Part shown: positions 1 through 64,000 of the stretch, piece after piece
Layout of the letters: the number at the start of each line of letters is the position of its first letter
Numbering within the stretch: position 1 is the first letter of the stretch
Source: Radicibacter daui
GTDB taxonomy: Bacteria > Pseudomonadota > Alphaproteobacteria > Radicibacterales > Radicibacteraceae
Assembly: GCA_030657355.1 (NCBI GenBank)
Contig: CP131056.1
Location: 3,988,501-4,052,500, forward strand
DNA: 64,000 bases
Direction: 5' to 3'
Translations under genes and position numbers: made by a program
The notes under the pieces: generated by a model
What the model saw: only the letters and a program-made list of their open reading frames with translations
What the model was told of the DNA's origin: nothing
The model's database searches: none

Positions 1-1
1 C

Positions 2-802
2 GTGCCGGCCACGGCCGTTTCTGCATTCCGTGCCCAGTACCGGCTCGAAGAGCTGCGCCGCCTCTGCGATGCCAGCTGGCGCACGCTCGATTTCATTCTG
101 ACCCCTACTGCCGGCACCAGCTACACGGTCGCGGAGATGGAGGCGGACCCGATCCGCCTGAACAGCAATCTGGGCTACTACACAAACTTCGTGAACCTGC
201 TGGATTATGCGGCCATCGCAGTGCCGACCGGCCACATGCGGGGCGGGGCCGGTTTCGGTGTCACCTTCATCGCCCCGGCCTTTACCGACCCCTGGCTGCT
301 GAGCCTTGCCGATGCCCTGCACCGGCAAGCGGGCCTGCCAGCCGGCGCCACCGACCGTCCGCTGGCCCGCCCGGCGGCCCGTCGGCCCGCGCCGCTCGCC
401 GGCCCCGGCCGCATCGCCGTTGCCGTCGTCGGAGCGCATATGCGCGGCCTGCCACTCAGCCGCCAGCTTACCGAAATCGATGGCCGCTTCATCCGCGAAG
501 CCCGCACGGCGCCTTGTTACCGGCTCTACGCCTTCGATGCGCTGATGCCGGCGCGACCCGGGCTTGTACGCACGGCGGAAGACGGCGGCGCCATCGCACT
601 GGAAATCTGGGATGTGCCCGCTGCCGCCTTCGGCGGGTTCGTGGCCGGCATCGGCTCCCCGCTCGGCATTGGCCGCATCCGCCTGGAAGATGGCGACGAG
701 GTTGCCGGTTTCCTGTGCGAGGCAACCGCCATCCGCGGCACCCGGGAAATCACCGCCCTTGGCGGCTGGCGCGCCTACCTGGACACGGTCGCTGCAAGGT
801 AG
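2..802 (+). CDS. atzF: Allophanate hydrolase, C-terminal part (5' truncated by window)
   Basis: The visible 266 residues are the end of an amidase-signature protein joined to the small C-terminal domain typical of allophanate hydrolase, which splits allophanate into ammonia and CO2 in the biotin-dependent urea degradation route. The first ~110 residues carry the amidase end, including NLLDYAAIAVPTG and GVTFIAPAF. The remainder (from about residue 135, AVVGAHMRG, through SPLGIGRIRLEDG) is the gamma-glutamylcyclotransferase-like C-terminal domain. The true start and the catalytic Ser-Ser-Lys region lie upstream of base 1. The next gene is convergent. A partner urea carboxylase is expected further upstream but cannot be seen. 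Confidence 0.9.
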   Translation: MPATAVSAFRAQYRLEELRRLCDASWRTLDFILTPTAGTSYTVAEMEADPIRLNSNLGYYTNFVNLLDYAAIAVPTGHMRGGAGFGVTFIAPAFTDPWLLSLADALHRQAGLPAGATDRPLARPAARRPAPLAGPGRIAVAVVGAHMRGLPLSRQLTEIDGRFIREARTAPCYRLYAFDALMPARPGLVRTAEDGGAIALEIWDVPAAAFGGFVAGIGSPLGIGRIRLEDGDEVAGFLCEATAIRGTREITALGGWRAYLDTVAAR

Positions 803-841
803 GCCGGCGCCCGGCTCATCAGACATTCCGCTCAAAGAGCG

Positions 842-876
842 CAAAAAGAACGGGGCGCCGACAATCGGCGCCCCGT
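842..876 (-). terminator. Intrinsic terminator of the liv operon
   Basis: A perfect 11-bp stem (850-860 with 866-876) has a 5-nt loop. Read on the minus strand it is followed by a T-rich run (TTCTTTTTG). It lies just downstream of the livK stop and closes the livHMGF-DUF6867-livK unit. Confidence 0.85.
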
Positions 877-923
877 CCCCCCGTCTTGCCCCAAAAGGAA
901 GGGGGCGCGAAGCCCCCTGCCTC

Positions 924-2039
924 TTAGCTCTTCACGTAGTCGTACTTGCCGCTCAGCCACTCATAGACAACGTAGCCCGGGAGGGTAACGTCGCCCTTGC
1001 CGTTGAAGGACAGCTTGCCCAGAACGGTGTCGAAGCTCATGCCGCTCTTCAGCACTTCGGCAACCTTCTCGGCGTCGGTGGTGCCAGCCTTGGTGGCAGC
1101 CTGCACGTAAACCTGGATGGCGGCGTAGGTGTAGAGCACATAGCCTTCCGGCTCGACGCCGGCAGCCTTGAACTCGGCAACGACGCTGGCAGCAGCCGGG
1201 TTCTTGCGCGGGTCGGGCGAGAAGGTCATGAGGGTGCCTTCGCCGGCGTCGCCGGTGATGGCCCAGTACTCGTCGGTCACGAGCGCGTCACCCGACATCA
1301 GGGTGGCCTTCATGCCCTGGTCGCGCATCTGGCGCACGATAAGGCCGGCTTCCGGATGGTAACCACCGACATAGACCACATCGATGTTCTCGGCCTTCAG
1401 CTTGGACACGAGAGCGGTGTAGTCCTTTTCACCGGCGGTGTAGGCTTCGTACATGGCCGGCTTGCCGCCGAGGCCCTGGTACGTCGCCATGGTGGCATCG
1501 GCGAGGCCCTTACCATAGGCCGACTTGTCGTGCAGGAAGGCGACCTTCTTGCCCGCGAAGTGGTCCATCAGGTACTTGCCGGCAACTTCGCCCTGCTGGT
1601 CGTCACGACCGCAGACGCGGAAGGTGTTCCAGCTGCCTTCGTCGGTGTACTTCGGATTGGTCGAAGCCGGGGTGATCTGCAGCACGCCCTCTTCGGAATA
1701 GACGGCGGAAGCCGGGATCGAGGAACCCGAGCAGAAGTGGCCGGCCATGAAGACCACGCCCTTGCTGACCATCTGGTTAGCAACGGCGACAGCCTGCTTC
1801 GGGTCGCAAGCGTCGTCGCCGACTTCCAGCGTCAGCTTGCCACCGAGCAGACCGCCGGCAGCGTTGAGGTCCTTGACGGCCTGCTCGGCGCCAACCTTCA
1901 TCTGCTGGCCGAAAGCGGCGTACTGACCGGTCATCGGACCGGCGGTGCCGATCGCGGTGTCAGCCGCGTGAGCGGAGGTCGCCGCTGCGGCGAGGAGGCC
2001 CGCCGTGGCGAGGGCTCCGAGGAGAGACTTCTTGATCAT
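924..2039 (-). CDS. livK: Branched-chain amino-acid ABC transporter, periplasmic binding protein
   Basis: This periplasmic solute-binding protein (371 aa) of the Leu/Ile/Val family captures branched-chain amino acids and delivers them to LivHM. The N-terminus is a signal peptide (MIKKSLLGALATAGLL then an Ala-rich stretch ending SAHA). The mature part starts ADTAIGTAGPMTGQYAAFG, a classic type I binding-fold opening. Two cysteines (DDACDP and GHFCSG) match the disulfide seen in LivK/LivJ. The ATG at 2039 is chosen because GGGAG lies about 10 nt upstream; an in-frame ATG at 2087 would put 16 residues before the signal peptide. It is the last gene of the liv operon, behind a 126-nt gap with a GC-rich hairpin. 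Exact ligand specificity cannot be read from sequence. Confidence 0.93.
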   Translation of the reverse strand: MIKKSLLGALATAGLLAAAATSAHAADTAIGTAGPMTGQYAAFGQQMKVGAEQAVKDLNAAGGLLGGKLTLEVGDDACDPKQAVAVANQMVSKGVVFMAGHFCSGSSIPASAVYSEEGVLQITPASTNPKYTDEGSWNTFRVCGRDDQQGEVAGKYLMDHFAGKKVAFLHDKSAYGKGLADATMATYQGLGGKPAMYEAYTAGEKDYTALVSKLKAENIDVVYVGGYHPEAGLIVRQMRDQGMKATLMSGDALVTDEYWAITGDAGEGTLMTFSPDPRKNPAAASVVAEFKAAGVEPEGYVLYTYAAIQVYVQAATKAGTTDAEKVAEVLKSGMSFDTVLGKLSFNGKGDVTLPGYVVYEWLSGKYDYVKS

Positions 2040-2082
2040 CTGAACCTGCTCCCAGTTCTTGTTGCCTAACCCTGACTGTCGG

Positions 2083-2106
2083 TCCACCGCCGGTGCGGCG
2101 GAACCA
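2083..2106 (-). promoter_or_regulatory. GC-rich hairpin between DUF6867 gene and livK
   Basis: The gap contains a short inverted repeat (CCGCCG-N4-CGGCGG-like) and, next to it, the palindrome AACCGGTT near 2118. There is no T-run on the 3' side in the minus direction. It may be an mRNA-stabilising or processing hairpin, which would fit the usual higher expression of binding-protein genes. Function is inferred only. Confidence 0.3.
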
Positions 2107-2165
2107 ACCCCTGTAACCGGTTGCCCAGATTACCTTTTTTAACGGAAGAGCGCGCGTCCTTTATC

Positions 2166-2510
2166 TCAGGACGTTTTGTCCTTCCAGGTAAACGGGCCGG
2201 TTTTTTCGTAAAGCCAGCGATACTGCGTCGTCATCTGCTGCGTGCGCTTGATGCGGTAACCCACAAGCCCGACGATCAGCAGCCAGACGAGATCGACCAG
2301 CCAGTAATGCAGTGAAAACAATGTGCCGTGGAAAAGCGCGAAGTGGATGAAGCGCACGAACAGCGACAGGATGAGCATGTAAAGCCCAAGCTGCCAGACC
2401 GGGCGCCACGTCATCGCAACCGCGCGGCCCGCCATATAGGCAGCGCCGCCCGCCAGCACGATGGTGACCAGCAGAAAATCCGCCAGCGACAGTTCCCAAA
2501 AGATACCCAT
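2166..2510 (-). CDS. DUF6867 family small membrane protein in liv operon
   Basis: This is a 114-aa integral membrane protein with about three hydrophobic helices (LADFLLVTIVLAGGAAYMAG, VWQLGLYMLILSLFVRFI, YWLVDLVWLLIVGLVGY) and a polar C-terminal tail (IKRTQQMTTQYRWLYEKTG). It matches what I know as DUF6867, a family found beside liv-type ABC transporter genes in alphaproteobacteria. It sits 14 nt after livF and before livK, so it is almost certainly co-transcribed. It could be an accessory membrane subunit or assembly factor of the transporter, but no function is established from sequence. Assignment to the family is from memory. Confidence 0.75.
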   Translation of the reverse strand: MGIFWELSLADFLLVTIVLAGGAAYMAGRAVAMTWRPVWQLGLYMLILSLFVRFIHFALFHGTLFSLHYWLVDLVWLLIVGLVGYRIKRTQQMTTQYRWLYEKTGPFTWKDKTS

Positions 2511-2524
2511 GGCCGGATTTCCCC

Positions 2525-3256
2525 TTAGTGCTTTCCGCCTTCGAGATAGGCAGCGCGAACCTCTTCGCTCTCCAGCAGTTCCTTGCCGGTGCCGCTCATG
2601 GTGATGAGGCCGTTGACCATCACATAACCACGATGGGCGAGCTTGAGCGCGTGATAGGCGTTCTGCTCGACAAGGCAGACCGTCAGGCCCTGCGTCTTGT
2701 TGAGATCGGCCACCACCTCGAAGATCTGCTTCACGATGAGCGGAGCCAGGCCGAGCGAAGGCTCGTCCAGCATCAGCAGTTTCGGCCGGCTCATCAGCGC
2801 GCGGGCGATGGCCAGCATCTGCTGCTCCCCGCCCGAAAGCGTGCCGCCCCGCTGGGACTGACGCTTGCGCAGGATGGGGAACAGCTCGAACATGCGCTGC
2901 AGATCGGCATCGAAATTTTCGTAGCCGATGGTCGCAGCACCCATCTGCAGGTTTTCCAGCACCGACATGCGCGGGAAAATGCGCCGGCCTTCGGGAGACT
3001 GCGCAATCGACATGCGCATGATCTCGAAGGTGGGCATGTTGGTAATGTCGATGCCGTTATAGGTGATGGTGCCGGTGCGGGCCCGGGGGTTGCCGCAGAT
3101 GGTCATCATCAGGGTCGACTTGCCGGCGCCGTTGGCACCGATGATGGTCACGATCTCTCCCTGATGCACGTCGACGTCGACGCCCTTCAGGGCAATGATC
3201 TTGCCATAATAGGTCTGGACCCCACGGACGGAGAGAAGCGGTTCTTTAGTGCTCAC
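2525..3256 (-). CDS. livF: Branched-chain amino-acid ABC transporter ATP-binding protein LivF
   Basis: This is one of the two cytoplasmic ATPases (243 aa) powering LivHM. Walker A is GANGAGKST (about residues 39-47), the signature motif is LSGGEQQ (about 140), and Walker B is LLMLDEPSLGL. The short length and the EGRRIFPRMSVLENLQMG segment are typical of LivF. The start is GTG and overlaps the livG stop by 4 nt (GTGA), implying translational coupling. The neighbours give the complete two-permease, two-ATPase arrangement. Confidence 0.95.
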   Translation of the reverse strand: MSTKEPLLSVRGVQTYYGKIIALKGVDVDVHQGEIVTIIGANGAGKSTLMMTICGNPRARTGTITYNGIDITNMPTFEIMRMSIAQSPEGRRIFPRMSVLENLQMGAATIGYENFDADLQRMFELFPILRKRQSQRGGTLSGGEQQMLAIARALMSRPKLLMLDEPSLGLAPLIVKQIFEVVADLNKTQGLTVCLVEQNAYHALKLAHRGYVMVNGLITMSGTGKELLESEEVRAAYLEGGKH

Positions 3257-4101
3257 AGCCCCACCTCCGCTTCGACAGCCGCGACTTCCTCGTCATCCAC
3301 GCCCAGATAGGCGGCGATGACCTTGGGATCGCTCTTGACCTCGGCCGGGCTGCCGTCGGCGATCTTCACGCCGTAATCCAGCACCACGACATGATCGGAA
3401 ATTTCCATGACCACGCTCATGTCATGCTCGATGAGCAATACCGAGGTCTCATGTTCCTTGCGGATGAACTGCAACAGGTCGTTGAGTTCAAGGCTCTCGC
3501 GCGGATTGAGGCCGGCAGCCGGCTCGTCGAGGCAGAGAAGTTCCGGCCCGGTACACATGGCACGGGCGATTTCCAGCCGGCGCTGCGCACCATAGGGCAG
3601 ATCGGCAGCAGCATCGTCGGCACGGTCGATAAGGCCGGTCTTGTCCAGCCAGTACCGCGCCAGTTCGACGCCCTCCTTCTCCGCCTGGCGGAAACCCGGA
3701 ATGCCGAGAATGCCGCCGAAGGTGAACCAGGACGCCCGCATCAGCGGGTTGTGCTGGGCCACCATCAGGTTTTCCAGCACCGTCATGCCGCCGAACAGGC
3801 GAATGTTCTGGAAGGTGCGCGCCACCTTGGCCGTGCGCGAGATCATGAAGTCCGGCATACGCTCGAGAAGGAAATCCTCCCCGGTCGTGCGGTGCATGGT
3901 CAGGCGCCCTTCGGTGGGCTTGTAGAAGCCGGTGATGCAGTTGAAGACCGTGGTCTTGCCGGCACCGTTGGGGCCGATAAGGGCGGTAATGTCACCGCGC
4001 CCCACGGCAAAGCTCAGATCGTTGACCGCCACGAGGCCGCCGAAGCGCATCGTGATGTGCTCGACTTCGAGCACCGGATTGGTCGTCCAGTTTTTGCTCA
4101 T
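3253..4101 (-). CDS. livG: Branched-chain amino-acid ABC transporter ATP-binding protein LivG
   Basis: This is the second ATPase of the liv transporter (282 aa). Walker A is GPNGAGKTT (about residue 42-50), Walker B is LLCLDEPAAGLNP, and the switch His lies in LLIEHDMSVVM. The insert between Walker A and the signature and the PAAGLNPRE sequence are typical of LivG rather than LivF. The signature is replaced by LPYGAQRRLEIARA, as is usual in this family. The start ATG overlaps the livM stop by one base (TGATG type). Confidence 0.95.
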   Translation of the reverse strand: MSKNWTTNPVLEVEHITMRFGGLVAVNDLSFAVGRGDITALIGPNGAGKTTVFNCITGFYKPTEGRLTMHRTTGEDFLLERMPDFMISRTAKVARTFQNIRLFGGMTVLENLMVAQHNPLMRASWFTFGGILGIPGFRQAEKEGVELARYWLDKTGLIDRADDAAADLPYGAQRRLEIARAMCTGPELLCLDEPAAGLNPRESLELNDLLQFIRKEHETSVLLIEHDMSVVMEISDHVVVLDYGVKIADGSPAEVKSDPKVIAAYLGVDDEEVAAVEAEVGL

Positions 4102-5411
4102 CAGCCGTGCCCCTGCGAGATGTTTTCCGCCCCGATGGTTTTTCGGGCCTTGAGGAAGATCGACGGAGTACGGGTGGAGATGAGACCGCGCGGGCGCCAG
4201 ATCATGATCAGCACCATGGCAAGGCCGAAGACCAGCATGCGGTACTCGGCCATTTCACGGAACACTTCAAAGCCGCCGATCATCACCGTGGCCGCGATCA
4301 CCACGCCGATCTGGCTGCCGAGGCCGCCCAGAACGACGATGGCGAGGATGATCGCCGATTCCATGAAGACGAAGCTTTCCGGCGAGATGAAGCCCTGGCG
4401 GGTGGCGAAGAACGCTCCGGCAAAACCGCCGAACATAGCGCCCAGCGCAAAGGCGGTGAGCTTGGTGCTGACGGTGTTGATGCCGAGCGACCGGCAGGCG
4501 ATCTCGTCCTCACGCAGCGCTTCCCACGCACGGCCAACCGGCAGGCGGCGCAGCCGCATGATTATGGCGCAGGTGAGCAGCGCCATCGCCAGGATGACGT
4601 AGTAGAGGAAAATCACGCGGTGGTCGGAGGAGAAATCGAGGCCGAAGAAATCGGCAAAGCCGCCCGCCCCCCGCTTGAATTCCAGACCGAAGAAGCTGGG
4701 ACGCGGAATGCCGGAGATGCCGTTGGGCCCGCCGGTAAAGTCCGCCCAGTTGAGCAGCACCACGCGGATGATTTCACCGAAGGCGAGCGTCACGATGGCG
4801 AGATAGTCACCGCGCAGGCGCAGCACCGGGAAACCGAGGACGATGCCCCAGAAGGCCGCCAGGATGCCGGCCAGCGGCAGGCAGATCCAGAAGGAGAAGC
4901 CGAAATAGTGGGCGAACAGCGCGTAGGAGTAGGCGCCCACCGCATAGAAGGCCACGTAACCAAGGTCGAGCAGGCCGGCCAGGCCGACAACTATGCTGAG
5001 ACCCCAGCCAAGCATGATGTAGGTGAGAACCAGCGTGCCGAGATCGACCACATAACGGCCGCTGAAGGTCGGCAGCAGCACGGCGATCACGATCAGCGCC
5101 GGGCCCAGATAACGCCCGAGATTGAGCGATTTCGACGGCGCCAGCTTGAGGCCCTTGAACAGGCCGGTAACCGGCGTGCTGGTCTTCCACACGAAGATGT
5201 TGAGCAGCAGCCGGCCGACGAACACCACGGCGACGGCGGCGAATACCAGCGGCCAGCGCTGGACGATGCTGAGGCCACCGATATCGGTGACGGTCTGCAG
5301 GCCCATCATCGGGCCGGCAATGGCAAGGGCGACGACAGCGGCGATGACCGCATCCTTGAAGGACGCAGCGACGCGGCCGCCAGCCGGAAGGGCAGTAGCG
5401 GTCACGATCAT
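4101..5411 (-). CDS. livM: Branched-chain amino-acid ABC transporter permease LivM
   Basis: This inner-membrane permease (436 aa) is rich in hydrophobic helices. It has the conserved LivM core: GYVAFYAVGAYSYAL, FPVLRLRGDYLAIVTLAFGEI, GRAWEALREDEIACRSLGIN (the ATPase-coupling loop) and GGLGSQIGVVIAA. It is longer than many LivM proteins because of an N-terminal extension of about 100 residues with extra membrane segments. The ATG at 5411 shares a base with the livH stop (TGATG); a GTG one codon earlier is the alternative. Confidence 0.94.
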   Translation of the reverse strand: MIVTATALPAGGRVAASFKDAVIAAVVALAIAGPMMGLQTVTDIGGLSIVQRWPLVFAAVAVVFVGRLLLNIFVWKTSTPVTGLFKGLKLAPSKSLNLGRYLGPALIVIAVLLPTFSGRYVVDLGTLVLTYIMLGWGLSIVVGLAGLLDLGYVAFYAVGAYSYALFAHYFGFSFWICLPLAGILAAFWGIVLGFPVLRLRGDYLAIVTLAFGEIIRVVLLNWADFTGGPNGISGIPRPSFFGLEFKRGAGGFADFFGLDFSSDHRVIFLYYVILAMALLTCAIIMRLRRLPVGRAWEALREDEIACRSLGINTVSTKLTAFALGAMFGGFAGAFFATRQGFISPESFVFMESAIILAIVVLGGLGSQIGVVIAATVMIGGFEVFREMAEYRMLVFGLAMVLIMIWRPRGLISTRTPSIFLKARKTIGAENISQGHG

Positions 5412-6325
5412 CACACCTTTTCGACTTCGGGACGGCCAAGCAGGCCGGAGGGCAGGAAGATCAGCACGATCGCCAGGATCGAAAAGGCGGCCACGTCCTT
5501 GTATTCAATGGAGAAGTAGGCCGACCAGAAGGTCTCGATAAGGCCGATCAGCAAACCTCCCAGCATGGCGCCGGGCAGGGAGCCGATACCGCCCAGAACG
5601 GCAGCGGTGAAGGCCTTAACACCGGCAACGAAGCCGATATAGAAGTCGATCACGCCGTAATAGAGCAGGTACATGACACCCGCGACGGCAGCCAGCGCCG
5701 CGCCGATGACGAAGGTCGTGGAGATGGTGCGGTCGACATTGATGCCGAGCAGCGCCGCCATCTTGGCGTCCTGCTCGCAGGAGCGCTGGGCACGGCCGAG
5801 CGGCGTCTTGGCGATCAGCAGCGAGAAGATGATCATCAGCACCACTGTTGTGAGCACGATGATAATCTGCACGTAGGAAAGGTTAACCGTGAACCCGTCA
5901 TGCTCCATGAGCTTGAAGCCACCGGTGATTTGCGGCGGCAGCGGCTTCACGCGCGCGCCCTGCACCAGCTGGACGAAGTTCTGCAGCACGATCGACATGC
6001 CGATGGCCGTGATCAGCGGTGCGAGGCGGAATGATCCGCGCAAGGGCCGGTAGGCAATGCGCTCGATGGCCCAGCCATAGACGGAGGCCAGCACCATCGC
6101 GGCAATCAGCACGATTACCAAGATCAGTGGGATCGACGAGACGCCGAGAGCAAGAACGGAAAGGAAAACAATAAGCGCCAGGAAGGAGCCGACCATGAAG
6201 ATATCGCCGTGGGCGAAGTTGATCATGCCGACAATGCCGTAAACCATTGTGTAACCAATGGCGATGAGGCCGTAAATTGAACCTAGCGTTATTCCATTGA
6301 TAAGCTGCTGCAGGAAATATTCCAC
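5411..6325 (-). CDS. livH: Branched-chain amino-acid ABC transporter permease LivH
   Basis: This is the first gene of the liv operon and encodes a 304-aa inner-membrane permease. The N-terminus EYFLQQLINGITLGSIYGLIAIGYTMVYG and the coupling loop TPLGRAQRSCEQDAKMAALLGI are diagnostic of LivH. A GTG start at 6325 is chosen: GAGG lies 7 nt upstream, whereas the in-frame ATG at 6346 would place that ribosome-binding site inside the coding sequence. The coding sequence then opens with VEYFLQQ as in other LivH proteins. Confidence 0.93.
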   Translation of the reverse strand: MEYFLQQLINGITLGSIYGLIAIGYTMVYGIVGMINFAHGDIFMVGSFLALIVFLSVLALGVSSIPLILVIVLIAAMVLASVYGWAIERIAYRPLRGSFRLAPLITAIGMSIVLQNFVQLVQGARVKPLPPQITGGFKLMEHDGFTVNLSYVQIIIVLTTVVLMIIFSLLIAKTPLGRAQRSCEQDAKMAALLGINVDRTISTTFVIGAALAAVAGVMYLLYYGVIDFYIGFVAGVKAFTAAVLGGIGSLPGAMLGGLLIGLIETFWSAYFSIEYKDVAAFSILAIVLIFLPSGLLGRPEVEKV

Positions 6326-6446
6326 TGCATTACCTCTATTTGCCAACCCTGTGCCGCCGCTGCTTGTTGCAGCTGGCTTGGTTTGTGGGACGCTTCAGCG
6401 CCTTTCGACGGAGAAAGATGCTATGACGGAGCGTATCCCTACAATC

Positions 6447-6474
6447 ACTTTGTTAGGATTTGGACAAACAAAGT
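6447..6474. promoter_or_regulatory. Inverted repeat upstream of livH, possible operator
   Basis: An exact 8-bp inverted repeat (ACTTTGTT ... AACAAAGT) is separated by 12 nt, in the 213-nt gap between the ThDP-enzyme gene end and livH. The two half-sites have a centre-to-centre distance of 20 nt, about two helical turns, which suits a dimeric repressor or activator. I cannot name the regulator. Confidence 0.35.
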
Positions 6475-6538
6475 CGTTAAATCCCGCCGGTCCCGGCATT
6501 CAGGGATTTTTCTGGATATAATCCGACCGACGCCGGTT

Positions 6539-8209
6539 TCATCCGTTTTTTCCACGTCCACTGAGCGTTGAAGTAGGCGTAATCGCATCCGGATCGAGGA
6601 AGACGTGGAGAATCGACGGCACCCCCGTCGCAACCGCCCGCTCGAAAGCCGGGGCAAAATCCTCCGTCCGTCGCACCGTCTCGCCATGGCCGCCATAGGC
6701 CCGGGCCAGCGCCGCAAAATCCGGGTTGCGCAACTGCGTCGCAACCACTCGCCCGGGATACTCACGCTCCTGATGCATGCGGATGGTGCCGAACATGCCG
6801 TTATCGACAACGACGGTGATGATGGCCGCGCCTTCTTGCACCGCCGTGGCGAATTCCTGCCCGTTCATCATGAAGCAGCCGTCGCCGGCAAAACACACCA
6901 CCACCCGTTCGGGATGGCGGATCTTGGCGGCCACCGCCGCCGGCAGCCCATAGCCCATCGACCCTGAGGTCGGGGCAAGCTGCGTGGCATAGCGCCGGAA
7001 GCGGTGGAAGCGATGCACCCAGGTGGCGTAATTGCCTGCTCCGTTGGTGAAAATGGCATCCTCCGGCAGGTTGGCCTCCAGCCAGCTGATCACCTCTCCC
7101 ATCTGCACTGCGCCGGGAATGCGGGCCGGAGGCGTGGACCAGGCGAGATAGTCGGCATGCGCCCGCGTCGCCTCGCCCTGCCAGGCGACATGATTGGGTT
7201 GCGGCAGGGCGGCGGCGGCGGCCGAGAACGGGCCCGGCGACGCATGGATGGCAAGCGTTGGCCGGTAGACGCGCCCCAGCTCTTCCGCGCCCGGATGCAC
7301 ATGGATGAGCGTTTGCCGCGGTTCGGGGATGTCGATGAGCGTATAGCCGGAAGAGGGCATCTCGCCCATGCGCCCGCCCACCAGCAGCAAGAGATCGGCC
7401 TCCTTCACCCTGGCCGCCAGTTTCGGATTGATGCCAATGCCCACATCACCGGCATAGTTTGGGTGCAGGTGATCGAACAGCATCTGCCGGCGGAAGGAAA
7501 CGCCGACCGGCAGCTGGAAGGCTTCGGCAAAACGCCGGATATCGGCAACAGCCGCCTCGCTCCAGCGAGAGCCGCCGAGGATCATGAACGGGCTGCGGGC
7601 CGCCAGCAGGCGCTGGTGCAGCTCTTCCATGGCGCCTCCGCCGGGAAAGCTCTCGACCGGCTGATAGGGCGCGACCGGCACCGAAACCGGCACCACTTCC
7701 GTCAGCATATCTTCCGGCAGGGCCAACACGACGGGTCCGGGCCGGCCGGAGGTCGCGGTGTGGAAGGCGCGGGAGACGAACTCCGGTATCCGCGCCGCGC
7801 TGTCGATCTGTGCCACCCATTTGGCGACCTCGCCGAACATTCGGCGATAGTCGATCTCCTGAAACGCCTCGCGCTCCAGCATGTCGCGCCCGACCTGGCC
7901 GACAAAAAGCACCATCGGCGTCGAGTCCTGACGGGCAATGTGCAACCCGGGCGCCGCATTGGTTGCGCCCGGCCCACGGGTGACCATGGCGATACCCGGC
8001 CGGCCGGTCAGCTTGCCCCAGGCTTCCGCCATCATGGCCGCCCCGCCTTCCTGACGGGTAACGGTCACCGGGATGGCGCTGTCATAAAGGGCATCCAGCA
8101 CGGCCAGATAACTTTCCCCGGGCACACAGAAGGCCCGTTCCGTGCCCTGTGCCTCCAGTGCCTCGACCAGCAATTGCCCGCCGGATTTCATCACCTTGCC
8201 CGTTTCCAT
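6539..8209 (-). CDS. Thiamine-diphosphate-dependent enzyme, acetolactate-synthase-large-subunit-like
   Basis: This 556-aa protein has the three-domain ThDP fold of the IlvB/oxalyl-CoA decarboxylase/benzoylformate decarboxylase superfamily. The catalytic glutamate is Glu54 in TRQEGGAAMMAEAWG. The domain-2 nucleotide or regulatory segment follows (PFMILGGSRWSE). The ThDP-Mg motif is GDGCFMMNGQEFATA with the closing VVDNGMFG. No small regulatory subunit gene is adjacent, so it is probably not the biosynthetic acetolactate synthase. The start ATG at 8209 has AGGG upstream; an ATG six codons downstream is possible. It is separated from the next upstream gene by a bidirectional terminator. The substrate is unknown. 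Confidence 0.85.
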   Translation of the reverse strand: METGKVMKSGGQLLVEALEAQGTERAFCVPGESYLAVLDALYDSAIPVTVTRQEGGAAMMAEAWGKLTGRPGIAMVTRGPGATNAAPGLHIARQDSTPMVLFVGQVGRDMLEREAFQEIDYRRMFGEVAKWVAQIDSAARIPEFVSRAFHTATSGRPGPVVLALPEDMLTEVVPVSVPVAPYQPVESFPGGGAMEELHQRLLAARSPFMILGGSRWSEAAVADIRRFAEAFQLPVGVSFRRQMLFDHLHPNYAGDVGIGINPKLAARVKEADLLLLVGGRMGEMPSSGYTLIDIPEPRQTLIHVHPGAEELGRVYRPTLAIHASPGPFSAAAAALPQPNHVAWQGEATRAHADYLAWSTPPARIPGAVQMGEVISWLEANLPEDAIFTNGAGNYATWVHRFHRFRRYATQLAPTSGSMGYGLPAAVAAKIRHPERVVVCFAGDGCFMMNGQEFATAVQEGAAIITVVVDNGMFGTIRMHQEREYPGRVVATQLRNPDFAALARAYGGHGETVRRTEDFAPAFERAVATGVPSILHVFLDPDAITPTSTLSGRGKNG

Positions 8210-8293
8210 CCCTGTTTCCCTTTATTTTGCATTGCCGGTCATTGGCGCCGGCTCCTGATCATCGGGAACAAGCCCCTTAAAGGTCAAACGAAC

Positions 8294-8329
8294 AAAAAGC
8301 CCCGCCGGGGGTTGCCGGCGGGGCTTTTT
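8294..8329. terminator. Strong bidirectional terminator
   Basis: A perfect 15-bp stem (8294-8308 with 8315-8329) has A5 on one side and T5 on the other. It ends the Gfo/Idh/MocA gene on the minus strand. Confidence 0.9.
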
Positions 8330-8351
8330 GTCCAAGGGAACAATGTCGGGC

Positions 8352-9479
8352 TCAAACCATGGCGGCCACGTCGCCATCCGGCTCGGGCAGCGGGCCGGTC
8401 GGAATGACCGGATCGATGGATTCCGGCAGCCGCACGGCGCGGGCGCCGACGGCCTGCGGGCTATAACAGGCATCGATTATCTGCTGCAGGTCGGCAGCAT
8501 GCCGGAAGTCCGGCACCATCGGCCCGCCCTCCAGCACCGCATCGACGAAACGGACATAGTTGGTGGCGACCGGCGGGCAGATCACCTCCCGCCAGGCTTG
8601 GCTATGCACATCCGTCCCGTTACACAGACGCAGCTGCGTGGAAGCCACGCCATGCTCCAGCTCCAGCGCCCCTTCATCGCCAAACACGTGCAGGCGCAGC
8701 GTATTGGCATAGCCGGTCATGAAGCGGCTGGCATGGATCACCCCTACCGCCCCGCTCTCGAAACCAACGGACAGGATGGCGCTGTCATTGGCGTCCAGCG
8801 TGTAGTCGCCGATCCTGCCGCCCTCGGCCTTATCAAAGGTAATCAGGCGAGATTGGACGGAGACGATGGGCTCCCCCACCGCAAAGCTGGCGAAGTCCAG
8901 AATGTGAATGCCGACATCCCCCAGCACGCCGCGCGAGCCATGCCCCTCGGAAAGGCGCCACAGCCAGCGCGGGTCGGTGCGCCAGTCCCCCCACTGGTTG
9001 CCCACCAGCCAGCTCTGCCGGTACGAGGCCTCGATGTGCCGCACCCGGCCGATCTCGCCGGCGGCAATCAGCTCTTTTGCCTTCTCCAGCGCCGCCACGT
9101 TGCGGTAGCTGAGATTGACCATGTTGATAAGGCCGGCGGCATCCGCCGCGCGCGCCATTTCGTCGGCCAGCGGGTAGCTGTCCGCCAACGGCTTTTCGCA
9201 GAAGACATGCTTGCCGGCGGCCAGCAGTTTCATGGTGGTGGGATGGTGCACGGCATCGGGCGTTACATTGGCGGCGGCATCGAAGCCGCCCCACGCAATT
9301 GCCTCATCAAGGTCGCCAAAGGCGTTGGGAATACCCTGCGCGGCGCAGAATTCTTCTGCCCGCTGCTGGCTTACATCCACACCGCCTACCACGTCGCAGC
9401 GCGGGTCCGCGGCAAAGGCAGCGACGTGATTGGCCGCCATGCTGCCGGTGCCGACAATCAGAAGACGCAGTTTTTTCAT
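8352..9479 (-). CDS. Gfo/Idh/MocA family NAD(P)-dependent oxidoreductase
   Basis: This is a 375-aa two-domain dehydrogenase. The N-terminal Rossmann motif is LLIVGTGSMAANHVAAFA. The EKPLADS motif, with the family lysine, is about 95 residues in. GDVGIHILDFASF carries the substrate/catalytic His-Asp region. Such enzymes oxidise or reduce sugar or cyclitol hydroxyls. The ATG at 9479 is chosen because the family fold begins at MKKLRLLIVG; the upstream in-frame extension is arginine-rich and runs through the preceding hairpin. The gene upstream encodes a ThuA-like protein. In Sinorhizobium, ThuB, a member of this same family, is paired with ThuA, so the two genes here probably act on the same sugar or cyclitol substrate. 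Confidence 0.88.
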   Translation of the reverse strand: MKKLRLLIVGTGSMAANHVAAFAADPRCDVVGGVDVSQQRAEEFCAAQGIPNAFGDLDEAIAWGGFDAAANVTPDAVHHPTTMKLLAAGKHVFCEKPLADSYPLADEMARAADAAGLINMVNLSYRNVAALEKAKELIAAGEIGRVRHIEASYRQSWLVGNQWGDWRTDPRWLWRLSEGHGSRGVLGDVGIHILDFASFAVGEPIVSVQSRLITFDKAEGGRIGDYTLDANDSAILSVGFESGAVGVIHASRFMTGYANTLRLHVFGDEGALELEHGVASTQLRLCNGTDVHSQAWREVICPPVATNYVRFVDAVLEGGPMVPDFRHAADLQQIIDACYSPQAVGARAVRLPESIDPVIPTGPLPEPDGDVAAMV

Positions 9480-9502
9480 CGCATCAGTACTTTCCGCCAG
9501 AA

Positions 9503-9533
9503 AGCCGGCCCCCTTCCCTTGAAAAGGGGCCGG
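9503..9533 (-). terminator. Hairpin between ThuA-like gene and oxidoreductase gene
   Basis: An 8-bp GC stem (9505-9512 with 9526-9533) lies in a 70-nt gap. The minus-strand 3' flank (CTTTCT) is only weakly T-rich, so it may be a partial terminator or an mRNA-processing hairpin. Confidence 0.4.
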
Positions 9534-9549
9534 TCCGCCTGACCTCCGC

Positions 9550-10344
9550 TCAGCGGAAGCCTTCCTCGCCATCCTCGTGCAGGCGCGCCCCCTTGACCGT
9601 CAGCGGCACGGGCGCCTTGTCAGCCGGCACATTCGGCGCGGCAGTAATCGCCTTCCACGCCGGGGCGGAATTGTAGGCCCAGCGCACGGCGTTGCGGATG
9701 ACCAGACGGACAGTCTCGTCATGAAATGTCGGATAGGCCTCGTGGCCCGGGCGGAAGTAGAAGATGCGGCCGGCACCGCGCTGATAGGTAAGGCCGGAGC
9801 GAAACACCTCTCCGCCCTCGAACCAGGAGATGAACACCGTCTCCATCGGCTCGGGCACGCTGAAGGGTTCGCCATACATCTCCTCCTCCCGCACCTCGAA
9901 ATAAGGTGGCAGGCCGGCGGCGATGGGATGGTTGCGGTTGATCACCCAGATGCGCTCGACCTCGCCGGCCTCGCGCCAGCTGAGGGCGCAGGGCGTGCCC
10001 ATCAATGCCTTGAAGATCTTCGAGAAGTGGCCGGAGTGAAGGACGATGAGGCCCATTCCTTCCCACACGCGGCGCTGTACCCGTGCCACCACCTCGTCAC
10101 TGACCTCGCCATGGGCCGTGTGGCCCCACCACACCAGCACATCGGTGGCGGCCAGCCGCTCTTCGGTCAGCCCGTGTTCAGGCTCATCCAGCGTGGCGGT
10201 TTCAGTGATGATGTCGGCATCCTCACCGATCGCCGAGGCGATGGCGCCGTGGATGCCTTGCGGATAAAGCGAGGCGACGAGCTTGTTCGTCTGCTCGTGC
10301 CGGTTCTCGTTCCACACCAGAGCGCGGATAGACATGGCGGACAT
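9550..10344 (-). CDS. ThuA domain protein (trehalose-utilisation type, glutamine-amidotransferase-like fold)
   Basis: This 264-aa protein of the ThuA family has a class-I glutamine-amidotransferase-like fold. Recognisable segments are [27 protein letters not shown], the tail motif [11 protein letters not shown] and [32 protein letters not shown]. In rhizobia ThuA acts with the oxidoreductase ThuB in trehalose and related disaccharide use. Here it is followed by a ThuB-family gene but there is no sugar ABC transporter nearby. The first ATG has GGGAG only about 3 nt away; the ATG three codons later (10335) has better spacing and may be the true start. Confidence 0.87.
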
Positions 10345-10762
10345 TTACTCCCGATGGATCGGCCACTCTTGATGGCGGCCGTTTGTCGCTGGCAACAGGG
10401 GACCGGTGGCCTTGAAGCATCGTCACGCAACGGCAACTGACACAACATTGTAAGCGCTACCGATCCAGCCGCAGAGCTAACATGCCGCTGGATGCCCTTC
10501 ACCGGGAAAGCGGAACGTCCCCGCATTTTTTCGGCGCCGGGAGGAGAAGTGCGGCAAGCCGGCAACGCTTTTTGAGGCAGCGAGCCGCTTATGGTGGCAT
10601 GAAAGTTAGATCGATCTAACGTTCATGAGACACTGACGGTCTACAGGCCCGGACTCATACCGTCCTGGCGCAGCAAAGGATGCCCTTGCCGGAAAAAATG
10701 TGGTTTGATGCCGCCAGCCTTGGCAGCCCCTGCCGACAAAGCCCATCGACACGAGCCGATTG
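10345..10762. other. Intergenic region between ThuA-like gene and chorismate mutase gene
   Basis: These 418 bases have no convincing gene. They hold the divergent promoters of the ThuA-like gene (minus) and the chorismate mutase gene (plus), and a perfect 16-bp palindrome at 10605-10620, listed separately. Short open frames in the stretch lack ribosome-binding sites. Confidence 0.6.
10605..10620. promoter_or_regulatory. Perfect 16-bp palindrome, candidate operator
   Basis: GTTAGATCGATCTAAC is exactly self-complementary and sits 143 nt upstream of the chorismate mutase start in otherwise GC-rich DNA. Its size and symmetry resemble sites of TetR- or MarR-type dimers. No regulator of that type is encoded next to it, so the cognate protein is unknown. 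Confidence 0.4.
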
Positions 10763-11077
10763 ATGACCAAAGAGACAGCCCCCGTTGCCGCCCCGGAAGT
10801 TCCCGCCGAACTCAAGCGCCTGCGCGGCAGCATCGACAATCTCGATGCCACGCTGGTGCATGTGCTGGCCGAGCGCTTCAAGCTGACGCAGCAGGTGGGT
10901 GAGCTCAAGGCCCGGCTCGCCCTGCCCTCCGGCGACCGCAGCCGCGAAGAGCAGCAGATCAAGCGCCTGCGTAATCTCGCCGAGGAATCCGGCCTCGACC
11001 CCGATTTCGCCGAAAGCTTCATCAACTTCGTCATCCGCGAAGTCATCCGCCATCACGAGCGCATCAAGGCCAATTGA
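10763..11077 (+). CDS. Chorismate mutase, AroQ type
   Basis: This short all-helical protein (104 aa) converts chorismate to prephenate on the way to phenylalanine and tyrosine. It follows the AroQ pattern: LKRLRGSIDNLDATLVHVLAERFKLTQQVGELKA (first long helix with the active-site Arg and Lys), then QQIKRLRNLAEESGLDPDFAESFINFVIREVIRHHERI. The ATG at 10763 is preferred to the TTG one codon earlier. There is no prephenate dehydratase or dehydrogenase domain, so this is a free-standing enzyme. It is monocistronic, as the next plus-strand gene starts about 140 nt later. Confidence 0.9.
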   Translation: MTKETAPVAAPEVPAELKRLRGSIDNLDATLVHVLAERFKLTQQVGELKARLALPSGDRSREEQQIKRLRNLAEESGLDPDFAESFINFVIREVIRHHERIKAN

Positions 11078-11218
11078 GGCCTGTTATCGCCCCCACGCGG
11101 GCGCACGCGAATTTTTTCAAAATTCCTGCGCCTGCCGGAGGCATGATTATCCGTGTAAAGCCCATGGATGCCGGCGGAGCTTTACGCCATTGCCGGCCTT
11201 GATAGCCGGGGCAACACG

Positions 11219-11995
11219 ATGACGACTCTCAAGATCGGTTTGCTGGACACGTTCCTTGCCAAAATCGGGAGCCTTTCCGGGCCGATCGACGAGCGCATCA
11301 ACAACTTCCTCATCTGCGGCTATGCCCGCGTCGTGCACGGCTCGCGCGAATACAACCCGCGCAATTATGACCCGATGTGGCGCGAGGCGACCGACGTGCT
11401 CTCCCGGCACGGGGTGTCGTACTTCCGCACCCTTGATGAGATGCTGGATATCGTGCGCGACGGTCTCAAGACCGGCGAAGGCGATTTTCTGGGCGAAGCG
11501 CTGTGTGCGCTTGGCGGCGCCAGCCCGCATCCCGGCTCCCGGCTGCAATATGTGACGCCTTACGAGGTGGCCGCGATGATGGCGCGCATCAGTATGGAAG
11601 GCGCGCAGAGCCTGGTGAGCGAAAAAGGCTTTCTCACCTGCCTCGATAGCGATGCCGGTTCGGGCAGCGGCCTTATCGCCTGCGCGCGCTATCTGAAAGC
11701 CGAATGCATCGACCCAACCCGCCATTTCTTTGTGGAGGCGGAGGCCGACAGCCTCACTTCCTTCCGCATGGCCTATATCCAGTTGGGTCTGATGGGCCTG
11801 CCGGCCATCGTCTCGCATATCGACCGCAAGACCGGCCGTGCCCGGGGCCGCGCCACCCCGGCGATGATGCCCTTTTCGCGTCAGGCCGGCGCCGCCTTTA
11901 CCAGCTGGCTGAACCAGTCGAACCGCCGCTGCGACACGCGCCGCGGCCAGCCCTGGCCCTCGACCATCGCCTGGCCCGAACAGACCACGGGTTAA
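11219..11995 (+). CDS. N6-adenine DNA methyltransferase-fold protein lacking an obvious catalytic motif IV
   Basis: This 258-aa protein resembles the N6-Mtase (type I M-subunit-like) fold. The segments are GEGDFLGEALCALG, YVTPYEVAAMMARISM (equivalent to the FTP-x-xVA-xLM segment), and LDSDAGSGSGLIACARYLK, a degenerate motif I where DPACGSG is usual. HFFVEAEADSLTSFRMAYIQLGLMGLPAIVSH matches the acidic-loop strand and following helix. No NPPY/NPPF motif IV appears in the remaining ~65 residues, which are Arg-rich and end with PWPSTIAWPEQTTG. Similar N-6 DNA-methylase-domain proteins that also seem to lack motif IV occur on phages and plasmids, as I recall. A longer in-frame ATG exists at 11168 without a ribosome-binding site. 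There is no restriction subunit nearby. It may bind SAM or DNA without methylating. Confidence 0.65.
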   Translation: MTTLKIGLLDTFLAKIGSLSGPIDERINNFLICGYARVVHGSREYNPRNYDPMWREATDVLSRHGVSYFRTLDEMLDIVRDGLKTGEGDFLGEALCALGGASPHPGSRLQYVTPYEVAAMMARISMEGAQSLVSEKGFLTCLDSDAGSGSGLIACARYLKAECIDPTRHFFVEAEADSLTSFRMAYIQLGLMGLPAIVSHIDRKTGRARGRATPAMMPFSRQAGAAFTSWLNQSNRRCDTRRGQPWPSTIAWPEQTTG

Positions 11996-12007
11996 GGCGA
12001 AGAAGGG

Positions 12008-12051
12008 CCGGCGGCAGGCGGGCACACCCCCTTGCGCCCGCCTGCTGCCGG
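12008..12051. terminator. Long GC-rich hairpin between convergent genes
   Basis: A 16-bp stem with one G-U pair (12008-12023 with 12036-12051) lies exactly between the methyltransferase-like gene and the convergent iron alcohol dehydrogenase gene. There is no T-run on either side, so termination efficiency is uncertain. Confidence 0.55.
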
Positions 12052-12063
12052 TTAGCGCCGCGG

Positions 12064-13218
12064 CTAGAGCTTGCCTTCCAGCGCGGCGGTAAAGATGGCC
12101 TTGCAGCCGTCAACGGTGAGCGGCACGGGATTGCCGCCGGCGGTCGGGTCCACCACCGCCATCTCGGCAATCAGATCGATCTGCGCGCCATCCACCTTGA
12201 GACCGGCGAGCGTTGCCGGAATGGCCAGCTCCTCGCGCAGGGCCAGCACCCAGTCGAGGAATGCCGGGAAGTTTGCAGCCTTGAGGCCTAGCCAGGCGGC
12301 AAGGCGGCCGATCTTCTCCTCAATCGCGGCGCGGTTATGCACCAGCACATAGGGCATGAAGACGGCGTTGGTGAGCCCGTGGTGGGTATCGTAAAGCGCG
12401 CCCACCGGATGGGAGAGCGAATGAATACCGCCAAGGCCCTTCTGGAAGGCCGCGGCGCCCATCGAGGCTGCTGCCAGCATTGCCCCGCGCGCCTCGATAT
12501 CCTTGCCGTTCCTGACCGCGCGCGGCAGGTATTCCTTCACAAGGCGGATACCTTCCACCGCGATACCTTCCGCCATCGGGTGGAAACCCGGGGCGCAGTA
12601 GGCTTCAAGGCAGTGGGCGAGTGCATCCATGCCGGTCCACGCCGTCAGGCTTGCCGGCAGACCCACGGACAGCTCGGGATCGCTGATCACCACCGCCGGC
12701 ATCATCTTCGGATGGAAGATGACCTTCTTGGTGTGCGTGGCTTCCTGGGTGATGACGCCGGCACGGCCGACTTCGGACCCCGTACCGGCCGTGGTCGGCA
12801 CCGCGACGATCGGCAGGATGCCGGCCGGGTCGGCGCGGGTCCACCAGTCGCCGATATCCTCAAAGTCCCACATCGGGCGGGTCTGCCCGGCCATGAAGGC
12901 GATGACCTTGCCCACATCAAGCGCGGAGCCGCCGCCAAAGGCGATGACACCGTCATGATTGCCGGCCTTCAGCGCCTTGAGGCCGTCATACACATTGCTC
13001 TCGACCGGGTTGCCCTTGAGGGCGGAGAAGACGGCGATGCCAAGGCCTGCCGACTTGCAGGCCTCCACCGCCGCCGCGATCATCGGCAGGCCGGCAAGGC
13101 CGGGGTCCGTCACCAGCAGCGGGCGCGACATGCCCGCCACCTTGCAGGCCTCCGCCAGTTCGGCAATACGGCCGGCACCGAAGCGCACCGGGGTGGGGTA
13201 GTTCCAGTTGGCTTTCAT
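12064..13218 (-). CDS. Iron-containing (group III) alcohol dehydrogenase
   Basis: This 384-aa NAD(P)-dependent alcohol dehydrogenase of the FucO/YqhD-like fold has the cofactor loop FGGGSALDVGKV (about residues 94-105). Predicted iron ligands are Asp198 and His202 (GMDALAH), His266 (GGIHSLSH) and His280 (DTHHG), all present. It is the last gene of the five-gene amino-alcohol operon, 33 nt after the aldehyde dehydrogenase. In the pathway proposed here it would oxidise the terminal hydroxyl of a gamma-glutamylated amino alcohol to the aldehyde, which the neighbouring dehydrogenase then oxidises further. The substrate is an inference from context; the enzyme family is firm. Confidence 0.92.
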   Translation of the reverse strand: MKANWNYPTPVRFGAGRIAELAEACKVAGMSRPLLVTDPGLAGLPMIAAAVEACKSAGLGIAVFSALKGNPVESNVYDGLKALKAGNHDGVIAFGGGSALDVGKVIAFMAGQTRPMWDFEDIGDWWTRADPAGILPIVAVPTTAGTGSEVGRAGVITQEATHTKKVIFHPKMMPAVVISDPELSVGLPASLTAWTGMDALAHCLEAYCAPGFHPMAEGIAVEGIRLVKEYLPRAVRNGKDIEARGAMLAAASMGAAAFQKGLGGIHSLSHPVGALYDTHHGLTNAVFMPYVLVHNRAAIEEKIGRLAAWLGLKAANFPAFLDWVLALREELAIPATLAGLKVDGAQIDLIAEMAVVDPTAGGNPVPLTVDGCKAIFTAALEGKL

Positions 13219-13251
13219 CTTGATGTCTGCCCTGCCTGATAAGACTTGAGA

Positions 13252-14643
13252 TCAGAGTGTGTGGCGCAAATGGAAGGATTTGGGACGCGTGAGCGTCTCG
13301 TACCCCACTTTCGACAGTGTAGCCCCGCGCCCGGTGTGCTTGACGCCGGTCCAGGCCAGTGACGGGTCGAGATAGTCGGCGCGGTTCATAAAGACGGTGC
13401 CGGTGGCAATCGCATCGCCGATGCGCTCGGCCGCTTCCAGATCGGCAGTCCAGACCGAGGCGGTGAGCCCGTAGGGGCTGTCATTCATGAGACGAACCGC
13501 CTCATCCTCGCCCTTCACCTTCATGATGCCGACGACGGGACCGAAGCTTTCTTCCATCATCACCGACATGGAGTGATCCACGCCGGTCAGCACCTGCGGC
13601 GCCATATAGGCACTGCCCGCCATATTGCCGGAGAAGGCGCCGGCATCGATATGGGCCGTTGCCCCGGCCGCCACCGCCGCGGCCACCTGAGCGCGCACGA
13701 ACTCGGCCGCCGCCGGGCGCACCATGGGCCCGAGTGTCGTTTCCGCATCGAGCGGGCTGCCCAGCACATACTGGCGCGTCAGGTCGATGAAGCCTTCCAC
13801 GAACGCATCATAGACGGCGGCATCCACATAGATGCGTTCAATGCCGCAGCAGGACTGGCCGGAATTGAAGAAGGCGCCATCGACAAGATTTTCCACCGCA
13901 TGCGCCAGGTTCACATCGGCGCGCACATAGGCCGGGTCCTTGCCGCCCAGCTCAAGGCCAAGGCCGGTAAAGGTGCCGGCGGCCGCCTGCTCCATCGCCT
14001 GCCCGCCTGCCACCGAGCCGGTGAAATTCACCTGGTTGACCATGCCGCCGGCGATGATCGCGGCAGACTGCTCGTGGCTGAGATAGAGATGCTGGAAGAG
14101 CCCTTCCGGCAGCCCGGCCTTGTCGAATGCCTTCTGGAAACGTTCGGCGACCAGCAGCGTCTGCGCCGCATGTTTCAGCAGCACGGCATTGCCGGCCATC
14201 AGCGCCGGGATGATGGAATTGACGGCGGTGAGATAGGGATAGTTCCACGGCGCAACAACGAAGACGAGGCCCAGCGGCTCCCGCTTGATGTAGCGCCTGA
14301 AGCCCTCCTTGGGGCCGGGATCGACAGGGGCCAGCGCCTCTTCGGCGAGCGCGATCATGTAGCGCGCGCGCTCCTCGAAACCACGCAGCTCTCCCGCGCC
14401 ATAACGCACCGGACGGCCCATCTGCCAGGCCAGCTCCGGCACGATTTCGTCCTTCATCGCCAGCATGGCGTCGACGGCGGCAAGGCAATAGCGGGCGCGA
14501 ACAGCGAGCGGCTGCTTTTTCCATTCCGCCTGTGCGGCGCGCGCCTTCTTCAGCGCGGCATCAACAGCCGGGGCCCCGGCAACGGGACGCTCGGCATAGA
14601 CCGACCCGTCCACCGGGGAAATGCACCTGATCGTGGATGACAT
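13252..14643 (-). CDS. NAD(P)-dependent aldehyde dehydrogenase
   Basis: This 463-aa member of the aldehyde dehydrogenase superfamily has the catalytic residues in place: Asn134 (APWNYP), Glu231 (LELGGKDPAYV) and nucleophile Cys265 (FFNSGQSCCG). The C-terminal EESFGPVVGIMKV and NDSPYGLTASVWT segments are typical. A GAGG ribosome-binding site overlaps the stop of the upstream ligase gene and the gap is only 9 nt, so translation is coupled. The proposed role is oxidation of a gamma-glutamylated aminoaldehyde to the acid, as PuuC does in the putrescine pathway. Because it is flanked by the ligase and the alcohol dehydrogenase, this is a better guess than a succinate-semialdehyde role. Confidence 0.92.
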   Translation of the reverse strand: MSSTIRCISPVDGSVYAERPVAGAPAVDAALKKARAAQAEWKKQPLAVRARYCLAAVDAMLAMKDEIVPELAWQMGRPVRYGAGELRGFEERARYMIALAEEALAPVDPGPKEGFRRYIKREPLGLVFVVAPWNYPYLTAVNSIIPALMAGNAVLLKHAAQTLLVAERFQKAFDKAGLPEGLFQHLYLSHEQSAAIIAGGMVNQVNFTGSVAGGQAMEQAAAGTFTGLGLELGGKDPAYVRADVNLAHAVENLVDGAFFNSGQSCCGIERIYVDAAVYDAFVEGFIDLTRQYVLGSPLDAETTLGPMVRPAAAEFVRAQVAAAVAAGATAHIDAGAFSGNMAGSAYMAPQVLTGVDHSMSVMMEESFGPVVGIMKVKGEDEAVRLMNDSPYGLTASVWTADLEAAERIGDAIATGTVFMNRADYLDPSLAWTGVKHTGRGATLSKVGYETLTRPKSFHLRHTL

Positions 14644-14652
14644 CTTGGTTCC

Positions 14653-16023
14653 TCAATAACGCTCGAAGCCGCGGGTCATTTCCCAGTCGGTCACGCGGCG
14701 ATCATACTCGAGCTGTTCCCAGTCCGCGGTATGGACATAGTGGTCCACCACGCTGTCGCCAAAGGCCGCACGCAGCATTTTGGACTTGTCCATGAGCGTG
14801 GCCGCCTCCCGCAGGGTTTTGGGGATCTCGCGCAGCTTCTTGCCGCCATAGGCATCGCCGCTATAGCCCGGCTCCAGCGCCATCTTGTTCTCGATGCCGG
14901 AGATGCCGGCCGCCAGCATGGCGGCAAAGGCAAGGTAGGGGTTGAGATCGGCGCCGCCCATGCGGCATTCCACCCGCACGCTCTTGCTGTGCTCGCCACA
15001 CAGGCGGAAGCCGGCGGTGCGGTTGTCGTTGCTCCAGATCGCCTTGGTCGGCGCAAAGGTGCCGGCCTGGAAACGCTTGTAGGAGTTGATGTAGGGCGCA
15101 AGGAAATAGGTGATCTCGCGCGCATGGGCGAGCAGGCCGGCCATATAGTGCCGCATCAGCTCCGACATGCCGAGTTCGCCCGCCTTGTCGGCAAAAAGCG
15201 GCGTCTTGCCGGTCTTGTCCCACAGGCTCTGGTGCACATGGCAAGAGCTGCCGGCATAGGTGTAATCCCACTTGGCCATGAAGGTGACGGCCTTGCCCTG
15301 CAGGAAGGCTATTTCCTTGATGGCATTCTTGGTGATCACGTGCCGGTCGGCCATTTCCAGCGCGTCGGCATAACGGATGTTGATCTCTTCCTGCCCCGGC
15401 CCCCACTCGCCCTTAGAGTTCTCGACCGGGATGCCCGCCGCTTCCAGCCCGTTGCGCACCGCGCGCATCAGCGGCTCGTCCTTGGTGGTCTGGAAGATGT
15501 GGTAGTCCTGCATGTAATAGGCAGACGTCTTGAGGTCGCGGTAACCCTTGGTGTGCGCGCCCTCGAAACTGTCGTCGAAGAGGTAGAATTCAAGTTCGGA
15601 CGCCATGTAGGCGCTCATGCCCATCGCCTCCAGGCGGGCCAGCTGCTTTTTCAGCATGCCGCGCGGCGAATAGGCGACGTCCTCATGGGTGTGATGGTCC
15701 AGCACATCGCACAGCACCAGCGCCGTTCCTTCCAGCCACGGCACCAGCCTGAGCGTGGAGATGACCGGCTTCATGATGAAGTCGCCATAACCCTTGGCCC
15801 AGTTGGCGCCCTTGTAACCGGGCACCGGCTCCATATCGATGTCGTTGGCCAGCAGATAGTCGCAGGCATGGGTTTCGTCATGCGCACTGTCGAGGAAGAA
15901 ACTCGCCTGAAACCGCTTGCCGATAAGCCGGCCCTGCATGTCGATGATGCAGGCCAGAACCGTATCGATGCGGCCGGCCTCAACCTCGCGGCGAAGCGCT
16001 TCAAGCGTCAGATTACCCGGCAT
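14653..16023 (-). CDS. Glutamine-synthetase-family ligase, probable gamma-glutamyl-amine synthetase
   Basis: This 456-aa protein has the glutamine synthetase fold: an N-terminal beta-grasp domain, metal-binding ELEFYLFDD, the paired glutamates in GPGQEEINI, the catalytic-domain histidine in SCHVHQSLWD, the phosphate-binding loop region FAPTKAIWSNDNRTAGFR and the C-terminal VECRMGGADLNPYLAFAAMLAAG. It lacks the adenylylation-site tail of GlnA-I and sits in a catabolic operon, like PuuA and the gamma-glutamylethanolamide synthetase GlnA4 of Streptomyces. It is therefore likely to use an amine instead of ammonia, forming a gamma-glutamyl amide with ATP. The gap to the upstream permease gene is 147 nt. 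The substrate (ethanolamine or another amino alcohol) is inferred from the permease and alcohol dehydrogenase. Confidence 0.88.
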   Translation of the reverse strand: MPGNLTLEALRREVEAGRIDTVLACIIDMQGRLIGKRFQASFFLDSAHDETHACDYLLANDIDMEPVPGYKGANWAKGYGDFIMKPVISTLRLVPWLEGTALVLCDVLDHHTHEDVAYSPRGMLKKQLARLEAMGMSAYMASELEFYLFDDSFEGAHTKGYRDLKTSAYYMQDYHIFQTTKDEPLMRAVRNGLEAAGIPVENSKGEWGPGQEEINIRYADALEMADRHVITKNAIKEIAFLQGKAVTFMAKWDYTYAGSSCHVHQSLWDKTGKTPLFADKAGELGMSELMRHYMAGLLAHAREITYFLAPYINSYKRFQAGTFAPTKAIWSNDNRTAGFRLCGEHSKSVRVECRMGGADLNPYLAFAAMLAAGISGIENKMALEPGYSGDAYGGKKLREIPKTLREAATLMDKSKMLRAAFGDSVVDHYVHTADWEQLEYDRRVTDWEMTRGFERY

Positions 16024-16120
16024 TTAAACCCCTGCCTTCCCTGGAAACTGTCCCTGCCGGCCCCGTAGGGTGATCCGGTCAGGCGTTCCATTTTGTTATC
16101 CCGAAAACCTGAAACGAAGG

Positions 16121-16158
16121 CCCCTTTCCCGGAACTGCGAACCGCTCCGGAAAAGGGG
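16121..16158 (-). terminator. Hairpin after the permease gene
   Basis: A 13-bp stem with one mismatch (16121-16133 with 16146-16158) lies just after the permease stop. There is no clear T-run in the minus direction. It could lower read-through into the ligase gene or protect the permease mRNA. Confidence 0.4.
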
Positions 16159-16170
16159 TGCCGAAGCCGG

Positions 16171-17661
16171 TTATTCGGCGTTGGCGGTGCCTCTGTGTTC
16201 CATCGCGAACTCTTCTTCCGGCGACAGGATCATCCGGTGGCGGGCATAGACGGCGAAGTAGATCAGTCCGGCGACGAACCAGATCGCACAGCCATAAACG
16301 CCGGGACGATAGTCGGCATTGAGGAAGAGGAAGACCAGCGAGACGGCAGCGATGATCGCTGCCACTGCGGCCCCGGCCTTGCCGAGTGGCGAGACATAGG
16401 GACGCTCGAGCGACTTCATGTCCTTGATGATGATGTAGGAGACCATCTGCATGACATAGGCGATGACGGCACCGAACACCGCCATGTTGAGCAACACCGG
16501 ACCGACCGGCACATCGCCGAAGATGGCAGAGCCATATTCAAGGATGAGACAGACGATAAGCCCCAGCGCGCTCCCCACCAGAAGCGCCACATGCGGCGTC
16601 TTGCGGGTGCCATGAGTGATCGAGAGCCAATGCGGGAAATAACCTGCGCGGCTCAGCGAGTAGATGTTGCGGCCATAGGCATAGATGATGGTGTGGAAGG
16701 AGGCGACGAGCCCCGCCACCGCCACCAGCGCCAGAGCCGCCGAGCCCGCGCCCACACCGAAGATGGTCTGGAAAGCAAGGAACAGCGGGTTGAGGTCCGT
16801 CCCCACCTTCGAGGCGCCGGGCTCGATGCCGGCGTTGAAAATGAGGGTCAGGAACGCGGCGACGATGAGGGTGATAATGCCCCACACCAGGCCGCGCGGC
16901 ATGTCCTTCTTGGGGTCATGGCTTTCTTCGGCAGCGAGCGGAAGCTGCTCGATGGCGAGGAAAAACCAGATCGCAAAGGGTAGCGAAGCTGCGACGCCGC
17001 CCCAGCCAAACGGCAGGAACGGGCCATTGCCGTCCGGCAGTTCGGCTCCGTCGGCCCCGATATTGAGCGCCCAGCGGTGATAGTCGAAATGCGGGATGGC
17101 GCCGATCCAGAACACCACCAGGATGGCGAGCGCCAGGAAGGTGATGACGATGGTGAACTTGAAGGTGACTTCAACGCCGATGATGTTGAGGCCGACGAAG
17201 ACGCCGTAGAAAATCAGCCACCACACCGGGTTGGGCAGATGAAAGCCCAGAGCGGTGGTGGTGATGCTGTCCATGTAGCCGGCAATACCGACGACGATGA
17301 CGGCCGGCGTCAGCACATATTCCATGTTCTCGGCGAGGCCGGTGATGAAGCCGCCCCACGGGCCCATGGCCGTACGGCCGAAGGAATAGGCACCGCCGGT
17401 GTGCGGTAGGGCCGGGCTCATTTCGGCGATGGAGTAGGCAAGGCCCACATACATCACCGCGATGATGACGGTGGCAATCGCAAGACCGCCGAAGCCGCCC
17501 GTTGCCAGGCCGAAGTTCCAGCCGAAGAAGTCGCCGGAGATAACGGCTCCCACGCCCAGCGCCCACAGCGACCAGGCGCCGGCAAATTTCTTGAGGCCGC
17601 GCTGTTCGAAATAGGCGCTGTCGGCCTTGGTATAGGTTACGCCCCCTTCATGTTTTGCCAT
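16171..17661 (-). CDS. eat: APC-superfamily permease, ethanolamine-permease (Eat) type
   Basis: This 496-aa amino acid-polyamine-organocation transporter has about 12 membrane helices. Key segments are WALGVGAVISGDFFGWNFGL (first helix), YSIAEMSPALPHTGGAYSFGRTAMGPWGGFITG, the LAAEESHDPKKDMPRGL loop, SFHTIIYAYGRNIYSLSRAGYFP and the C-terminal MILSPEEEFAMEHRG. These match what I know as the ethanolamine permease family. The ATG at 17661 follows GAGGGG at suitable spacing; a longer in-frame extension overlaps the hydrolase gene and lacks membrane character. It is second in the operon, 46 nt after the hydrolase. The exact substrate (ethanolamine versus another small amino alcohol or amine) needs an assay. 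Confidence 0.85.
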   Translation of the reverse strand: MAKHEGGVTYTKADSAYFEQRGLKKFAGAWSLWALGVGAVISGDFFGWNFGLATGGFGGLAIATVIIAVMYVGLAYSIAEMSPALPHTGGAYSFGRTAMGPWGGFITGLAENMEYVLTPAVIVVGIAGYMDSITTTALGFHLPNPVWWLIFYGVFVGLNIIGVEVTFKFTIVITFLALAILVVFWIGAIPHFDYHRWALNIGADGAELPDGNGPFLPFGWGGVAASLPFAIWFFLAIEQLPLAAEESHDPKKDMPRGLVWGIITLIVAAFLTLIFNAGIEPGASKVGTDLNPLFLAFQTIFGVGAGSAALALVAVAGLVASFHTIIYAYGRNIYSLSRAGYFPHWLSITHGTRKTPHVALLVGSALGLIVCLILEYGSAIFGDVPVGPVLLNMAVFGAVIAYVMQMVSYIIIKDMKSLERPYVSPLGKAGAAVAAIIAAVSLVFLFLNADYRPGVYGCAIWFVAGLIYFAVYARHRMILSPEEEFAMEHRGTANAE

Positions 17662-17707
17662 GTCATGAACACCCCTCTGTTCGGAATTGTCGGTTGTTGG
17701 GCCCGTA

Positions 17708-18514
17708 TCATCCGGTGGCGACGTTCCGGCCTTGCCGCCCTTCCTGCCCGAAAGAGAGAAGCAGGTTGGCAAGGCGTTCTGCCCAGGCACGCTGGCGTTC
17801 TTCAGTGCGCACTTCGTCATTGCGGATTTCGATCATTACGCTCGGCAATCCGCTTGCCTGGACATGGCGGTCCAGCGTCCAGTAGACGCCGTCCCAGGGG
17901 CCATAGGGCTGGTTTTCGCCCACTGTCAGACCGCTTTCGCGGCCAAGGCCCGATATCAGGTGATCGCCAACCTTCCGGTCGCGATCGAAAAGAATGCCGA
18001 TCTGCCAGGGGCGGCTCTCGCCCTTGAAGACCGGGGTGAAGGTATGGACGGCAACGCCGATGACGCCCTGCCCGCCCCGCGCCGCCATCACCGCCGCGCA
18101 GGCGGCATGAAAGGGCGCATGCACGGCCTTGAGCCGGCGCTCGCGCTCTGCCGCATCCATGCCGGCATTGCCCGGGATGGGGCCGAACTCGCTGACCTCG
18201 GGAATGAGGGTCGGCGATGTCTCCGACCGGTTGACGTCCAGCACCAGACGCGAGACCGCGCCGGCAACCAGCGGGGCGTCCAGGAGTTTGGAGAGATGAA
18301 GCGCAACCGGCAGTGCCCCCGGATCCCAGGCGATATGTTCTGCCCTCAGCTCTGCCGACAGTCCGAGATCGCCATAGGCGGCCGGAATGAAATTGGAGGC
18401 ATGATCGCAAAACAGCACGAAGGGCCCGCGCCCTTCGGGATTGACCACCTTCACCGCATCGGCATGCGCTTCATGAGCCGCGTCGGCATCAGGAAACGCC
18501 TTGGTACCGGTCAT
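17708..18514 (-). CDS. N-formylglutamate-amidohydrolase-family zinc hydrolase
   Basis: This 268-aa protein of the FGase/HutG-like family has metal-site residues in FCDHASNFIP. It also carries SRLVLDVNR, the GVAVHTFTPVF strand with its histidine, the GENQPYGPWDGVYWTLDRH loop, and MIEIRNDEV at the end. The family cleaves N-acyl or aspartyl/glutamyl amides such as N-formylglutamate. It is the first gene of the amino-alcohol operon. Because no histidine-degradation genes are near, its probable job here is to split the gamma-glutamyl product and regenerate glutamate, replacing PuuD. That role is inferred. The ATG at 18514 is chosen; an earlier in-frame ATG at 18691 would cover the promoter region and add a non-conserved N-terminus. 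Confidence 0.82.
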   Translation of the reverse strand: MTGTKAFPDADAAHEAHADAVKVVNPEGRGPFVLFCDHASNFIPAAYGDLGLSAELRAEHIAWDPGALPVALHLSKLLDAPLVAGAVSRLVLDVNRSETSPTLIPEVSEFGPIPGNAGMDAAERERRLKAVHAPFHAACAAVMAARGGQGVIGVAVHTFTPVFKGESRPWQIGILFDRDRKVGDHLISGLGRESGLTVGENQPYGPWDGVYWTLDRHVQASGLPSVMIEIRNDEVRTEERQRAWAERLANLLLSFGQEGRQGRNVATG

Positions 18515-18601
18515 GCAATCACCCGGAAAAAGGGGCGAAACCTGAGCAATTCGCGATGTATCGATTTTTTCAGGATGCGCCGTAGGGTAAATTTCGTAAA
18601 A

Positions 18602-18630
18602 ATCATTCACTACGGAATCATGACTGTCAA
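18602..18630 (-). promoter_or_regulatory. Predicted sigma-70 promoter of the amino-alcohol operon
   Basis: On the minus strand TTGACA (18625-18630) is followed after 17 nt by AATGAT (18602-18607). The consensus -35 and ideal spacing fit a housekeeping promoter giving a leader of about 80 nt before the hydrolase ATG. It lies in the divergent gap with the RpiR regulator gene, so the regulator probably acts here. Confidence 0.5.
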
Positions 18631-18678
18631 TTCCATAAGGCCACCAACGATGTGGCCATAGAGGGAGAGCCCCCATCG

Positions 18679-19578
18679 ATGAGCGCCCCACCCCGGCAGG
18701 ACGACAGCCGTTCCCTTGCGCAGCAGCTGACGCAGATTCTGACAGAGATAACCCCGGCGGAACGCCGCGCCGCGCACATGCTCCTGGCCAACTACCCCGT
18801 GCTGGGGCTGGAGACGGTGGCCGAGTTTGCCCGCCGCACTCACGTCAGCGCCCCTACCATCCTGCGCCTTGTCGCCAAGCTTGGCCTTTCCGGTTACCCG
18901 GAATTCCAGCGCTGCCTGCGCACCGAGCTGGAAGCGCAGGCCCAGTCCCCGCTCTCCAAGGAACGTTTCAGCCCTTCCGGCGAAACCCCGCCCGACCAGG
19001 GCACCGGCCTTGCCAGCCGCCTGCAGCGCTTCCAGGAGACCGTCGCCGCCAACATCGCCGAGACCTTCCGCAACATCCCGGCTGCCGAGTTCGAGGCGGT
19101 GGTGGGGTTGCTGGCGGATGAAAAGCGCCGCATCTACCTGATCGGCGGGCGATTTACCGATGGCATAGGGCGTTATATGAGCGCCCATCTGCGCATCGTG
19201 CGCCCCGGCGTCACCCATCTCATCGGCCAGGCCGACAACTGGCGCGACCATCTGCTCGACATGGGCAGCCGCGACGTGCTGATCGTCTTCGACATCCGGC
19301 GCTATTCGGACGATCTGAGCCTGCTGGCCGCAGAGGCTGCCAAACGCCGTGTCACCGTTGTGCTGATGACGGACCAGTGGCTGTCGCCGGTCGCCGGCTC
19401 CGCCCGCCATGTGCTGGCCGCGCGCGTGCTGGTGCCCTCCAACTGGGATTCCACCGCCGCCATCCTCACCCTCGTGGAAGCGCTGCTGGCCGCTACGACG
19501 GAAAAAATCTGGCCGAGCGCCAGCCGCCGCATTGCCGCGCTGGAAGAAATGCGAAATCGCGCGGCCGGGCCTGACTGA
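18679..19578 (+). CDS. MurR/RpiR family transcriptional regulator
   Basis: This 299-aa regulator has an N-terminal helix-turn-helix domain (ITPAERRAAHMLLANYPVLGLETVAEFARRTHVSAPTILRLVAKLGLSGYPEFQRCLR) and a C-terminal SIS domain that normally senses a phosphosugar or other small effector (IYLIGGRFTDGIGRYMSAHL; DVLIVFDIRRYSDDL). The ATG at 18679 follows GGGAGAG; an in-frame GTG nine codons earlier lacks a site. It is transcribed divergently from the five-gene operon and directly upstream of the isochorismatase-like gene, so it is the obvious candidate regulator of both. Confidence 0.9.
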   Translation: MSAPPRQDDSRSLAQQLTQILTEITPAERRAAHMLLANYPVLGLETVAEFARRTHVSAPTILRLVAKLGLSGYPEFQRCLRTELEAQAQSPLSKERFSPSGETPPDQGTGLASRLQRFQETVAANIAETFRNIPAAEFEAVVGLLADEKRRIYLIGGRFTDGIGRYMSAHLRIVRPGVTHLIGQADNWRDHLLDMGSRDVLIVFDIRRYSDDLSLLAAEAAKRRVTVVLMTDQWLSPVAGSARHVLAARVLVPSNWDSTAAILTLVEALLAATTEKIWPSASRRIAALEEMRNRAAGPD

Positions 19579-19650
19579 GCCGATAGCCTTCGCCCGGCCG
19601 CCCTGCTAGATCCCGCAGGCAATCCTCACCGGACGGCCAAAGGCGACCCC

Positions 19651-20190
19651 ATGACGAGCGCACTTCTCATCATCGACATGCAGATGCTCATGCAGCACCG
19701 CCTCGACAGCGGGCGCGAGCATGTGAACCCGCAAACGCCGGAAAATATCGCGGCGCTTGCCGCCGCCTTCCGAGCCGCCGGCAAGCCGGTGCTCCATGTG
19801 CGCCACCGCGACACGGACGTAGCTTCCCCGACGCATCCGGATGCCGCCGGTTACCCGCCCATGCCGTGCGCGGAGGCGCTGGAGGGCGAACCCGTCTTCA
19901 TCAAGAACACCTCTTCCGGTTTTGCCTCGACGGATCTGGAAGGCTGGCTGCGCAAGGCCGGCATCACCCGGCTCCACGTCACCGGCGCCGTTGCCGGTTT
20001 CTGCGTTAACACCACCGTGCGCGCAGGCTCGGACCTCGGCTTCAAAATGAGCGTGGTGCGCGATGCGGTACTGGGCTTCGATCTGCCGGGCACCGGGCTT
20101 TCCGCTCAGGTGATCTTCGACGTGACCATGGCCCATCTGGCTTCGGACTTTGCCGAGATGACCGATACCGCCACCCTGCTGACGGCCTGA
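19651..20190 (+). CDS. Isochorismatase-family cysteine hydrolase
   Basis: This 179-aa hydrolase has the full catalytic triad of the family: Asp9 (IIDMQ), Lys85 (VFIKNTSSGF) and Cys118 (VTGAVAGFCVNTT), including the conserved cis-peptide region before the cysteine. Members hydrolyse amides, ureides or isochorismate; small amidases acting on N-carbamoyl or nicotinamide-like substrates are common. It lies 72 nt after the RpiR regulator on the same strand, which suggests co-transcription and a possible link to the neighbouring amine-use operon, for example as an alternative amidase. The substrate is unknown. Confidence 0.87.
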   Translation: MTSALLIIDMQMLMQHRLDSGREHVNPQTPENIAALAAAFRAAGKPVLHVRHRDTDVASPTHPDAAGYPPMPCAEALEGEPVFIKNTSSGFASTDLEGWLRKAGITRLHVTGAVAGFCVNTTVRAGSDLGFKMSVVRDAVLGFDLPGTGLSAQVIFDVTMAHLASDFAEMTDTATLLTA

Positions 20191-20222
20191 GCCAGGCGCC
20201 GGTTTTTCACCACCGGGAAAAC

Positions 20223-20254
20223 AAAAGGGAGGCGCCGAAGCGCCGCCCTTTTTT
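20223..20254. terminator. Bidirectional terminator between convergent genes
   Basis: A hairpin with GNRA-like loop CGAA (stem 20223-20235 with 20240-20252, one mismatch) is flanked by A4 and T6. It serves the isochorismatase-like gene (plus) and the xanthine phosphoribosyltransferase gene (minus). Confidence 0.85.
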
Positions 20255-20280
20255 CCGTTCAAACCGGCTGACAGGCGCTG

Positions 20281-20763
20281 TTAGCGGCCCATCTCGGCGA
20301 TCGGCTTGGAGTACTGCAGCTCGATGTCCCACGGGAAGTGGATCCACGTGTCCTGCGAGACTTCGGTGATGAAGGTGTCGACCAGCGGACGACCGGCCGG
20401 CTTGGCATAGATGGTGGCGAAATGGGCCTTCGGGGCCATCTCACGCACGATCTTGGCGGTCTTGCCGGTATCCACGAGGTCATCCACGATCAGCCAGCCT
20501 TCGCCGCCATTGGGCGGGTTGAAGGGCTTGAGGATGTTGCTCTCGCGAATCTTGGTGTGATCGTAGGAGGAGATCGACACGGTCTCGATCAGGCGCACAT
20601 TCAGCTCGCGCGCCACGATGCCGGCCGGCACGAGGCCGCCACGGGTGATCGCGCAGATGCCGATCCACGGGCCCTTGTCGAGCAGGCGCCAGGAAAGCGC
20701 CTTGGCATTGCGGTGCAGCTCTTCCCAGGAAACCGGGAAATATTTCGGAGGAGCCTCGGACAT
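20281..20763 (-). CDS. gpt: Xanthine(-guanine) phosphoribosyltransferase
   Basis: This 160-aa purine salvage enzyme transfers ribose-5-phosphate from PRPP to xanthine or guanine. The PRPP-binding motif is [15 protein letters not shown]. The N-terminal [21 protein letters not shown] and [20 protein letters not shown] are typical of Gpt. The ATG at 20763 is used. The reading frame stays open upstream to 21258, but that extension overlaps another gene and has shadow-like composition. The C-terminal [14 protein letters not shown] is also family-typical. Confidence 0.93.
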
Positions 20764-20959
20764 AAGCTTGAGCCTCGTTGCTTCGGCAAGTTGAGAGGGT
20801 ATGTATTCAAGGGATTGGCCGCTTATAACCGATGCCCTTTCTCGCTTCAATTCCGCCGCGCGGCAAGGCTGCCCTGTGCGGCAGACACACTGGGAAGTCT
20901 GTGCCGCAGGCACATCGAGAGAGTAGCTGCTGCGGGCGCGCCCGGAGGCTCGGCCGGGC

Positions 20960-21400
20960 TCAGGTGCCGAGGCCCCGGGGTTTTGCCAGTATGCAGCCGG
21001 AAATGCGCCATTGCCCGGCGCTGTCCTGCTCCATGAAATAAAAGGCTTCCACCAGCGCTCCGTCCGGCCCCACCACCAGCGCCGGCTGGACCAGCTGGCC
21101 TTCATGTTCTTCCAGCGGCAGGAAATCGACACGCTGCGGGTGATAGACCGCGGAATAGCCGGTGCGCACCATCTCGATGAAACTGCCGGCGGTGCCGAAC
21201 TGGCGCTGCAGGTCGCGGGTCGCGAAACGGAAGGCGCCTTCCGCATCGTCCCGGCCAAAAGCCGCGATCTGGTCGGTAATCACCTGCCGGATCGCCGCCA
21301 TACTGGCGGGGTCCTTGCCGTCGGCGCCGGTTGCGGAAAAGCTGCACAGCATGAAAGCCGCAGCCAATGCCACCGCCACCACCATTTTTGTGCCTGTCAT
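20960..21400 (-). CDS. DUF4864 family exported protein
   Basis: This is a 146-aa protein with a signal peptide ([20 protein letters not shown] then SATGADG) and a single small domain: [36 protein letters not shown] ... [20 protein letters not shown] ... [14 protein letters not shown]. It matches DUF4864, probably an NTF2/SnoaL-like fold given the pattern of an opening helix followed by strands. A GGAGG site precedes the ATG at 21400. A cysteine in the signal peptide (LCSFSATG) could be a lipobox but the fit is weak. Function is unknown. Confidence 0.78.
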
Positions 21401-21806
21401 GATGACTGCCTCCACGGCAGTGGCTGCCCCTTGCAGGCAATAACCACGGCCGTTTTCAAAGCCGCCCTCCATTTTCAATAATGGTCCGCGCCGGGCAAAA
21501 ATCCAGTGCGCAGACGGCCATCTCCTCGCCCCCGGCGCGGAAGCCTTTGGCCGCGCGCCCGCGCCCAATCCACACCCGGCCCGCCTATTTTACAGTGATT
21601 ATTGTTATTTTATGCCGGTATTCAGGGTGCAAACGACACTTCACAATCGCAGATGAGTGCGGCATGGTTCGCCGCTACCCGCCCCGGCGGGTATGGGAAG
21701 ATGAGCTAAAGCCGCTCCCGACAGGGAAAGTTTGCCGCTGCTAACGGTCACCGGCAGGGGCCAGGACACCAAGAATCCCGGACCTTACTAAACAAGGGGA
21801 GTTAAC
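21401..21806. other. Divergent promoter region upstream of the transhydrogenase operon
   Basis: These 406 bases contain no supported gene. An AT-rich patch at 21590-21625, unusual for this GC-rich DNA, probably holds promoter elements for pntAA. An AGGGGAG ribosome-binding site lies just before 21807. I see no clear operator or riboswitch. Confidence 0.5.
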
Positions 21807-22964
21807 ATGAAACTCGCCATCGCCAGGGAGAGACGCGCGTTCGAGACGCGTGTCGCCGCTACGCCGGAAACCGTGAAGAAGCTCAAAAGCCTGGGCATCG
21901 ACGTGGTGGTCGAGGCCGGAGCGGGCGACGGCTCTTCCATACCCGATGCCGCTTTTACTGCCGCCGGTGCCACCATTGCCGCCAGCTATGACGAGGCCGT
22001 CAAGGACGCCGATGTGGTGTTCAAGATCCAGCGCCCGCTGCTGGCCGGTGAAGGCGATGTGGATGAGCTGAAGTCCTTGAAGAAGGGCGCCACTCTCATT
22101 GCCTCTCTTGCTCCTTATGCGGATGGCGGCAAGCATCTCGCCGCCTATGCCGGGCAGGGCATCAACGCCGTGGCCATGGAACTGATGCCGCGCATCACCC
22201 GCGCCCAGTCCATGGACATCCTTTCCTCCCAGTCCAACCTCGCCGGTTACAAGGCCGTGCTGGATGCGACCGGCCATTTCGGCCGCGCCTTCCCGATGAT
22301 GATGACCGCCGCCGGCACCATTCCGCCGGCCAAGGTATTCGTCATGGGTGTGGGCGTTGCCGGCCTGCAGGCCATCGCAACTGCCCGCCGCCTTGGCGCC
22401 ATGGTGTCGGCCACCGACGTGCGGCCGGCCACCAAGGAGCAGGTGGAAAGCCTCGGCGGCAAGTTCGTCGCCGTTGAGGACGAAGAGTTCAAGTCGGCCG
22501 AAACCTCCGGCGGTTACGCCAAGGAAATGTCGGCCGAGTATCAGGAAAAGCAGCGCGCGCTGGTGGCCGAGCACATCACCAAGATGGATATCGTCATCTG
22601 TACCGCGCTGATCCCCGGCCGCGATGCCCCGGAACTCGTTACCAAGGCCCATGTCGAAAGCATGAAGCCGGGTTCAGTGGTGTTCGACCTTGCCGCCGAG
22701 CAGGGCGGCAACTGCAAGCTCGGCAAGCTCGGCAAGGTCGTGACGCACAAGGGCGTCAAGATCGTCAGCTATCCGAACATGGCCGGCCGCGTGGCAACCG
22801 ATGCCAGCGCCCTCTTTGCCAAGAACCTCCTCACCTTCCTCACCAGCTTCTGGGACAAGGACACGTCCTCGCTGGTGCTGAAGGAAGATGACGAGATCAT
22901 CAAGGGAACGCTGCTGACCAAGGGCGGTGCCATCGTGCATGCGCGCTTCGGCGCCGCGGCCTAA
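21807..22964 (+). CDS. pntAA: Proton-translocating NAD(P) transhydrogenase, subunit alpha part 1 (NAD-binding domain I)
   Basis: This 385-aa protein is domain I of transhydrogenase, the NAD(H)-binding, alanine-dehydrogenase-like part. It couples hydride transfer from NADH to NADP+ with proton influx across the inner membrane. Diagnostic segments are the opening KLAIARERRAFETRVAATPETVKKLKSLG, the RQD-loop equivalent, the NAD fold GVGVAGLQAIATARRLGA and VVFDLAAEQGGN. The split into three genes is the Rhodospirillum rubrum arrangement rather than the two-gene E. coli type. AGGGGAG precedes the ATG. The operon continues with pntAB 15 nt later. Confidence 0.95.
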   Translation: MKLAIARERRAFETRVAATPETVKKLKSLGIDVVVEAGAGDGSSIPDAAFTAAGATIAASYDEAVKDADVVFKIQRPLLAGEGDVDELKSLKKGATLIASLAPYADGGKHLAAYAGQGINAVAMELMPRITRAQSMDILSSQSNLAGYKAVLDATGHFGRAFPMMMTAAGTIPPAKVFVMGVGVAGLQAIATARRLGAMVSATDVRPATKEQVESLGGKFVAVEDEEFKSAETSGGYAKEMSAEYQEKQRALVAEHITKMDIVICTALIPGRDAPELVTKAHVESMKPGSVVFDLAAEQGGNCKLGKLGKVVTHKGVKIVSYPNMAGRVATDASALFAKNLLTFLTSFWDKDTSSLVLKEDDEIIKGTLLTKGGAIVHARFGAAA

Positions 22965-22979
22965 GGGGGAGCTGATAAA

Positions 22980-23411
22980 ATGGCAGATACTGCACAAACC
23001 CTGGCCGAACAGGCCCTTACCAAGGCGCAGGAAGCCCGCACCCTGGCTGACAGCGCCGCCGACCTTGCCGTGAAGGCGATGGACATGGCCTCCAGCGTGG
23101 CGCACAGCGCCCCGGCCGGCGGCCATGGCGATTTCTTCCTGGTCGGTCTCACCGTCTTCGTGCTGGCCGTCTTCGTCGGCTACCACGTGGTGTGGAACGT
23201 GACGCCGGCGCTGCACAGCCCGCTCATGGGCGTGACCAACGCCATCTCCTCCGTAATCGTCGTCGGTGCGCTGATCGCCGCCGGCCCGATCGACTTCTCC
23301 TTCTCCGGCACTCTCGGCTTCGTGGCCGTGGCGCTGGCAGCAGTGAACATCTTTGGCGGCTTTATGGTGACTCACCGCATGCTGTCGATGTTCAAGAAGA
23401 AATCGAAGTAA
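22980..23411 (+). CDS. pntAB: NAD(P) transhydrogenase subunit alpha part 2 (membrane domain)
   Basis: This 143-aa membrane subunit contributes the first helices of the proton channel (domain II). An Ala-rich amphipathic N-terminus ([27 protein letters not shown]) precedes three membrane helices: [36 protein letters not shown] and [19 protein letters not shown]. It is 15 nt after pntAA and 12 nt before pntB. The N-terminal extension is longer than the minimal channel part and may contact domain I. Confidence 0.93.
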
Positions 23412-23423
23412 GGAGCGGAAACC

Positions 23424-24818
23424 ATGAGCGCCCCGGTTACCCTGGCCTATCTGGTCTCCGCCATCTGTTTCATTCTGGCCCTCAAGGGCCTGTCGCATCC
23501 GGAGACCTCGCGCCGCGGCAATTTCCTCGGCATGGCCGGCATGGCCATTGCCATCATCACCACCCTCACCCTGCCGGCCGTCCAGAACTATCTCTGGATC
23601 GTCATCGCCCTCATCATCGGTGGCGGTATCGGCTTTGTCGTTGCCAAACGCATCCAGATGACGGCGCTGCCGCAGCTGGTTGCGGCCTTCCACTCGCTCG
23701 TCGGTCTTGCCGCCGTGCTGGTGGCCTCGGCCGCTTTCTTCGCGCCGGATAATTACGGCATCGGCACCGTCGGAGCCATTCGCCCCGGCAGCCTTGTTGA
23801 AATGGGTCTCGGTGTCGCTATCGGCGCCGTCACCTTCACCGGTTCGCTAGTGGCCTTCGGCAAGCTGCAGGCCATCCTGCCGTCCCGCCCGCTGACCTTC
23901 CCGGGCCAGCATTTCCTCAATCTCGGGCTCGGCATCGGCATCATCGTCTTCATCGTCGCCCTGGTGATCAGCCAGTCGCCGGTGACCTTCTGGATCATCA
24001 TCGCGCTGGCGCTGGTGGTGGGCATCACGCTCATCATCCCCATCGGCGGCGCCGACATGCCGGTGATCGTGTCCATGCTCAACAGCTATTCCGGCTGGGC
24101 GGCAGCGGGCATCGGCTTCACGCTGCAGAACAACCTGCTCATCATCACCGGTGCGCTGGTCGGCTCGTCGGGTGCCATCCTCAGCTACATCATGTGCAAG
24201 GGCATGAACCGCTCTTTCCTGAATGTGCTGCTGGGCGGCTTCGGCGGCGATGCGGCAGCCGGCGGCCCGGCAAAGAGCATGGGCGACAAGGCGGCCAAGA
24301 TCGGCTCGGGCGAAGACGCCTCCTTCATCATGAAGAATGCCGGCAAGGTCATCATTGTGCCGGGTTACGGCATGGCCGTGGCCCAGGCCCAGCATGCCCT
24401 GCGGGAAATGGCGGACCTGCTCAAGCACGAAGGTGTCGAGGTCAAGTACGCCATCCATCCGGTGGCGGGCCGCATGCCCGGGCACATGAATGTGCTGCTG
24501 GCCGAAGCCAACGTGCCCTATGACGAAGTCTTCGAACTGGACGAGATCAACAACGAGTTCTCGACCGCGGACGTCGCCTTCGTCATCGGCGCCAATGACG
24601 TGACCAACCCGGCCGCGAAGTCCGATCCGGCCAGCCCGATCTTCGGCATGCCCATCCTTGAGGTGGACAAGGCCAAGACGGTGCTGTTCCTCAAGCGCTC
24701 GCTCGGCTCCGGTTATGCCGGCGTCGACAACGAGCTGTTCTTCCGCGACAACACCATGATGCTTCTGGGCGATGCCAAGAAGATGGTGGAAACGATCGTG
24801 AAGGCCATGGGCGACTGA
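23424..24818 (+). CDS. pntB: NAD(P) transhydrogenase subunit beta
   Basis: This 464-aa subunit carries the rest of the membrane channel and the C-terminal NADP(H)-binding domain III. About eight hydrophobic helices fill residues 1-260, with GGADMPVIVSMLNSYSGWAAAGIGF as a conserved proton-channel loop. Domain III shows VPGYGMAVAQAQHALREM, the NADP fold, and later FVIGANDVTNPAAKSDPASPI. It is the last gene of pntAA-pntAB-pntB and is followed by a terminator. Confidence 0.95.
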   Translation: MSAPVTLAYLVSAICFILALKGLSHPETSRRGNFLGMAGMAIAIITTLTLPAVQNYLWIVIALIIGGGIGFVVAKRIQMTALPQLVAAFHSLVGLAAVLVASAAFFAPDNYGIGTVGAIRPGSLVEMGLGVAIGAVTFTGSLVAFGKLQAILPSRPLTFPGQHFLNLGLGIGIIVFIVALVISQSPVTFWIIIALALVVGITLIIPIGGADMPVIVSMLNSYSGWAAAGIGFTLQNNLLIITGALVGSSGAILSYIMCKGMNRSFLNVLLGGFGGDAAAGGPAKSMGDKAAKIGSGEDASFIMKNAGKVIIVPGYGMAVAQAQHALREMADLLKHEGVEVKYAIHPVAGRMPGHMNVLLAEANVPYDEVFELDEINNEFSTADVAFVIGANDVTNPAAKSDPASPIFGMPILEVDKAKTVLFLKRSLGSGYAGVDNELFFRDNTMMLLGDAKKMVETIVKAMGD

Positions 24819-24866
24819 TCCCGCAAGCCGGGGCAACGCGCCTCCGGTTTGACAGGCTTTGCCTTG

Positions 24867-24903
24867 AAAACGCCCATCCCGGCCCCGGGGTGGGCGTTTT
24901 TGC
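24867..24903. terminator. Terminator of the pnt operon
   Basis: A 10-bp stem (24867-24876 with 24891-24900) has a GC-rich loop and ends in T4-T5 on the plus strand, 48 nt after the pntB stop. Confidence 0.85.
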
Positions 24904-24974
24904 ATGGGAAAACGGGTCCTTAGAGGCCACCCGGGGACAAACGGGGCGGACCATCAGAAGGAGGACCGGAAATC

Positions 24975-25277
24975 ATGCGCGCCATCATGATCGTAGCCGC
25001 CGCCGGCGCCCTGTTCGTGGCCGCCGCCCATGCTTCCACCCCGCGCGCCTGGACGGAATTTCGCGAGCGCGTCGAGACCAGCTGCCGGCAGGCCGCCGCC
25101 GCTCAGGACGTGGCGCCCGCCAGTGAAACCTTGAAGATCCGCGTGAACCCGGAAGGTTCGGAGAGCTACGGCGTCGCCATGGTGACCGGCCCCGCTACCG
25201 ACCATAAGGAAATGCGCATCTGCATCTATGACAAGAAAAGCGGCGACGTAGAGATCACCCAGCCCTTTGAGAGTTAA
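24975..25277 (+). CDS. Small exported protein of unknown function
   Basis: This is a 100-aa protein with a signal peptide (MRAIMIVAAAGALFVAAAHA) and a short mature part with two cysteines (TSCRQ and RICIYD), which could form a disulfide in the periplasm. The remainder (ETLKIRVNPEGSESYGVAMVTG) looks like a small beta-rich fold. GGAGGACCGG lies upstream of the ATG. It is isolated between the pnt terminator and the threonine aldolase gene. I do not recognise the family. Confidence 0.65.
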   Translation: MRAIMIVAAAGALFVAAAHASTPRAWTEFRERVETSCRQAAAAQDVAPASETLKIRVNPEGSESYGVAMVTGPATDHKEMRICIYDKKSGDVEITQPFES

Positions 25278-25402
25278 GGCCGCGAGCCGGGCGGCTATCA
25301 CCACCCCTGATGCCGCATCAGCCTAATTCATTGGACAGGGGCGGGCTCCGGGCCGCTAAGGTGGCACCTCTTTCGCCAACCAGAGCCGCCGAAGCCCGCC
25401 CG

Positions 25403-26431
25403 ATGAGCCCGATCCGTTACGATTTCCGCAGCGATACCGTCACCCGCCCCTCCGCCGCCATGCGCACCGCCATGGCCAATGCCGAGGTGGGCGATGATGT
25501 GTTTGGCGATGACCCGACACTGAACCGGCTGGAAGCGCTGGCCGCCGACATGCTGGGCAAGGAAGCCGCGCTTTTCCTGCCCTCCGGCACCCAGTCCAAC
25601 CTCACCGCCCTGATGGCCCATTGCGGGCGCGGCGATGAATATATCGTCGGGCAGAACCAGCATGCCTATCGCTGGGAAGCCGGCGGCGCTGCCGTGCTGG
25701 GCAGCATCCAGCCGCAGCCGCTGGAGAACGAGGCGGACGGCACCATCCCGCTGGAAAAGATCGAGGCCGCGATCAAGCCGGATGATTTCCACTATGCCCG
25801 CACACGCCTGCTCAGCCTTGAAAACACCATCGGCGGCAAGGTGCTGAGCCTCGACTACATGCGCTCGGCCATCGAGCTTGCCCGGCGGCATGGCCTCAAT
25901 ACGCATCTGGATGGCGCCCGTATCTTCAATGCGGCGACCGCCCTCGGCGTGCCGGTGGCGGAGGTGGCCGCCGGGTTCGATACCGTCTCCGTCTGCCTGT
26001 CAAAGGGCCTTGGCGCCCCGGTCGGCTCCGTGCTGGTCGGCCGCAAGGATCTGGTCGAGGCCGGACGCCGCATCCGCAAGATGCTGGGTGGCGGCATGCG
26101 CCAGGCCGGCATTCTGGCTGCTGGCGGCATCCATGCGCTGGAAAACAATGTGGCGCGCCTTGCCGACGATCATGCCAATGCCCTGCGCCTTGCCGAAGGG
26201 CTGCGCAGCTTCAATGGCCTGACGCTGGAATTGCCGCAGACCAACATCCTTTTCGTCCGCGTAGCGCCGGAAATCGCCGCGGATTACAGCGCCCATCTGG
26301 AAGCCCATGGTGTTGGCATCACCGGCACCTATGACGGCAGCCGCCAGCGCTGGGTCACGCATCTGGATGTGGATAGCGCCGCCATCGACGCGGCGCTTGC
26401 CATTACGCGCGACTTCTTCGCCGCGCGGTAA
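25403..26431 (+). CDS. ltaE: Low-specificity L-threonine aldolase
   Basis: This 342-aa PLP enzyme cleaves L-threonine or allo-threonine to glycine and acetaldehyde. Family landmarks are IRYDFRSDTVTRPSAAM, EVGDDVFGDDPT, the THLDGARIFNA PLP-contact segment, and the Schiff-base lysine in SVCLSKGLGAPVGSVLVG. The C-terminus (WVTHLDVD) is typical. The ATG at 25403 gives the usual N-terminus; the frame continues upstream with a non-conserved stretch. It appears to be monocistronic. Confidence 0.92.
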   Translation: MSPIRYDFRSDTVTRPSAAMRTAMANAEVGDDVFGDDPTLNRLEALAADMLGKEAALFLPSGTQSNLTALMAHCGRGDEYIVGQNQHAYRWEAGGAAVLGSIQPQPLENEADGTIPLEKIEAAIKPDDFHYARTRLLSLENTIGGKVLSLDYMRSAIELARRHGLNTHLDGARIFNAATALGVPVAEVAAGFDTVSVCLSKGLGAPVGSVLVGRKDLVEAGRRIRKMLGGGMRQAGILAAGGIHALENNVARLADDHANALRLAEGLRSFNGLTLELPQTNILFVRVAPEIAADYSAHLEAHGVGITGTYDGSRQRWVTHLDVDSAAIDAALAITRDFFAAR

Positions 26432-26452
26432 GACCCGGCCTCTGCCCGCCGG

Positions 26453-26881
26453 TCAGGCGGCGGCCGTGGCGCTCGCGATCTGGCGCATGCGCTGGATCAT
26501 CGCGCCAAGGCCGCTGCCGCGATTGGTGCTGAGAAATTTTTTCAGATCGAGCCGCTCGAAACTCTCTTCCACAGGGAGAGACAGGATTTCGGCCGGGGTG
26601 AGGCCGCTATGGAGACCCACCAGCAAGGCGGCAAGGCCCTTCACGATAATGCTATCGCTGTCGGCCACGAACTTGAGCGCCCCCGGCCGGGCGGCATCAG
26701 GCTCGGCAATCAGCCACACCTTGGACTGGCAGCCCCGCACCAGATTGGCCTCGTCATGCAGCGCCGGCGGAGCGGGCGGCAGCTTGCGGCCAAGATCGAT
26801 GATGTACTGGTAACGCTCGTCCCAGTCGCCCAGCAGGTCGAAATTCTCTTCAAGCTCGTCGAGGGTCAGCGAGGGAGGCAT
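26453..26881 (-). CDS. sufE: SufE-type sulfur acceptor protein
   Basis: This 142-aa protein accepts persulfide sulfur from SufS for iron-sulfur cluster assembly. The active-site cysteine is Cys51 (LVRGCQSKVWL), in the same position as in E. coli SufE. The N-terminal ENFDLLGDWDERYQYIIDLGRKLP is diagnostic. No suf operon is present in the window. It is 38 nt downstream of the phosphatase gene on the same strand, so they may share a transcript. Confidence 0.93.
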   Translation of the reverse strand: MPPSLTLDELEENFDLLGDWDERYQYIIDLGRKLPPAPPALHDEANLVRGCQSKVWLIAEPDAARPGALKFVADSDSIIVKGLAALLVGLHSGLTPAEILSLPVEESFERLDLKKFLSTNRGSGLGAMIQRMRQIASATAAA

Positions 26882-26919
26882 GGAGGCTCTGTTTCCAGGG
26901 ATCGTAAGGGGGCGAGACG

Positions 26920-27486
26920 TCAGTGCGTCTCGTGCAGGAAGGTCTCTTCCCGGAAATAGGCAGGCTGGCGCGGATTGCCACGCACCAGTTCACAATTGGC
27001 GGCGTCATAGCCTGTCATGCAGCGAATCACGCCCCAATGGCAGACCACCAGTGTGCTTTCGGCGTGCGGGCCTTCATTGAGGGCGGTGATGAATCGCCGG
27101 CAACGTTCGATCAGCCCGCTTTCCGGCTCCGGCTGGTGCGGCCACCAGCGCTCGGCCACATGGGCGAAATTGACCATCGGGAACCGGCCAGCGAGTTCAA
27201 CGGGCGGGGAGCCGATATTACAGGACTCCACGCCCCATTCGCCGATCAGCGGCTCCACCTCGATGCCGATGCCAAGCTCGGCAGTGGCCAGCAAGGCCGT
27301 TTCCACCGCGCGGGAATAGGGGCTCGCCACGATGCGCGTGATGTGCTTGCCGCGCAGCTTTTCTGCGGCGCCGCGCGCCTGCTGGCGGCCCAGATCGGTC
27401 AGCGGTGCATCGATCACCCCGGGGTCGATCCCGGTGGCGTTGTAATGCAGGTTGAACACCGACTGGCCGTGGCGCAGCAACAGCAT
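26920..27486 (-). CDS. Histidine phosphatase (phosphoglycerate-mutase-like) family protein
   Basis: This 188-aa protein has the RHG motif (LLLRHGQSVFN) with the phospho-accepting His near residue 6 and the second catalytic histidine in LVVCHWGVIRC. The ASPYSRAVETA segment is also typical. The family includes phosphoglycerate mutases and small-molecule or protein phosphatases; the substrate cannot be assigned. It is transcribed towards sufE. The ATG at 27486 is followed immediately by the family beta strand, so no longer start is needed. Confidence 0.85.
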   Translation of the reverse strand: MLLLRHGQSVFNLHYNATGIDPGVIDAPLTDLGRQQARGAAEKLRGKHITRIVASPYSRAVETALLATAELGIGIEVEPLIGEWGVESCNIGSPPVELAGRFPMVNFAHVAERWWPHQPEPESGLIERCRRFITALNEGPHAESTLVVCHWGVIRCMTGYDAANCELVRGNPRQPAYFREETFLHETH

Positions 27487-27826
27487 CGCCCGTCTCTCCT
27501 CACCATTTTCTTCAGCTGACGCCCATGGTCATAGCCCACCCTGCCATGGAGCGCGAGCGCTGAACGGGCAGATCTGTATTTCACATTAATGCATTGGTGA
27601 ACTTATGCATTTGACAAAATCCGCGCGCACATGATCTACATATTCACGCCGGCCAATGTTGGTTAAGGCACACTCGACTTGTGAAATTAAGCAATCCGCT
27701 TGCGCCGAGACGGCGAGGAAAACCTAGCGAACAGCGTCGTTTTCCGTGGAGCCGCCAAATTACAGGCAGGACTGCGCAAATACCGGAACGGCTTTAACGC
27801 CCCGAACCGGAGAAAGTGCGAAGACC
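27487..27826. other. Divergent regulatory region upstream of the APS reductase gene
   Basis: These 340 bases have no supported gene. They contain an AT-rich patch (27580-27660) with a direct repeat of TGCATT 20 nt apart and a TTGACA at 27611-27616, a plausible -35 box. No convincing -10 lies at the standard distance. Sulfate-assimilation genes are usually under CysB-type control, but I cannot identify a site. Confidence 0.45.
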
Positions 27827-28579
27827 ATGTCGGATATCAGCTCTTTGCCGGCCGCCCTGCAGGACAAGGTCAATGCCGTGCGCGCCCAGCTTTCCGAAGC
27901 GGTGCTGCGCCATGGCAGCATCACGCTCGCCAACAGCCTTGGCGCCGAGGATATGGTGCTGACCGACATCGTGGCGCGCGAATTTCCCGGCATCAAAATC
28001 TTCATGCTCGATACCGGCCGCCTGCATCAGGAGACCTACGCTCTGCTGCAGAAGGTTGAAGAACGCTACGGCAAGGTGGTCGAGGTTTATTACCCGCAGG
28101 CCGAAGCCGTGCAGGACTATGTGCGCACCAACGGCATCAACGGGTTTTATGAGTCGGTAGAGCTGCGCAAATCCTGCTGCTTCGTGCGCAAGGTGGAACC
28201 GCTGCGCCGCGCCCTTGCCGGCCACAGCGCCTGGATTACCGGCCTGCGCCGCCAGCAGTCCGTCACCCGCACCGAGCTTGCGCTTGAGGAATGGGATGCC
28301 GGCAACGGCCTTTACAAGCTGAGCCCGCTCGCCGACTGGAGCGAGAAGGAAGTGTGGAACTACATTCGCACTCTCGAGATTCCCTACAACGAGCTGCACG
28401 ACCGCTTCTTCCCCTCCATCGGCTGCGCCCCCTGCACCCGCGCCATCACCGTGGGCGAAGATGTGCGTGCCGGCCGCTGGTGGTGGGAACAGCCGGAAGC
28501 CAAGGAGTGCGGCCTGCATGCCCGTATCCCGGCGGCTGCCAGCTCCGCCCTGCCCTCACGTACCCGTTCTGCCGCCTGA
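27827..28579 (+). CDS. cysH: Adenylyl-sulfate (APS) reductase, [4Fe-4S] type of CysH
   Basis: This 250-aa enzyme reduces activated sulfate to sulfite in assimilatory sulfur metabolism. The four cluster cysteines are present: Cys117 and Cys118 (KSCCFV) plus Cys200 and Cys203 (GCAPC). The catalytic cysteine is Cys228 (KECGLH). The Cys-Cys/Cys-x2-Cys set marks thioredoxin-dependent reductases that use APS, in contrast to the cluster-free PAPS reductase of E. coli. The ATG at 27827 is used; the frame continues upstream without homology. No other cys genes are next to it. Confidence 0.92.
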   Translation: MSDISSLPAALQDKVNAVRAQLSEAVLRHGSITLANSLGAEDMVLTDIVAREFPGIKIFMLDTGRLHQETYALLQKVEERYGKVVEVYYPQAEAVQDYVRTNGINGFYESVELRKSCCFVRKVEPLRRALAGHSAWITGLRRQQSVTRTELALEEWDAGNGLYKLSPLADWSEKEVWNYIRTLEIPYNELHDRFFPSIGCAPCTRAITVGEDVRAGRWWWEQPEAKECGLHARIPAAASSALPSRTRSAA

Positions 28580-28633
28580 TCAGGCCCCGCCCGTCCGTTT
28601 CAAGTTTCCTGTCCCAACTTCCCGGATTACGGG

Positions 28634-28666
28634 GGGCGCCGGCCAAAACCGGCGCCCTTTCTTTTT
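28634..28666 (+). terminator. Terminator after cysH
   Basis: A perfect 9-bp GC stem (28634-28642 with 28649-28657), a 6-nt loop and the T-rich tail TTTCTTTTT lie 55 nt after the cysH stop. Confidence 0.88.
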
Positions 28667-28806
28667 GCCCCCCGGCTTACCATCTGCTGAACATCAGCAA
28701 TGAGCCGGAGCAACGGGCGAGCCGGGTTGATCCCGGCGCCCCGCTCGCCTAAACGAACGGAGGCCGCCTTGTGCCGTGGCCGCCTGTCAGTTGAGGGAAG
28801 CCGTTC

Positions 28807-29499
28807 TTGAGCCTCGATCATAACCAGCCCCCCGAGGGTTCCGCCCCGCAGCAGAACCCCGCTCCGCGCCAGCCCATCTTCAACCTGCCGCGGGTGCTGA
28901 TTGTCCTGATCGTCCTCAACATTCTGGCCTATGCGCTGCCGTACCTGCTGCTGGATGCACAGACCCGCGCGCTGCTGATCTACAGCTGGAGCTTCATCCC
29001 CGCGCGCCTTGCCGTGATGCATGATTTCAGCGTGGAGGGTCTGGCGACCTTCGTCAGCTACCAGTTCCTGCACGCCTCCATCGACCATATCGCCATCAAC
29101 ATGCTGACGCTGGCAGCCATCGGCTCCGCCATCGCGCGCGTGCTGGGGCCATGGCGCACGTTGGTGCTCTATTTCGCCAGCGGCATCCTGGCCATGGTGG
29201 TGCAGCTTGCCCTCACCCCCAGCGCCGAGCAGCCCATCGTCGGCGCCTCGGGCAGCATCGCCGGACTTTTTGGCGGCTTCATCATCCTGATGGCGCGGGC
29301 GCGCGAGATCACCGGCCGCGTCGGCCGCATCTGGCCCATTGCCATTGCCTGGGTGCTGATCAGCGCCGTTGCCGGTTTCATCGGCGCGCCCGATGGTTCC
29401 TCGGTGGCGTGGATTGCCCATATCGGTGGTTTTATCGCCGGCATGGCGCTGATGCCCTTCCTGATGCCGGCGATCAAGGCTCCGCCACCGGGCCGCTAA
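28807..29499 (+). CDS. Rhomboid-family intramembrane serine protease
   Basis: This is a 230-aa membrane protein with about six helices. The catalytic serine is in GASGSIAGLFGG (Ser148), the catalytic histidine is His205 (AWIAHIGGFIAG), and the helix-2 H-x3-N motif is His94/Asn98 (HIAIN). Rhomboids cut transmembrane substrates within the bilayer; natural substrates are rarely known. The start is TTG at 28807 with GAGGGAAG upstream. The N-terminal ~25 residues are Pro/Gln-rich and cytoplasmic. Confidence 0.9.
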   Translation: MSLDHNQPPEGSAPQQNPAPRQPIFNLPRVLIVLIVLNILAYALPYLLLDAQTRALLIYSWSFIPARLAVMHDFSVEGLATFVSYQFLHASIDHIAINMLTLAAIGSAIARVLGPWRTLVLYFASGILAMVVQLALTPSAEQPIVGASGSIAGLFGGFIILMARAREITGRVGRIWPIAIAWVLISAVAGFIGAPDGSSVAWIAHIGGFIAGMALMPFLMPAIKAPPPGR

Positions 29500-29523
29500 A
29501 GACCGGCGGGACGGCCTGCGCCT

Positions 29524-30165
29524 TCAGGCTGCCAGAAGCTGCTTTACCCGTTCGTAATCGCCAATCAGTTCGCGCGTGCCCACAAGCTGTATCTGCTCAC
29601 CCACTGGCAACAGCAGGGCCGGCACGCCGGAAAGACCAAGCCCGTTCATAAGCCGCCGCCCGGCCTCGATGCGGGCTGCCGTCTCGACCGCCAGTGCCTC
29701 GTCCCCGGCCACGAGGCCGGCGAACTGCGCCCCGTCGAAGCCAAACTCGGCCGCCAGTTCGCCCAGCACGTCCGTGCTCGTCACATCGCGGCCTTCCGCC
29801 CAGCGCCCCTTCTGCACCCGGCGCAGGAAAGCCCGCTCGAGCGCTGGCTTTTCCCGCCGCACCAGCGTCAGCGCCGTTGTGGCAGGCCCGCTATCGAGCA
29901 GGGTGCCCGGCATCAGCACGTTCTGGCGGTAGGCCTCGCCGAAGGGCAATCCCGACATCGCCGCCACCCGCTGGTCGGCGGACCAGATATAGCTGGCAAA
30001 CTCCGCCGTCAGCGGGCGCACACCCTCGCCGGCAAACAGCCCGACCGGTACCAGCTCTGCCGCCAGCCCGGCTTCGGCCTCCAGCCGCTCCATGCTGCCA
30101 GAGACGGCGTAACACCAGCCGCAAAAAGGATCGAAGAGATAGGTCGGGCCGGAGAGCGGGTTCAT
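29524..30165 (-). CDS. DsbA-family (FrnE-like) thiol-disulfide oxidoreductase
   Basis: This 213-aa thioredoxin-fold protein has the active site CGWC (Cys15 and Cys18 in FDPFCGWCYA) and a helical insert, as in cytoplasmic DsbA/FrnE-like proteins. The C-terminal SGVPALLLPVGEQIQLVG carries the cis-proline. There is no signal peptide, so it acts in the cytoplasm. The ATG at 30165 is preferred to one 12 codons upstream. It is divergent from an HxlR-type regulator with an N-terminal cysteine, a pair that suggests thiol- or electrophile-stress control. Confidence 0.86.
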   Translation of the reverse strand: MNPLSGPTYLFDPFCGWCYAVSGSMERLEAEAGLAAELVPVGLFAGEGVRPLTAEFASYIWSADQRVAAMSGLPFGEAYRQNVLMPGTLLDSGPATTALTLVRREKPALERAFLRRVQKGRWAEGRDVTSTDVLGELAAEFGFDGAQFAGLVAGDEALAVETAARIEAGRRLMNGLGLSGVPALLLPVGEQIQLVGTRELIGDYERVKQLLAA

Positions 30166-30412
30166 GGCGGTGGGTTTTCCGGACTGGTGGAGAAAAGGCA
30201 CTTTAAAGGTGCGGCGCTAATACCACACCAATCAACTTGCCACTGTCGGCCGCTTCATGGCCGGGTGGCATCGGGCATGGTATTTCTGTAATCCCTGATG
30301 CGACAAAATGGCAGACGCTACTGCCAGCATAGAGCCGCGAGCCGCCCCTTCTGACTTGAGGGCGAGGCGGCAAGGCCGGGAACGATCCGGCAAGAGGGCG
30401 GGGATTTAGACC

Positions 30413-30850
30413 ATGGCGCTGCACAAACAGGCTCCGGAAGACGTGGCAGGCTGCCCGGTCCGGGATGTGATTAACCGCTTCGGCAATCGCTGGAGCCTGC
30501 TGGTCGTCATTTGCCTGAAGGACGGCACAAAGCGCTTTACCGCCATCAAGCGCGATATCGAGGACATTTCCCAGCGCATGCTGGCCCAGACCTTGCGCCA
30601 GCTGGAGCAGGATGGCCTCGTGAGCCGCACGGTGGTGCCCTCCACCCCGCCGCGTGTCGATTATGCGCTGACCGACCTTGGCCGCTCGCTGATGACGCCG
30701 CTGGATGCGCTGGTGAAATGGGCCAGCGACAATCATGACGCCATCCTTGACGCCCGCGCCAGCTGGCAGGCCCCACCCTGCGCTTCTGCCTGCAATGAAG
30801 CGGATGACGAGCCGGCAGGGACGCCCCGCCAGCCGGAGTCCGTGGGTTAA
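30413..30850 (+). CDS. HxlR-family winged-helix regulator
   Basis: This 145-aa transcription factor has the HxlR pattern: CPVRDVINRFGNRWSLLVVICLKDGTKRFTAIKRDIEDISQRMLAQTLRQLEQDGLVSRTV, followed by a wing and dimer helix (YALTDLGRSLMTPL). Cys14 is at the position used by redox- or electrophile-sensing HxlR proteins. The C-terminus is a short disordered tail that contains two more cysteines. It is divergent from the DsbA-like gene, its probable target. Its stop region overlaps the convergent SRPBCC gene by 4 nt. Confidence 0.9.
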   Translation: MALHKQAPEDVAGCPVRDVINRFGNRWSLLVVICLKDGTKRFTAIKRDIEDISQRMLAQTLRQLEQDGLVSRTVVPSTPPRVDYALTDLGRSLMTPLDALVKWASDNHDAILDARASWQAPPCASACNEADDEPAGTPRQPESVG

Positions 30851-31245
30851 GGCTGTTCCAGCAGCGCCTTCAATGTCCTGAGGTCGCGCCGCACCCAGTC
30901 GGCATCGGCGGCAAATTTTGCGTCATCCATGCCCGGCTGGCGAAAGAGCGTGAGCGTTACCTCACAGCCCTCGCCATTGGGGATGAGGCGCAGCGGCACA
31001 TAAACTTCCACCCCCGGCGCCAGCTCCACCCAGTGGTCGAGCACGCCATAGAGGTTGGTGGGGGTAAAGCGGATGGTCACCGGCCCTTCCGGCCCCATCG
31101 CCACCCACCGATCCCCTTCCCGGCGCAGCGAATGGCCAAGGCCCGATGCCCAGTCATTGAAGCTCAGCGGATCGGCAAGGCGGCCATAGGCGCGCCGCCA
31201 GTCGCAGGCGATGGAGAGGGTGAGCGGCAAGGTCTCGAGCATCAT
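30847..31245 (-). CDS. SRPBCC-family (START-like) protein
   Basis: This 132-aa protein has the opening strand of a polyketide-cyclase/START-like fold (LETLPLTLSIACDWRRAYGRLADPLSFNDWASGLG), a central VTIRFTPTNLYGVLDHWVEL and a final long helix (DDAKFAADADWVRRDLRTLKALLEQ). The family binds small hydrophobic ligands in a cavity; the ligand here is unknown. It is 11 nt upstream-side of the FMN glutamate-synthase-like gene stop and convergent with the HxlR gene. Confidence 0.75.
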   Translation of the reverse strand: MMLETLPLTLSIACDWRRAYGRLADPLSFNDWASGLGHSLRREGDRWVAMGPEGPVTIRFTPTNLYGVLDHWVELAPGVEVYVPLRLIPNGEGCEVTLTLFRQPGMDDAKFAADADWVRRDLRTLKALLEQP

Positions 31246-31256
31246 TTCCGGAAACC

Positions 31257-32864
31257 TCAGGCCGGTACGGAAAGTTCAAAACTGTCCGCCCGGGCAATCT
31301 TCCAGGCATCGCCGTAGAAGGGATGACGCACGGTGCCGCCAAGCAGTTCGCCCGGCTCAAGGAAGGGATAGAGCTGGGAATAAAGCTTGATCTCCGTATC
31401 GCTGACCCGCCGCGCCAGATGATGCGCCTTCACCTGCGCCGGATGGCTGAGCCCGGCCGAGGCCAGCATGTCGGAAAGCGCCTTCAGCGTATTGCGGTGG
31501 AAATTGTGGACGCGCTCTGCCTTGTCCGGCACCACCAGCGCGCGCTGGCGCAGCTGGTCCTGCGTGGCGACACCCGTGGGGCAACGATTGGTGTGGCAGC
31601 TCATCGACTGCACACAGCCGATCGCGAACATGAAACCGCGCGCCGCATTGGTCCAGTCCGCGCCCAGCGCCAGCAGGCTGGCGATATCGAAGGCGCTGAC
31701 CACCTTGCCGGCGGCGCCGATGCGGATTTGCTGGCGCAGCCCCGCCCCCACCAGCGTGTTATGGACGAGCAGCAACCCCTCGCGCATCGGCGTGCCAAGA
31801 TGGTTGGAGAACTCGACCGGCGCGGCGCCGGTGCCGCCCTCGCCGCCATCCACCACGATGAAGTCCGGGCGAATGCCTGTCTCCAGCATGGCCTTGACAA
31901 TGCCCATGAACTCCCACGGATGGCCGAGGCAGAGCTTGAAGCCGACCGGCTTGCCACCGGAAAGCTCCCGCAGCCGGGCAACGAACTCCATGAGGCCGAC
32001 CGGCGTGGAAAAGGCGCTGTGGGAGGGCGGGGAGATACAATCCTCCCCCATCGCCACGCCGCGCGTTTCGGCAATCTCCGCCGTCACCTTGGCGGCCGGC
32101 AGGATGCCGCCATGGCCGGGTTTGGCCCCCTGGCTCAGCTTGATCTCGATCATCTTGACCTGATCGTTTTGCGCCTGCGCCGCAAACTTCTCCGGATCGA
32201 AATGCCCGTCCTTCGTGCGGCACCCGAAATAGCCGCTCGCCACTTCCCAGATGATATCGCCGCCGTGGCGGCGGTGATGCGGGCTGATGGAGCCCTCACC
32301 GGTGTCATGGGCGAAGTTGCCGAGTTTGGCGCCCTTGTTGAGTGCCTGGATGGCATTGGCGCTGAGCGAGCCGAAGCTCATGGCCGAGATGTTGAAGACG
32401 GAGGCTGAATAGGGCTTCTTGCACTGGTCGCCGCCTACCGTGATGCGGAAACTCTGCGGATCGGACGCCACTACGGGCTTTGCCGAATGGCCCATGAACT
32501 CATAGCCGTTGAGATAAACGTCCCTCAGCGTGCCGAAGGGATGTTCACTCGCCTCCTGCTTGGCGCGGGCATAAACGAGGGAGCGCTGCTCGCGCGAGAA
32601 CGGCATGCCGTCCTCATCGGATTCCATCAGATACTGGCGGATTTCCGGGCGGATCATCTCGACGAGCCAGCGGATATGGCCCAGCACCGGGTAGTTGCGC
32701 TGGATGGAATGGTGCGGTTGCCAGAGATCGCGCAGACCCATGAGGCTGAGAAACGCGGCGATGATGAAAACCGGCCACAGCCAGTCGGCCCTGCTCAGGA
32801 AAACTGCACTCAGCAGTGTGATGAGGATGCAGACAGCGAGGGTGGTAAAGCGGCTGGGGCGCAA
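31257..32864 (-). CDS. FMN-binding glutamate-synthase-family protein, membrane-anchored
   Basis: This 535-aa protein has two N-terminal membrane helices (LAVCILITLLSAVFLS and LWPVFIIAAFLSLMGL) followed by a complete glutamate synthase central/FMN domain: SAMSFGSLSANAIQALNKGA, IKLSQGAKPGHGGILP, VVDGGEGGTGAAPVEF. A 3Fe-4S cluster motif is present (GCVQSMSCHTNRCPTG). It lacks the N-terminal amidotransferase domain of GltB, so it is not a complete glutamate synthase. It may be a membrane-linked FMN oxidoreductase of unknown substrate. A TTG at 32864 with GGAGGAGA upstream is chosen as start; the longer frame to 32969 lacks such a site. Confidence 0.88.
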   Translation of the reverse strand: MRPSRFTTLAVCILITLLSAVFLSRADWLWPVFIIAAFLSLMGLRDLWQPHHSIQRNYPVLGHIRWLVEMIRPEIRQYLMESDEDGMPFSREQRSLVYARAKQEASEHPFGTLRDVYLNGYEFMGHSAKPVVASDPQSFRITVGGDQCKKPYSASVFNISAMSFGSLSANAIQALNKGAKLGNFAHDTGEGSISPHHRRHGGDIIWEVASGYFGCRTKDGHFDPEKFAAQAQNDQVKMIEIKLSQGAKPGHGGILPAAKVTAEIAETRGVAMGEDCISPPSHSAFSTPVGLMEFVARLRELSGGKPVGFKLCLGHPWEFMGIVKAMLETGIRPDFIVVDGGEGGTGAAPVEFSNHLGTPMREGLLLVHNTLVGAGLRQQIRIGAAGKVVSAFDIASLLALGADWTNAARGFMFAIGCVQSMSCHTNRCPTGVATQDQLRQRALVVPDKAERVHNFHRNTLKALSDMLASAGLSHPAQVKAHHLARRVSDTEIKLYSQLYPFLEPGELLGGTVRHPFYGDAWKIARADSFELSVPA

Positions 32865-33079
32865 GGGATACTTCTCCTCCGGCTGGCGGAAACCTGACGG
32901 GCGGGGAGTTGACGGGCAAGGCCGGCAGAACGCCGGCCCGGACATTCCCGCAAGGCGGGTTCGGGCCATCCTGGGCGGCCCTATCCGCGTAATCTAGGCC
33001 AGTCTTGCTGAAAAACGAGCGCCCGCCCAAGCGGCAAATTGAAACGCCACCGGGCGGAAGGCTTCAGCCGGCAAAAATA

Positions 33080-33114
33080 AAAACCTGCCCCGGCAAGCGC
33101 CGGAGCAGGTTTTT
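33080..33114. terminator. Terminator after the aldo/keto reductase gene
   Basis: A hairpin with A4-A5 on one side and T5 on the other (33080-33114) lies downstream of the minus-strand reductase gene. In the other orientation it could also stop transcription. Confidence 0.85.
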
Positions 33115-33145
33115 GTCGGTCCGCTGACAACGCAGCCGGCTTGCC

Positions 33146-34021
33146 TCAGGCGGCCGCCTTGCCCGCCTTGTCGAGCGCGGCGAATTCCTCATCGCTGAGC
33201 GTGACGCCTGCCGCCGCCACATTCTCCTCCAGGTGTTTGACCCTGGAGGTACCGGGGATCGGCAGCATCACCGGGCTGCGCTTCAGCGTCCAGGCAAGGG
33301 CGATCTGGCTGGTGCTGGCACCATGTTTTTTGGCCAGCGTGTCGAGAATGCCGCCCGGCTGGGTCAGTGCGCCCGCCGCCAGCGGATACCAGGGGATGAA
33401 GCCGATCTTCTGGCTTTCACAATAGTCCAGCACCGCCTCGCTGCCCCGATCCGTGAGGTTGTAGCGGTTCTGCACCGTGGCGACGGGGAAGAATTTCTGC
33501 GCCGCCTTGATCTCCTCCACGCTCACCTCGCTGAGGCCGGCATGGCGGATGATACCCTCCTTGATGAGCTGGCGAATGGCATCGAACTGCTCATCGCGCG
33601 GCACCTTGGGATCGATGCGGTGCAGCTGCCAGAGGTCGATGCGCTCCAGCTCAAGGTTGCGCAGGCTCTTGTGTGCCTGCTGGATCAGATATTCCGGCCG
33701 GCCGACGGGGATCCAGCGGTCCGGCCCGGTGCGGGTAAGGCCGCCCTTGGTGGCGACCACCAGCTCCTTGGGATAATCCGGCCCCAGCGCCTCGGCAATC
33801 AGCTCCTCGGAAACATCGGGACCGTAACTGTCGGCGGTATCGATGAAGGTGACGCCAAGTTCCGGCAGGCGCTTCAGCGTGCGCAGGGCCTCGGCAGGAT
33901 CGGCGGGCTCACCCCAGATGCCGCGGCCGGTGATGCGCATGGCGCCATAACCCAACCGGTGCACGGAAAGATCGCCCCCGATGGCGAAGCTGCCGGAAAG
34001 GGCAGCAGTGACGGTGCTCAT
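33146..34021 (-). CDS. Aldo/keto reductase
   Basis: This 291-aa NADPH-dependent (alpha/beta)8-barrel reductase has the family residues: [10 protein letters not shown] (Asp and Tyr of the catalytic tetrad), VVATKGG (Lys), [15 protein letters not shown] (His) and the C-terminal [15 protein letters not shown] cofactor-binding segment. The ATG at 34021 follows GGGGGAAA at good spacing. Such enzymes reduce aldehydes or ketones; the substrate is unknown. It is divergent from msrA, which suggests stress-related detoxification but no more. Confidence 0.9.
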
Positions 34022-34261
34022 GAAAATTTCCCCCGATGTGAAGTCTGAAGAGAAGATCGGGACAGGACGCGCCACAAGGATTGCGCCGCTGCGGGCGGGC
34101 GCCTTGCAGTTGCCATCACGTTCGCGTGAGAGGCCCGGCGCAAGAACTCCTGACCGGTTGGATCTGGGACCGGGCGCGCCTATCTACAAGCCCGTGATCC
34201 GCGACCAGTTTGCCGCAGCGGCAAAGGCCCGGCGACTGGCAACCCAAGGAGATTTCCCGAG

Positions 34262-34786
34262 ATGGCAAACCAGAAGGCGATTTTGGCCGGCGGCTGTTTC
34301 TGGGGCATGCAACAGTTGCTGCGCCGCAAGCCCGGCGTGATTTCCACCCGCGTGGGCTATACCGGCGGCGATGTTGCCAACGCCACCTACCGCAACCACG
34401 GCACCCATGCCGAGGCGGTGGAGATCGTCTTCGATCCGGAAGAGATCAGCTACCGCGAACTGCTGGAATTCTTCTTCCAGATCCACGACCCCTCCACCCG
34501 CAACCGCCAGGGCAATGATGTGGGCATGAGCTATCGCTCGGCGATCTATTACGAGAGCGAGGAGCAGCGCGAGATGGCGCGCGAGACCATCGCCGACGTC
34601 AACGCCTCCGGCCTGTGGCCTGGCAAGGTGGTGACCGAAATCGCCCCCGCCGGCCCATTCTGGCAGGCCGAACCCGAGCATCAGGATTATCTGGAGCGCA
34701 TCCCCAACGGCTACACCTGCCACTTCGTGCGGCCCGGCTGGCGCCTGCCGCACCGGGATGAGGTGCGCAAGCTCGCAAACGGCTGA
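34262..34786 (+). CDS. msrA: Peptide-methionine (S)-S-oxide reductase MsrA
   Basis: This 174-aa repair enzyme reduces methionine sulfoxide in proteins. The catalytic GCFWG motif is near the N-terminus (Cys12). [22 protein letters not shown] and HQDYLER are all typical of MsrA. No MsrB domain is fused. It is preceded by AAGGAGA at proper distance and followed by a strong terminator. Confidence 0.95.
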
Positions 34787-34806
34787 TAACGCATATTAAA
34801 TGAGGG

Positions 34807-34842
34807 AAAGGCCCGCGTCGGCGAAACGTCGCGGGCCTTTTT
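34807..34842. terminator. Terminator after msrA
   Basis: A perfect 11-bp stem (34807-34817 with 34830-34840) ending in T5 lies 20 nt after the msrA stop. It also separates the chromosomal genes from the restriction-modification island. Confidence 0.88.
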
Positions 34843-34932
34843 CATCAAAGAACAATACGGGAACATTTTCTTGAGATCTTGGAATTCGGCGCGCACACTG
34901 CCAATCTCCCCGATCAGAGAAAGCAGCATGTC

Positions 34933-36198
34933 ATGCCTACCCCGGAATCAGCAGAAAGCGGCTTCCTGCCGTTTGATGATTGGTCAGGCAACGCACTGAA
35001 CCAGGAAGCGAACATACTCAAAGTGCTGAAACGAGTACCACGACGCTCCGGCATCACCGCCAGACATGAACGGGCCCTGGAACGAGGACTCTTCGAGACC
35101 GCGGGAAATGGCGCCAATGCGGAGCAGACGCCGCCGCTGGCATTTCGTTTCATTGACCTGTTTGCCGGCATTGGCGGTCTGCGTATCGGCTTTCAGGGTA
35201 TTGGCGGGCACTGCGTTTTCACCTCGGAGTGGGATAAACACTCGCAGCAGACCTACGCCGCCAACTTCCGTGACAATCACCCGATAGCCGGCGATATCCG
35301 GGAATATTCCAGCGATCCGGACCGCATTCCGGAACATGACGTTCTGCTGGCGGGTTTCCCGTGTCAGCCCTTCTCGATTGCGGGCGTCTCCAAGAAAAAC
35401 GCTCTCGGCCGGCCGCACGGTTTCCTGTGCGATACGCAGGGCACTCTTTTCTTCGACACCGCGCAAATCATCGCCCATCACCGCCCTGCGGCGTTCCTTC
35501 TGGAGAACGTCAAGAATCTTGAGCGTCATGATCAGGGCAGAACTTTTGCCACGATCATGAATGTGCTGACCAACGAGCTGGGCTACCACGTCCAGACGCG
35601 GGTTATCAGCTCACGCTCCTGGGTTCCTCAAAAGCGGGAACGTATCTTCATTGTCGGCTTCCGGGAGCCAACCGAATTCGATCTCGCCTCGCTCGTCCTG
35701 CCCGAAGATGGCCCGACGCTCGGCAGCGTACTGCTGCCGCATGGCGAGGTTGATGCCAAATACACCCTGACACCGCGGCTGTGGGAATATCTGCAGGCCT
35801 ACCGCGCCAAACATGAATCCAAGGGCAACGGCTTCGGGTACGGCCTTTTTGGCCCGGGAGATGTCGCCCGCACCCTGTCTGCCCGCTACTACAAAGACGG
35901 GTCCGAGATTCTGGTGGACCAGCCCGGCCCGCGCCCGCGGCGTCTGACGCCGCTGGAATGTGCCCGGCTGATGGGGTTTGATCGCGGGGATCGCCGGTGG
36001 GTCATTCCGGTATCGGACACCCAGGCCTATCGCCAGTTCGGCAATGCCGTGGTTGTGCCGGTGATCGAGTTCCTCGCCAACGCCATGAAGCCATTTCTGG
36101 CCAGGGCACTGGAAAACCGGACGGCGCATGATCTGGCCGAACGGCCGACCATATCGATCACCCGCCCGGACAGGGTTCGCGCCGTCGCCAATGGTTGA
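34933..36198 (+). CDS. dcm: DNA (cytosine-5) methyltransferase, Dcm/M.EcoRII type
   Basis: This 421-aa C5-methyltransferase contains the ordered motifs: I FIDLFAGIGGLRIGF (about residue 73), IV GFPCQPFSIAG with nucleophile Cys144, VI ENVKNL (Glu191), VIII QKRERIFIVGF and X RQFGNAVVVPVI. An N-terminal extension of about 70 residues before motif I and the adjacent Vsr and EcoRII-type genes match Dcm/M.EcoRII, whose target is CCWGG. The target is inferred. The ATG at 34933 is chosen; an in-frame TTG at 34879 is less likely. Its stop overlaps the vsr start by 8 nt. Base composition is visibly less GC-rich than neighbours, fitting horizontal transfer. Confidence 0.93.
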   Translation: MPTPESAESGFLPFDDWSGNALNQEANILKVLKRVPRRSGITARHERALERGLFETAGNGANAEQTPPLAFRFIDLFAGIGGLRIGFQGIGGHCVFTSEWDKHSQQTYAANFRDNHPIAGDIREYSSDPDRIPEHDVLLAGFPCQPFSIAGVSKKNALGRPHGFLCDTQGTLFFDTAQIIAHHRPAAFLLENVKNLERHDQGRTFATIMNVLTNELGYHVQTRVISSRSWVPQKRERIFIVGFREPTEFDLASLVLPEDGPTLGSVLLPHGEVDAKYTLTPRLWEYLQAYRAKHESKGNGFGYGLFGPGDVARTLSARYYKDGSEILVDQPGPRPRRLTPLECARLMGFDRGDRRWVIPVSDTQAYRQFGNAVVVPVIEFLANAMKPFLARALENRTAHDLAERPTISITRPDRVRAVANG

Positions 36199-36646
36199 TG
36201 TCGTCTCCCCGGCAGTCCGCAGCCGGATGATGGCGGGCATCCGGGGGTCCAACACAAAGCCCGAACTGGTGGTTCGAAAAGGGCTACACGCACGGGGCTT
36301 TCGCTTCAGGCTGCATGCCGACGATGTTCCGGGCAAACCAGACCTGATCCTGCCACGCTTCCGTGCCGCCATCTTTGTCCATGGCTGCTTCTGGCACGGC
36401 CACCACTGCCACCTCTTCAAATTACCGTCGACGAGGCGCGAATTCTGGTCGGACAAAATCGGCCGCAACCGGATTCGCGACAACACAGTACGAGGTCAGC
36501 TTGATGAGACGGGCTGGCGCCGCCTTGTCATCTGGGAATGCGCCCTGAAGGGACGCACGCGTCTCGGCGTTGATGACGTTTTAGACCGGACTGAAGCCTG
36601 GCTTCGCGGTAGTGCAACCAACGGAGAAATTGAGGGCAGAACATGA
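36191..36646 (+). CDS. vsr: Very-short-patch mismatch repair endonuclease Vsr
   Basis: This 151-aa nickase repairs T:G mismatches produced by deamination of 5-methylcytosine at Dcm-type sites. The catalytic set of E. coli Vsr is conserved: Glu25 (KPELVV), Asp51 (GKPDLIL), His64 and His69 (FVHGCFWHGHHC). Additional cysteines and histidines fit the structural zinc site. The gene overlaps dcm by 8 nt and the restriction gene by 4 nt (ATGA), so the three are translated as a unit. Confidence 0.95.
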   Translation: MVDVVSPAVRSRMMAGIRGSNTKPELVVRKGLHARGFRFRLHADDVPGKPDLILPRFRAAIFVHGCFWHGHHCHLFKLPSTRREFWSDKIGRNRIRDNTVRGQLDETGWRRLVIWECALKGRTRLGVDDVLDRTEAWLRGSATNGEIEGRT

Positions 36647-38043
36647 TCGGCCAGGGAGAGTTCAGATTTGAAGAGCCTGGCGCCGACGCGGACCTGCTGC
36701 GTGCGCTCCTGGAAAAATCCGACCAGGTTCTCGTCAAGAAACTCTCCAACAATGATCGAAACTGGTCGAAGCAGAAAGAGGACGAAAACGGGCTCCCTGT
36801 TCCTGGAAAACGCCAGAACAATCAGGCCGGCATCTACATTCCCAAAGAGCAGCGTGACAGCGGCTTCTTTCCGCCGCTCGCGGCGAAGCAGCGTGAGCAA
36901 GCTGACGCCGGTCAAATTTACGAAGTCTTTATCGAGACAGTCTGGCCTCAGTCCGGCCCCGGTTTGCGCCAGAGCCGGCTCGTCAATTACAGAAGCAAGG
37001 GCGAAGAGACTCACCTGACCCGCGTTCCGGGTTCCTGCTTCATCGACCTGCTCCCGGCCTCACTGTTGATAATGGGCCGGGTAAGAGGAGGTAACGAACC
37101 GCTTTATGAATGCCTGACCATCGATTCAGGCAGCCCCGAAAATGATCTCGTTGAAGAGACCTTCGCCCTGCATGCCGACTTCCTCGTCGGTACATTTGAA
37201 CCTGAGTCTGTGCGCGCCGGCGAGCGGGAGAAAATCCTGAGCTTTGCAGAGCAGGTGATTGCCGCCTGGCTGGCCGGGACAATCGAGAGCTTCGCCAAAA
37301 GTCACGCGGCCATGCCTGCGACCATCGACCTTGCCCGGTTGGCACAGCAGGCATTTCTAAAAAAACATAGCCCTGCAGCTATCGACCCTTTCGCTCTCGA
37401 AAGGCCTGGAGATGTACTGCGCGAGATAAGCCGCGATATTGAATGGGACATTTTTCGTGAATTTCAACGGCGCGAACGTGCCGTCGCACTCGTGCGTATC
37501 GTCCTTGGTGATGCCCCCAAAAAGCTGTCTCTTGCGGACGTCATAAGGGCGCTCGTGGACGAATTTCCACAGATTGATGCGCTGTTGCTATCGGCCAGCC
37601 AGCAACGCAAGTCGCGTGCTGGTTATTCATACGAGCATCACATCGAAGCAATGCTCAAAGGGGGTAATATCCCCTTTGAAAAACAGGTGATTATCGAGGC
37701 CAAGAAACGACCGGATTTCATATTGCCATCACTCGGCTTTATCGACAGCGGCCGGGAAGACGCCAAATCCGGCATGATCCTGAGCGCGAAAACCACATTG
37801 CGCGAGCGCTGGAAGCAGGTTCAGCGGGAGATGGGAAACCGCAGATTATTCCTGACCACAGTTGACGAAAACATCGCCGGCAACGCTATCGATGACATGG
37901 CATCGCTGGGCGTCAGCCTGGTCGTTCCGGAACGGCTGCTGGAATCCAGAGAGACCGAGTACAGAGGTCACAGCAACGTCATGAGCTTCAGAACGTTCTG
38001 CGACACTCAAATCACGCCCCACCTCGCATCCTGGACCTCCTGA
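36643..38043 (+). CDS. Type II restriction endonuclease, EcoRII family
   Basis: This 466-aa nuclease has a C-terminal EcoRII-C catalytic domain (from about residue 325: QRKSRAGYSYEHHIEAML, FEKQVIIEAKKRPDFILPS, ILSAKTTLRERWKQVQ; PD-(D/E)xK-like). The N-terminal ~200 residues form a separate domain that starts with an acidic segment and probably corresponds to the effector/autoinhibitory domain of EcoRII-type (type IIE) enzymes. Full EcoRII is about 400 aa, so this is slightly longer. The start overlaps the vsr stop. The cognate site is probably CCWGG, to be tested. No control protein gene is present. Confidence 0.88.
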   Translation: MIGQGEFRFEEPGADADLLRALLEKSDQVLVKKLSNNDRNWSKQKEDENGLPVPGKRQNNQAGIYIPKEQRDSGFFPPLAAKQREQADAGQIYEVFIETVWPQSGPGLRQSRLVNYRSKGEETHLTRVPGSCFIDLLPASLLIMGRVRGGNEPLYECLTIDSGSPENDLVEETFALHADFLVGTFEPESVRAGEREKILSFAEQVIAAWLAGTIESFAKSHAAMPATIDLARLAQQAFLKKHSPAAIDPFALERPGDVLREISRDIEWDIFREFQRRERAVALVRIVLGDAPKKLSLADVIRALVDEFPQIDALLLSASQQRKSRAGYSYEHHIEAMLKGGNIPFEKQVIIEAKKRPDFILPSLGFIDSGREDAKSGMILSAKTTLRERWKQVQREMGNRRLFLTTVDENIAGNAIDDMASLGVSLVVPERLLESRETEYRGHSNVMSFRTFCDTQITPHLASWTS

Positions 38044-38097
38044 CCTTACAGTCCGCTCCCCTCATCTAATGTCTTTCGCTCGCAAGGTGACACGCTG

Positions 38098-39048
38098 ATG
38101 GACCGCATCGACGCGATGAAGGTGTTTATCGCTGCCCTTGACGAAGGCAGCCTCGCCGGCGCCGGACGCAAGCTGGGTAAATCGCCCGCCGCCGTCAGCC
38201 GCGCCATCGCTTTTCTGGAACATCATGTCGGCGCCGAGCTGCTACATCGCACGACACGATCGCTGAAGCTCAGCGAAGCCGGTGAGCGGTATGCCGCTGC
38301 CTGCCGGCGTGTGCTGGGAGAGCTGGAAGAAGCCGATATCATCGCCGCCGGCGAGCGCTCTGCGCCCCGCGGGCTCCTGACCATCACCGCTCCGGTGGCG
38401 GCAGGCGAGGAGATTTTACGGCCCATCGTCGAAGACTTCATGGAGGAATATCCGGCCGTCAGTGTGCGGCTCTATTTCCTCGACCGGCCGGCGAACCTCA
38501 TCGATGAGGGCATCGACCTTGCCTTGCGCATTGCGCATCTGGCCGATTCTTCGCTGATCGCCCTGCGGGTTGGCGAGGTGAGGCGGGTGGTGGCGGCCGC
38601 TCCGCGGTATCTGGAGGCCAATCCGGTGATCCGCGAACCAGCGGACCTTGCGCAGCACCAGATCATCGCCATGACGCATTTCGGCATCGACAGCTGGAGT
38701 TTCCCGCCAGCGCCCGGCAGTAGCGTTCCGCGTGCCGTGCAATTCAACCCGCGCCTCATCGTTAACAGCATTCGCGCCGCGGCCGCGAGCGCTGTGGCGG
38801 GGCGCGGCGTGACCCGCATGTTCTCCTACCACATCGCCGATCCGCTCCGGGCGGGCGCGCTCAAAATCCTGCTGGCAGCAGACGAGGCGCCGCCGCTGCC
38901 GGTGCATCTCATCGCCCCGCAAGGCCGGCTGCAGGTACCCAAGGTGCGCGCTTTTGCCGATTTCGCCGCTCCCCGCCTCAAGGCCCATTTCGCCCGCCTT
39001 TCGATAGAGGCGGAGAAGGCCTGCATCGGGCCGCAAGACCGGCGATAA
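38098..39048 (+). CDS. LysR-family transcriptional regulator
   Basis: This 316-aa regulator has an N-terminal winged helix (DAMKVFIAALDEGSLAGAGRKLGKSPAAVSRAIAFLEHHVGAELLHRTTRSLKLSEAGERY) and a periplasmic-binding-like effector domain (GLLTITAPVAAGEEILRPIVEDFMEEYPAVSVRLYF). It belongs to the single-domain LysR subgroup whose members often act on adjacent redox genes. It starts 55 nt after the restriction gene and is on the same strand as the SDR, tautomerase and DUF3237 genes, so it is the likely regulator of that set. Confidence 0.92.
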   Translation: MDRIDAMKVFIAALDEGSLAGAGRKLGKSPAAVSRAIAFLEHHVGAELLHRTTRSLKLSEAGERYAAACRRVLGELEEADIIAAGERSAPRGLLTITAPVAAGEEILRPIVEDFMEEYPAVSVRLYFLDRPANLIDEGIDLALRIAHLADSSLIALRVGEVRRVVAAAPRYLEANPVIREPADLAQHQIIAMTHFGIDSWSFPPAPGSSVPRAVQFNPRLIVNSIRAAAASAVAGRGVTRMFSYHIADPLRAGALKILLAADEAPPLPVHLIAPQGRLQVPKVRAFADFAAPRLKAHFARLSIEAEKACIGPQDRR

Positions 39049-39122
39049 CATAGCCATTCGACCGATACACGGAAGAAAGACTGCCGACTAGCGGGCATTC
39101 GCTCACAATTCGATTGATCCTA

Positions 39123-39165
39123 GTTGTTGAGGGCCGGCGGAACAGCCGGAAACCCTCTCAGCAAC
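39123..39165 (+). promoter_or_regulatory. Structured leader in front of the SDR gene
   Basis: Between the LysR stop and the SDR start lies a stem-loop with an inner CCGGC/GCCGG stem (39134-39138 with 39145-39149). The outer arm GTTGTTGAGGG / CCCTCTCAGCAAC is imperfect (39123-39133 with 39153-39165). It ends a few bases before the SDR ribosome-binding site GAGG. It might regulate translation or be part of a transcriptional operator. No T-run follows, so it is not an ordinary terminator. Confidence 0.4.
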
Positions 39166-39175
39166 GAGGTTCATC

Positions 39176-39886
39176 ATGAGCAGCGAAAAGAAGGTCGTTA
39201 TCATCACCGGCGCCTCTCAGGGCATCGGCGAGGCTCTGGCCAAAGCCTATCTCGACCGCAACTGGCGTGTGGTTGCCACCTCCCGCTCCATCAAGCCGTC
39301 GAACGACCCTGATGTGTTGACTGTCGCTGGCGATATCGGCGATCCGGCAACCGGCCCGAAGGTGGTAGCGGAAGCGCTGAAGAAGTTCGGCCGCGTCGAC
39401 AGCCTGATCAACAATGCCGGCATCTTTGTCGCCAGCCCCTTTACCGGTTACACCGCCGAGCAGTACGCCCAGGTGGTCGCCACCAATCTCAATGGCTTTT
39501 TCTTCATCAGCCAGGCCGCCGCCGCGGCAATGGAGAAGCAGGGCAGCGGCCACATCGTCAGCATCACCACCGCGCTGGTGGAGCATCCGCTTTCCGCAGT
39601 GCCCTCCGTGCTGGCCTCCCTTTCCAAGGGTGGTATTGCCGCTGCCACCGGCAGCCTTGCCATTGAGTATGCAAAGCGCGGCATCCGCGTGAATGCCGTT
39701 GCACCCGGCATCATCAAGACGCCGATGCATGCGCCCGAGACGCATGACTTCCTCTCCGCCCTGCACCCGGTCGGCCGCATGGGCGAGATGGCCGATATTG
39801 TCGGCGCGGTGCTCTATCTGGAAAACGCCGGTTTCGTGACAGGTGAGATCCTGCATGTCGATGGCGGACAGGCTGCCGGCCACTGA
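39176..39886 (+). CDS. Short-chain dehydrogenase/reductase-fold protein lacking the catalytic Tyr
   Basis: This 236-aa protein has the Rossmann pattern of SDRs: VIITGASQGIGEALAKAYL (cofactor loop), LINNAGIFVASP (NNAG), and the C-terminal RGIRVNAVAPGIIKTPM and VDGG. At the catalytic YxxxK position the sequence is LASLSK, so the tyrosine is replaced by alanine while the lysine remains. The catalytic serine position is a threonine (SITTAL). It may therefore catalyse a different reaction, or bind NAD(P) without classical dehydrogenase chemistry. AACGAGG precedes the ATG. It is followed by a tautomerase gene 50 nt on. Confidence 0.85.
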   Translation: MSSEKKVVIITGASQGIGEALAKAYLDRNWRVVATSRSIKPSNDPDVLTVAGDIGDPATGPKVVAEALKKFGRVDSLINNAGIFVASPFTGYTAEQYAQVVATNLNGFFFISQAAAAAMEKQGSGHIVSITTALVEHPLSAVPSVLASLSKGGIAAATGSLAIEYAKRGIRVNAVAPGIIKTPMHAPETHDFLSALHPVGRMGEMADIVGAVLYLENAGFVTGEILHVDGGQAAGH

Positions 39887-39936
39887 CCGGTTCTCCCCCC
39901 TTTGCCCCACCAGCTTTTGACGACAGGAGAAACATC

Positions 39937-40173
39937 ATGCCGATCGTAACCGTTCAGGTAACCCGCGAGGGCACCGGGCCCGGCACCGACCATGTTACCG
40001 AGGAGCAGAAGGCTGCCATCTACAAAGGCATGAGCCAGGTACTGCTCGATGTACTGGGAAAACCGATGGACTGGACCTGGGTGATCTTCCAGGAAGTCGA
40101 GATGGAGAACTGGGGCTGGGGCGGCATGCCGGTTGCCGAATACCGCAAGCGGCTTCAGGCAAAATCCGGTTAA
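39937..40173 (+). CDS. 4-oxalocrotonate-tautomerase-family protein
   Basis: This 78-aa protein begins MPIVTVQVTREG, placing the catalytic N-terminal proline (Pro1 after Met removal) in position. Members use this proline as a base in keto-enol tautomerisation or dehalogenation. The body (QKAAIYKGMSQVLLDVLGKPMDWTWVIFQEV) has the right length for the 4-OT fold. Pairing with a Tyr-less SDR and a DUF3237 protein hints at a small oxidation/isomerisation route, but no substrate can be given. GACAGGAG lies before the ATG. Confidence 0.85.
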   Translation: MPIVTVQVTREGTGPGTDHVTEEQKAAIYKGMSQVLLDVLGKPMDWTWVIFQEVEMENWGWGGMPVAEYRKRLQAKSG

Positions 40174-40272
40174 GCTCTTATGCCAGCATAAGCGGGCGCC
40201 GGTGCTTCAATTGCCGGCGCCTGCGCCTGCCTTCACGGTGACCGCTATCAAAAACATGGGCAAGGAGACGCC

Positions 40273-40761
40273 ATGACCACCACCAAACCCCGCCATCCCC
40301 CGCTGCCGGCCTTGCGCTCCCGCCCGCTTTTTATCGCTGAAGTCACCGTGTCAGCTGTGCACGCCGCCGGGGGACTGGAAGGGGCAAAGAAGCGCATTGC
40401 CGATGTCTCCGGCGGCAGTTTTTCCGGCGAGCGGCTGACGGGCACGATCCTGTCCGGCGGGACGGACTGGCTCACCGAACGCAGTGACGGCGCCCTGCTG
40501 CTCGATGCCCGGGTGGTGCTGGAAACCGCAGACGGCGCCCTCGTCGGCATGAGTTACACCGGCATGCGCCATGGAACAGCCGAGGTGATGGCACGCCTGG
40601 CCCGCGGCGAAGAGGTGAGCCCGGAAGATTATTATTTCCGCATTCAGGCCAGCTTCACCACATCCGACGAGCGGTACAGCTGGCTCAACGACATTCTCGC
40701 CGTTGGTGTCGGCCACCGGCAGGCGGGCGGGCCGATCTATGAGGTTTATGAGATTCTGTAA
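40273..40761 (+). CDS. DUF3237 domain protein
   Basis: This is a 162-aa soluble protein with the DUF3237 pattern: PLFIAEVTVSAVHAAG, FSGERLTGTILSGGTDWLTERSDGALLLDARVVLETADGALVGMSYTGMRHG, EDYYFRIQASFTTSDERYSWLNDILAVGVG, ending YEVYEIL. It is all-beta and of unknown function, and is often near aromatic or hydroxylated-compound catabolism genes. It follows the tautomerase gene by about 100 nt on the same strand. The ATG at 40273 has GGAGACG just upstream. Confidence 0.82.
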   Translation: MTTTKPRHPPLPALRSRPLFIAEVTVSAVHAAGGLEGAKKRIADVSGGSFSGERLTGTILSGGTDWLTERSDGALLLDARVVLETADGALVGMSYTGMRHGTAEVMARLARGEEVSPEDYYFRIQASFTTSDERYSWLNDILAVGVGHRQAGGPIYEVYEIL

Positions 40762-40816
40762 GGCGATCACCAACCGACGCTGATCTGCTTTGTCAGGACA
40801 TCAGCAGATAAATCCA

Positions 40817-40850
40817 ATCCCGAATATCAAGAATTATGAATTTTCGGGAT
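40817..40850. repeat. Inverted repeat across the end of the HEPN-like gene
   Basis: An 8-bp exact inverted repeat (ATCCCGAA at 40817-40824, TTCGGGAT at 40843-40850) spans the stop codon of the minus-strand gene. It lacks a T-run and may be a weak terminator. Confidence 0.4.
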
Positions 40851-41403
40851 CATCAGCCTCATCACCGCCCTTCGCGGGCGTCGGGCCAAAGAGCACGCCC
40901 CACGCACGGCGGCTAACATACCCGCCGGCCGCCATCATTTCGGCCGCCTGATCCTCAAGTCCACCAGGGTATCTGACCCGATAACGGATTTGGCTTAGCG
41001 CCAGAGATAAGTCAGCGAGATCGTCGGCCGTAAACTTAACTTGTTTTATATTTTTCTTGTGAATTCGCACCGCGGTAATCTCCTCAGGAGCATTCGGACT
41101 CCACTCCCAGCGAGAATGAACTATCGCCTGCCTATATTCGTTCAGAGAAATAATTTCAGCGTAACAAGCCTTAAGAACTTCCTTTTTAGGTCCGTTTAGC
41201 TGCTCAATCACCCGCACTAACCACAGGTCCAGCACAGCGCTAAATTGCGCGTTGTTCATTGCTGCTGGAAGGCTGTCGCTTTCAGCAAATGAAAGCAGTG
41301 TTTGTTCGAAAATATCAGACTCTAGAAAGCCCCATTGAGAGACAATCGAGCCGATCAGATAAATCTCTCGCTCCGAAAGTTCCGTATTCAGGCCATGTAT
41401 CAT
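40834..41403 (-). CDS. ORFan with HEPN-like R-x4-H motif, possible RNase toxin
   Basis: This 189-aa protein is mostly helical. It shows RQAIVH (Arg91-His96), the R-x4-H signature of HEPN ribonucleases, within NEYRQAIVHSRWEW. The N-terminus (ELSEREIYLIGSIVSQWGFLESDIFEQTLL) and FSAVLDLWLVRVIEQLN are also amphipathic helices. HEPN proteins are common RNases in toxin-antitoxin and abortive-infection systems. No antitoxin-like gene is seen beside it. GGGGAGG precedes the ATG. The DNA is clearly richer in A+T than its surroundings and the gene lies at the 3' end of tRNA-Leu, a frequent integration site. The motif is visible; the function is inferred. Confidence 0.6.
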   Translation of the reverse strand: MIHGLNTELSEREIYLIGSIVSQWGFLESDIFEQTLLSFAESDSLPAAMNNAQFSAVLDLWLVRVIEQLNGPKKEVLKACYAEIISLNEYRQAIVHSRWEWSPNAPEEITAVRIHKKNIKQVKFTADDLADLSLALSQIRYRVRYPGGLEDQAAEMMAAGGYVSRRAWGVLFGPTPAKGGDEADDPENS

Positions 41404-41635
41404 TCTGCCTCCCCTTAGGGCTCAGAAGATTGTTCCAGAATCGATTAGCGTGATGCGGGCGCCACACAGCTCGCCACATTCGGCGCGCCTACCGCTCTTC
41501 TTTAATGCCTGATAAAAGCAATATGGATGTTAGGCATTCATTGAAAGGCTGATCGGGACGCCTTTGGCGACTATTTCCACCATCGCTTTTAGAGCGACAG
41601 CCTATGCGACCCGTTAGGCAAACGACGACTTTAGG

Positions 41636-41649
41636 TCCTGATATCAGGA
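41636..41649. repeat. Perfect 14-bp palindrome next to tRNA-Leu
   Basis: TCCTGATATCAGGA is self-complementary and ends 5 bases before the 3' end of the tRNA gene. It may be part of the tRNA transcription terminator or a recombination remnant. I found no repeat of the tRNA 3' end on the far side of the islet. Confidence 0.35.
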
Positions 41650-41654
41650 AGAGA

Positions 41655-41739
41655 TGGTGCGGGCGGTCGGAATCGAACCGACACTCCTTTCGGAACCGGA
41701 TTTTGAGTCCGGCGCGTCTACCAGTTTCACCACGCCCGC
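41655..41739 (-). tRNA. tRNA-Leu (anticodon CAA)
   Basis: The minus strand folds as a class II tRNA. The acceptor stem GCGGGCG pairs with CGCCCGC, the D-arm is GTGAAACTGGTAGAC-like, the anticodon loop CTCAAAA gives CAA at 41703-41705, and the long variable arm contains CCGAAAGG. The T-arm is TCGGTTCGATTCCGA and an encoded CCA is at 41655-41657. The size is 85 nt including CCA. The leucine identity follows from the anticodon and the long variable arm. Confidence 0.95.
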
Positions 41740-41817
41740 AGCGCTGTCAGGCGCCGTTTCTGCCATGAAGGGCGCCGGCCTGTCCAGCAGGGAACAGCAG
41801 CAGGGCCCTGTCGGTTT

Positions 41818-42975
41818 TCAGGCAGCCGCTGCCTTTGCCATCAGCTTCTCGAAGGAGAAGGCGCCGATGGACAAATCCGTGCCTTGTTCCAGCGCCAGAT
41901 CGGCAAGGATTTCGCCGATCACGCTGGCGAATTTGAAGCCGTGGCCCGAACAGGGAGAGGCGATGACGATCCGGTTGCTGGCCGGTGCCAGATCGAGGAG
42001 AAAATCCTCCCCCGGCAGCAGCGTGTAGCGGCAGGTTGAATAACGGACCGCCCCCTCCGCCAGAAGCGGCAGGCGCCGGGCAGCAAACTCGCCCAGCAAC
42101 GCCTTGTCTGCCGGATTGGCAGGAGCGTTCGGCACTTCCGGGTTGATCGGCTCCCGGAAATGAGCGTGTTTGCCGATCTTGACACCATCCCCGCCAAGAT
42201 GCGGAAAACCGAAGAACGAGCCCTCCTCGCCCTCGTCGCGCAGGAAGACCGGCATCCGCCCGAGCGCTGTCGCCAGCGGGTCTTTCGAGCCAAACCAGCC
42301 AACCACCTGACGAATGGGGACGGCAATGCCGGCGAGCTCCGGCACCAGCCCGGCGATATAGCTGCCGGCGGCGACGATCACCGAGGCGGCACGGTATGCT
42401 GTATCGCCCGCCCGCACCGTCACCCCTTGCCCGTCCGGCTCGATGGCCGTGACCCGTTCGCCAAAATGCAGTTCGGCGCCGGCATCGCCGGCGAGGCGCA
42501 GCGCGGCCAGAATAGCGCGCTCTGGCCGCACGAAGCCGCCCTGTGGCTCCAGCACGGCGACTTCCCCCTCATCCAGCTGGAAAGCCGGGTATCGGCGTGC
42601 CATCTGCTCCCGGTCCAGCACCTCACGGGCAAGGCCATGCATCTTGCAGGAGGCGAGCACACCGGAGACGATCTTGCCCTCCGGCCGGCCGATCTGCAGC
42701 ACGCCGGTGATGGTCAGCAGCTCTTCCCGGCTGGCAGCCTCCAGCGCCCGCCAGTTAGCGTAGGCGCGGTGCAGCAGCGGCACATAGGACGGGTCCTCGA
42801 AATAACCGAGGCGGATCAGCCGGCTGTCGCCGTGGGAGGAACCATCGGGGTTGATGAGACTGGAACGCTCTATGCCCAGCACACGCTTGCCTCGCGCGGC
42901 AAGCTGCTGCACGGCATGCGCCCCCATGGCACCAAGACCGACGACGATGACGTCAAAAGCGCTACTGGCGCCCAT
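41818..42975 (-). CDS. MSOX/MTOX-type FAD-dependent amine oxidase (sarcosine / N-methyltryptophan oxidase-like)
   Basis: This 385-aa flavoprotein oxidises secondary amines such as sarcosine, N-methyl amino acids or pipecolate. The FAD fold is VIVVGLGAMGAHAVQQLAARG. Landmarks are SSHGDSRLIR (sarcosine oxidase signature), YFEDPSYVPLLHRAYANW and the segment STCRYTLLPGEDFLLD, whose cysteine aligns with the covalent FAD attachment cysteine of monomeric sarcosine oxidase. The final SPCSGHGFKFASVIGEILADL is also typical. The ATG at 42975 is chosen over a far upstream in-frame ATG. The exact substrate cannot be told. It is divergent from dsbB. Confidence 0.88.
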   Translation of the reverse strand: MGASSAFDVIVVGLGAMGAHAVQQLAARGKRVLGIERSSLINPDGSSHGDSRLIRLGYFEDPSYVPLLHRAYANWRALEAASREELLTITGVLQIGRPEGKIVSGVLASCKMHGLAREVLDREQMARRYPAFQLDEGEVAVLEPQGGFVRPERAILAALRLAGDAGAELHFGERVTAIEPDGQGVTVRAGDTAYRAASVIVAAGSYIAGLVPELAGIAVPIRQVVGWFGSKDPLATALGRMPVFLRDEGEEGSFFGFPHLGGDGVKIGKHAHFREPINPEVPNAPANPADKALLGEFAARRLPLLAEGAVRYSTCRYTLLPGEDFLLDLAPASNRIVIASPCSGHGFKFASVIGEILADLALEQGTDLSIGAFSFEKLMAKAAAA

Positions 42976-43226
42976 GGCTCTTTTCCTCGATAGCGTCAGA
43001 GACACGAGAGATGTGCCCTGTTGCCGCCGAGAGTGGCGCGACTGGCATCCGGTTGTAAAGACAACTTGGTCTCTTTCCGGCAGGACGCGACCGCTTGCCG
43101 CTTGCCTGCCATCTTTGCTCTCTTCATTAATAAGTTCCCGGGTTTGCCTGCCGGCAAATCGCTTCGCCAAAACCCACGCGGCCGCTCTTTTCCGCCGCCC
43201 GATGGAATGCCCCTTCCGGAGTTCCG

Positions 43227-43727
43227 ATGCGCCTTCTGTCCGCCCGCCTCCTTCCCCTGTGGGCCGCCCTTACCAGCCTTTTGACCATGAGCTATGTGTG
43301 GTTCGCCCAGCATGTGGAAGGTTACGTGCCCTGCCACCTCTGCCTGCTGCAGCGCAAGCCGCATGAGGCGGCCATCGTGGTGGGCCTGCTGGCGGCACTG
43401 ACCTGGACAAAACAGCGCTCGCTGAGCCTGCTGCTGCTTGTATTGCTGCTGGTGCTCTATCTGATCGGCGCCGGGATTGCCGGTTACCATGCCGGTGTCG
43501 AGCAGCAATGGTGGGAAGGCCCCTCCAGCTGCACGGCGGGTGCCAGTGGCGCGCAGTCTCTGGCCGAACTCAAGGCCATGGTGCTGGCGGCGCCGGTGAC
43601 GCGCTGCGAAGATATCCAGTGGACCTTCCTCGGCCTTTCAATGGCGGCGTGGAACTTCCTGCTGTCGCTGGGTCTGGCCGCCATCACCGCCATCGCCCTC
43701 AAGGGCCGTTTTGCGGAGAAGAACTGA
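43227..43727 (+). CDS. dsbB: Disulfide bond formation protein B
   Basis: This 166-aa inner-membrane quinone reductase has four helices and reoxidises DsbA. The first periplasmic pair is CHLC (Cys36/Cys39). The second loop has Cys102 (GPSSCTAG) and Cys127 (TRCEDIQW). This matches the alphaproteobacterial DsbB pattern. The gene overlaps coq7 by one base (TGATG), giving a redox-linked operon in which both products depend on ubiquinone. The start ATG gives the first helix immediately. Confidence 0.88.
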   Translation: MRLLSARLLPLWAALTSLLTMSYVWFAQHVEGYVPCHLCLLQRKPHEAAIVVGLLAALTWTKQRSLSLLLLVLLLVLYLIGAGIAGYHAGVEQQWWEGPSSCTAGASGAQSLAELKAMVLAAPVTRCEDIQWTFLGLSMAAWNFLLSLGLAAITAIALKGRFAEKN

Positions 43728-44293
43728 TGAGCCCTGCGCCCGCCCGCACAACCGGCCGCGGTCGCCTGCCCGGCGACCTGAAGCCCCGAGACCTGCTGGC
43801 GCGGGTCGTGCGGGTGGACCATGCCGGCGAATTTGGCGCCCAGCGCATCTATTCCGGTCAGATCGCCAAATTGCAGAAAAGCGAAAAGCGCCCCCTGCTG
43901 GAACATATGGCCGGACAGGAGCAGGAACATCTGGAGGCGTTCGAGGAAGAGCTGCGCCGACGCCATGTGCGCCCCACGCTACTGCATCCGCTCTGGAAGC
44001 TGGCGGGCTACGCCCTTGGCGCCGGAACCGCACTGTTGGGCGAGCGCGCGGCCATGGCCTGCACGGTGGCGGTCGAAACCGTCATCGACAACCACTACCA
44101 GCAGCAACTGGATGTGCTGGGAGACGACGAAGCTGCGCTCAAGGCCCGGATCGAGAAATTCCAGGCCGAAGAGCTGGAACACCGCGATATCGGCCTTGAG
44201 AACGAAGCCGAACTGACGCCGGCCTACGAGTTGCTGAGCGCCCTTATCCGCACCAGCACCCGCGCAGTGATCTGGGTGGCCGAGCGGGTCTGA
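43727..44293 (+). CDS. coq7: 5-demethoxyubiquinone hydroxylase Coq7/UbiF-type
   Basis: This 188-aa di-iron protein hydroxylates 5-demethoxyubiquinol late in ubiquinone biosynthesis. Iron ligands are Glu35 (AGEFGAQ), Glu65 and His68 (QEQEHLEAFEEE), Glu114 region (VAVETVIDNHY) and EELEHRD near the C-terminus. The start ATG overlaps the dsbB stop (TGATG), which means translational coupling. It is followed by a strong terminator. Confidence 0.94.
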   Translation: MSPAPARTTGRGRLPGDLKPRDLLARVVRVDHAGEFGAQRIYSGQIAKLQKSEKRPLLEHMAGQEQEHLEAFEEELRRRHVRPTLLHPLWKLAGYALGAGTALLGERAAMACTVAVETVIDNHYQQQLDVLGDDEAALKARIEKFQAEELEHRDIGLENEAELTPAYELLSALIRTSTRAVIWVAERV

Positions 44294-44326
44294 CCTGCAG
44301 GCCACCCTTCTCAACCGGACAAAAAC

Positions 44327-44362
44327 AAGGGCCGCTTCCATCCCCCGAAAGCGGCCCTTTTT
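44327..44362. terminator. Bidirectional terminator between coq7 and fadL-like gene
   Basis: A perfect 11-bp stem (44327-44337 with 44349-44359) is flanked by A-rich and T-rich runs. It serves convergent genes. Confidence 0.88.
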
Positions 44363-44389
44363 CCTTCCCCCCGAAAGGGTCTCAGCGTC

Positions 44390-45658
44390 TCAGAACTTCA
44401 GGCGACCCTGCAGGCCGATGATATGGACCTTGCCGCTGCTGGAAGCCTCAACCTGAGAGAAGCCGCTGGCGCGGGACAGGCTGATGTCTTCGTCCGAGAT
44501 GTTGATGTAGGTGTAGGCAGCGTCCATGCTGAACACATCGTTGAACTTGTAGCCAAGACCGGTGGAGAGCCACAGCCGGTTACCATCCGGCGTGCGCGAG
44601 GTACGGTAATCGTCCTGCGTCGGTGTCTCGTCGTACTGGATGCCGGCGCGGATGGTGAGGCTGTCTGTCAGATCGTGCTCACCGCCAATCGAGAAAGCGA
44701 AGGTATTCTTGTAGTTCTGTGCCACGGTCGTATCGAGGGCAGCATTATCGGCATCCACCGCAATTTCCTCGAAATTGCTCCAGCCAAACCAGTTGACCGA
44801 TCCCATCACACGCCAGTCGGGAGTGATGTCGTAGACGGCGCTTACGATTGCCATGTCGGGCAGGTCAAGGCCGGCGCTGCCATCCGAGGTGATCAGCGTT
44901 GCACCGGCATTGGAGAAGAGCGTCGCGGTTCCGTCGAGCTTGTGAGAGATCGCGCTGCGGTAAGAAGCGCCGAGCGTCAGCGGCTGCACGGGCTTGTAGG
45001 TCATACCGACGTTGAAACCATAATCCCAATCGTCACCCTTGACCCGGTAGAGCCGGTCCGTCGTGGTTGAACCGGTAACGGGGACCGCTGCTTCCAGCGT
45101 TGCTTCGGCACGCTGGATATCCACCCCGGCACCGATAGAGAACTGGTCATTGATCGCATACGCGATCGACGGGCTGACCTGATAAACCTTGAGCTCCGTC
45201 TTGGTGGAGTCATAGCGGCCGAACCAGGTCCTGCCATAGTCGCTGGCAAGGCCGAAGGGGGCACCGGCATGAACGCCAAGCCAGAGGTCGCCGTCCATCA
45301 GCGACATTGCTGCGGCACCAAACGGCACTGGCGTGGGGTCATAAGGGTTGCCGGGGTTGCCACTGCCCGCATTGGCCACACCGCCAAAGGTGGTGCCCTC
45401 GTCCTTGAGATCCGCCGAAGGGATAAGCAGATTCACGCCGGTTTCGGCCTGAAACTTTCCGCTCAGCCCGGTCATGTTGGCCGGGTTGAAATACATGCCG
45501 GCGACATCGTCGGACATGGCGGCACTGCCCGCGAAAGCGCGGCCGATACCGGTGACGGATTGTTCCTGGATGTAGAAGCCGGCGGCGCTGGCCGAGCCGG
45601 CGGCAATCAAGGCTATAGCGGCGCTGCTCGCGGCAAGCGCGTTCCTGAACGTCGACAT
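44390..45658 (-). CDS. OmpP1/FadL/TodX-family outer-membrane transport protein
   Basis: This 422-aa outer-membrane beta-barrel has a signal peptide (MSTFRNALAASSAAIALIAAGSASA) and the FadL N-terminal hatch sequence GFYIQEQSVTGIGRAFAGSAAMSDDVAGMYFNPANMTGLSG. The barrel strands alternate in aromatic residues and the last strand ends VHIIGLQGRLKF with a terminal Phe, as expected for BAM recognition. Members import long-chain fatty acids or other hydrophobic compounds; the substrate is unknown. GGGAGGAAAC precedes the ATG at 45658. Confidence 0.92.
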   Translation of the reverse strand: MSTFRNALAASSAAIALIAAGSASAAGFYIQEQSVTGIGRAFAGSAAMSDDVAGMYFNPANMTGLSGKFQAETGVNLLIPSADLKDEGTTFGGVANAGSGNPGNPYDPTPVPFGAAAMSLMDGDLWLGVHAGAPFGLASDYGRTWFGRYDSTKTELKVYQVSPSIAYAINDQFSIGAGVDIQRAEATLEAAVPVTGSTTTDRLYRVKGDDWDYGFNVGMTYKPVQPLTLGASYRSAISHKLDGTATLFSNAGATLITSDGSAGLDLPDMAIVSAVYDITPDWRVMGSVNWFGWSNFEEIAVDADNAALDTTVAQNYKNTFAFSIGGEHDLTDSLTIRAGIQYDETPTQDDYRTSRTPDGNRLWLSTGLGYKFNDVFSMDAAYTYINISDEDISLSRASGFSQVEASSSGKVHIIGLQGRLKF

Positions 45659-45776
45659 GTTTCCTCCCAAGCGGTTACCGCCTTGCCGCAGGCCGTTTGC
45701 CAGCCTTGCGGTTTCACTTTTATGGCTTTTTTGTAACCGGATCGGGAACGGACGTCCAGATAATTAGATAAGATAT

Positions 45777-46343
45777 CTAATCTTCGTGATCGAGCTCGGA
45801 ATCCCAGTATAAAAAATCCCGCCAACTTTCGTGAAGATAGTTCGGCGGGAAGCGTCTTCCATTTTCTTGCAGCTGCCAGGCACTGGGCCTTTCAGGACTG
45901 TGCCTGAGGTGCATGCCCACCTCGCGCAGCGTCTTGCTGCCCTTGCGCGAGTTGCAGGGGGAGCAGGCCGTCACGATGTTTTCCCAGCTCGTGCGCCCAC
46001 CCTTCACCCTCGGCAGCACATGGTCGAAGGTCAGGCTGTGGCTGCCCGGCCGCGACCCGCAATACTGGCAGGTGAAATCATCGCGCAGGAAAAGGTTGAA
46101 GCGGGTAAAGGCCGGCTTGCGCGAGGAGGAGACATATTCCTTGAGCGAGATAACCGACGGCAGGCGGATTTCCATGCTTGGCGAGCGCACCACGCGGTCA
46201 TACTCGCACACCACATTGACGCGGTCCTGGAACACCGCCTTGATCGCCTCCTGCCACGGCAGAAGCGACAGGGGGAAGTAGCTGAGCGGGCGAAAATCCG
46301 CGTTCAGTACAAGGGCCGGACAGTCACTGGGAGGCGGGGTCAC
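45777..46343 (-). CDS. HNH endonuclease
   Basis: This 188-aa protein carries a zinc-supported HNH domain: two Cys pairs CQYCGS and CSPCNSRKG flank TFDHVLPRVKGGRTSWENIVTAC, which contains the His-Asn-His core. The N-terminal ~80 residues (ADFRPLSYFPLSLLPWQEAIKAVFQDRVNVVCEYD) match a common chromosomal HNH family in alphaproteobacteria. There is no link to a mobile element here. The GTG at 46343 has AAGGAG about 10 nt upstream; the GTG two codons earlier (46349) is the alternative. Its cellular role is unclear. Confidence 0.88.
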   Translation of the reverse strand: MTPPPSDCPALVLNADFRPLSYFPLSLLPWQEAIKAVFQDRVNVVCEYDRVVRSPSMEIRLPSVISLKEYVSSSRKPAFTRFNLFLRDDFTCQYCGSRPGSHSLTFDHVLPRVKGGRTSWENIVTACSPCNSRKGSKTLREVGMHLRHSPERPSAWQLQENGRRFPPNYLHESWRDFLYWDSELDHED

Positions 46344-46559
46344 CCTCACGGCACTCCTTCGTCAACCTGCGCTGGAGGCCTTTCGCCTCCGACCCGGATG
46401 GCCCGAGCGGTCAACCGGATCAACCTTCATGCAATTTGTATCGCAAGCCCTATGGCACCACAATATCTGGATCGGATTGCGATAACGATCCCCTTATAGG
46501 AAAATAACATGACCGGGAAATGACGCCAGTGCCCGCAGTCACAGAAAGCGCCGAAAAAA

Positions 46560-46597
46560 CAAGACCTCCTGCGGCATTTTCGCCGCAGGAGGTCTTG
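46560..46597 (-). terminator. Terminator of the esterase gene
   Basis: A 16-bp perfect stem (46560-46575 with 46582-46597) has a 6-nt loop. Read on the minus strand it is followed by T6. It is 45 nt past the stop of the alpha/beta-hydrolase gene. Confidence 0.92.
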
Positions 46598-46641
46598 TCC
46601 GGGGCCTTGCGGCCCAGTCTTTCTTCCGCCCCGGCGACGGC

Positions 46642-47319
46642 TCAGCTGCCGACCGTCTCCAGAAGGTGCTGCTGCAGGAACTCGCCGGCTAGGCGAATGC
46701 CCTCCATATCGATGCCATGGGCAAGGCCCGGCCGGCGCACCGCCTTGACGCTAAAGCCGTTTTCCGCGAGCGCGCGGCCGGCAATCTCCAGCATTTCCAC
46801 CGGCACGATATCGTCGCGGTCACCATGCACCAGCAGCACCGGCGGACGGGCCCGCACCTCGCGCGGCAGACTGGCCGGGTCGATGAGCGCACCGGAAAAG
46901 CCGACCACGGCACCGACAGCGGACTGCCAGCGCGGTGCCACGAACAGGGACATCATGGTGCCCTGCGAAAAGCCCACCAGTGCAATACGGGAAGGCAGCA
47001 CCTTGTGCTTGCGCATCTGCTCATTGATGAAGGCATCGAGCACCGGAGCGGCCGACCGCACGCCGCGAATGCGCTCTTCCTGCGAAAAATCGCGCAGCGG
47101 AAACCACTGGTAGCCCATCGGCGCCATGTCGAAGGGTTGCGGCGCGTTGGGGGCGATAAACAGGGCATCGGGCAACATCTGCTGCCAATAGGGCACCAGT
47201 CCGATCAGGTCATTGCCGTCAGAGCCAAGCCCGTGGAGCAGGATGACAAGCTGTTCCGGCGGTTTTCCGGAAAGCGGCGGAACGGAAGGGCCGGAAAGGC
47301 CGGGCAGGGTCGTGCTCAT
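46642..47319 (-). CDS. Alpha/beta-hydrolase, phospholipase/carboxylesterase family
   Basis: This 225-aa serine hydrolase has the nucleophile elbow GFSQG (ALVGFSQGTMMSL), an acid in HGDRDDIVP and a histidine in GLAHGID, and the oxyanion loop LLHGLGSDGNDL. This matches the carboxylesterase/lysophospholipase (EstB/YpfH-like) family, which hydrolyses short acyl esters. The ATG at 47319 is used. The gene is divergent from gluQ. Confidence 0.9.
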   Translation of the reverse strand: MSTTLPGLSGPSVPPLSGKPPEQLVILLHGLGSDGNDLIGLVPYWQQMLPDALFIAPNAPQPFDMAPMGYQWFPLRDFSQEERIRGVRSAAPVLDAFINEQMRKHKVLPSRIALVGFSQGTMMSLFVAPRWQSAVGAVVGFSGALIDPASLPREVRARPPVLLVHGDRDDIVPVEMLEIAGRALAENGFSVKAVRRPGLAHGIDMEGIRLAGEFLQQHLLETVGS

Positions 47320-47417
47320 GGCCCAAGCTTTTCCGCTGCCGGCGAGGGGCTGTCAAGCCGGCCCCTCTGACGCAGCCCGGCTTGATTGCCCCGGTCCGTG
47401 CGCCCTATTTTCCTTCC

Positions 47418-48266
47418 ATGCACTTCATCACCCGCTTTGCTCCCAGCCCTACCGGCTACCTGCATCTCGGCCATGCCCGCTCGGCGCTGCTGTGCGCTGC
47501 CCGGGCCACTGCGGAGGGCGGGGTGATGCTGCTGCGCCTTGAAGATATCGACCGCACGCGTTGCCGGCCGGACTATGCCGAGGCAATTCTGGAAGACCTT
47601 ACCTGGCTCGGCCTCAACTGGCCGCAGCCGGTGCGCCGGCAAAGCGAGCATCAGGCCGATTACGATGCCGCCCTTGCCCGGCTTGCGCAGCAGGGGCTGG
47701 TCTATCCCTGTTTCTGCTCCCGCAGTGCGTTCCATGCCCGCCTGCCCGCCATCGGCCCGGACGGGCCGGTTTATGACGGCTTCTGCCGCCCCCTCTCCCT
47801 GGCAGAAAGAGAGGCGCGGCTTGCCGCAGGCCACGATCATTGCTTGCGGCTCGACCACAAGGCCGCCATGGCACTGGCGGGCCCGCTGGAATGGCTGGAC
47901 GAGCGTACCGGCACCGAGTTCGCCCGGCCCGAGTTCCTGGGCGATGTCGTGCTGGCCGGCCGCGAGAACGGCACCAGTTACCATCTGAGCGTTACGGTGG
48001 ATGACGGATTGCAGGGCATCACCCATGTCATCCGCGGCGAGGATCTTTTCCACGCCACCCATATTCACCGGCTGCTGCAGGCCGTGCTGGGCCTTGCCAC
48101 GCCGGTTTACCATCATCATCCGTTGATCATCGATCCGGCAACCGGCGGCAAACTCTCCAAACGGGACGGCTCGACGGCCCTGCGCCACTTGCGTGAGCAG
48201 GGCCTCGCCCCGGCTGATATCGCCCGGATGGCCGGCACCGGTATGGCGCCGACCCCAGGTGGATAG
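47418..48266 (+). CDS. gluQ: Glutamyl-Q tRNA(Asp) synthetase
   Basis: This 282-aa protein is a glutamyl-tRNA synthetase catalytic core without the anticodon-binding domain. It attaches glutamate to queuosine in the anticodon of tRNA(Asp). The HIGH-like motif is HLGH (FAPSPTGYLHLGHARSAL), KMSKS is replaced by KLSKR, and the extra zinc site CFC ... GFC is present, as in E. coli YadB. The 282-residue length fits GluQ-RS rather than full GluRS (about 470). The ATG at 47418 is chosen because family conservation begins there. Confidence 0.93.
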   Translation: MHFITRFAPSPTGYLHLGHARSALLCAARATAEGGVMLLRLEDIDRTRCRPDYAEAILEDLTWLGLNWPQPVRRQSEHQADYDAALARLAQQGLVYPCFCSRSAFHARLPAIGPDGPVYDGFCRPLSLAEREARLAAGHDHCLRLDHKAAMALAGPLEWLDERTGTEFARPEFLGDVVLAGRENGTSYHLSVTVDDGLQGITHVIRGEDLFHATHIHRLLQAVLGLATPVYHHHPLIIDPATGGKLSKRDGSTALRHLREQGLAPADIARMAGTGMAPTPGG

Positions 48267-48272
48267 AGCGCG

Positions 48273-48923
48273 TTACTTGGTGCCAAACAGCCGGTCGCCC
48301 GCATCCCCGAGGCCGGGCAGGATGTAGGCGTTTTCGTTGAGCCGCTCATCAAGGGAGGCCGTGAAGATCTGCACTTCCGGATGCGCCTTGGAGAGCACTT
48401 CCACCCCCTCGGGCACAGCGACCAGCGCCATGAAGCGAATGGCGTCCTTGGGAACGCCGTTCTTGACCAGAATGTCCACCGCATAGGCGGCGGAAAATCC
48501 GGTCGCCAGCATCGGGTCCACCAGCAGGAAGGTGCGGCCTTCCGGGGCTGGCAGCTTCACCAGATATTCCACCGGGCGCTTGGTCTCATGGTCACGGTAA
48601 AGGCCGATATGGCCGATACGGGCAGACGGCACCAGTTCCAGCAGGCCGTCTGCCATGCCAAGGCCGGCGCGCAGGATGGGCACCACCGCCAGCTTCTTGC
48701 CTTCCAGCTTGGGCGCATCCATCTCCACCAGCGGGGTACGGATACGCTCCAGCCGCATCGGCAGGTCGCGCGTCATCTCATAGCCCATCAGCATGGCGAT
48801 CTCACGCAGCAGCTGCCGGAAGCTCTTGGTCGAGGTCGTCTCATCCCGCATCAGCGTCAGCTTGTGCTGGATCAGCGGATGGGTGACGACATGCAGCGAC
48901 GGATAGAGCGGATGTGCGGCCAT
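48273..48923 (-). CDS. upp: Uracil phosphoribosyltransferase
   Basis: This 216-aa pyrimidine salvage enzyme converts uracil and PRPP to UMP. The opening [33 protein letters not shown], the [19 protein letters not shown] segment and the PRPP motif [13 protein letters not shown] are fully conserved, as is the uracil-binding [17 protein letters not shown] terminus. It is convergent with gluQ, with only 6 nt between stops. Confidence 0.95.
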
Positions 48924-49178
48924 GAAGCGGCTGAACCTTTGGATTGCAGGCCGGCAGACAGCCTTTGACAGGCGGCGCCGGCGAAAATTGAAACTGGCCT
49001 TGCCGCTGTAAGGAAGGCGGATAAAGGCAGGATGCCCGAAGATTAGCCGCTCCCTGACCTAATGCAACGTTTGCGCGGCTGGCCGCTTGTGGCATGTGAA
49101 ACGGGAGAGCTTCCGGTGCAGCAGCACCCCACTGCCGCGCCGCCGCTTTCAAGGCTGCCGACTGATGCCTGACGGACG

Positions 49179-50099
49179 ATGAAGACGAACAAGAAGGCCC
49201 CGCCTGCCCCAGCAATCACCGCCCTGCCCGGCCGGGCAGGGGAGGAAATTGCGCCCACCAGCCTGCCGGCGCTACTGGCAACGGTGATCGACGATTACCT
49301 GCGCTGGGTCGGCCTGTGGCATCGCACGCAATTCTATGGCCAGCCGCTGCCAGCTGCCGCCGAGCCGCCCGCCTCCTTCGCGCGCTGGCGCACGGCGCTG
49401 GAAGCCCAGCAGCTTGCCCCGCAACCGATCGTGGCCCGGGTACTTGAAGACCAGCAGAAGCTGCATGAGCTTGCCCGCACCGCCCTTGCCCGCCACGGCG
49501 GACATCCGGGCGGCCCGCCGCTGGCCGACTATCAGGAGATCATCGGCACCTACGAGGCGCTGATGCGGCAGCTGCGCCGGGTGGAGCGCGCCTCCAACCT
49601 CGCCGCCTCCGGCATCGATCCGCTCACCGGCCTGCGCACCCGCGACGGGCTGCGCGACGAGCTTGAGCGCGAACTGGAGCGGCTGCGCCGCGGCGGAGAA
49701 CCCTTCTGCCTGGCCATTGCCGACATCGACCATTTCAAGGCCGTCAACGACCATTATGGCCATGATGGCGGCGACCGCGTGCTGGAGGCAACGGCCGCCC
49801 GCATCGGCCAGGCGATTCGCACTTTCGACGATGCCTACCGGCTGGGCGGAGAGGAATTTCTGCTCTGCCTCAAGCGCACACGGCTGGAAGATGCCTTCGG
49901 CGTGCTGAACCGCCTGCGGCTTGGCATGGAAGCAAGCCCGATTCCCCTGCCCGGTGGCGGCACCGTCACCGTCACCTCATCCTTCGGCCTCGTCGAGGCG
50001 GGACCCGCCAGCGAGATCGACGATCTGCTGGTTGCAGCCGACAAGGCGCTTTATCGCGCCAAGGAAGCCGGCCGCAACCGCATCGAGATCGCCGGCTGA
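49179..50099 (+). CDS. Diguanylate cyclase (GGDEF) with CZB-like N-terminal domain
   Basis: This 306-aa cytoplasmic protein has a C-terminal GGDEF domain that makes c-di-GMP. The active-site motif is GGEEF (YRLGGEEFLL). An inhibitory I-site RxxD lies five residues before it (RTFD). DIDHFKAVNDHYGHDGGDRVLE is also conserved. The N-terminal ~150 residues are helical and align by eye with the zinc-binding CZB domain of E. coli DgcZ, including the linker before DPLTGL. Compared with DgcZ as I remember it, three of four zinc ligands (His22, Cys52, His79) are replaced. It may have lost or altered zinc control. It is monocistronic and convergent with terC. Confidence 0.87.
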   Translation: MKTNKKAPPAPAITALPGRAGEEIAPTSLPALLATVIDDYLRWVGLWHRTQFYGQPLPAAAEPPASFARWRTALEAQQLAPQPIVARVLEDQQKLHELARTALARHGGHPGGPPLADYQEIIGTYEALMRQLRRVERASNLAASGIDPLTGLRTRDGLRDELERELERLRRGGEPFCLAIADIDHFKAVNDHYGHDGGDRVLEATAARIGQAIRTFDDAYRLGGEEFLLCLKRTRLEDAFGVLNRLRLGMEASPIPLPGGGTVTVTSSFGLVEAGPASEIDDLLVAADKALYRAKEAGRNRIEIAG

Positions 50100-50118
50100 A
50101 CCTCGCTGTTCCCGGGCC

Positions 50119-50847
50119 TCAGCCCGCGCTGCCGCCACGCCGGCGGCGGGCAAACAGCGTCAGGCATTCGACACCCAGCGAGAAGGCCATCGCGGTATAG
50201 AGATAACCGCGCGGAATGTGGAAATGCAGGCCGTCGGCCACCAGCGCCACGCCGACCATCAGCAGGAAGGCGAGCGCCAGGATCTTGACGCTCAGATGCT
50301 TCTCCACGAAACGCGCCACCGGCTCGGATGCCACCAGCATGACGATGATGGCCAGCACCACCGCCGCAATCATCACCGGCAGGTGCTGCGACATGCCGAC
50401 GGCGGTGATGACGCTGTCGAGCGAGAAGACGATATCGAGCATGACGATCTGGGCCACTGCCGCGCCGAAGCTGCTGGCCTTCGCACCGCCACCGCTGCCG
50501 GTCTCTTCATGCCCGTCGACCGTATGGGCGATTTCCATCGTGCCCTTGACGATGAGAAACAGGCCGCCGCCCAGCAGGATGATGTCGCGCCAGGAGATGT
50601 CGAGATCGAACAGCGTGACGATCGGTTTTGTCAGCGACACGATCCAGGCAATGGAGGCCAGCAGCGCGATGCGCATGACCAGCGCCAGGATCAGGCCGAT
50701 GCGGCGGGCCATCGGCTGCTGCGCCGGCGGCAGGCGCGAGGAGACGATCGACAGGAAGATGATGTTGTCGATGCCGAGAACGATCTCCAGCACGGTCAGG
50801 GTTGCCAGCGAGAGCCAGGCTTCCGGGCTGGTCAGGAGGTCGAGCAT
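50119..50847 (-). CDS. TerC/YgdQ-family integral membrane protein
   Basis: This 242-aa membrane protein has about seven helices and two acidic-motif repeats typical of TerC: LEIVLGIDNIIFLSIV near the N-terminus and IVMLDIVFSLDSVITAVG in the middle. The aspartates in these motifs are thought to bind divalent metal, linking the family to manganese export. The C-terminus (PRGYLYTAMAFSLGVECLTLFARRR) is typical of the YgdQ branch. There is no tellurite gene cluster. It is in its own unit next to rpmB. Confidence 0.9.
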   Translation of the reverse strand: MLDLLTSPEAWLSLATLTVLEIVLGIDNIIFLSIVSSRLPPAQQPMARRIGLILALVMRIALLASIAWIVSLTKPIVTLFDLDISWRDIILLGGGLFLIVKGTMEIAHTVDGHEETGSGGGAKASSFGAAVAQIVMLDIVFSLDSVITAVGMSQHLPVMIAAVVLAIIVMLVASEPVARFVEKHLSVKILALAFLLMVGVALVADGLHFHIPRGYLYTAMAFSLGVECLTLFARRRRGGSAG

Positions 50848-51040
50848 AAGGGTCAGTTTCCCCGTAAGGCGAAGGCTGTTGCCGGCGGAATTTCCGGGAC
50901 AAGGCCCCTCGCCCTGCCGTTACCGCCCGCGCTCATGTGGGAGCGCGGCGCCGATTTTCCAGCACCTGGCGATACATTTTGTCGCAAGGTCATCCTGCCG
51001 CCACCGCCCGGAGCACCTGCTGCGGCCTTGGTATTCGCAC

Positions 51041-51082
51041 AAAACAAAACCCGCTGCCGTTTCCGGCAGCGGGTTTTGTTTT
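51041..51082. terminator. Terminator of rpmB
   Basis: A perfect 19-bp stem (51041-51059 with 51064-51082) with a 4-nt loop ends in T4 or A4 in either direction. This is one of the strongest in the window and fits a highly expressed ribosomal-protein gene. Confidence 0.92.
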
Positions 51083-51127
51083 AGGGCAGCGCCCTGATCA
51101 ACGCCCCTTTTCAGGAAGCAGTAAAGA

Positions 51128-51424
51128 TCAGGCGGCTTCCTTGTCGGCGAGCGCCTTCTTGATCTGGCGCTTCAGACGACGGGCCTCAACAGAGAGGTCC
51201 TCATCCTTGGTGCCGACCAGGAACGAGTCGATGCCACCACGGACATCAACAGTGCGGATCGCATGGGTAGACAGACGCAAACGGACAGTACGCTCCAACG
51301 CCTCACTCAGCAGCGACGTGACCTGCAGGTTCGGCAGGAAGCGGCGCCGGGTCTTGTTGTTGGCGTGGCTGACGTTGTTGCCGGTCTGAACGCCCTTGCC
51401 GGTAACGGCGCAACGACGGGCCAT
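51128..51424 (-). CDS. rpmB: 50S ribosomal protein L28
   Basis: This 98-aa protein begins [34 protein letters not shown], the invariant L28 opening. The basic C-terminal extension ([40 protein letters not shown]) is the long alphaproteobacterial form. GGAGTTTG precedes the ATG at 51424. A promoter and strong terminator make it a single-gene unit. Confidence 0.96.
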
Positions 51425-51519
51425 AGCTTCAAACTCCGACTTCAGATCGCTGGAAGCGATCGGGATCATCCATTAAAACAAGACGGGCGCCACAAAGGGA
51501 CGCCCTGTTCGAGGGCTGG

Positions 51520-51548
51520 TGTGTAGCGATGCGAACGCCCGACGTCAA
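51520..51548 (-). promoter_or_regulatory. Predicted promoter of rpmB
   Basis: On the minus strand TTGACG (51543-51548), a 17-nt spacer and TACACA (51520-51525) form a near-consensus housekeeping promoter about 100 nt upstream of the rpmB start. Confidence 0.55.
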
Positions 51549-51767
51549 GCACGGCCGTACATGCGATGCCGTTCAATATGCATAAGATTGTGCAGGGCGG
51601 GACAAAAAGCCGCTCCTGGAAGCACGATGACAAGAGCTCCACGGGTGCGCCGCCGGGCGTGGCCGGGCTGGAATGGCTCAAATCCGCAAAAGACAACCCA
51701 TTGAAAAACAACAAACAACACCGATTCATCTCGATAACGACCTGTCAAGCATTTTTCGTAAAAAACC

Positions 51768-51796
51768 TTGTGCCGACAGGCGACTAACGTTATAGT
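51768..51796 (+). promoter_or_regulatory. Predicted promoter of the unknown gene pair
   Basis: TTGTGC (51768-51773), an exact 17-nt spacer and TATAGT (51791-51796) on the plus strand would start transcription about 42 nt before the ATG at 51845. Confidence 0.55.
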
Positions 51797-51844
51797 CATT
51801 TCTAATCAGGTAGAATTTTTGTGTCGTCGGGGAGACGCAGCAGG

Positions 51845-52450
51845 ATGCTCGACCCTCTCTCTTCGGCGCCAGGCCTAGTCGTGTCCGGCAGAGCGGCAGC
51901 CCCGCAGGTGCCGTCAGGATCTTCGCAAAGGGCGCCTTCAGTCCCGCCGGCTGCAGCAAGTGCAGCGCCGGACCCTTCTTTGCACCCCAATTCAGCTGCT
52001 TCCAGCGCCCGCGTGACCGGCAGCGGCGACGGATCGCTGTTCAAGGCACAGCTCATCGCATCGGGTGATTCGGGGCGTCCCGCCACCACCGCGGCCGCTA
52101 CGTCCGGCGATTCCGGTAACGATGCCACCCAGCAGATCAGCCCGGAAGAGCGAGCCCGCCAGGCCGAGGAAGAGCGCGAGCGGCAGCAAATCCAGCTGCA
52201 TGAAGCGCTTGCCGGCAATGGCCTCGTCGATGCGCCGGAAGTGGAGCTGTTTGCTGAACTCAGCGGCCTTGATGCCGCCGATGTGCGCGCAGCCGTTGCC
52301 GGCGCCAGCCCCGGCGCACTCGATCTACCCATCATTCCCCTGCAGCATCCGGTCGCCGTGGCGCAGCAGGCCAGCACCGAATCGGCACAGGAAGGCGGCC
52401 TCAGCCTGCAAGGCAGCACCGCCCTTCTGCATCTCGACCTCGTAACCTGA
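51845..52450 (+). CDS. Cysteine-free, Ala/Ser-rich protein of unknown function
   Basis: This 201-aa protein has no cysteine and no signal peptide. The first ~90 residues are low-complexity and rich in Ala, Ser and Pro. A charged helix (SPEERARQAEEERERQQIQLHEALAGN) lies in the middle and leads into a short hydrophobic C-terminus (DLPIIPLQHPVAVAQQ ... STALLHLDLVT). GGGGAG lies 10 nt before the ATG; an in-frame GTG at 51821 is the alternative. It precedes another unknown gene by 37 nt and shares its promoter. I do not recognise the family. A disordered adaptor or secretion-linked protein would fit the composition. Confidence 0.7.
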   Translation: MLDPLSSAPGLVVSGRAAAPQVPSGSSQRAPSVPPAAASAAPDPSLHPNSAASSARVTGSGDGSLFKAQLIASGDSGRPATTAAATSGDSGNDATQQISPEERARQAEEERERQQIQLHEALAGNGLVDAPEVELFAELSGLDAADVRAAVAGASPGALDLPIIPLQHPVAVAQQASTESAQEGGLSLQGSTALLHLDLVT

Positions 52451-52487
52451 AAGCCCACGCCAAAAGCGGGGGGAGGTTTAGCCAATC

Positions 52488-53177
52488 ATGGCCGTCAACT
52501 CGATCAGCAACCCAGCCTATAATGTCCTGACCCCGAGCGGTGCCGGCAATGTCAGCACAGCGAGCGGAACGGGCAGCAGCAGCTCATCTTCCTCCAGCAC
52601 GTCGAGCGACTCGAATGCCGCCGACCCGCTGGCAGGAACGGACGATTTCACGCGCGGGCTTGCCGAAAGCAACCCGGACCTTACCAGTGCGCTGACGACC
52701 CTGCGCACCACCTCGAGCCTGCTCGGTCTTGCCGACAGTTCGGTGAACACGGCCCTCTTCAATGCCAGTTCCAGCGCGTCCAACCCTTACCTTTCGGTCC
52801 TGAGCGCGGCCTACCTCGATCCGATCAACGAGGCCTATGGCAACTTCCTCAAGACACAGGCGGGTAGCGGCAGCGATGTCGGCAGCAGCACTGTCGAGTT
52901 GACCGACAATGTTTCGGCCGTCGTGACCGGCGTTGCCGATGCCGGCAACTACACGGTGAGCTACGACAAGGACAAGAAGCAGTTCTCCATCACCGATGGC
53001 ACCACCACGGTGACGACGGCACTGCCGACCGCAAACAGCGACGGCACCCGCACGCTGGACTTCAAGAATGGCATCACTCTCAACATCGGCAAGGGCTTCA
53101 ATGCCAATGCCGATTTCGAGGATCAGGCCTTCTCCGTCTCCTATGCGGACGACGACAGCTCCAGCTCAAACGGCTGA
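52488..53177 (+). CDS. Cysteine-free, Ser/Thr-rich acidic protein of unknown function
   Basis: This is a 229-aa protein with a strongly acidic, Ser/Thr/Asn/Gly-rich composition and no Cys. After a Ser-rich segment (eight consecutive serines near residue 30) come helical ESNPDLTSALTTLRTTSSLLGLADSSVNTALFN and then a beta-rich part (STVELTDNVSAVVTGVADAGNYTVSYDKDKKQFSITDGTTTVTTALP). It ends with SYADDDSSSSNG. The composition resembles secreted or surface-exposed proteins that lack a classical signal peptide. GGAGGT lies upstream. It is the second gene of the pair. I do not recognise the family and give no function. Confidence 0.72.
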   Translation: MAVNSISNPAYNVLTPSGAGNVSTASGTGSSSSSSSSTSSDSNAADPLAGTDDFTRGLAESNPDLTSALTTLRTTSSLLGLADSSVNTALFNASSSASNPYLSVLSAAYLDPINEAYGNFLKTQAGSGSDVGSSTVELTDNVSAVVTGVADAGNYTVSYDKDKKQFSITDGTTTVTTALPTANSDGTRTLDFKNGITLNIGKGFNANADFEDQAFSVSYADDDSSSSNG

Positions 53178-53219
53178 TTGAATTCCCGCCGCGCGCGGGC
53201 AGGCAGATCGCAGGACAAA

Positions 53220-53249
53220 AAAACGGCCCCGGAATTCCGGGGCCGTTTT
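53220..53249. terminator. Perfect 30-bp palindromic terminator
   Basis: The sequence is exactly self-complementary over 30 bp with an EcoRI-type GAATTC core and A/T tails on both sides. It terminates the unknown gene pair (plus) and lpd (minus). Confidence 0.92.
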
Positions 53250-53277
53250 CTTTTCAACCAGGCTCGGGAGCCGATCC

Positions 53278-54681
53278 TCAGATGTGGATCGCCCGCGCAT
53301 CAACGGCCAGAGCCGCTTCCTTGATGGCTTCGGCGAGCGTCGGATGGGCATGGCAGGTGCGCGCCACGTCCTCGGCCGAACCGCCGAACTCCATGATGGC
53401 CACGATCTCGTGGATATTCTCGCCGGCATTGGGGCCGATGATGTGGCAACCCAGCACGCGGTCGGTGGTGGCATCAGCGAGAATTTTGACGGAGCCATCG
53501 GTCTCGCCGACAGCCCCGGCGCGGCTGTTGGCCAGGAACGGGAACTTGCCGACCTTGTAGGCGATGCCTGCTTCCTTCAGCTGCTCTTCCGTCTTGCCCA
53601 CGCTTGCCACTTCCGGCCACGTGTAGACCACGCCCGGAATGACGTCGTAATTCACATGGCCCGCCTGGCCGGCGTAAATCTCGGCCAGCGCCATGCCTTC
53701 GTCCTCGGCCTTGTGGGCGAGCATCGGGCCCTTCACCACATCGCCGATGGCATAGATGCCGTTGACGTTGGTCTTGAAGTGATCATCGATCACCACCTTG
53801 CCACGCTCGACGGTCACACCGACCGCATCAAGGCCGAGGCCGTCGATATAAGCGCGGCGGCCGACGGAGACGAGCACCACGTCGAATTCCTGGGTCTGGG
53901 CTTCACCGCCGGCAACCGGCTCCCAGGTCAGCGACACGCCGCCGGCCGTCTTGGCAGCACCGGTCACCTTGGTGCCGGTCAGCACTTCCATGCCCTGCTT
54001 CTTGACGATCTTGGCCATGTCCTTGGCAGTGCCGACATCCATGCCGGCCAGGATGTTATCGAGGAATTCGACAACAGTGACCTTGGAGCCGAGGCGATGC
54101 CATACGGTGCCCAGCTCAAGGCCGATCACGCCGCCGCCGATCACGGCAAGGCGGCCTGGAACCTTCTCCAGCGCAATGGCGCCGGTAGAGGACACGATGG
54201 TCTTCTCGTCGATCTCGAGGAACGGCAGGCTGGAGGGCTCGGAACCGGTAGCGATGGTGATGAAGCGCGTCTTGAGCGTGCTGACGGCGCCATCGGCGCC
54301 CGTCACTTCAACCGTGTCACCGGCGGTGATGCGGCCGGCACCCTTGACCCAGGTAACCTTGTTCTTCTTGAACAGGCCTTCCACGCCGCGCGTGAATTTG
54401 GAGACGACGCCGTCCTTGCGCTTCATCATCGTGGCGAGATCGAGGGTCGGCGCCCCAACGCCGATGCCATGCTCGTCCAGATGAGCAGCCTCGACAAACT
54501 TCTCGGAGCTCTGCAGCAGCGCCTTGGAGGGGATGCAGCCGACATTGAGGCACGTACCGCCGAGCGTCGCGCGCTTCTCCACGCAGGCGGTCTTGAGGCC
54601 GAGCTGCGCACAACGGATGGCGTGCACGTAGCCACCGGGACCGCTGCCGATAACGACAACGTCAAACTGCTGATCGCTCAT
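53278..54681 (-). CDS. lpdA: Dihydrolipoyl dehydrogenase (E3)
   Basis: This 467-aa flavoprotein re-oxidises dihydrolipoamide of the 2-oxoglutarate dehydrogenase complex with NAD+. The redox-active disulfide is Cys44-Cys49 (GGTCLNVGCIPSK), the FAD motif is VVIGSGPGGYVHAIR and the NAD fold is LAVIGGGVIGLELGTV. The C-terminal His-Glu dyad lies in CHAHPTLAEA. It follows the suc genes on the same strand with a binding-protein gene in between. No E1/E2 of pyruvate dehydrogenase is visible, so this E3 may be dedicated to the 2-oxoglutarate complex. Confidence 0.96.
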   Translation of the reverse strand: MSDQQFDVVVIGSGPGGYVHAIRCAQLGLKTACVEKRATLGGTCLNVGCIPSKALLQSSEKFVEAAHLDEHGIGVGAPTLDLATMMKRKDGVVSKFTRGVEGLFKKNKVTWVKGAGRITAGDTVEVTGADGAVSTLKTRFITIATGSEPSSLPFLEIDEKTIVSSTGAIALEKVPGRLAVIGGGVIGLELGTVWHRLGSKVTVVEFLDNILAGMDVGTAKDMAKIVKKQGMEVLTGTKVTGAAKTAGGVSLTWEPVAGGEAQTQEFDVVLVSVGRRAYIDGLGLDAVGVTVERGKVVIDDHFKTNVNGIYAIGDVVKGPMLAHKAEDEGMALAEIYAGQAGHVNYDVIPGVVYTWPEVASVGKTEEQLKEAGIAYKVGKFPFLANSRAGAVGETDGSVKILADATTDRVLGCHIIGPNAGENIHEIVAIMEFGGSAEDVARTCHAHPTLAEAIKEAALAVDARAIHI

Positions 54682-54807
54682 CTTCTGAAATTCCTGCTTC
54701 GGGTAACCGATAGAGGCGAAAGTGTAAGGGTTTGGTTCCGGCGTTATATCAACCGACGCGCGGTCGGGGCAACGCCGGTGGCCGCATGCCTGATGCTTAT
54801 TGAGTGC

Positions 54808-55644
54808 TTATTGGCCGGGATTTTCTTCGTTCCCGTCCGCAGGCGGCAATTCCGACTTGTTGGCGAAACCTTCGCCGGACGGGTCTATCTGCGCCAGCAC
54901 GGCATCGACGCGGCCGGCATAGTCCTGCCGGCGAAAATAGATCGGATAGAGATTGGGGGTGAAAAGCGGATACTCGAAGACCTTGATGTTGGGCAGCGTC
55001 TCTTCCACCAGCGCCCGCAGGATCCTTCGCTCCCCCACCATGAGATCCACCCGCTCGCGTTGCGCCATCAGCACCTGAACCGGTGACTGGGTCTCTTCGT
55101 GATAATTGGGGGCCGCCGCCACAACGTCCCGAAACGCGTCTCCAAGCACCCGGTGTGCTCCTGGAAAAGCAATGATGCGCCAGTTGAGCAGATCGGCCAC
55201 CGTCTGCGGTGGCGGCTCCAGCGGGCGCAAGGCGATGGCGACGTTGCGATAGACGAGAAACGGACGCGTCGGATAGATGCCCTCATGACTGGCCGGCAGG
55301 CCGGGGGCCACGACATCGACATCCCCGCTCGCAAGCGCAATGGTCAGCCGCAGGGCCGGCAGGGAAACCGGCTGCATGGAAAAGCCGGCGCGCCGCAATA
55401 TCTCGCCAACCAGCGCCACTTCGCTGCCGGCAAGGCCGCCATCGCTTGCCTGCACCACCAGAGGTTCGATCGGACGAAAACCGATCCGCAGTGTCGTAAG
55501 CCTGCCCTGCGCCGCCGGATCGTCGGCACGGGCGGCCGTCGCTCCCCACAGGGCCGCAAAAGCGAGCAACAAGGCAAGGCCGGCGCCGGATACACGACGG
55601 CGCCCTTTTCTCTTCTGTGAGGGAGACAAGGCTTGCGGGTGCAT
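54808..55644 (-). CDS. Family-3 periplasmic solute-binding-like protein
   Basis: This 278-aa exported protein has a basic N-terminus followed by a hydrophobic signal segment (SGAGLALLLAFAALWGATAARA). It then has a bacterial extracellular solute-binding protein family 3 fold: IGFRPIEPLVVQASDGGLAGSEVALVGEILRRAGF ... LRLTIALASGDVDVVAPGLPASHEGIYPTRPFLVYRN. No permease or ATPase gene is adjacent. It lies between sucB and lpd on the same strand, an unusual insertion. The family normally binds polar amino acids or acts as a sensor. It may be an orphan binding protein. Confidence 0.83.
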   Translation of the reverse strand: MHPQALSPSQKRKGRRRVSGAGLALLLAFAALWGATAARADDPAAQGRLTTLRIGFRPIEPLVVQASDGGLAGSEVALVGEILRRAGFSMQPVSLPALRLTIALASGDVDVVAPGLPASHEGIYPTRPFLVYRNVAIALRPLEPPPQTVADLLNWRIIAFPGAHRVLGDAFRDVVAAAPNYHEETQSPVQVLMAQRERVDLMVGERRILRALVEETLPNIKVFEYPLFTPNLYPIYFRRQDYAGRVDAVLAQIDPSGEGFANKSELPPADGNEENPGQ

Positions 55645-55702
55645 CGCGAGAGAATAACCCGCCGAACGGCCAAAGACACCGCCCCATAAGGACAGGATAA
55701 CA

Positions 55703-55738
55703 AATTAAAACGCCGCCCCTCCATGGGAAGGGGCGGCG
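55703..55738 (-). terminator. Terminator after sucB
   Basis: A 10-bp GC stem (55711-55720 with 55729-55738) is followed on the minus strand by TTTTAATTT. It closes the sucA-sucB unit before the binding-protein gene, so that gene and lpd probably need another promoter. Confidence 0.85.
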
Positions 55739-55777
55739 CTTTCAGGGCTTACCGAATTTCCGGCTGCAGGCCGGGAA

Positions 55778-56998
55778 TTACAGATCCAGCAGCAGGCGGC
55801 GCGGATCCTCGATCGCATCCTTGATGCGGACGAGGAAGGTCACCGCTTCCTTGCCGTCGACGATGCGGTGGTCGTAGCTCAGCGCCAGATACATCATCGG
55901 GCGGATTTCAACCTTGCCGCCAATCGCCATCGGACGTTCCTGGGTCTTGTGCATACCCAGGATGGCCGACTGCGGCGGATTGAGGATCGGGGTCGACATC
56001 AGCGAGCCGTACACGCCGCCATTGGAGATGGTGAAGGTGCCGCCGGCCATGTCCTGCATGGTCAGCTTGCCGTCACGCGCCTTCTTGGCGTAATCGCCGA
56101 TGCTCTGCTCGATGCCGGCGAAGCTCAGCTCGTCGCAGTCGCGCAGCACCGGGGTCACGAGGCCCTGCGGGCCGCCGACGGCCACGGAGATGTCGTAGAA
56201 GTTCTTGTAGATGATGCTGTCGCCGGAGATCTCGGCATTGACCGCCGGGATTTCCTTGAGCGCGGCAACCGCAGCCTTCACGAAGAAGCTCATGAAGCCA
56301 AGGCGCACGCCATGCTTCTTCTCGAAGCCGTCCTTGTACTCGTTGCGCAGCGCCATGACGTTCGTCATGTCGACCTCGTTGAAGGTCGTGAGCATGGCAG
56401 CGGTGTTCTGCGCTTCCTTGAGGCGGCGGGCGATGGTCTGACGCAGGCGCGTCATCTTGACCTTCTCTTCGCGCTCACCGGCTTCACGCGCCGGACCCGT
56501 CGCAACCGGAGCGGCAACCGGGGCCGGAGCAGCGGCAGCGGCCGGCTTGGCGGCAGCGGCCGGCTTGGCGGCAGCCACATCTTCCTTCAGCACATGGCCC
56601 TTGGGGCCGCTGGCGGAAACGCTGGCAAGGTCAACGCCCTTGTCGGCGGCCAGCTTGCGCGCGGCCGGGGAGGCAGCCACCTCGCCCGCCGGAGCGGCAG
56701 CCGGGGCCGCAGCGACCGGCGCCGGTGCAGCGGCAGCAGCCGGCTTGGCCGCAGCGGCAGCACCTTCGGTGATCACGCCGATCACGGTGCCAACCTCAAC
56801 GGTATCGCCCTGCTTGGAGATGATCTCGCCCAGCACGCCGGCGGCGGTGGCGTTCACTTCGACGGTGACCTTGTCGGTCTCCAGCTCGCACAGCGGTTCA
56901 TCGACGGCGACGGCATCGCCAACCTTCTTCAGCCACTGGGCAATCGTCGCCTCGCTGACCGATTCACCCAGAGCGGGCACTTTGATTTCAGTTGCCAT
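55778..56998 (-). CDS. sucB: Dihydrolipoyllysine succinyltransferase (E2 of 2-oxoglutarate dehydrogenase)
   Basis: This 406-aa core enzyme of the 2-oxoglutarate dehydrogenase complex has an N-terminal lipoyl domain with the lipoylated Lys43 (ETDKVTVEV), then an Ala/Pro-rich linker, a peripheral-subunit-binding domain ([20 protein letters not shown]) and the catalytic domain with [14 protein letters not shown]. The Ala-Pro linker repeats ([10 protein letters not shown]) are typical mobile hinges. It follows sucA by 135 nt with a hairpin in the gap. Confidence 0.96.
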
Positions 56999-57090
56999 GG
57001 TTTCTCGACTTTCGCGTTTCCTGGGACTGATCTTTTAAAGATTATGCCGCAGGTTTCTTGCCTGAAGCTTTCTTCGCATAAAAGACCGTC

Positions 57091-57121
57091 GGGGCCGGAC
57101 CCTTGATCCGGATCCGGCCCC
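57091..57121 (-). promoter_or_regulatory. Intercistronic hairpin between sucA and sucB
   Basis: A perfect 9-bp GC stem (57091-57099 with 57113-57121) lies in the 135-nt gap. It has no T-run in the direction of transcription, so it is more likely an mRNA-stability or processing element than a terminator. Confidence 0.45.
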
Positions 57122-57133
57122 TCCTGTCTTGGT

Positions 57134-60055
57134 TTACTCGGTGACCGTCAGCGCCTTGTCGACCAGCGCTGCCTGCTCGGCAGCGTGGCGCTTGGCAAGG
57201 CCCGTTGCCGGCGCGGCGGCAATGGAGCGGCCGGAATAGAGCGGACGGCGGAACTTGTGGCCGATCTCTTCCAGCACGTCTTCGATGTGCCAGCGCACGA
57301 AAGACCAGCCGCCCATGTTGGCCGGCTCTTCCTGGCACCACAGCACCTGGGCGTTCGGATAACGCTTGAGCTGGTTGCCCACGGAAGTCCGCGGCCACGG
57401 GTAGAACTGCTCCAGACGGATGATGGCAACATCCTTGGTGCCGCGCTTTTCGCGCTCTTCCAGGAGGTCGTAATAGACCTTGCCCGAGCACATCACGACG
57501 CGGCGAATGTCCTTGTCGGCCACCAGCTGGTCGTCATAGGTCTCCGGCAGGACGCGATGGAACGACGTGCCCGGACCGAACTCTTCAAGCTTCGACACCG
57601 CACGCTTGTGACGCAGCAGCGACTTCGGCGTGAAGATGATGAGCGGCTTGCGGAACTGGCGGCGCATCTGGCGACGCAGCGCATGGTAGTAGTTCGCCGG
57701 CGTGGTGATGTTGCACACCTGCCAGTTATCCTCACCGCACATCTGCAGGTAACGCTCCATACGCGCGGAGCTGTGCTCCGGGCCCTGGCCTTCGTACCCG
57801 TGCGGCAGCAGCATCACCAGACCGGACATACGAAGCCACTTGGCTTCACCCGAGCTGATGAACTGGTCGATGATGATCTGGGCGCCGTTGGAGAAGTCGC
57901 CGAACTGGCCTTCCCACAGCACGAGCGCGTTCGGATCGGTAACCGAGTAGCCATATTCGAAGCCGACAACGCTGGCTTCGGCCAGCGGGCTGTCGAGAAC
58001 CTCGAACTTGCCCTGATCCGGCGCGACATGCTGCAGCGGCACGTACTTCTCTTCGTTCTCCTGGTCATAGAGAGCGGCATGACGCTGGGAGAAAGTTCCG
58101 CGACCGCAATCCTGACCGGAGAGGCGCACCCGGTAGCCCTGAGCGCAGAGCGTGCCGAAAGCCAGCGCCTCGCCCGTGGCCCAGTCAAAACCTTCGCCGG
58201 ACGACATCATGTCCTGCTTGGCCTTCAGCTGGCGGGCGATCTTCGGGTTGAGATTGAAGCTGTCCGGCACCGTGGTGATGGTGGCGCCGACCTTCTTCAA
58301 AAGGTCCATATCGCACTGGGTATCCCCCCGGCGATCATCACCCGAAGCCTGCTCGAAGCCGCGCCAGGCGCCTTCCAGCCAGTCGGCCTTGTTGGGCTTG
58401 TACGCCTGGGCTGCCTCGAACTCTTCTTCCAGCTTGGAATGGAAGGCATTCGCGCGGGCATCCACCTCGTCCTGGCTCAGCACGCCTTCGGCAACCAGCT
58501 TCTGCGAGTACAGCGTCCAGACCGACGGGTGGTCCTTGATGACGCGGTACATCGTCGGCTGGGTGAAGGCCGGCTCGTCGGCTTCGTTGTGGCCGTGGCG
58601 GCGATAGCACCACATATCGATCACAACGATCTTCTTGAAGGTCTGGCGGAACTCGGTCGCCATGCGCGCCACGCGGGCGCAGGCTTCCGGATCATCACCA
58701 TTCACATGGAAGATCGGCGCCTGGATGGTCTTGGCCACTTCGGTGGCATAGGGGCCAGAGCGCGCATCGGTCGGCTTGGTGGTGAAGCCGATCTGGTTAT
58801 TGATAATGATGTGGATCGAGCCGCCGACCTTGTAGCCCTTGAGCTCGGACATATCGAGCGTCTCGGGAACGAGGCCCTGGCCGGCGAAGGCAGCATCACC
58901 ATGCAGCAGGATCGGCAGCACCTTGTTGCCGCGCGGCTCAAGGTCACCCAGCTGGTCTTCCTTGGCGCGGACACGGCCGATGATGACCGGATCAACCGCT
59001 TCAAGGTGCGACGGGTTGGCATTCAGCGACAGGTGGACGGCATTGCCGTCGAAGTCGCGGTCGGCGGAAGTGCCGAGATGATACTTCACGTCGCCCGAAC
59101 CCAGATCTTCCGGGTTCGAGGAGACGCCCTGGAATTCCGCGAACATCTTGCGCAGGGGCTTGGACATCACATTGGCCAGCACATTGAGGCGGCCGCGGTG
59201 CGCCATGCCCAGCACCACTTCCTGCACGCCGGCCTTGGCGGCGGTGTGCAGCACTTCTTCCATCAGCGGAATGAGCGCTTCACCACCATCGACGCCGAAG
59301 CGCTTGGTGCCCTTGAACTTGGTGTTGAGATACTTCTCGAACAGTTCGGAGCGGGTGGTGTTGTCGAAGATGCGCAGCTTCTCGTCCCGCGACAGCGGCG
59401 GAGCCAGCTCGGCATTCTCCATATGGTACTGGATCCACTGCTTCTGGTCGGGATCCTGGATGTGCATGTACTCGACGCCGACATGAGCGCAGTAAGTGCG
59501 ATGCAGCTTGGCGATGATCTCGCGCAGCGTCGCCGTCTCAAAGCCCAGCACGCCGTCGATGAAGATCGCACGGTCCATGTCGGCATCGGAAAAGCCGTAG
59601 GACGCCGGATCAAGCTCCGGATGGTGCGCGAAAGTCTGCAGACCGAGGGGGTCCAGCGTCGCCAGCATGTGGCCGCGGATGCGATAGGCGCGGATCAGCA
59701 TGATCGCGCGGATCGAATCAATCGTGTGCTGGCGCACATAGGTGTCGGCGGTGCCGGGGTCACCGGCCGGAGCCGGCACGGCCGGGCCGGCCTTGCCATT
59801 CCTGGCGGCCTTCGCCTTGGCGGCGGCCTCCTCTTCCGGGTCAACCTGGCCGACCACACGGGCCTTGACCTTGGTCCAGGACGGGCCCTTCACATCCGTC
59901 AGCGCGGCGCCCAGATCGTCGCCCATCTCGCTGAAAAGCTCGGCCCAGCTGGTATCGACCGATTTGGGGTCCTCCAGCCAGCGAGCATAAATTTCAGCGA
60001 GAAAGACGGCGTTAGCGCCGGAGAGAAGCGAGGCCTTGTCTAGTGCCGATCCCAT
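57134..60055 (-). CDS. sucA: 2-oxoglutarate dehydrogenase E1 component
   Basis: This 973-aa ThDP-dependent decarboxylase is the first enzyme of the 2-oxoglutarate dehydrogenase complex. Landmarks are GSALDKASLLSGANAVFLAEIYARWLEDP at the N-terminus, VVLGMAHRGRLNVLANVMSKP, GDAAFAGQGLVPETL, INNQIGFTT and SARMERYLQMCGEDNWQVCN near the end. An Ala/Lys-rich segment near residue 80 links the N-terminal E2-binding region to the catalytic part. The start ATG at 60055 lies about 90 nt from the predicted promoter. The length agrees with the family. Confidence 0.97.
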   Translation of the reverse strand: MGSALDKASLLSGANAVFLAEIYARWLEDPKSVDTSWAELFSEMGDDLGAALTDVKGPSWTKVKARVVGQVDPEEEAAAKAKAARNGKAGPAVPAPAGDPGTADTYVRQHTIDSIRAIMLIRAYRIRGHMLATLDPLGLQTFAHHPELDPASYGFSDADMDRAIFIDGVLGFETATLREIIAKLHRTYCAHVGVEYMHIQDPDQKQWIQYHMENAELAPPLSRDEKLRIFDNTTRSELFEKYLNTKFKGTKRFGVDGGEALIPLMEEVLHTAAKAGVQEVVLGMAHRGRLNVLANVMSKPLRKMFAEFQGVSSNPEDLGSGDVKYHLGTSADRDFDGNAVHLSLNANPSHLEAVDPVIIGRVRAKEDQLGDLEPRGNKVLPILLHGDAAFAGQGLVPETLDMSELKGYKVGGSIHIIINNQIGFTTKPTDARSGPYATEVAKTIQAPIFHVNGDDPEACARVARMATEFRQTFKKIVVIDMWCYRRHGHNEADEPAFTQPTMYRVIKDHPSVWTLYSQKLVAEGVLSQDEVDARANAFHSKLEEEFEAAQAYKPNKADWLEGAWRGFEQASGDDRRGDTQCDMDLLKKVGATITTVPDSFNLNPKIARQLKAKQDMMSSGEGFDWATGEALAFGTLCAQGYRVRLSGQDCGRGTFSQRHAALYDQENEEKYVPLQHVAPDQGKFEVLDSPLAEASVVGFEYGYSVTDPNALVLWEGQFGDFSNGAQIIIDQFISSGEAKWLRMSGLVMLLPHGYEGQGPEHSSARMERYLQMCGEDNWQVCNITTPANYYHALRRQMRRQFRKPLIIFTPKSLLRHKRAVSKLEEFGPGTSFHRVLPETYDDQLVADKDIRRVVMCSGKVYYDLLEEREKRGTKDVAIIRLEQFYPWPRTSVGNQLKRYPNAQVLWCQEEPANMGGWSFVRWHIEDVLEEIGHKFRRPLYSGRSIAAAPATGLAKRHAAEQAALVDKALTVTE

Positions 60056-60404
60056 TTCTGGCTCTCAATCCCGTCCGTGGGGGCGGGCCCTGATCATGAA
60101 AGAAAAATGGCGCGCGAAGGCCATGCGGAAACCGACCCGCGACCGGGCCGCACTATAGAAGCATGGTTTCGGAGGGGCAAAAGGAACCGCATGAAAAAAA
60201 GTGAATTTTCCTGCGGGACGGTGAAGCCATCCTGGACCTGTTGCAACAAAGCCATCCGCTGGTTGCGCCGGTGGTGCGGCGATCATACGCCAGGTCGCAT
60301 GCGTTGCATCATGCCGAGCAGGCAACTCTGCATCCCGAAGATGGCATTAAAGCCGGTGGGCGCCTTGGCGGTTCCTGCCCCTTTTCGCCCGGGCCGCAAC
60401 GGAG
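60056..60404. other. Region upstream of sucA
   Basis: These 349 bases hold the sucA promoter (listed separately) and the leader. The remainder has no supported gene. Short open frames lack ribosome-binding sites and coding-like composition. Confidence 0.6.
60152..60180 (-). promoter_or_regulatory. Predicted promoter of sucA
   Basis: On the minus strand TTGCCC (60175-60180), an exact 17-nt spacer and TATAGT (60152-60157) make a good housekeeping promoter. The leader to the sucA ATG would be about 90 nt. Confidence 0.6.
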
Positions 60405-60881
60405 CTAACCGGCGTTATCGACTTTCAGGATCTCCACCAGCATCGGTGGCTGGCGCGGACCGACTTCTATCTCGTCCCCGGCCTCGGCGCCCATGATGCC
60501 GGCGGCGATCGGCGACACCCAGCTCAGCCGACCCTCGGCCGGGTCAGCTTCGTCCTCACCAACAATTTCAAAGACTTCCGCCTTGCGTCCGTCACGCTTC
60601 AGCGTAACGCGGGTGCCAAACCCAACGGCCGCAGACGTGGCATCCGGCTGGCTGAGCTCGGCGGTTTCGCGCCGCGCCATCCAGTAACGCAGGTCTCGGC
60701 GCAGCCATAAAAGCTTCTCGGCGGAGGGGTTGGCCGCAAGCTCCGCCTGCAACTCGGCCACCTTGTCCTCGATCAGCTGCAATCCCCGCCGCGTCACCAG
60801 ATTGCGATGCGGGCTTATCTTGAGGTCCGGCGGTGCTTCCGGACCGGCATTGTCCTGCTCGCGGACGAAAGCGCGGCTCAT
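60405..60881 (-). CDS. greB: GreA/GreB-family transcription elongation factor
   Basis: This 158-aa protein has an N-terminal coiled-coil (LVTRRGLQLIEDKVAELQAELAANPSAEKLLWLRRDLRYWMARRE) and a C-terminal FKBP-like domain (GFGTRVTLKRDGRKAEVFEIVGEDEADPAEGRLSWVSPIAAGIMGAEAGDEIEV). The opening MSRAFVREQD resembles GreB-type proteins. Such factors stimulate transcript cleavage in stalled RNA polymerase; the acidic coiled-coil tip should be checked before assuming cleavage activity, since paralogues (e.g. Rnk) lack it. It lies between sucD and sucA with its own boundaries: the sucCD terminator is upstream of it. Confidence 0.85.
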   Translation of the reverse strand: MSRAFVREQDNAGPEAPPDLKISPHRNLVTRRGLQLIEDKVAELQAELAANPSAEKLLWLRRDLRYWMARRETAELSQPDATSAAVGFGTRVTLKRDGRKAEVFEIVGEDEADPAEGRLSWVSPIAAGIMGAEAGDEIEVGPRQPPMLVEILKVDNAG

Positions 60882-61013
60882 ATCACTTCGGCTCCGTTAC
60901 TCACCTCTATATGGGGAGCGCTGGCGGGATGGAGGTCAAGAGCCTGTTTCCCTGCCCCCCGAACCGTCCGGCAGGGCACTTTGGGGCGAATCACTCCGTT
61001 ATGCAGTATAGCG

Positions 61014-61051
61014 CCAAAACAAAACCGCCACCGGAACGGATCCGGCGGCGG
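61014..61051 (-). terminator. Terminator of sucCD
   Basis: An 11-bp stem with one G-U pair (61025-61035 with 61041-61051) is followed on the minus strand by TTTTGTTTT. It separates sucCD from the greB-like gene. Confidence 0.88.
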
Positions 61052-61083
61052 CCTTGTACATTTGCGGCTGCGATTGAAGGAAC

Positions 61084-61959
61084 TTAGCCCTTCATCGCCT
61101 TCAGCATGGTCGAACCCAGCGATGCCGGGCTGTCGGCCACGTGAATGCCGGCGGCCTTGAGGGCCTCGATCTTGTAGGCGGCAGTGTCGTTGCCGCCGGA
61201 GATCACGGCACCGGCATGGCCCATGCGGCGGCCCGGAGGAGCGGTCGCACCGGCGATGAAACCGACAACCGGCTTCTTTGCCTTGGCGGACTTGAGCAGC
61301 TCGGCGCCGTCGACCTCGGCGTTACCGCCGATTTCGCCGATCATGATGATGCCCTGGGTCTCGTCATCGGCCAGGAACATCTCCAGCACGTCAACGAAGT
61401 TGGTGCCGTTGACCGGGTCGCCGCCGATGCCGACGCAGCTGGTCTGGCCGAGGCCGACAGCGGTGGTCTGGGCAACAGCTTCATAGGTCAGCGTGCCCGA
61501 ACGGGACACGACACCGATCTTGCCGCGGCTGTGGATGTGGCCCGGCATGATGCCGATCTTGCACTCACCCGGCGTGATCACGCCCGGGCAGTTCGGACCG
61601 ATGAGGCGGGTTTTGGAACCCTGCAGGGCGCGCTTGACGCGCACCATGTCGAGAACCGGGATGCCTTCGGTGATGCAGACCACGAGCTCGATGCCGGCAT
61701 CGATGGCTTCCAGGATCGCGTCGGCCGCGAAGGGCGGCGGAACGTAGATCGCGGAAGCATTGGCGCCGGTACGGGCACGGGCTTCGGCCACAGTGTCGAA
61801 CACCGGCAGGTCAAGGTGGCTGGAGCCGCCCTTGCCCGGGGTCACGCCGCCAACCATCTTGGTGCCGTAGGCGATGGCCTGCTCGGAGTGGAAGGTGCCC
61901 TGCGCGCCGGTGAAGCCCTGACAGATCACCTTGGTGTTCTTGTCGACGAGAATGGCCAT
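61084..61959 (-). CDS. sucD: Succinate-CoA ligase, alpha subunit
   Basis: This 291-aa subunit carries the CoA-binding Rossmann domain ([22 protein letters not shown]) and the phosphohistidine in [34 protein letters not shown] is also invariant. With SucC it makes ATP or GTP from succinyl-CoA in the TCA cycle. It starts 2 nt after the sucC stop. Confidence 0.97.
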
Positions 61960-61961
61960 GA

Positions 61962-63158
61962 TTAAGCCGCCTCCTTCACCGCTTTGACGATCTTGTCTGC
62001 CGCATCCGCCAGATTGTCGGCGGATTTGATCGGCAGGCCGGATTCGGAGAGGATCTTCTTGCCCAGCTCCACATTGGTACCCTCGAGACGCACGACCAGC
62101 GGCACGTGCAGGCTCACTTCCTTGGCCGCCGCGATCACGCCTTCGGCGATGACGTCGCAGCGCATGATGCCGCCGAAGATGTTGACGAGGATGCCCTCGA
62201 CATTGGGATCGCTGAGAATCAGCTTGAAGGCCTGCGTCACGCGCTCTTTGGTAGCGCCGCCGCCGACATCAAGGAAGTTCGCCGGCTCGCCGCCATAGAG
62301 CTTGATGATGTCCATGGTGGCCATCGCGAGACCCGCGCCGTTCACCATGCAGCCGATGTTGCCGTCGAGCTTCACATAGTTCAGCTCGTGCTTGCTGGCT
62401 TCGACTTCAGCCGGATCTTCCTCGTCGAGGTCGCGCAGCTCAAGCACATCCTTGTGACGGAAGAGCGCGTTGTCGTCGAAGCCCATCTTGGCGTCGAGGG
62501 CCAGCACTTCGCCAGCACCGGTGACGATCAGCGGGTTGATCTCGAGCATGGAAGCGTCGAGGTCGTTGAAGGCCTTGTAGAGGCTGGCGATCAGCTTGGA
62601 CGCGCTCTTCACCGCGTCGCCGGTGAGGCCGAGGCCGAAGGCGATCTTGCGGGTGTGGAACGGCTGGATGCCGGTTGCCGGGTCAACAGCCACGGAGATG
62701 ATCTTCTCCGGGGTGTGCGCGGCCACTTCCTCGATCTCCATGCCGCCTTCGGTGGAGGCGAGGATGGTGACGCGGCCGGTGCCACGATCAACCAGCAGGG
62801 AGAGATAAAGCTCGCGCTGAATGTCAGCGCCGGCTTCAACATAGATGCGCTTCACTTCACGGCCGGCAGCGCCGGTCTGCTTGGTGACGAGCACATGGCC
62901 AAGCATCGCTTCGGCAGCAGCCTTGACCTCGTCCAGCGACTTGACGACGCGAACGCCGCCCTTGCCGTTCGGATCATCCTTGAAGCGACCGGCACCGCGG
63001 CCACCTGCATGGATCTGCGACTTGACGACGTAAACCGGGCCGGGCAGGGCCTTGGCCGCCTCAACCGCTTCATCAGCGGTGTAGGCCGGCGCACCCTGCG
63101 GCACCGCTACGCCATATTTGCGCAGCAGCTGTTTGGCCTGGTACTCATGAATATTCAT
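61962..63158 (-). CDS. sucC: Succinate-CoA ligase, ADP-forming, beta subunit
   Basis: This 398-aa ATP-grasp subunit shows the opening [40 protein letters not shown], the Mg-binding LEINPLIVT and the [16 protein letters not shown] segment. It is the first gene of sucCD. The upstream malate dehydrogenase gene usually found in this order would lie beyond the unrelated rpmJ gene or is elsewhere; it is not in the window. Confidence 0.97.
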
Positions 63159-63524
63159 CTGTTCCGTCCCCCTGGCGATTTACCCAAGTGAAATCGGGGC
63201 CAATTTGGTTGAGACGAGGCCTCCGCCGTGGCGCCTTACGCCGGACTATGGCCGGCGCACGGCAGCGGATGCCCTGTGCGGGAGTTCGCGCACTTTAGTC
63301 TCTTGAACGGCAGAGTCCACAGCGCTGGTGGGGAAAAACGCAGCAAAGTGATGCGTCGCACAACAAATATGATGCAGGTGCGAAATAGCCAGAGACAGAA
63401 ATGAAAAACGCTCGGCGGACCCTTGCTTGTGCAAAGGTCCGCCGAGCGTTTTTACTTTAGAACTTTTACCGGTGAAGCACCGATACCTGCCACAAGGGCA
63501 GCCAGCAGGCCTCAACCCGTTTTC
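63159..63524. other. Upstream region of sucC with the rpmJ terminator
   Basis: These 366 bases have no supported gene. They include the promoter region for sucC (no clear -35/-10 pair found by eye) and the rpmJ terminator listed separately. Confidence 0.6.
63404..63453. terminator. Terminator of rpmJ
   Basis: A long stem (18 bp, 63404-63421 with 63436-63453), with A5 and T5 on its two sides, lies about 70 nt downstream of rpmJ on the minus strand. Confidence 0.9.
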
Positions 63525-63650
63525 TCAGCCCTGGCGAGCCTTGAAACGCGGGTTCTTCTTGTTGATGACGTAGACCCGGCCACGGCGACGAATGACACGG
63601 CAGTTCTTGTCGCGGCTCTTGAGGGTCTTCAGCGAATTGGCGACCTTCAT
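63525..63650 (-). CDS. rpmJ: 50S ribosomal protein L36, zinc-free type
   Basis: This 41-aa protein begins [16 protein letters not shown] and ends [12 protein letters not shown], as in L36 of alphaproteobacteria. It has only one cysteine ([11 protein letters not shown]) and lacks the CxxC...CxxxxH zinc ribbon, so it is the C-minus (zinc-independent) form. The gene is short but its start, stop and basic composition are unmistakable. It is on the minus strand, with its own terminator downstream. Confidence 0.95.
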
Positions 63651-63782
63651 CGAAGAATTCCTTTACATCAGGCGCTCTGGAAGCGTCTTGAGCGCGCGCT
63701 TATACGAAGCATGCCAATATGAGTCAAGGGCAACAGCCAGCCTGTGGGCAGCAAAAAAGCTGCAATTCCGCCGCAATGCGGG

Positions 63783-64000
63783 TCAGGTGACCGGGTCGCC
63801 GGCGCGGAAGCCGAAGAAACGATAGACCTTGAGCCCGTGATCGAGCGCGTTGACGCGCCGCGCCCACAGCTCCGCCTCATAGAACATCAGCATCAGCGTC
63901 TCCCTGGACGCCTTGCGGTCGCGCAGCACATCGGTGAAGTTGGACCAGGCCCCGAGTGCCAGCTGGCGGTGCTCGTCGGTAATGTCCTCGATGATGCGCA
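63783..64000 (-). CDS. C-terminal part of an unknown protein (5' end outside window)
   Basis: The last 71 residues of a minus-strand gene enter the window: RIIEDITDEHRQLALGAWS, then ETLMLMFYEAELWARRVNALDHG, ending FFGFRAGDPVT. It looks helical. The start lies beyond 64000. I do not recognise the family from this fragment. Confidence 0.6.
   Translation of the reverse strand, partial: RIIEDITDEHRQLALGAWSNFTDVLRDRKASRETLMLMFYEAELWARRVNALDHGLKVYRFFGFRAGDPVT

Follow-up and report, generated by a model that had tools for sequence, protein, structure and literature searches.

A PF05013-family hydrolase gene heads a probable ethanolamine gamma-glutamylation operon in Radicibacter daui

Genes of the locus

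The window, a 64,000-nucleotide stretch of contig CP131056.1 of Radicibacter daui, contains a run of five genes on the minus strand and a divergently transcribed regulator gene. The features are:

12064–13218, minus strand: iron-containing alcohol dehydrogenase (ADH; PF00465 and PF25137), proposed gamma-glutamylethanolamide dehydrogenase
13252–14643, minus strand: aldehyde dehydrogenase (ALDH; PF00171, 395.8 bits), proposed maker of gamma-glutamylglycine
14653–16023, minus strand: glutamine-synthetase-like (GS-like) ligase (PF00120, 348.6 bits), proposed ethanolamine gamma-glutamylase
16171–17661, minus strand: amino acid/ethanolamine permease, Eat type (TIGR00908, 374.6 bits)
17708–18514, minus strand: FGase-family (PF05013) zinc amidohydrolase, most likely a gamma-glutamylglycine amidohydrolase (PF05013 match, tree clade, conserved residues, AlphaFold model)
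18515–18651, no strand assigned: divergent promoter region of 137 bases between the FGase and RpiR starts, common to both genes
18652–19578, plus strand: RpiR-family regulator (PF01418 and PF01380), divergent, probable operon repressor

The initial annotation had named the gene at 17708–18514 as the first of an operon and as a member of the N-formylglutamate amidohydrolase (FGase) family, and both points hold. It is an intact open reading frame of 268 amino acids with its stop codon at 17708–17710, and its product matches PF05013 with 132.8 bits (E-value 2.7e-38, cut-off 28.9). The start codon is uncertain: the alignment of homologues begins at about residue 18, and residues 1–17 are of low confidence in the structural model. 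The genes for the Eat-like permease, the GS-like ligase, ALDH and ADH follow in this order on the same strand.

The permease aligns over its full length (residues 20–484) with the ethanolamine permease model TIGR00908. Its score lies 7 bits below the curated cut-off of 381.75, and the next-best family reaches 134 bits, 240 below the ethanolamine model. Judged by curated models, the ligase is no canonical glutamine synthetase; its scores are far under the respective cut-offs for GlnA (254.6 against 429.15), type III (234.6 against 469.6) and GGputSyn (199.6 against 650). Its best solved relatives are 11ZS (693 bits) and 5DM3 (597 bits), the next one scoring 176. For ADH the closest curated model is 4-hydroxybutyrate dehydrogenase. 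A Pfam scan of the operon proteins and their neighbours found no glutamine-amidotransferase-like domain (PuuD/PauD-type hydrolase, class I amidotransferase). These data support the view that the reactions of the operon require an enzyme to hydrolyse a gamma-glutamyl amide, and that locally only FGase can provide it.

Two further plus-strand genes flank this region. An isochorismatase-like cysteine hydrolase is encoded immediately behind RpiR (19651–20190), and a frame of 259 amino acids without a Pfam or NCBIfam match (11216–11995) is convergent with and downstream of the ADH gene.

Fold, conserved residues and relation to HutG

The AlphaFold model of the window FGase has a mean pLDDT of 90.3. 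Its best structural match is PDB entry 2ODF (Z 34.5, 1.7 Å for 247 residues), followed by the formylglutamate amidohydrolase 2Q7S (Z 22.5). Gamma-polyglutamate hydrolases (Z ~13), muramoyl-alanine amidases and carboxypeptidases are found further down. Entry 2Q7S is named N-formylglutamate amidohydrolase, yet in the alignment it has the motif NDPYKG where HutG has GRFKGG, and it may therefore be something other than a HutG.

Residues H38, D64, R89, D93, N95, R96, H157 and E229 are conserved in the window protein, and the alignment shows H38, R89, D93, N95, R96, H157 and E229 in all PF05013 groups. By analogy with R127, N144, R145 and E270 of carboxypeptidase A (PMC6506827), the conserved residues would serve as metal ligands, as oxyanion and carboxylate binders and as general base. 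Those common to the whole family could form a clamp for the carboxylate of an amino acid beside the scissile amide, here that of glycine. The HutG-invariant residues R203, F204, K205 and G211 are replaced by P, Y, G and Y in the window protein. The first three are invariant in HutG alone, and their replacement would fit the loss of a pocket for the glutamate side chain.

The initial annotation had reasoned that an enzyme recognising a glutamyl moiety could pass from one substrate to the other. This does not follow, since glutamate is the leaving amine in N-formylglutamate and the acyl donor in gamma-glutamylglycine. The element common to both substrates is acyl-NH-CHR-COO-, and the family would therefore have to enlarge its acyl pocket and shrink its amino acid pocket rather than reuse a glutamyl site.

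A tree of 75 FGases, calculated on a set outside which MED193_10026 and SCO1615 lie, resolved three separated groups. All 12 of the 12 urocanase-linked rows form one HutG clade (support 98/97) without the window protein. A widespread long form comprises 10 rows (100/98), including the second FGase of the R. daui genome. The third group, set apart from HutG on a very long branch, holds the window protein. Within this group a clade of 29 rows (100/99) comprises the window protein and all sampled members of ethanolamine-type operons. The same clade takes in the pRi FGase beside eutBC, Atu2144 (2ODF), Paracoccus L222 and Ruegeria L223. The operon-linked members thus form a clade apart from HutG, which was the phylogenetic check that the initial annotation had proposed.

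The NCBI HutG model TIGR02017 (cut-off 278.75) gave no match to the window protein at an E-value of 0.001; three urocanase-linked control proteins scored 336–366 bits. None of the three PF05013 proteins of the genome passes this model. The initial annotation had noted no hut genes in the window. None was found among the genes examined at ~6–26.5 kb, and the urocanase and histidine-ammonia-lyase-family genes of the genome (C1 351–358 kb, 1063–1072 kb, 3771 kb and 4204 kb) all lie outside the window (3988–4052 kb). The two urocanase loci of the genome are C1:358299 and C1:1063466 (L220, L221).

Model, tree and gene context together lead us to reject HutG identity. It is extremely improbable that a true N-formylglutamate deformylase came to lie in this operon by chance, considering the failed TIGR02017 match, the separate clade with its very long branch, the exchange of R203, F204, K205 and G211, and the linkage to GS, ALDH and ADH genes instead of hut genes. 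These outweigh the identical Pfam family, the catalytic residues common to hut-linked proteins and the circumstance that no other PF05013 gene of the genome passes the HutG model. The prediction of a gamma-glutamyl hydrolase at the end of a pathway, and not a HutG, is well supported by the tree, the TIGR02017 result and the gene set common to the 80 nearest relatives (see below).

Gene neighbourhoods of related hydrolases

Genes for GS, ALDH and ADH adjoin FGase in 80 of the 80 nearest FGase relatives (the best 80 from named bacterial genomes), a set that was picked by FGase similarity, is mostly Mesorhizobium and has FGase identities of only 47–56%. Nearly all of those with complete flanks also have a divergent RpiR gene. 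Among 241 genomes sampled evenly across the class, a close GS relative was present in 33, and FGase adjoined GS in 7 (8 if an operon that is probably divided between two contigs is included). Several genomes of this sample have GS–ALDH–ADH without a neighbouring FGase. Two small genomes, G030 (L197) and G132 (L189), contain GS–ALDH–ADH and no PF05013 gene anywhere, so that another enzyme can do the hydrolase step; inspection of open reading frames recognised no replacement hydrolase beside GS where FGase is not adjacent. Set against the linkage in the best 80, the even sample and these two genomes show that, in one lineage of these operons, FGase as a rule accompanies GS–ALDH–ADH without being obligatory. 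The GS–ALDH–ADH cluster of G030 includes a class-III aminotransferase gene.

A TRAP transporter takes the place of the permease, with the other genes unchanged, in Paracoccus denitrificans, Ruegeria and loci L190–L196. GS, ALDH and ADH keep ~56–73% identity to those of the window across permease-type and EtoVWX-like TRAP-type operons. Four rows of the 29-row clade (L116, L132, L214, L267) have no nearby GS gene. RpiR adjoins FGase in all four, and TRAP genes do so as well in L132 and L267. The genomes of L116, L132 and L267 encode a 60–64% identical ADH elsewhere, near a divergent GS-like gene.

One could also imagine that FGase is a moonlighting or unrelated amidohydrolase (of the formamide type or for N-formyl amino acid repair) and that another cellular peptidase cuts gamma-Glu-Gly. 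G030 and G132, which do without PF05013, the many GS–ALDH–ADH cassettes without an adjacent FGase and the clade member beside eutBC and an amidase on pRi2659 would suit this explanation. It is very unlikely in view of the strict linkage among close relatives, the published co-induction with the pathway (PMC10132767) and those FGase–TRAP operons that have no GS gene, since the 60–64% identical ADH then exists near a different GS-like gene elsewhere in the genome.

Further observations concern single relatives. In Rhizobium rhizogenes pRi2659 (L225, 6962–10159) the clade FGase lies between an amidase/ABC transporter block and the ethanolamine ammonia-lyase genes eutBC. In Aminobacter pMET3 (L224, 11837–14726) the genes bhcR-bhcA-bhcB, which belong to the beta-hydroxyaspartate cycle, come after the operon; this fits glycine/glyoxylate as product. 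The palindrome GTAA-N6-TTAC occurs in the RpiR–FGase intergenic region of 8 of 90 relatives (e.g. L036, L042, L078, L105, L107) and twice elsewhere in 1.42 Mb; the strict form is absent from the window. It is likely an RpiR operator that is degenerate or absent in the other relatives and in the window, and we do not count it among the evidence.

Pairing with GS-like genes extends beyond the ethanolamine operon type. Seven rows outside this type lie within 6 kb of a GS-like gene (two of the seven stem from a plasmid search and not from an even sample), compared with 0 of 13 HutG and 0 of 20 long-form rows. The conjugative Klebsiella pneumoniae plasmid pKSB1_9A_1 (L226) encodes FGase together with RpiR, an isochorismatase, a GS-like ligase, an APC permease and a class-III aminotransferase, and the FGase is present in 45 Klebsiella plasmid records. 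This cluster is a putative operon for the gamma-glutamylation of an amine. On this plasmid and in NT-25 (L227) the isochorismatase gene directly follows FGase beside the GS-like gene; the pairing, seen also near RpiR in the window, may be more than chance.

We tentatively suggest, with the balance tipping slightly against it, that the wider clade consists of general gamma-glutamyl-amide hydrolases, which on Klebsiella plasmids, rhizobial plasmids and elsewhere repeatedly acquired different GS-like partner ligases serving different amines. Many genes called N-formylglutamate amidohydrolase would then never meet N-formylglutamate. This very common annotation is probably wrong for all of the clade to which the solved structure 2ODF belongs.

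The same chemistry could also serve another amine in R. daui, namely aminopropanol (via gamma-Glu-beta-Ala) or another amino alcohol. The permease scores slightly under the ethanolamine cut-off, ADH is nearest to a 4-hydroxybutyrate dehydrogenase model and sister FGases lie next to other GS-like genes in operons of a different build. We nevertheless consider a different amine unlikely: the permease fits the ethanolamine model 240 bits better than the next family, and an EtoVWX-like TRAP transporter fills its slot in relatives whose GS, ALDH and ADH are still ~56–73% identical.

Proposed pathway and comparison with known systems

Based on these results, we propose that the operon very probably encodes a gamma-glutamylation route for ethanolamine in which FGase splits gamma-glutamylglycine. 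The permease would import ethanolamine, and the GS-like ligase would couple it with glutamate, yielding gamma-glutamylethanolamide. The iron-containing ADH would convert the alcohol of this compound to the aldehyde, which ALDH would oxidise to gamma-glutamylglycine. In the last step the FGase-family zinc hydrolase would release glycine and glutamate, the latter being recycled. Gamma-Glu-Gly is the likeliest substrate because the permease is of the ethanolamine type. The hydrolase would act as a metal enzyme of carboxypeptidase fold, with the metal held by two histidines and one acidic residue. Glu229 would be the general base, and Arg89, Asn95 and Arg96 would bind the carbonyl of the substrate and the carboxylate of its glycine. 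FGase genes of this clade would then mark the use of ethanolamine, a phospholipid headgroup, as nitrogen source.

The initial annotation had regarded gamma-glutamyl cleavage as a new activity for the family. It is not new to PF05013, and the pathway is known: PF05013 proteins encoded in the same operon have carried this assignment since 2019 or earlier (PMC6529630, PMC9397018 Table 2, PMC10132767). What the present work adds is a test of the assignment and a correction of its chemical rationale; with the pathway already in the literature, we claim no discovery. A role as gamma-glutamylglycine amidohydrolase (GGAH) was proposed for Streptomyces coelicolor and Chromohalobacter salexigens (PMC6529630, PMC9397018), and Table 2 of the review lists PF05013 for the gamma-glutamylglycine step in both (PMC9397018). 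The study on Phaeobacter sp. MED193 cites Vetting et al. 2015 for its statement that the function of the homologous genes was demonstrated in C. salexigens and A. tumefaciens (PMC10132767); in the earlier paper on S. coelicolor, the C. salexigens pathway is described as an in silico prediction (PMC6529630).

The MED193 operon reads RpiR-GGAH-EtoVWX-ETAGA-GAADDH-GETADH. Its proteins, including GGAH, rise on phosphorylethanolamine, and the TRAP binding protein binds ethanolamine with a Kd of ~8 µM (PMC10132767). RpiR, the FGase-family hydrolase, the GS-like ligase, ALDH and the iron-containing ADH are in the same order as in the window, and only the transporter differs (TRAP in MED193, an Eat-type permease in the window). 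Table 2 of the review, together with the agreement in gene layout, leads us to treat GGAH of MED193 as a PF05013 protein. The FGase–TRAP relatives described above share this published organisation, which supports the ethanolamine route.

In S. coelicolor, GlnA4 was shown to be a gamma-glutamylethanolamide synthetase, and SCO1615, of the formylglutamate amidohydrolase family, is a predicted gamma-glutamylglycine amidohydrolase (PMC6529630). The cluster SCO1611–SCO1615 resembles that of the window in its GS-like GlnA4, ADH, ALDH and formylglutamate amidohydrolase family gene; it differs in belonging to another phylum, in its regulator EpuRI and in having no permease.

Among solved proteins, Atu2144 of Agrobacterium tumefaciens (PDB entry 2ODF, solved as a hypothetical protein) is in the clade of the window FGase (100/99) and is 45% identical to it. 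HutG (TIGR02017) shares the Pfam family and H38, R89, D93, N95, R96, H157 and E229 with the window FGase but differs in its clade, its conserved pocket residues and its hut operon context. The phage and Bacillus gamma-polyglutamate hydrolases PghP and YndL/PghL likewise cut gamma-glutamyl amides with a carboxypeptidase-like fold (Z ~13 to the model), but they are distant in sequence and act on a polymer. PghL is without the Arg and Asn-Arg residues of carboxypeptidase A (PMC6506827), whereas PF05013 retains them.
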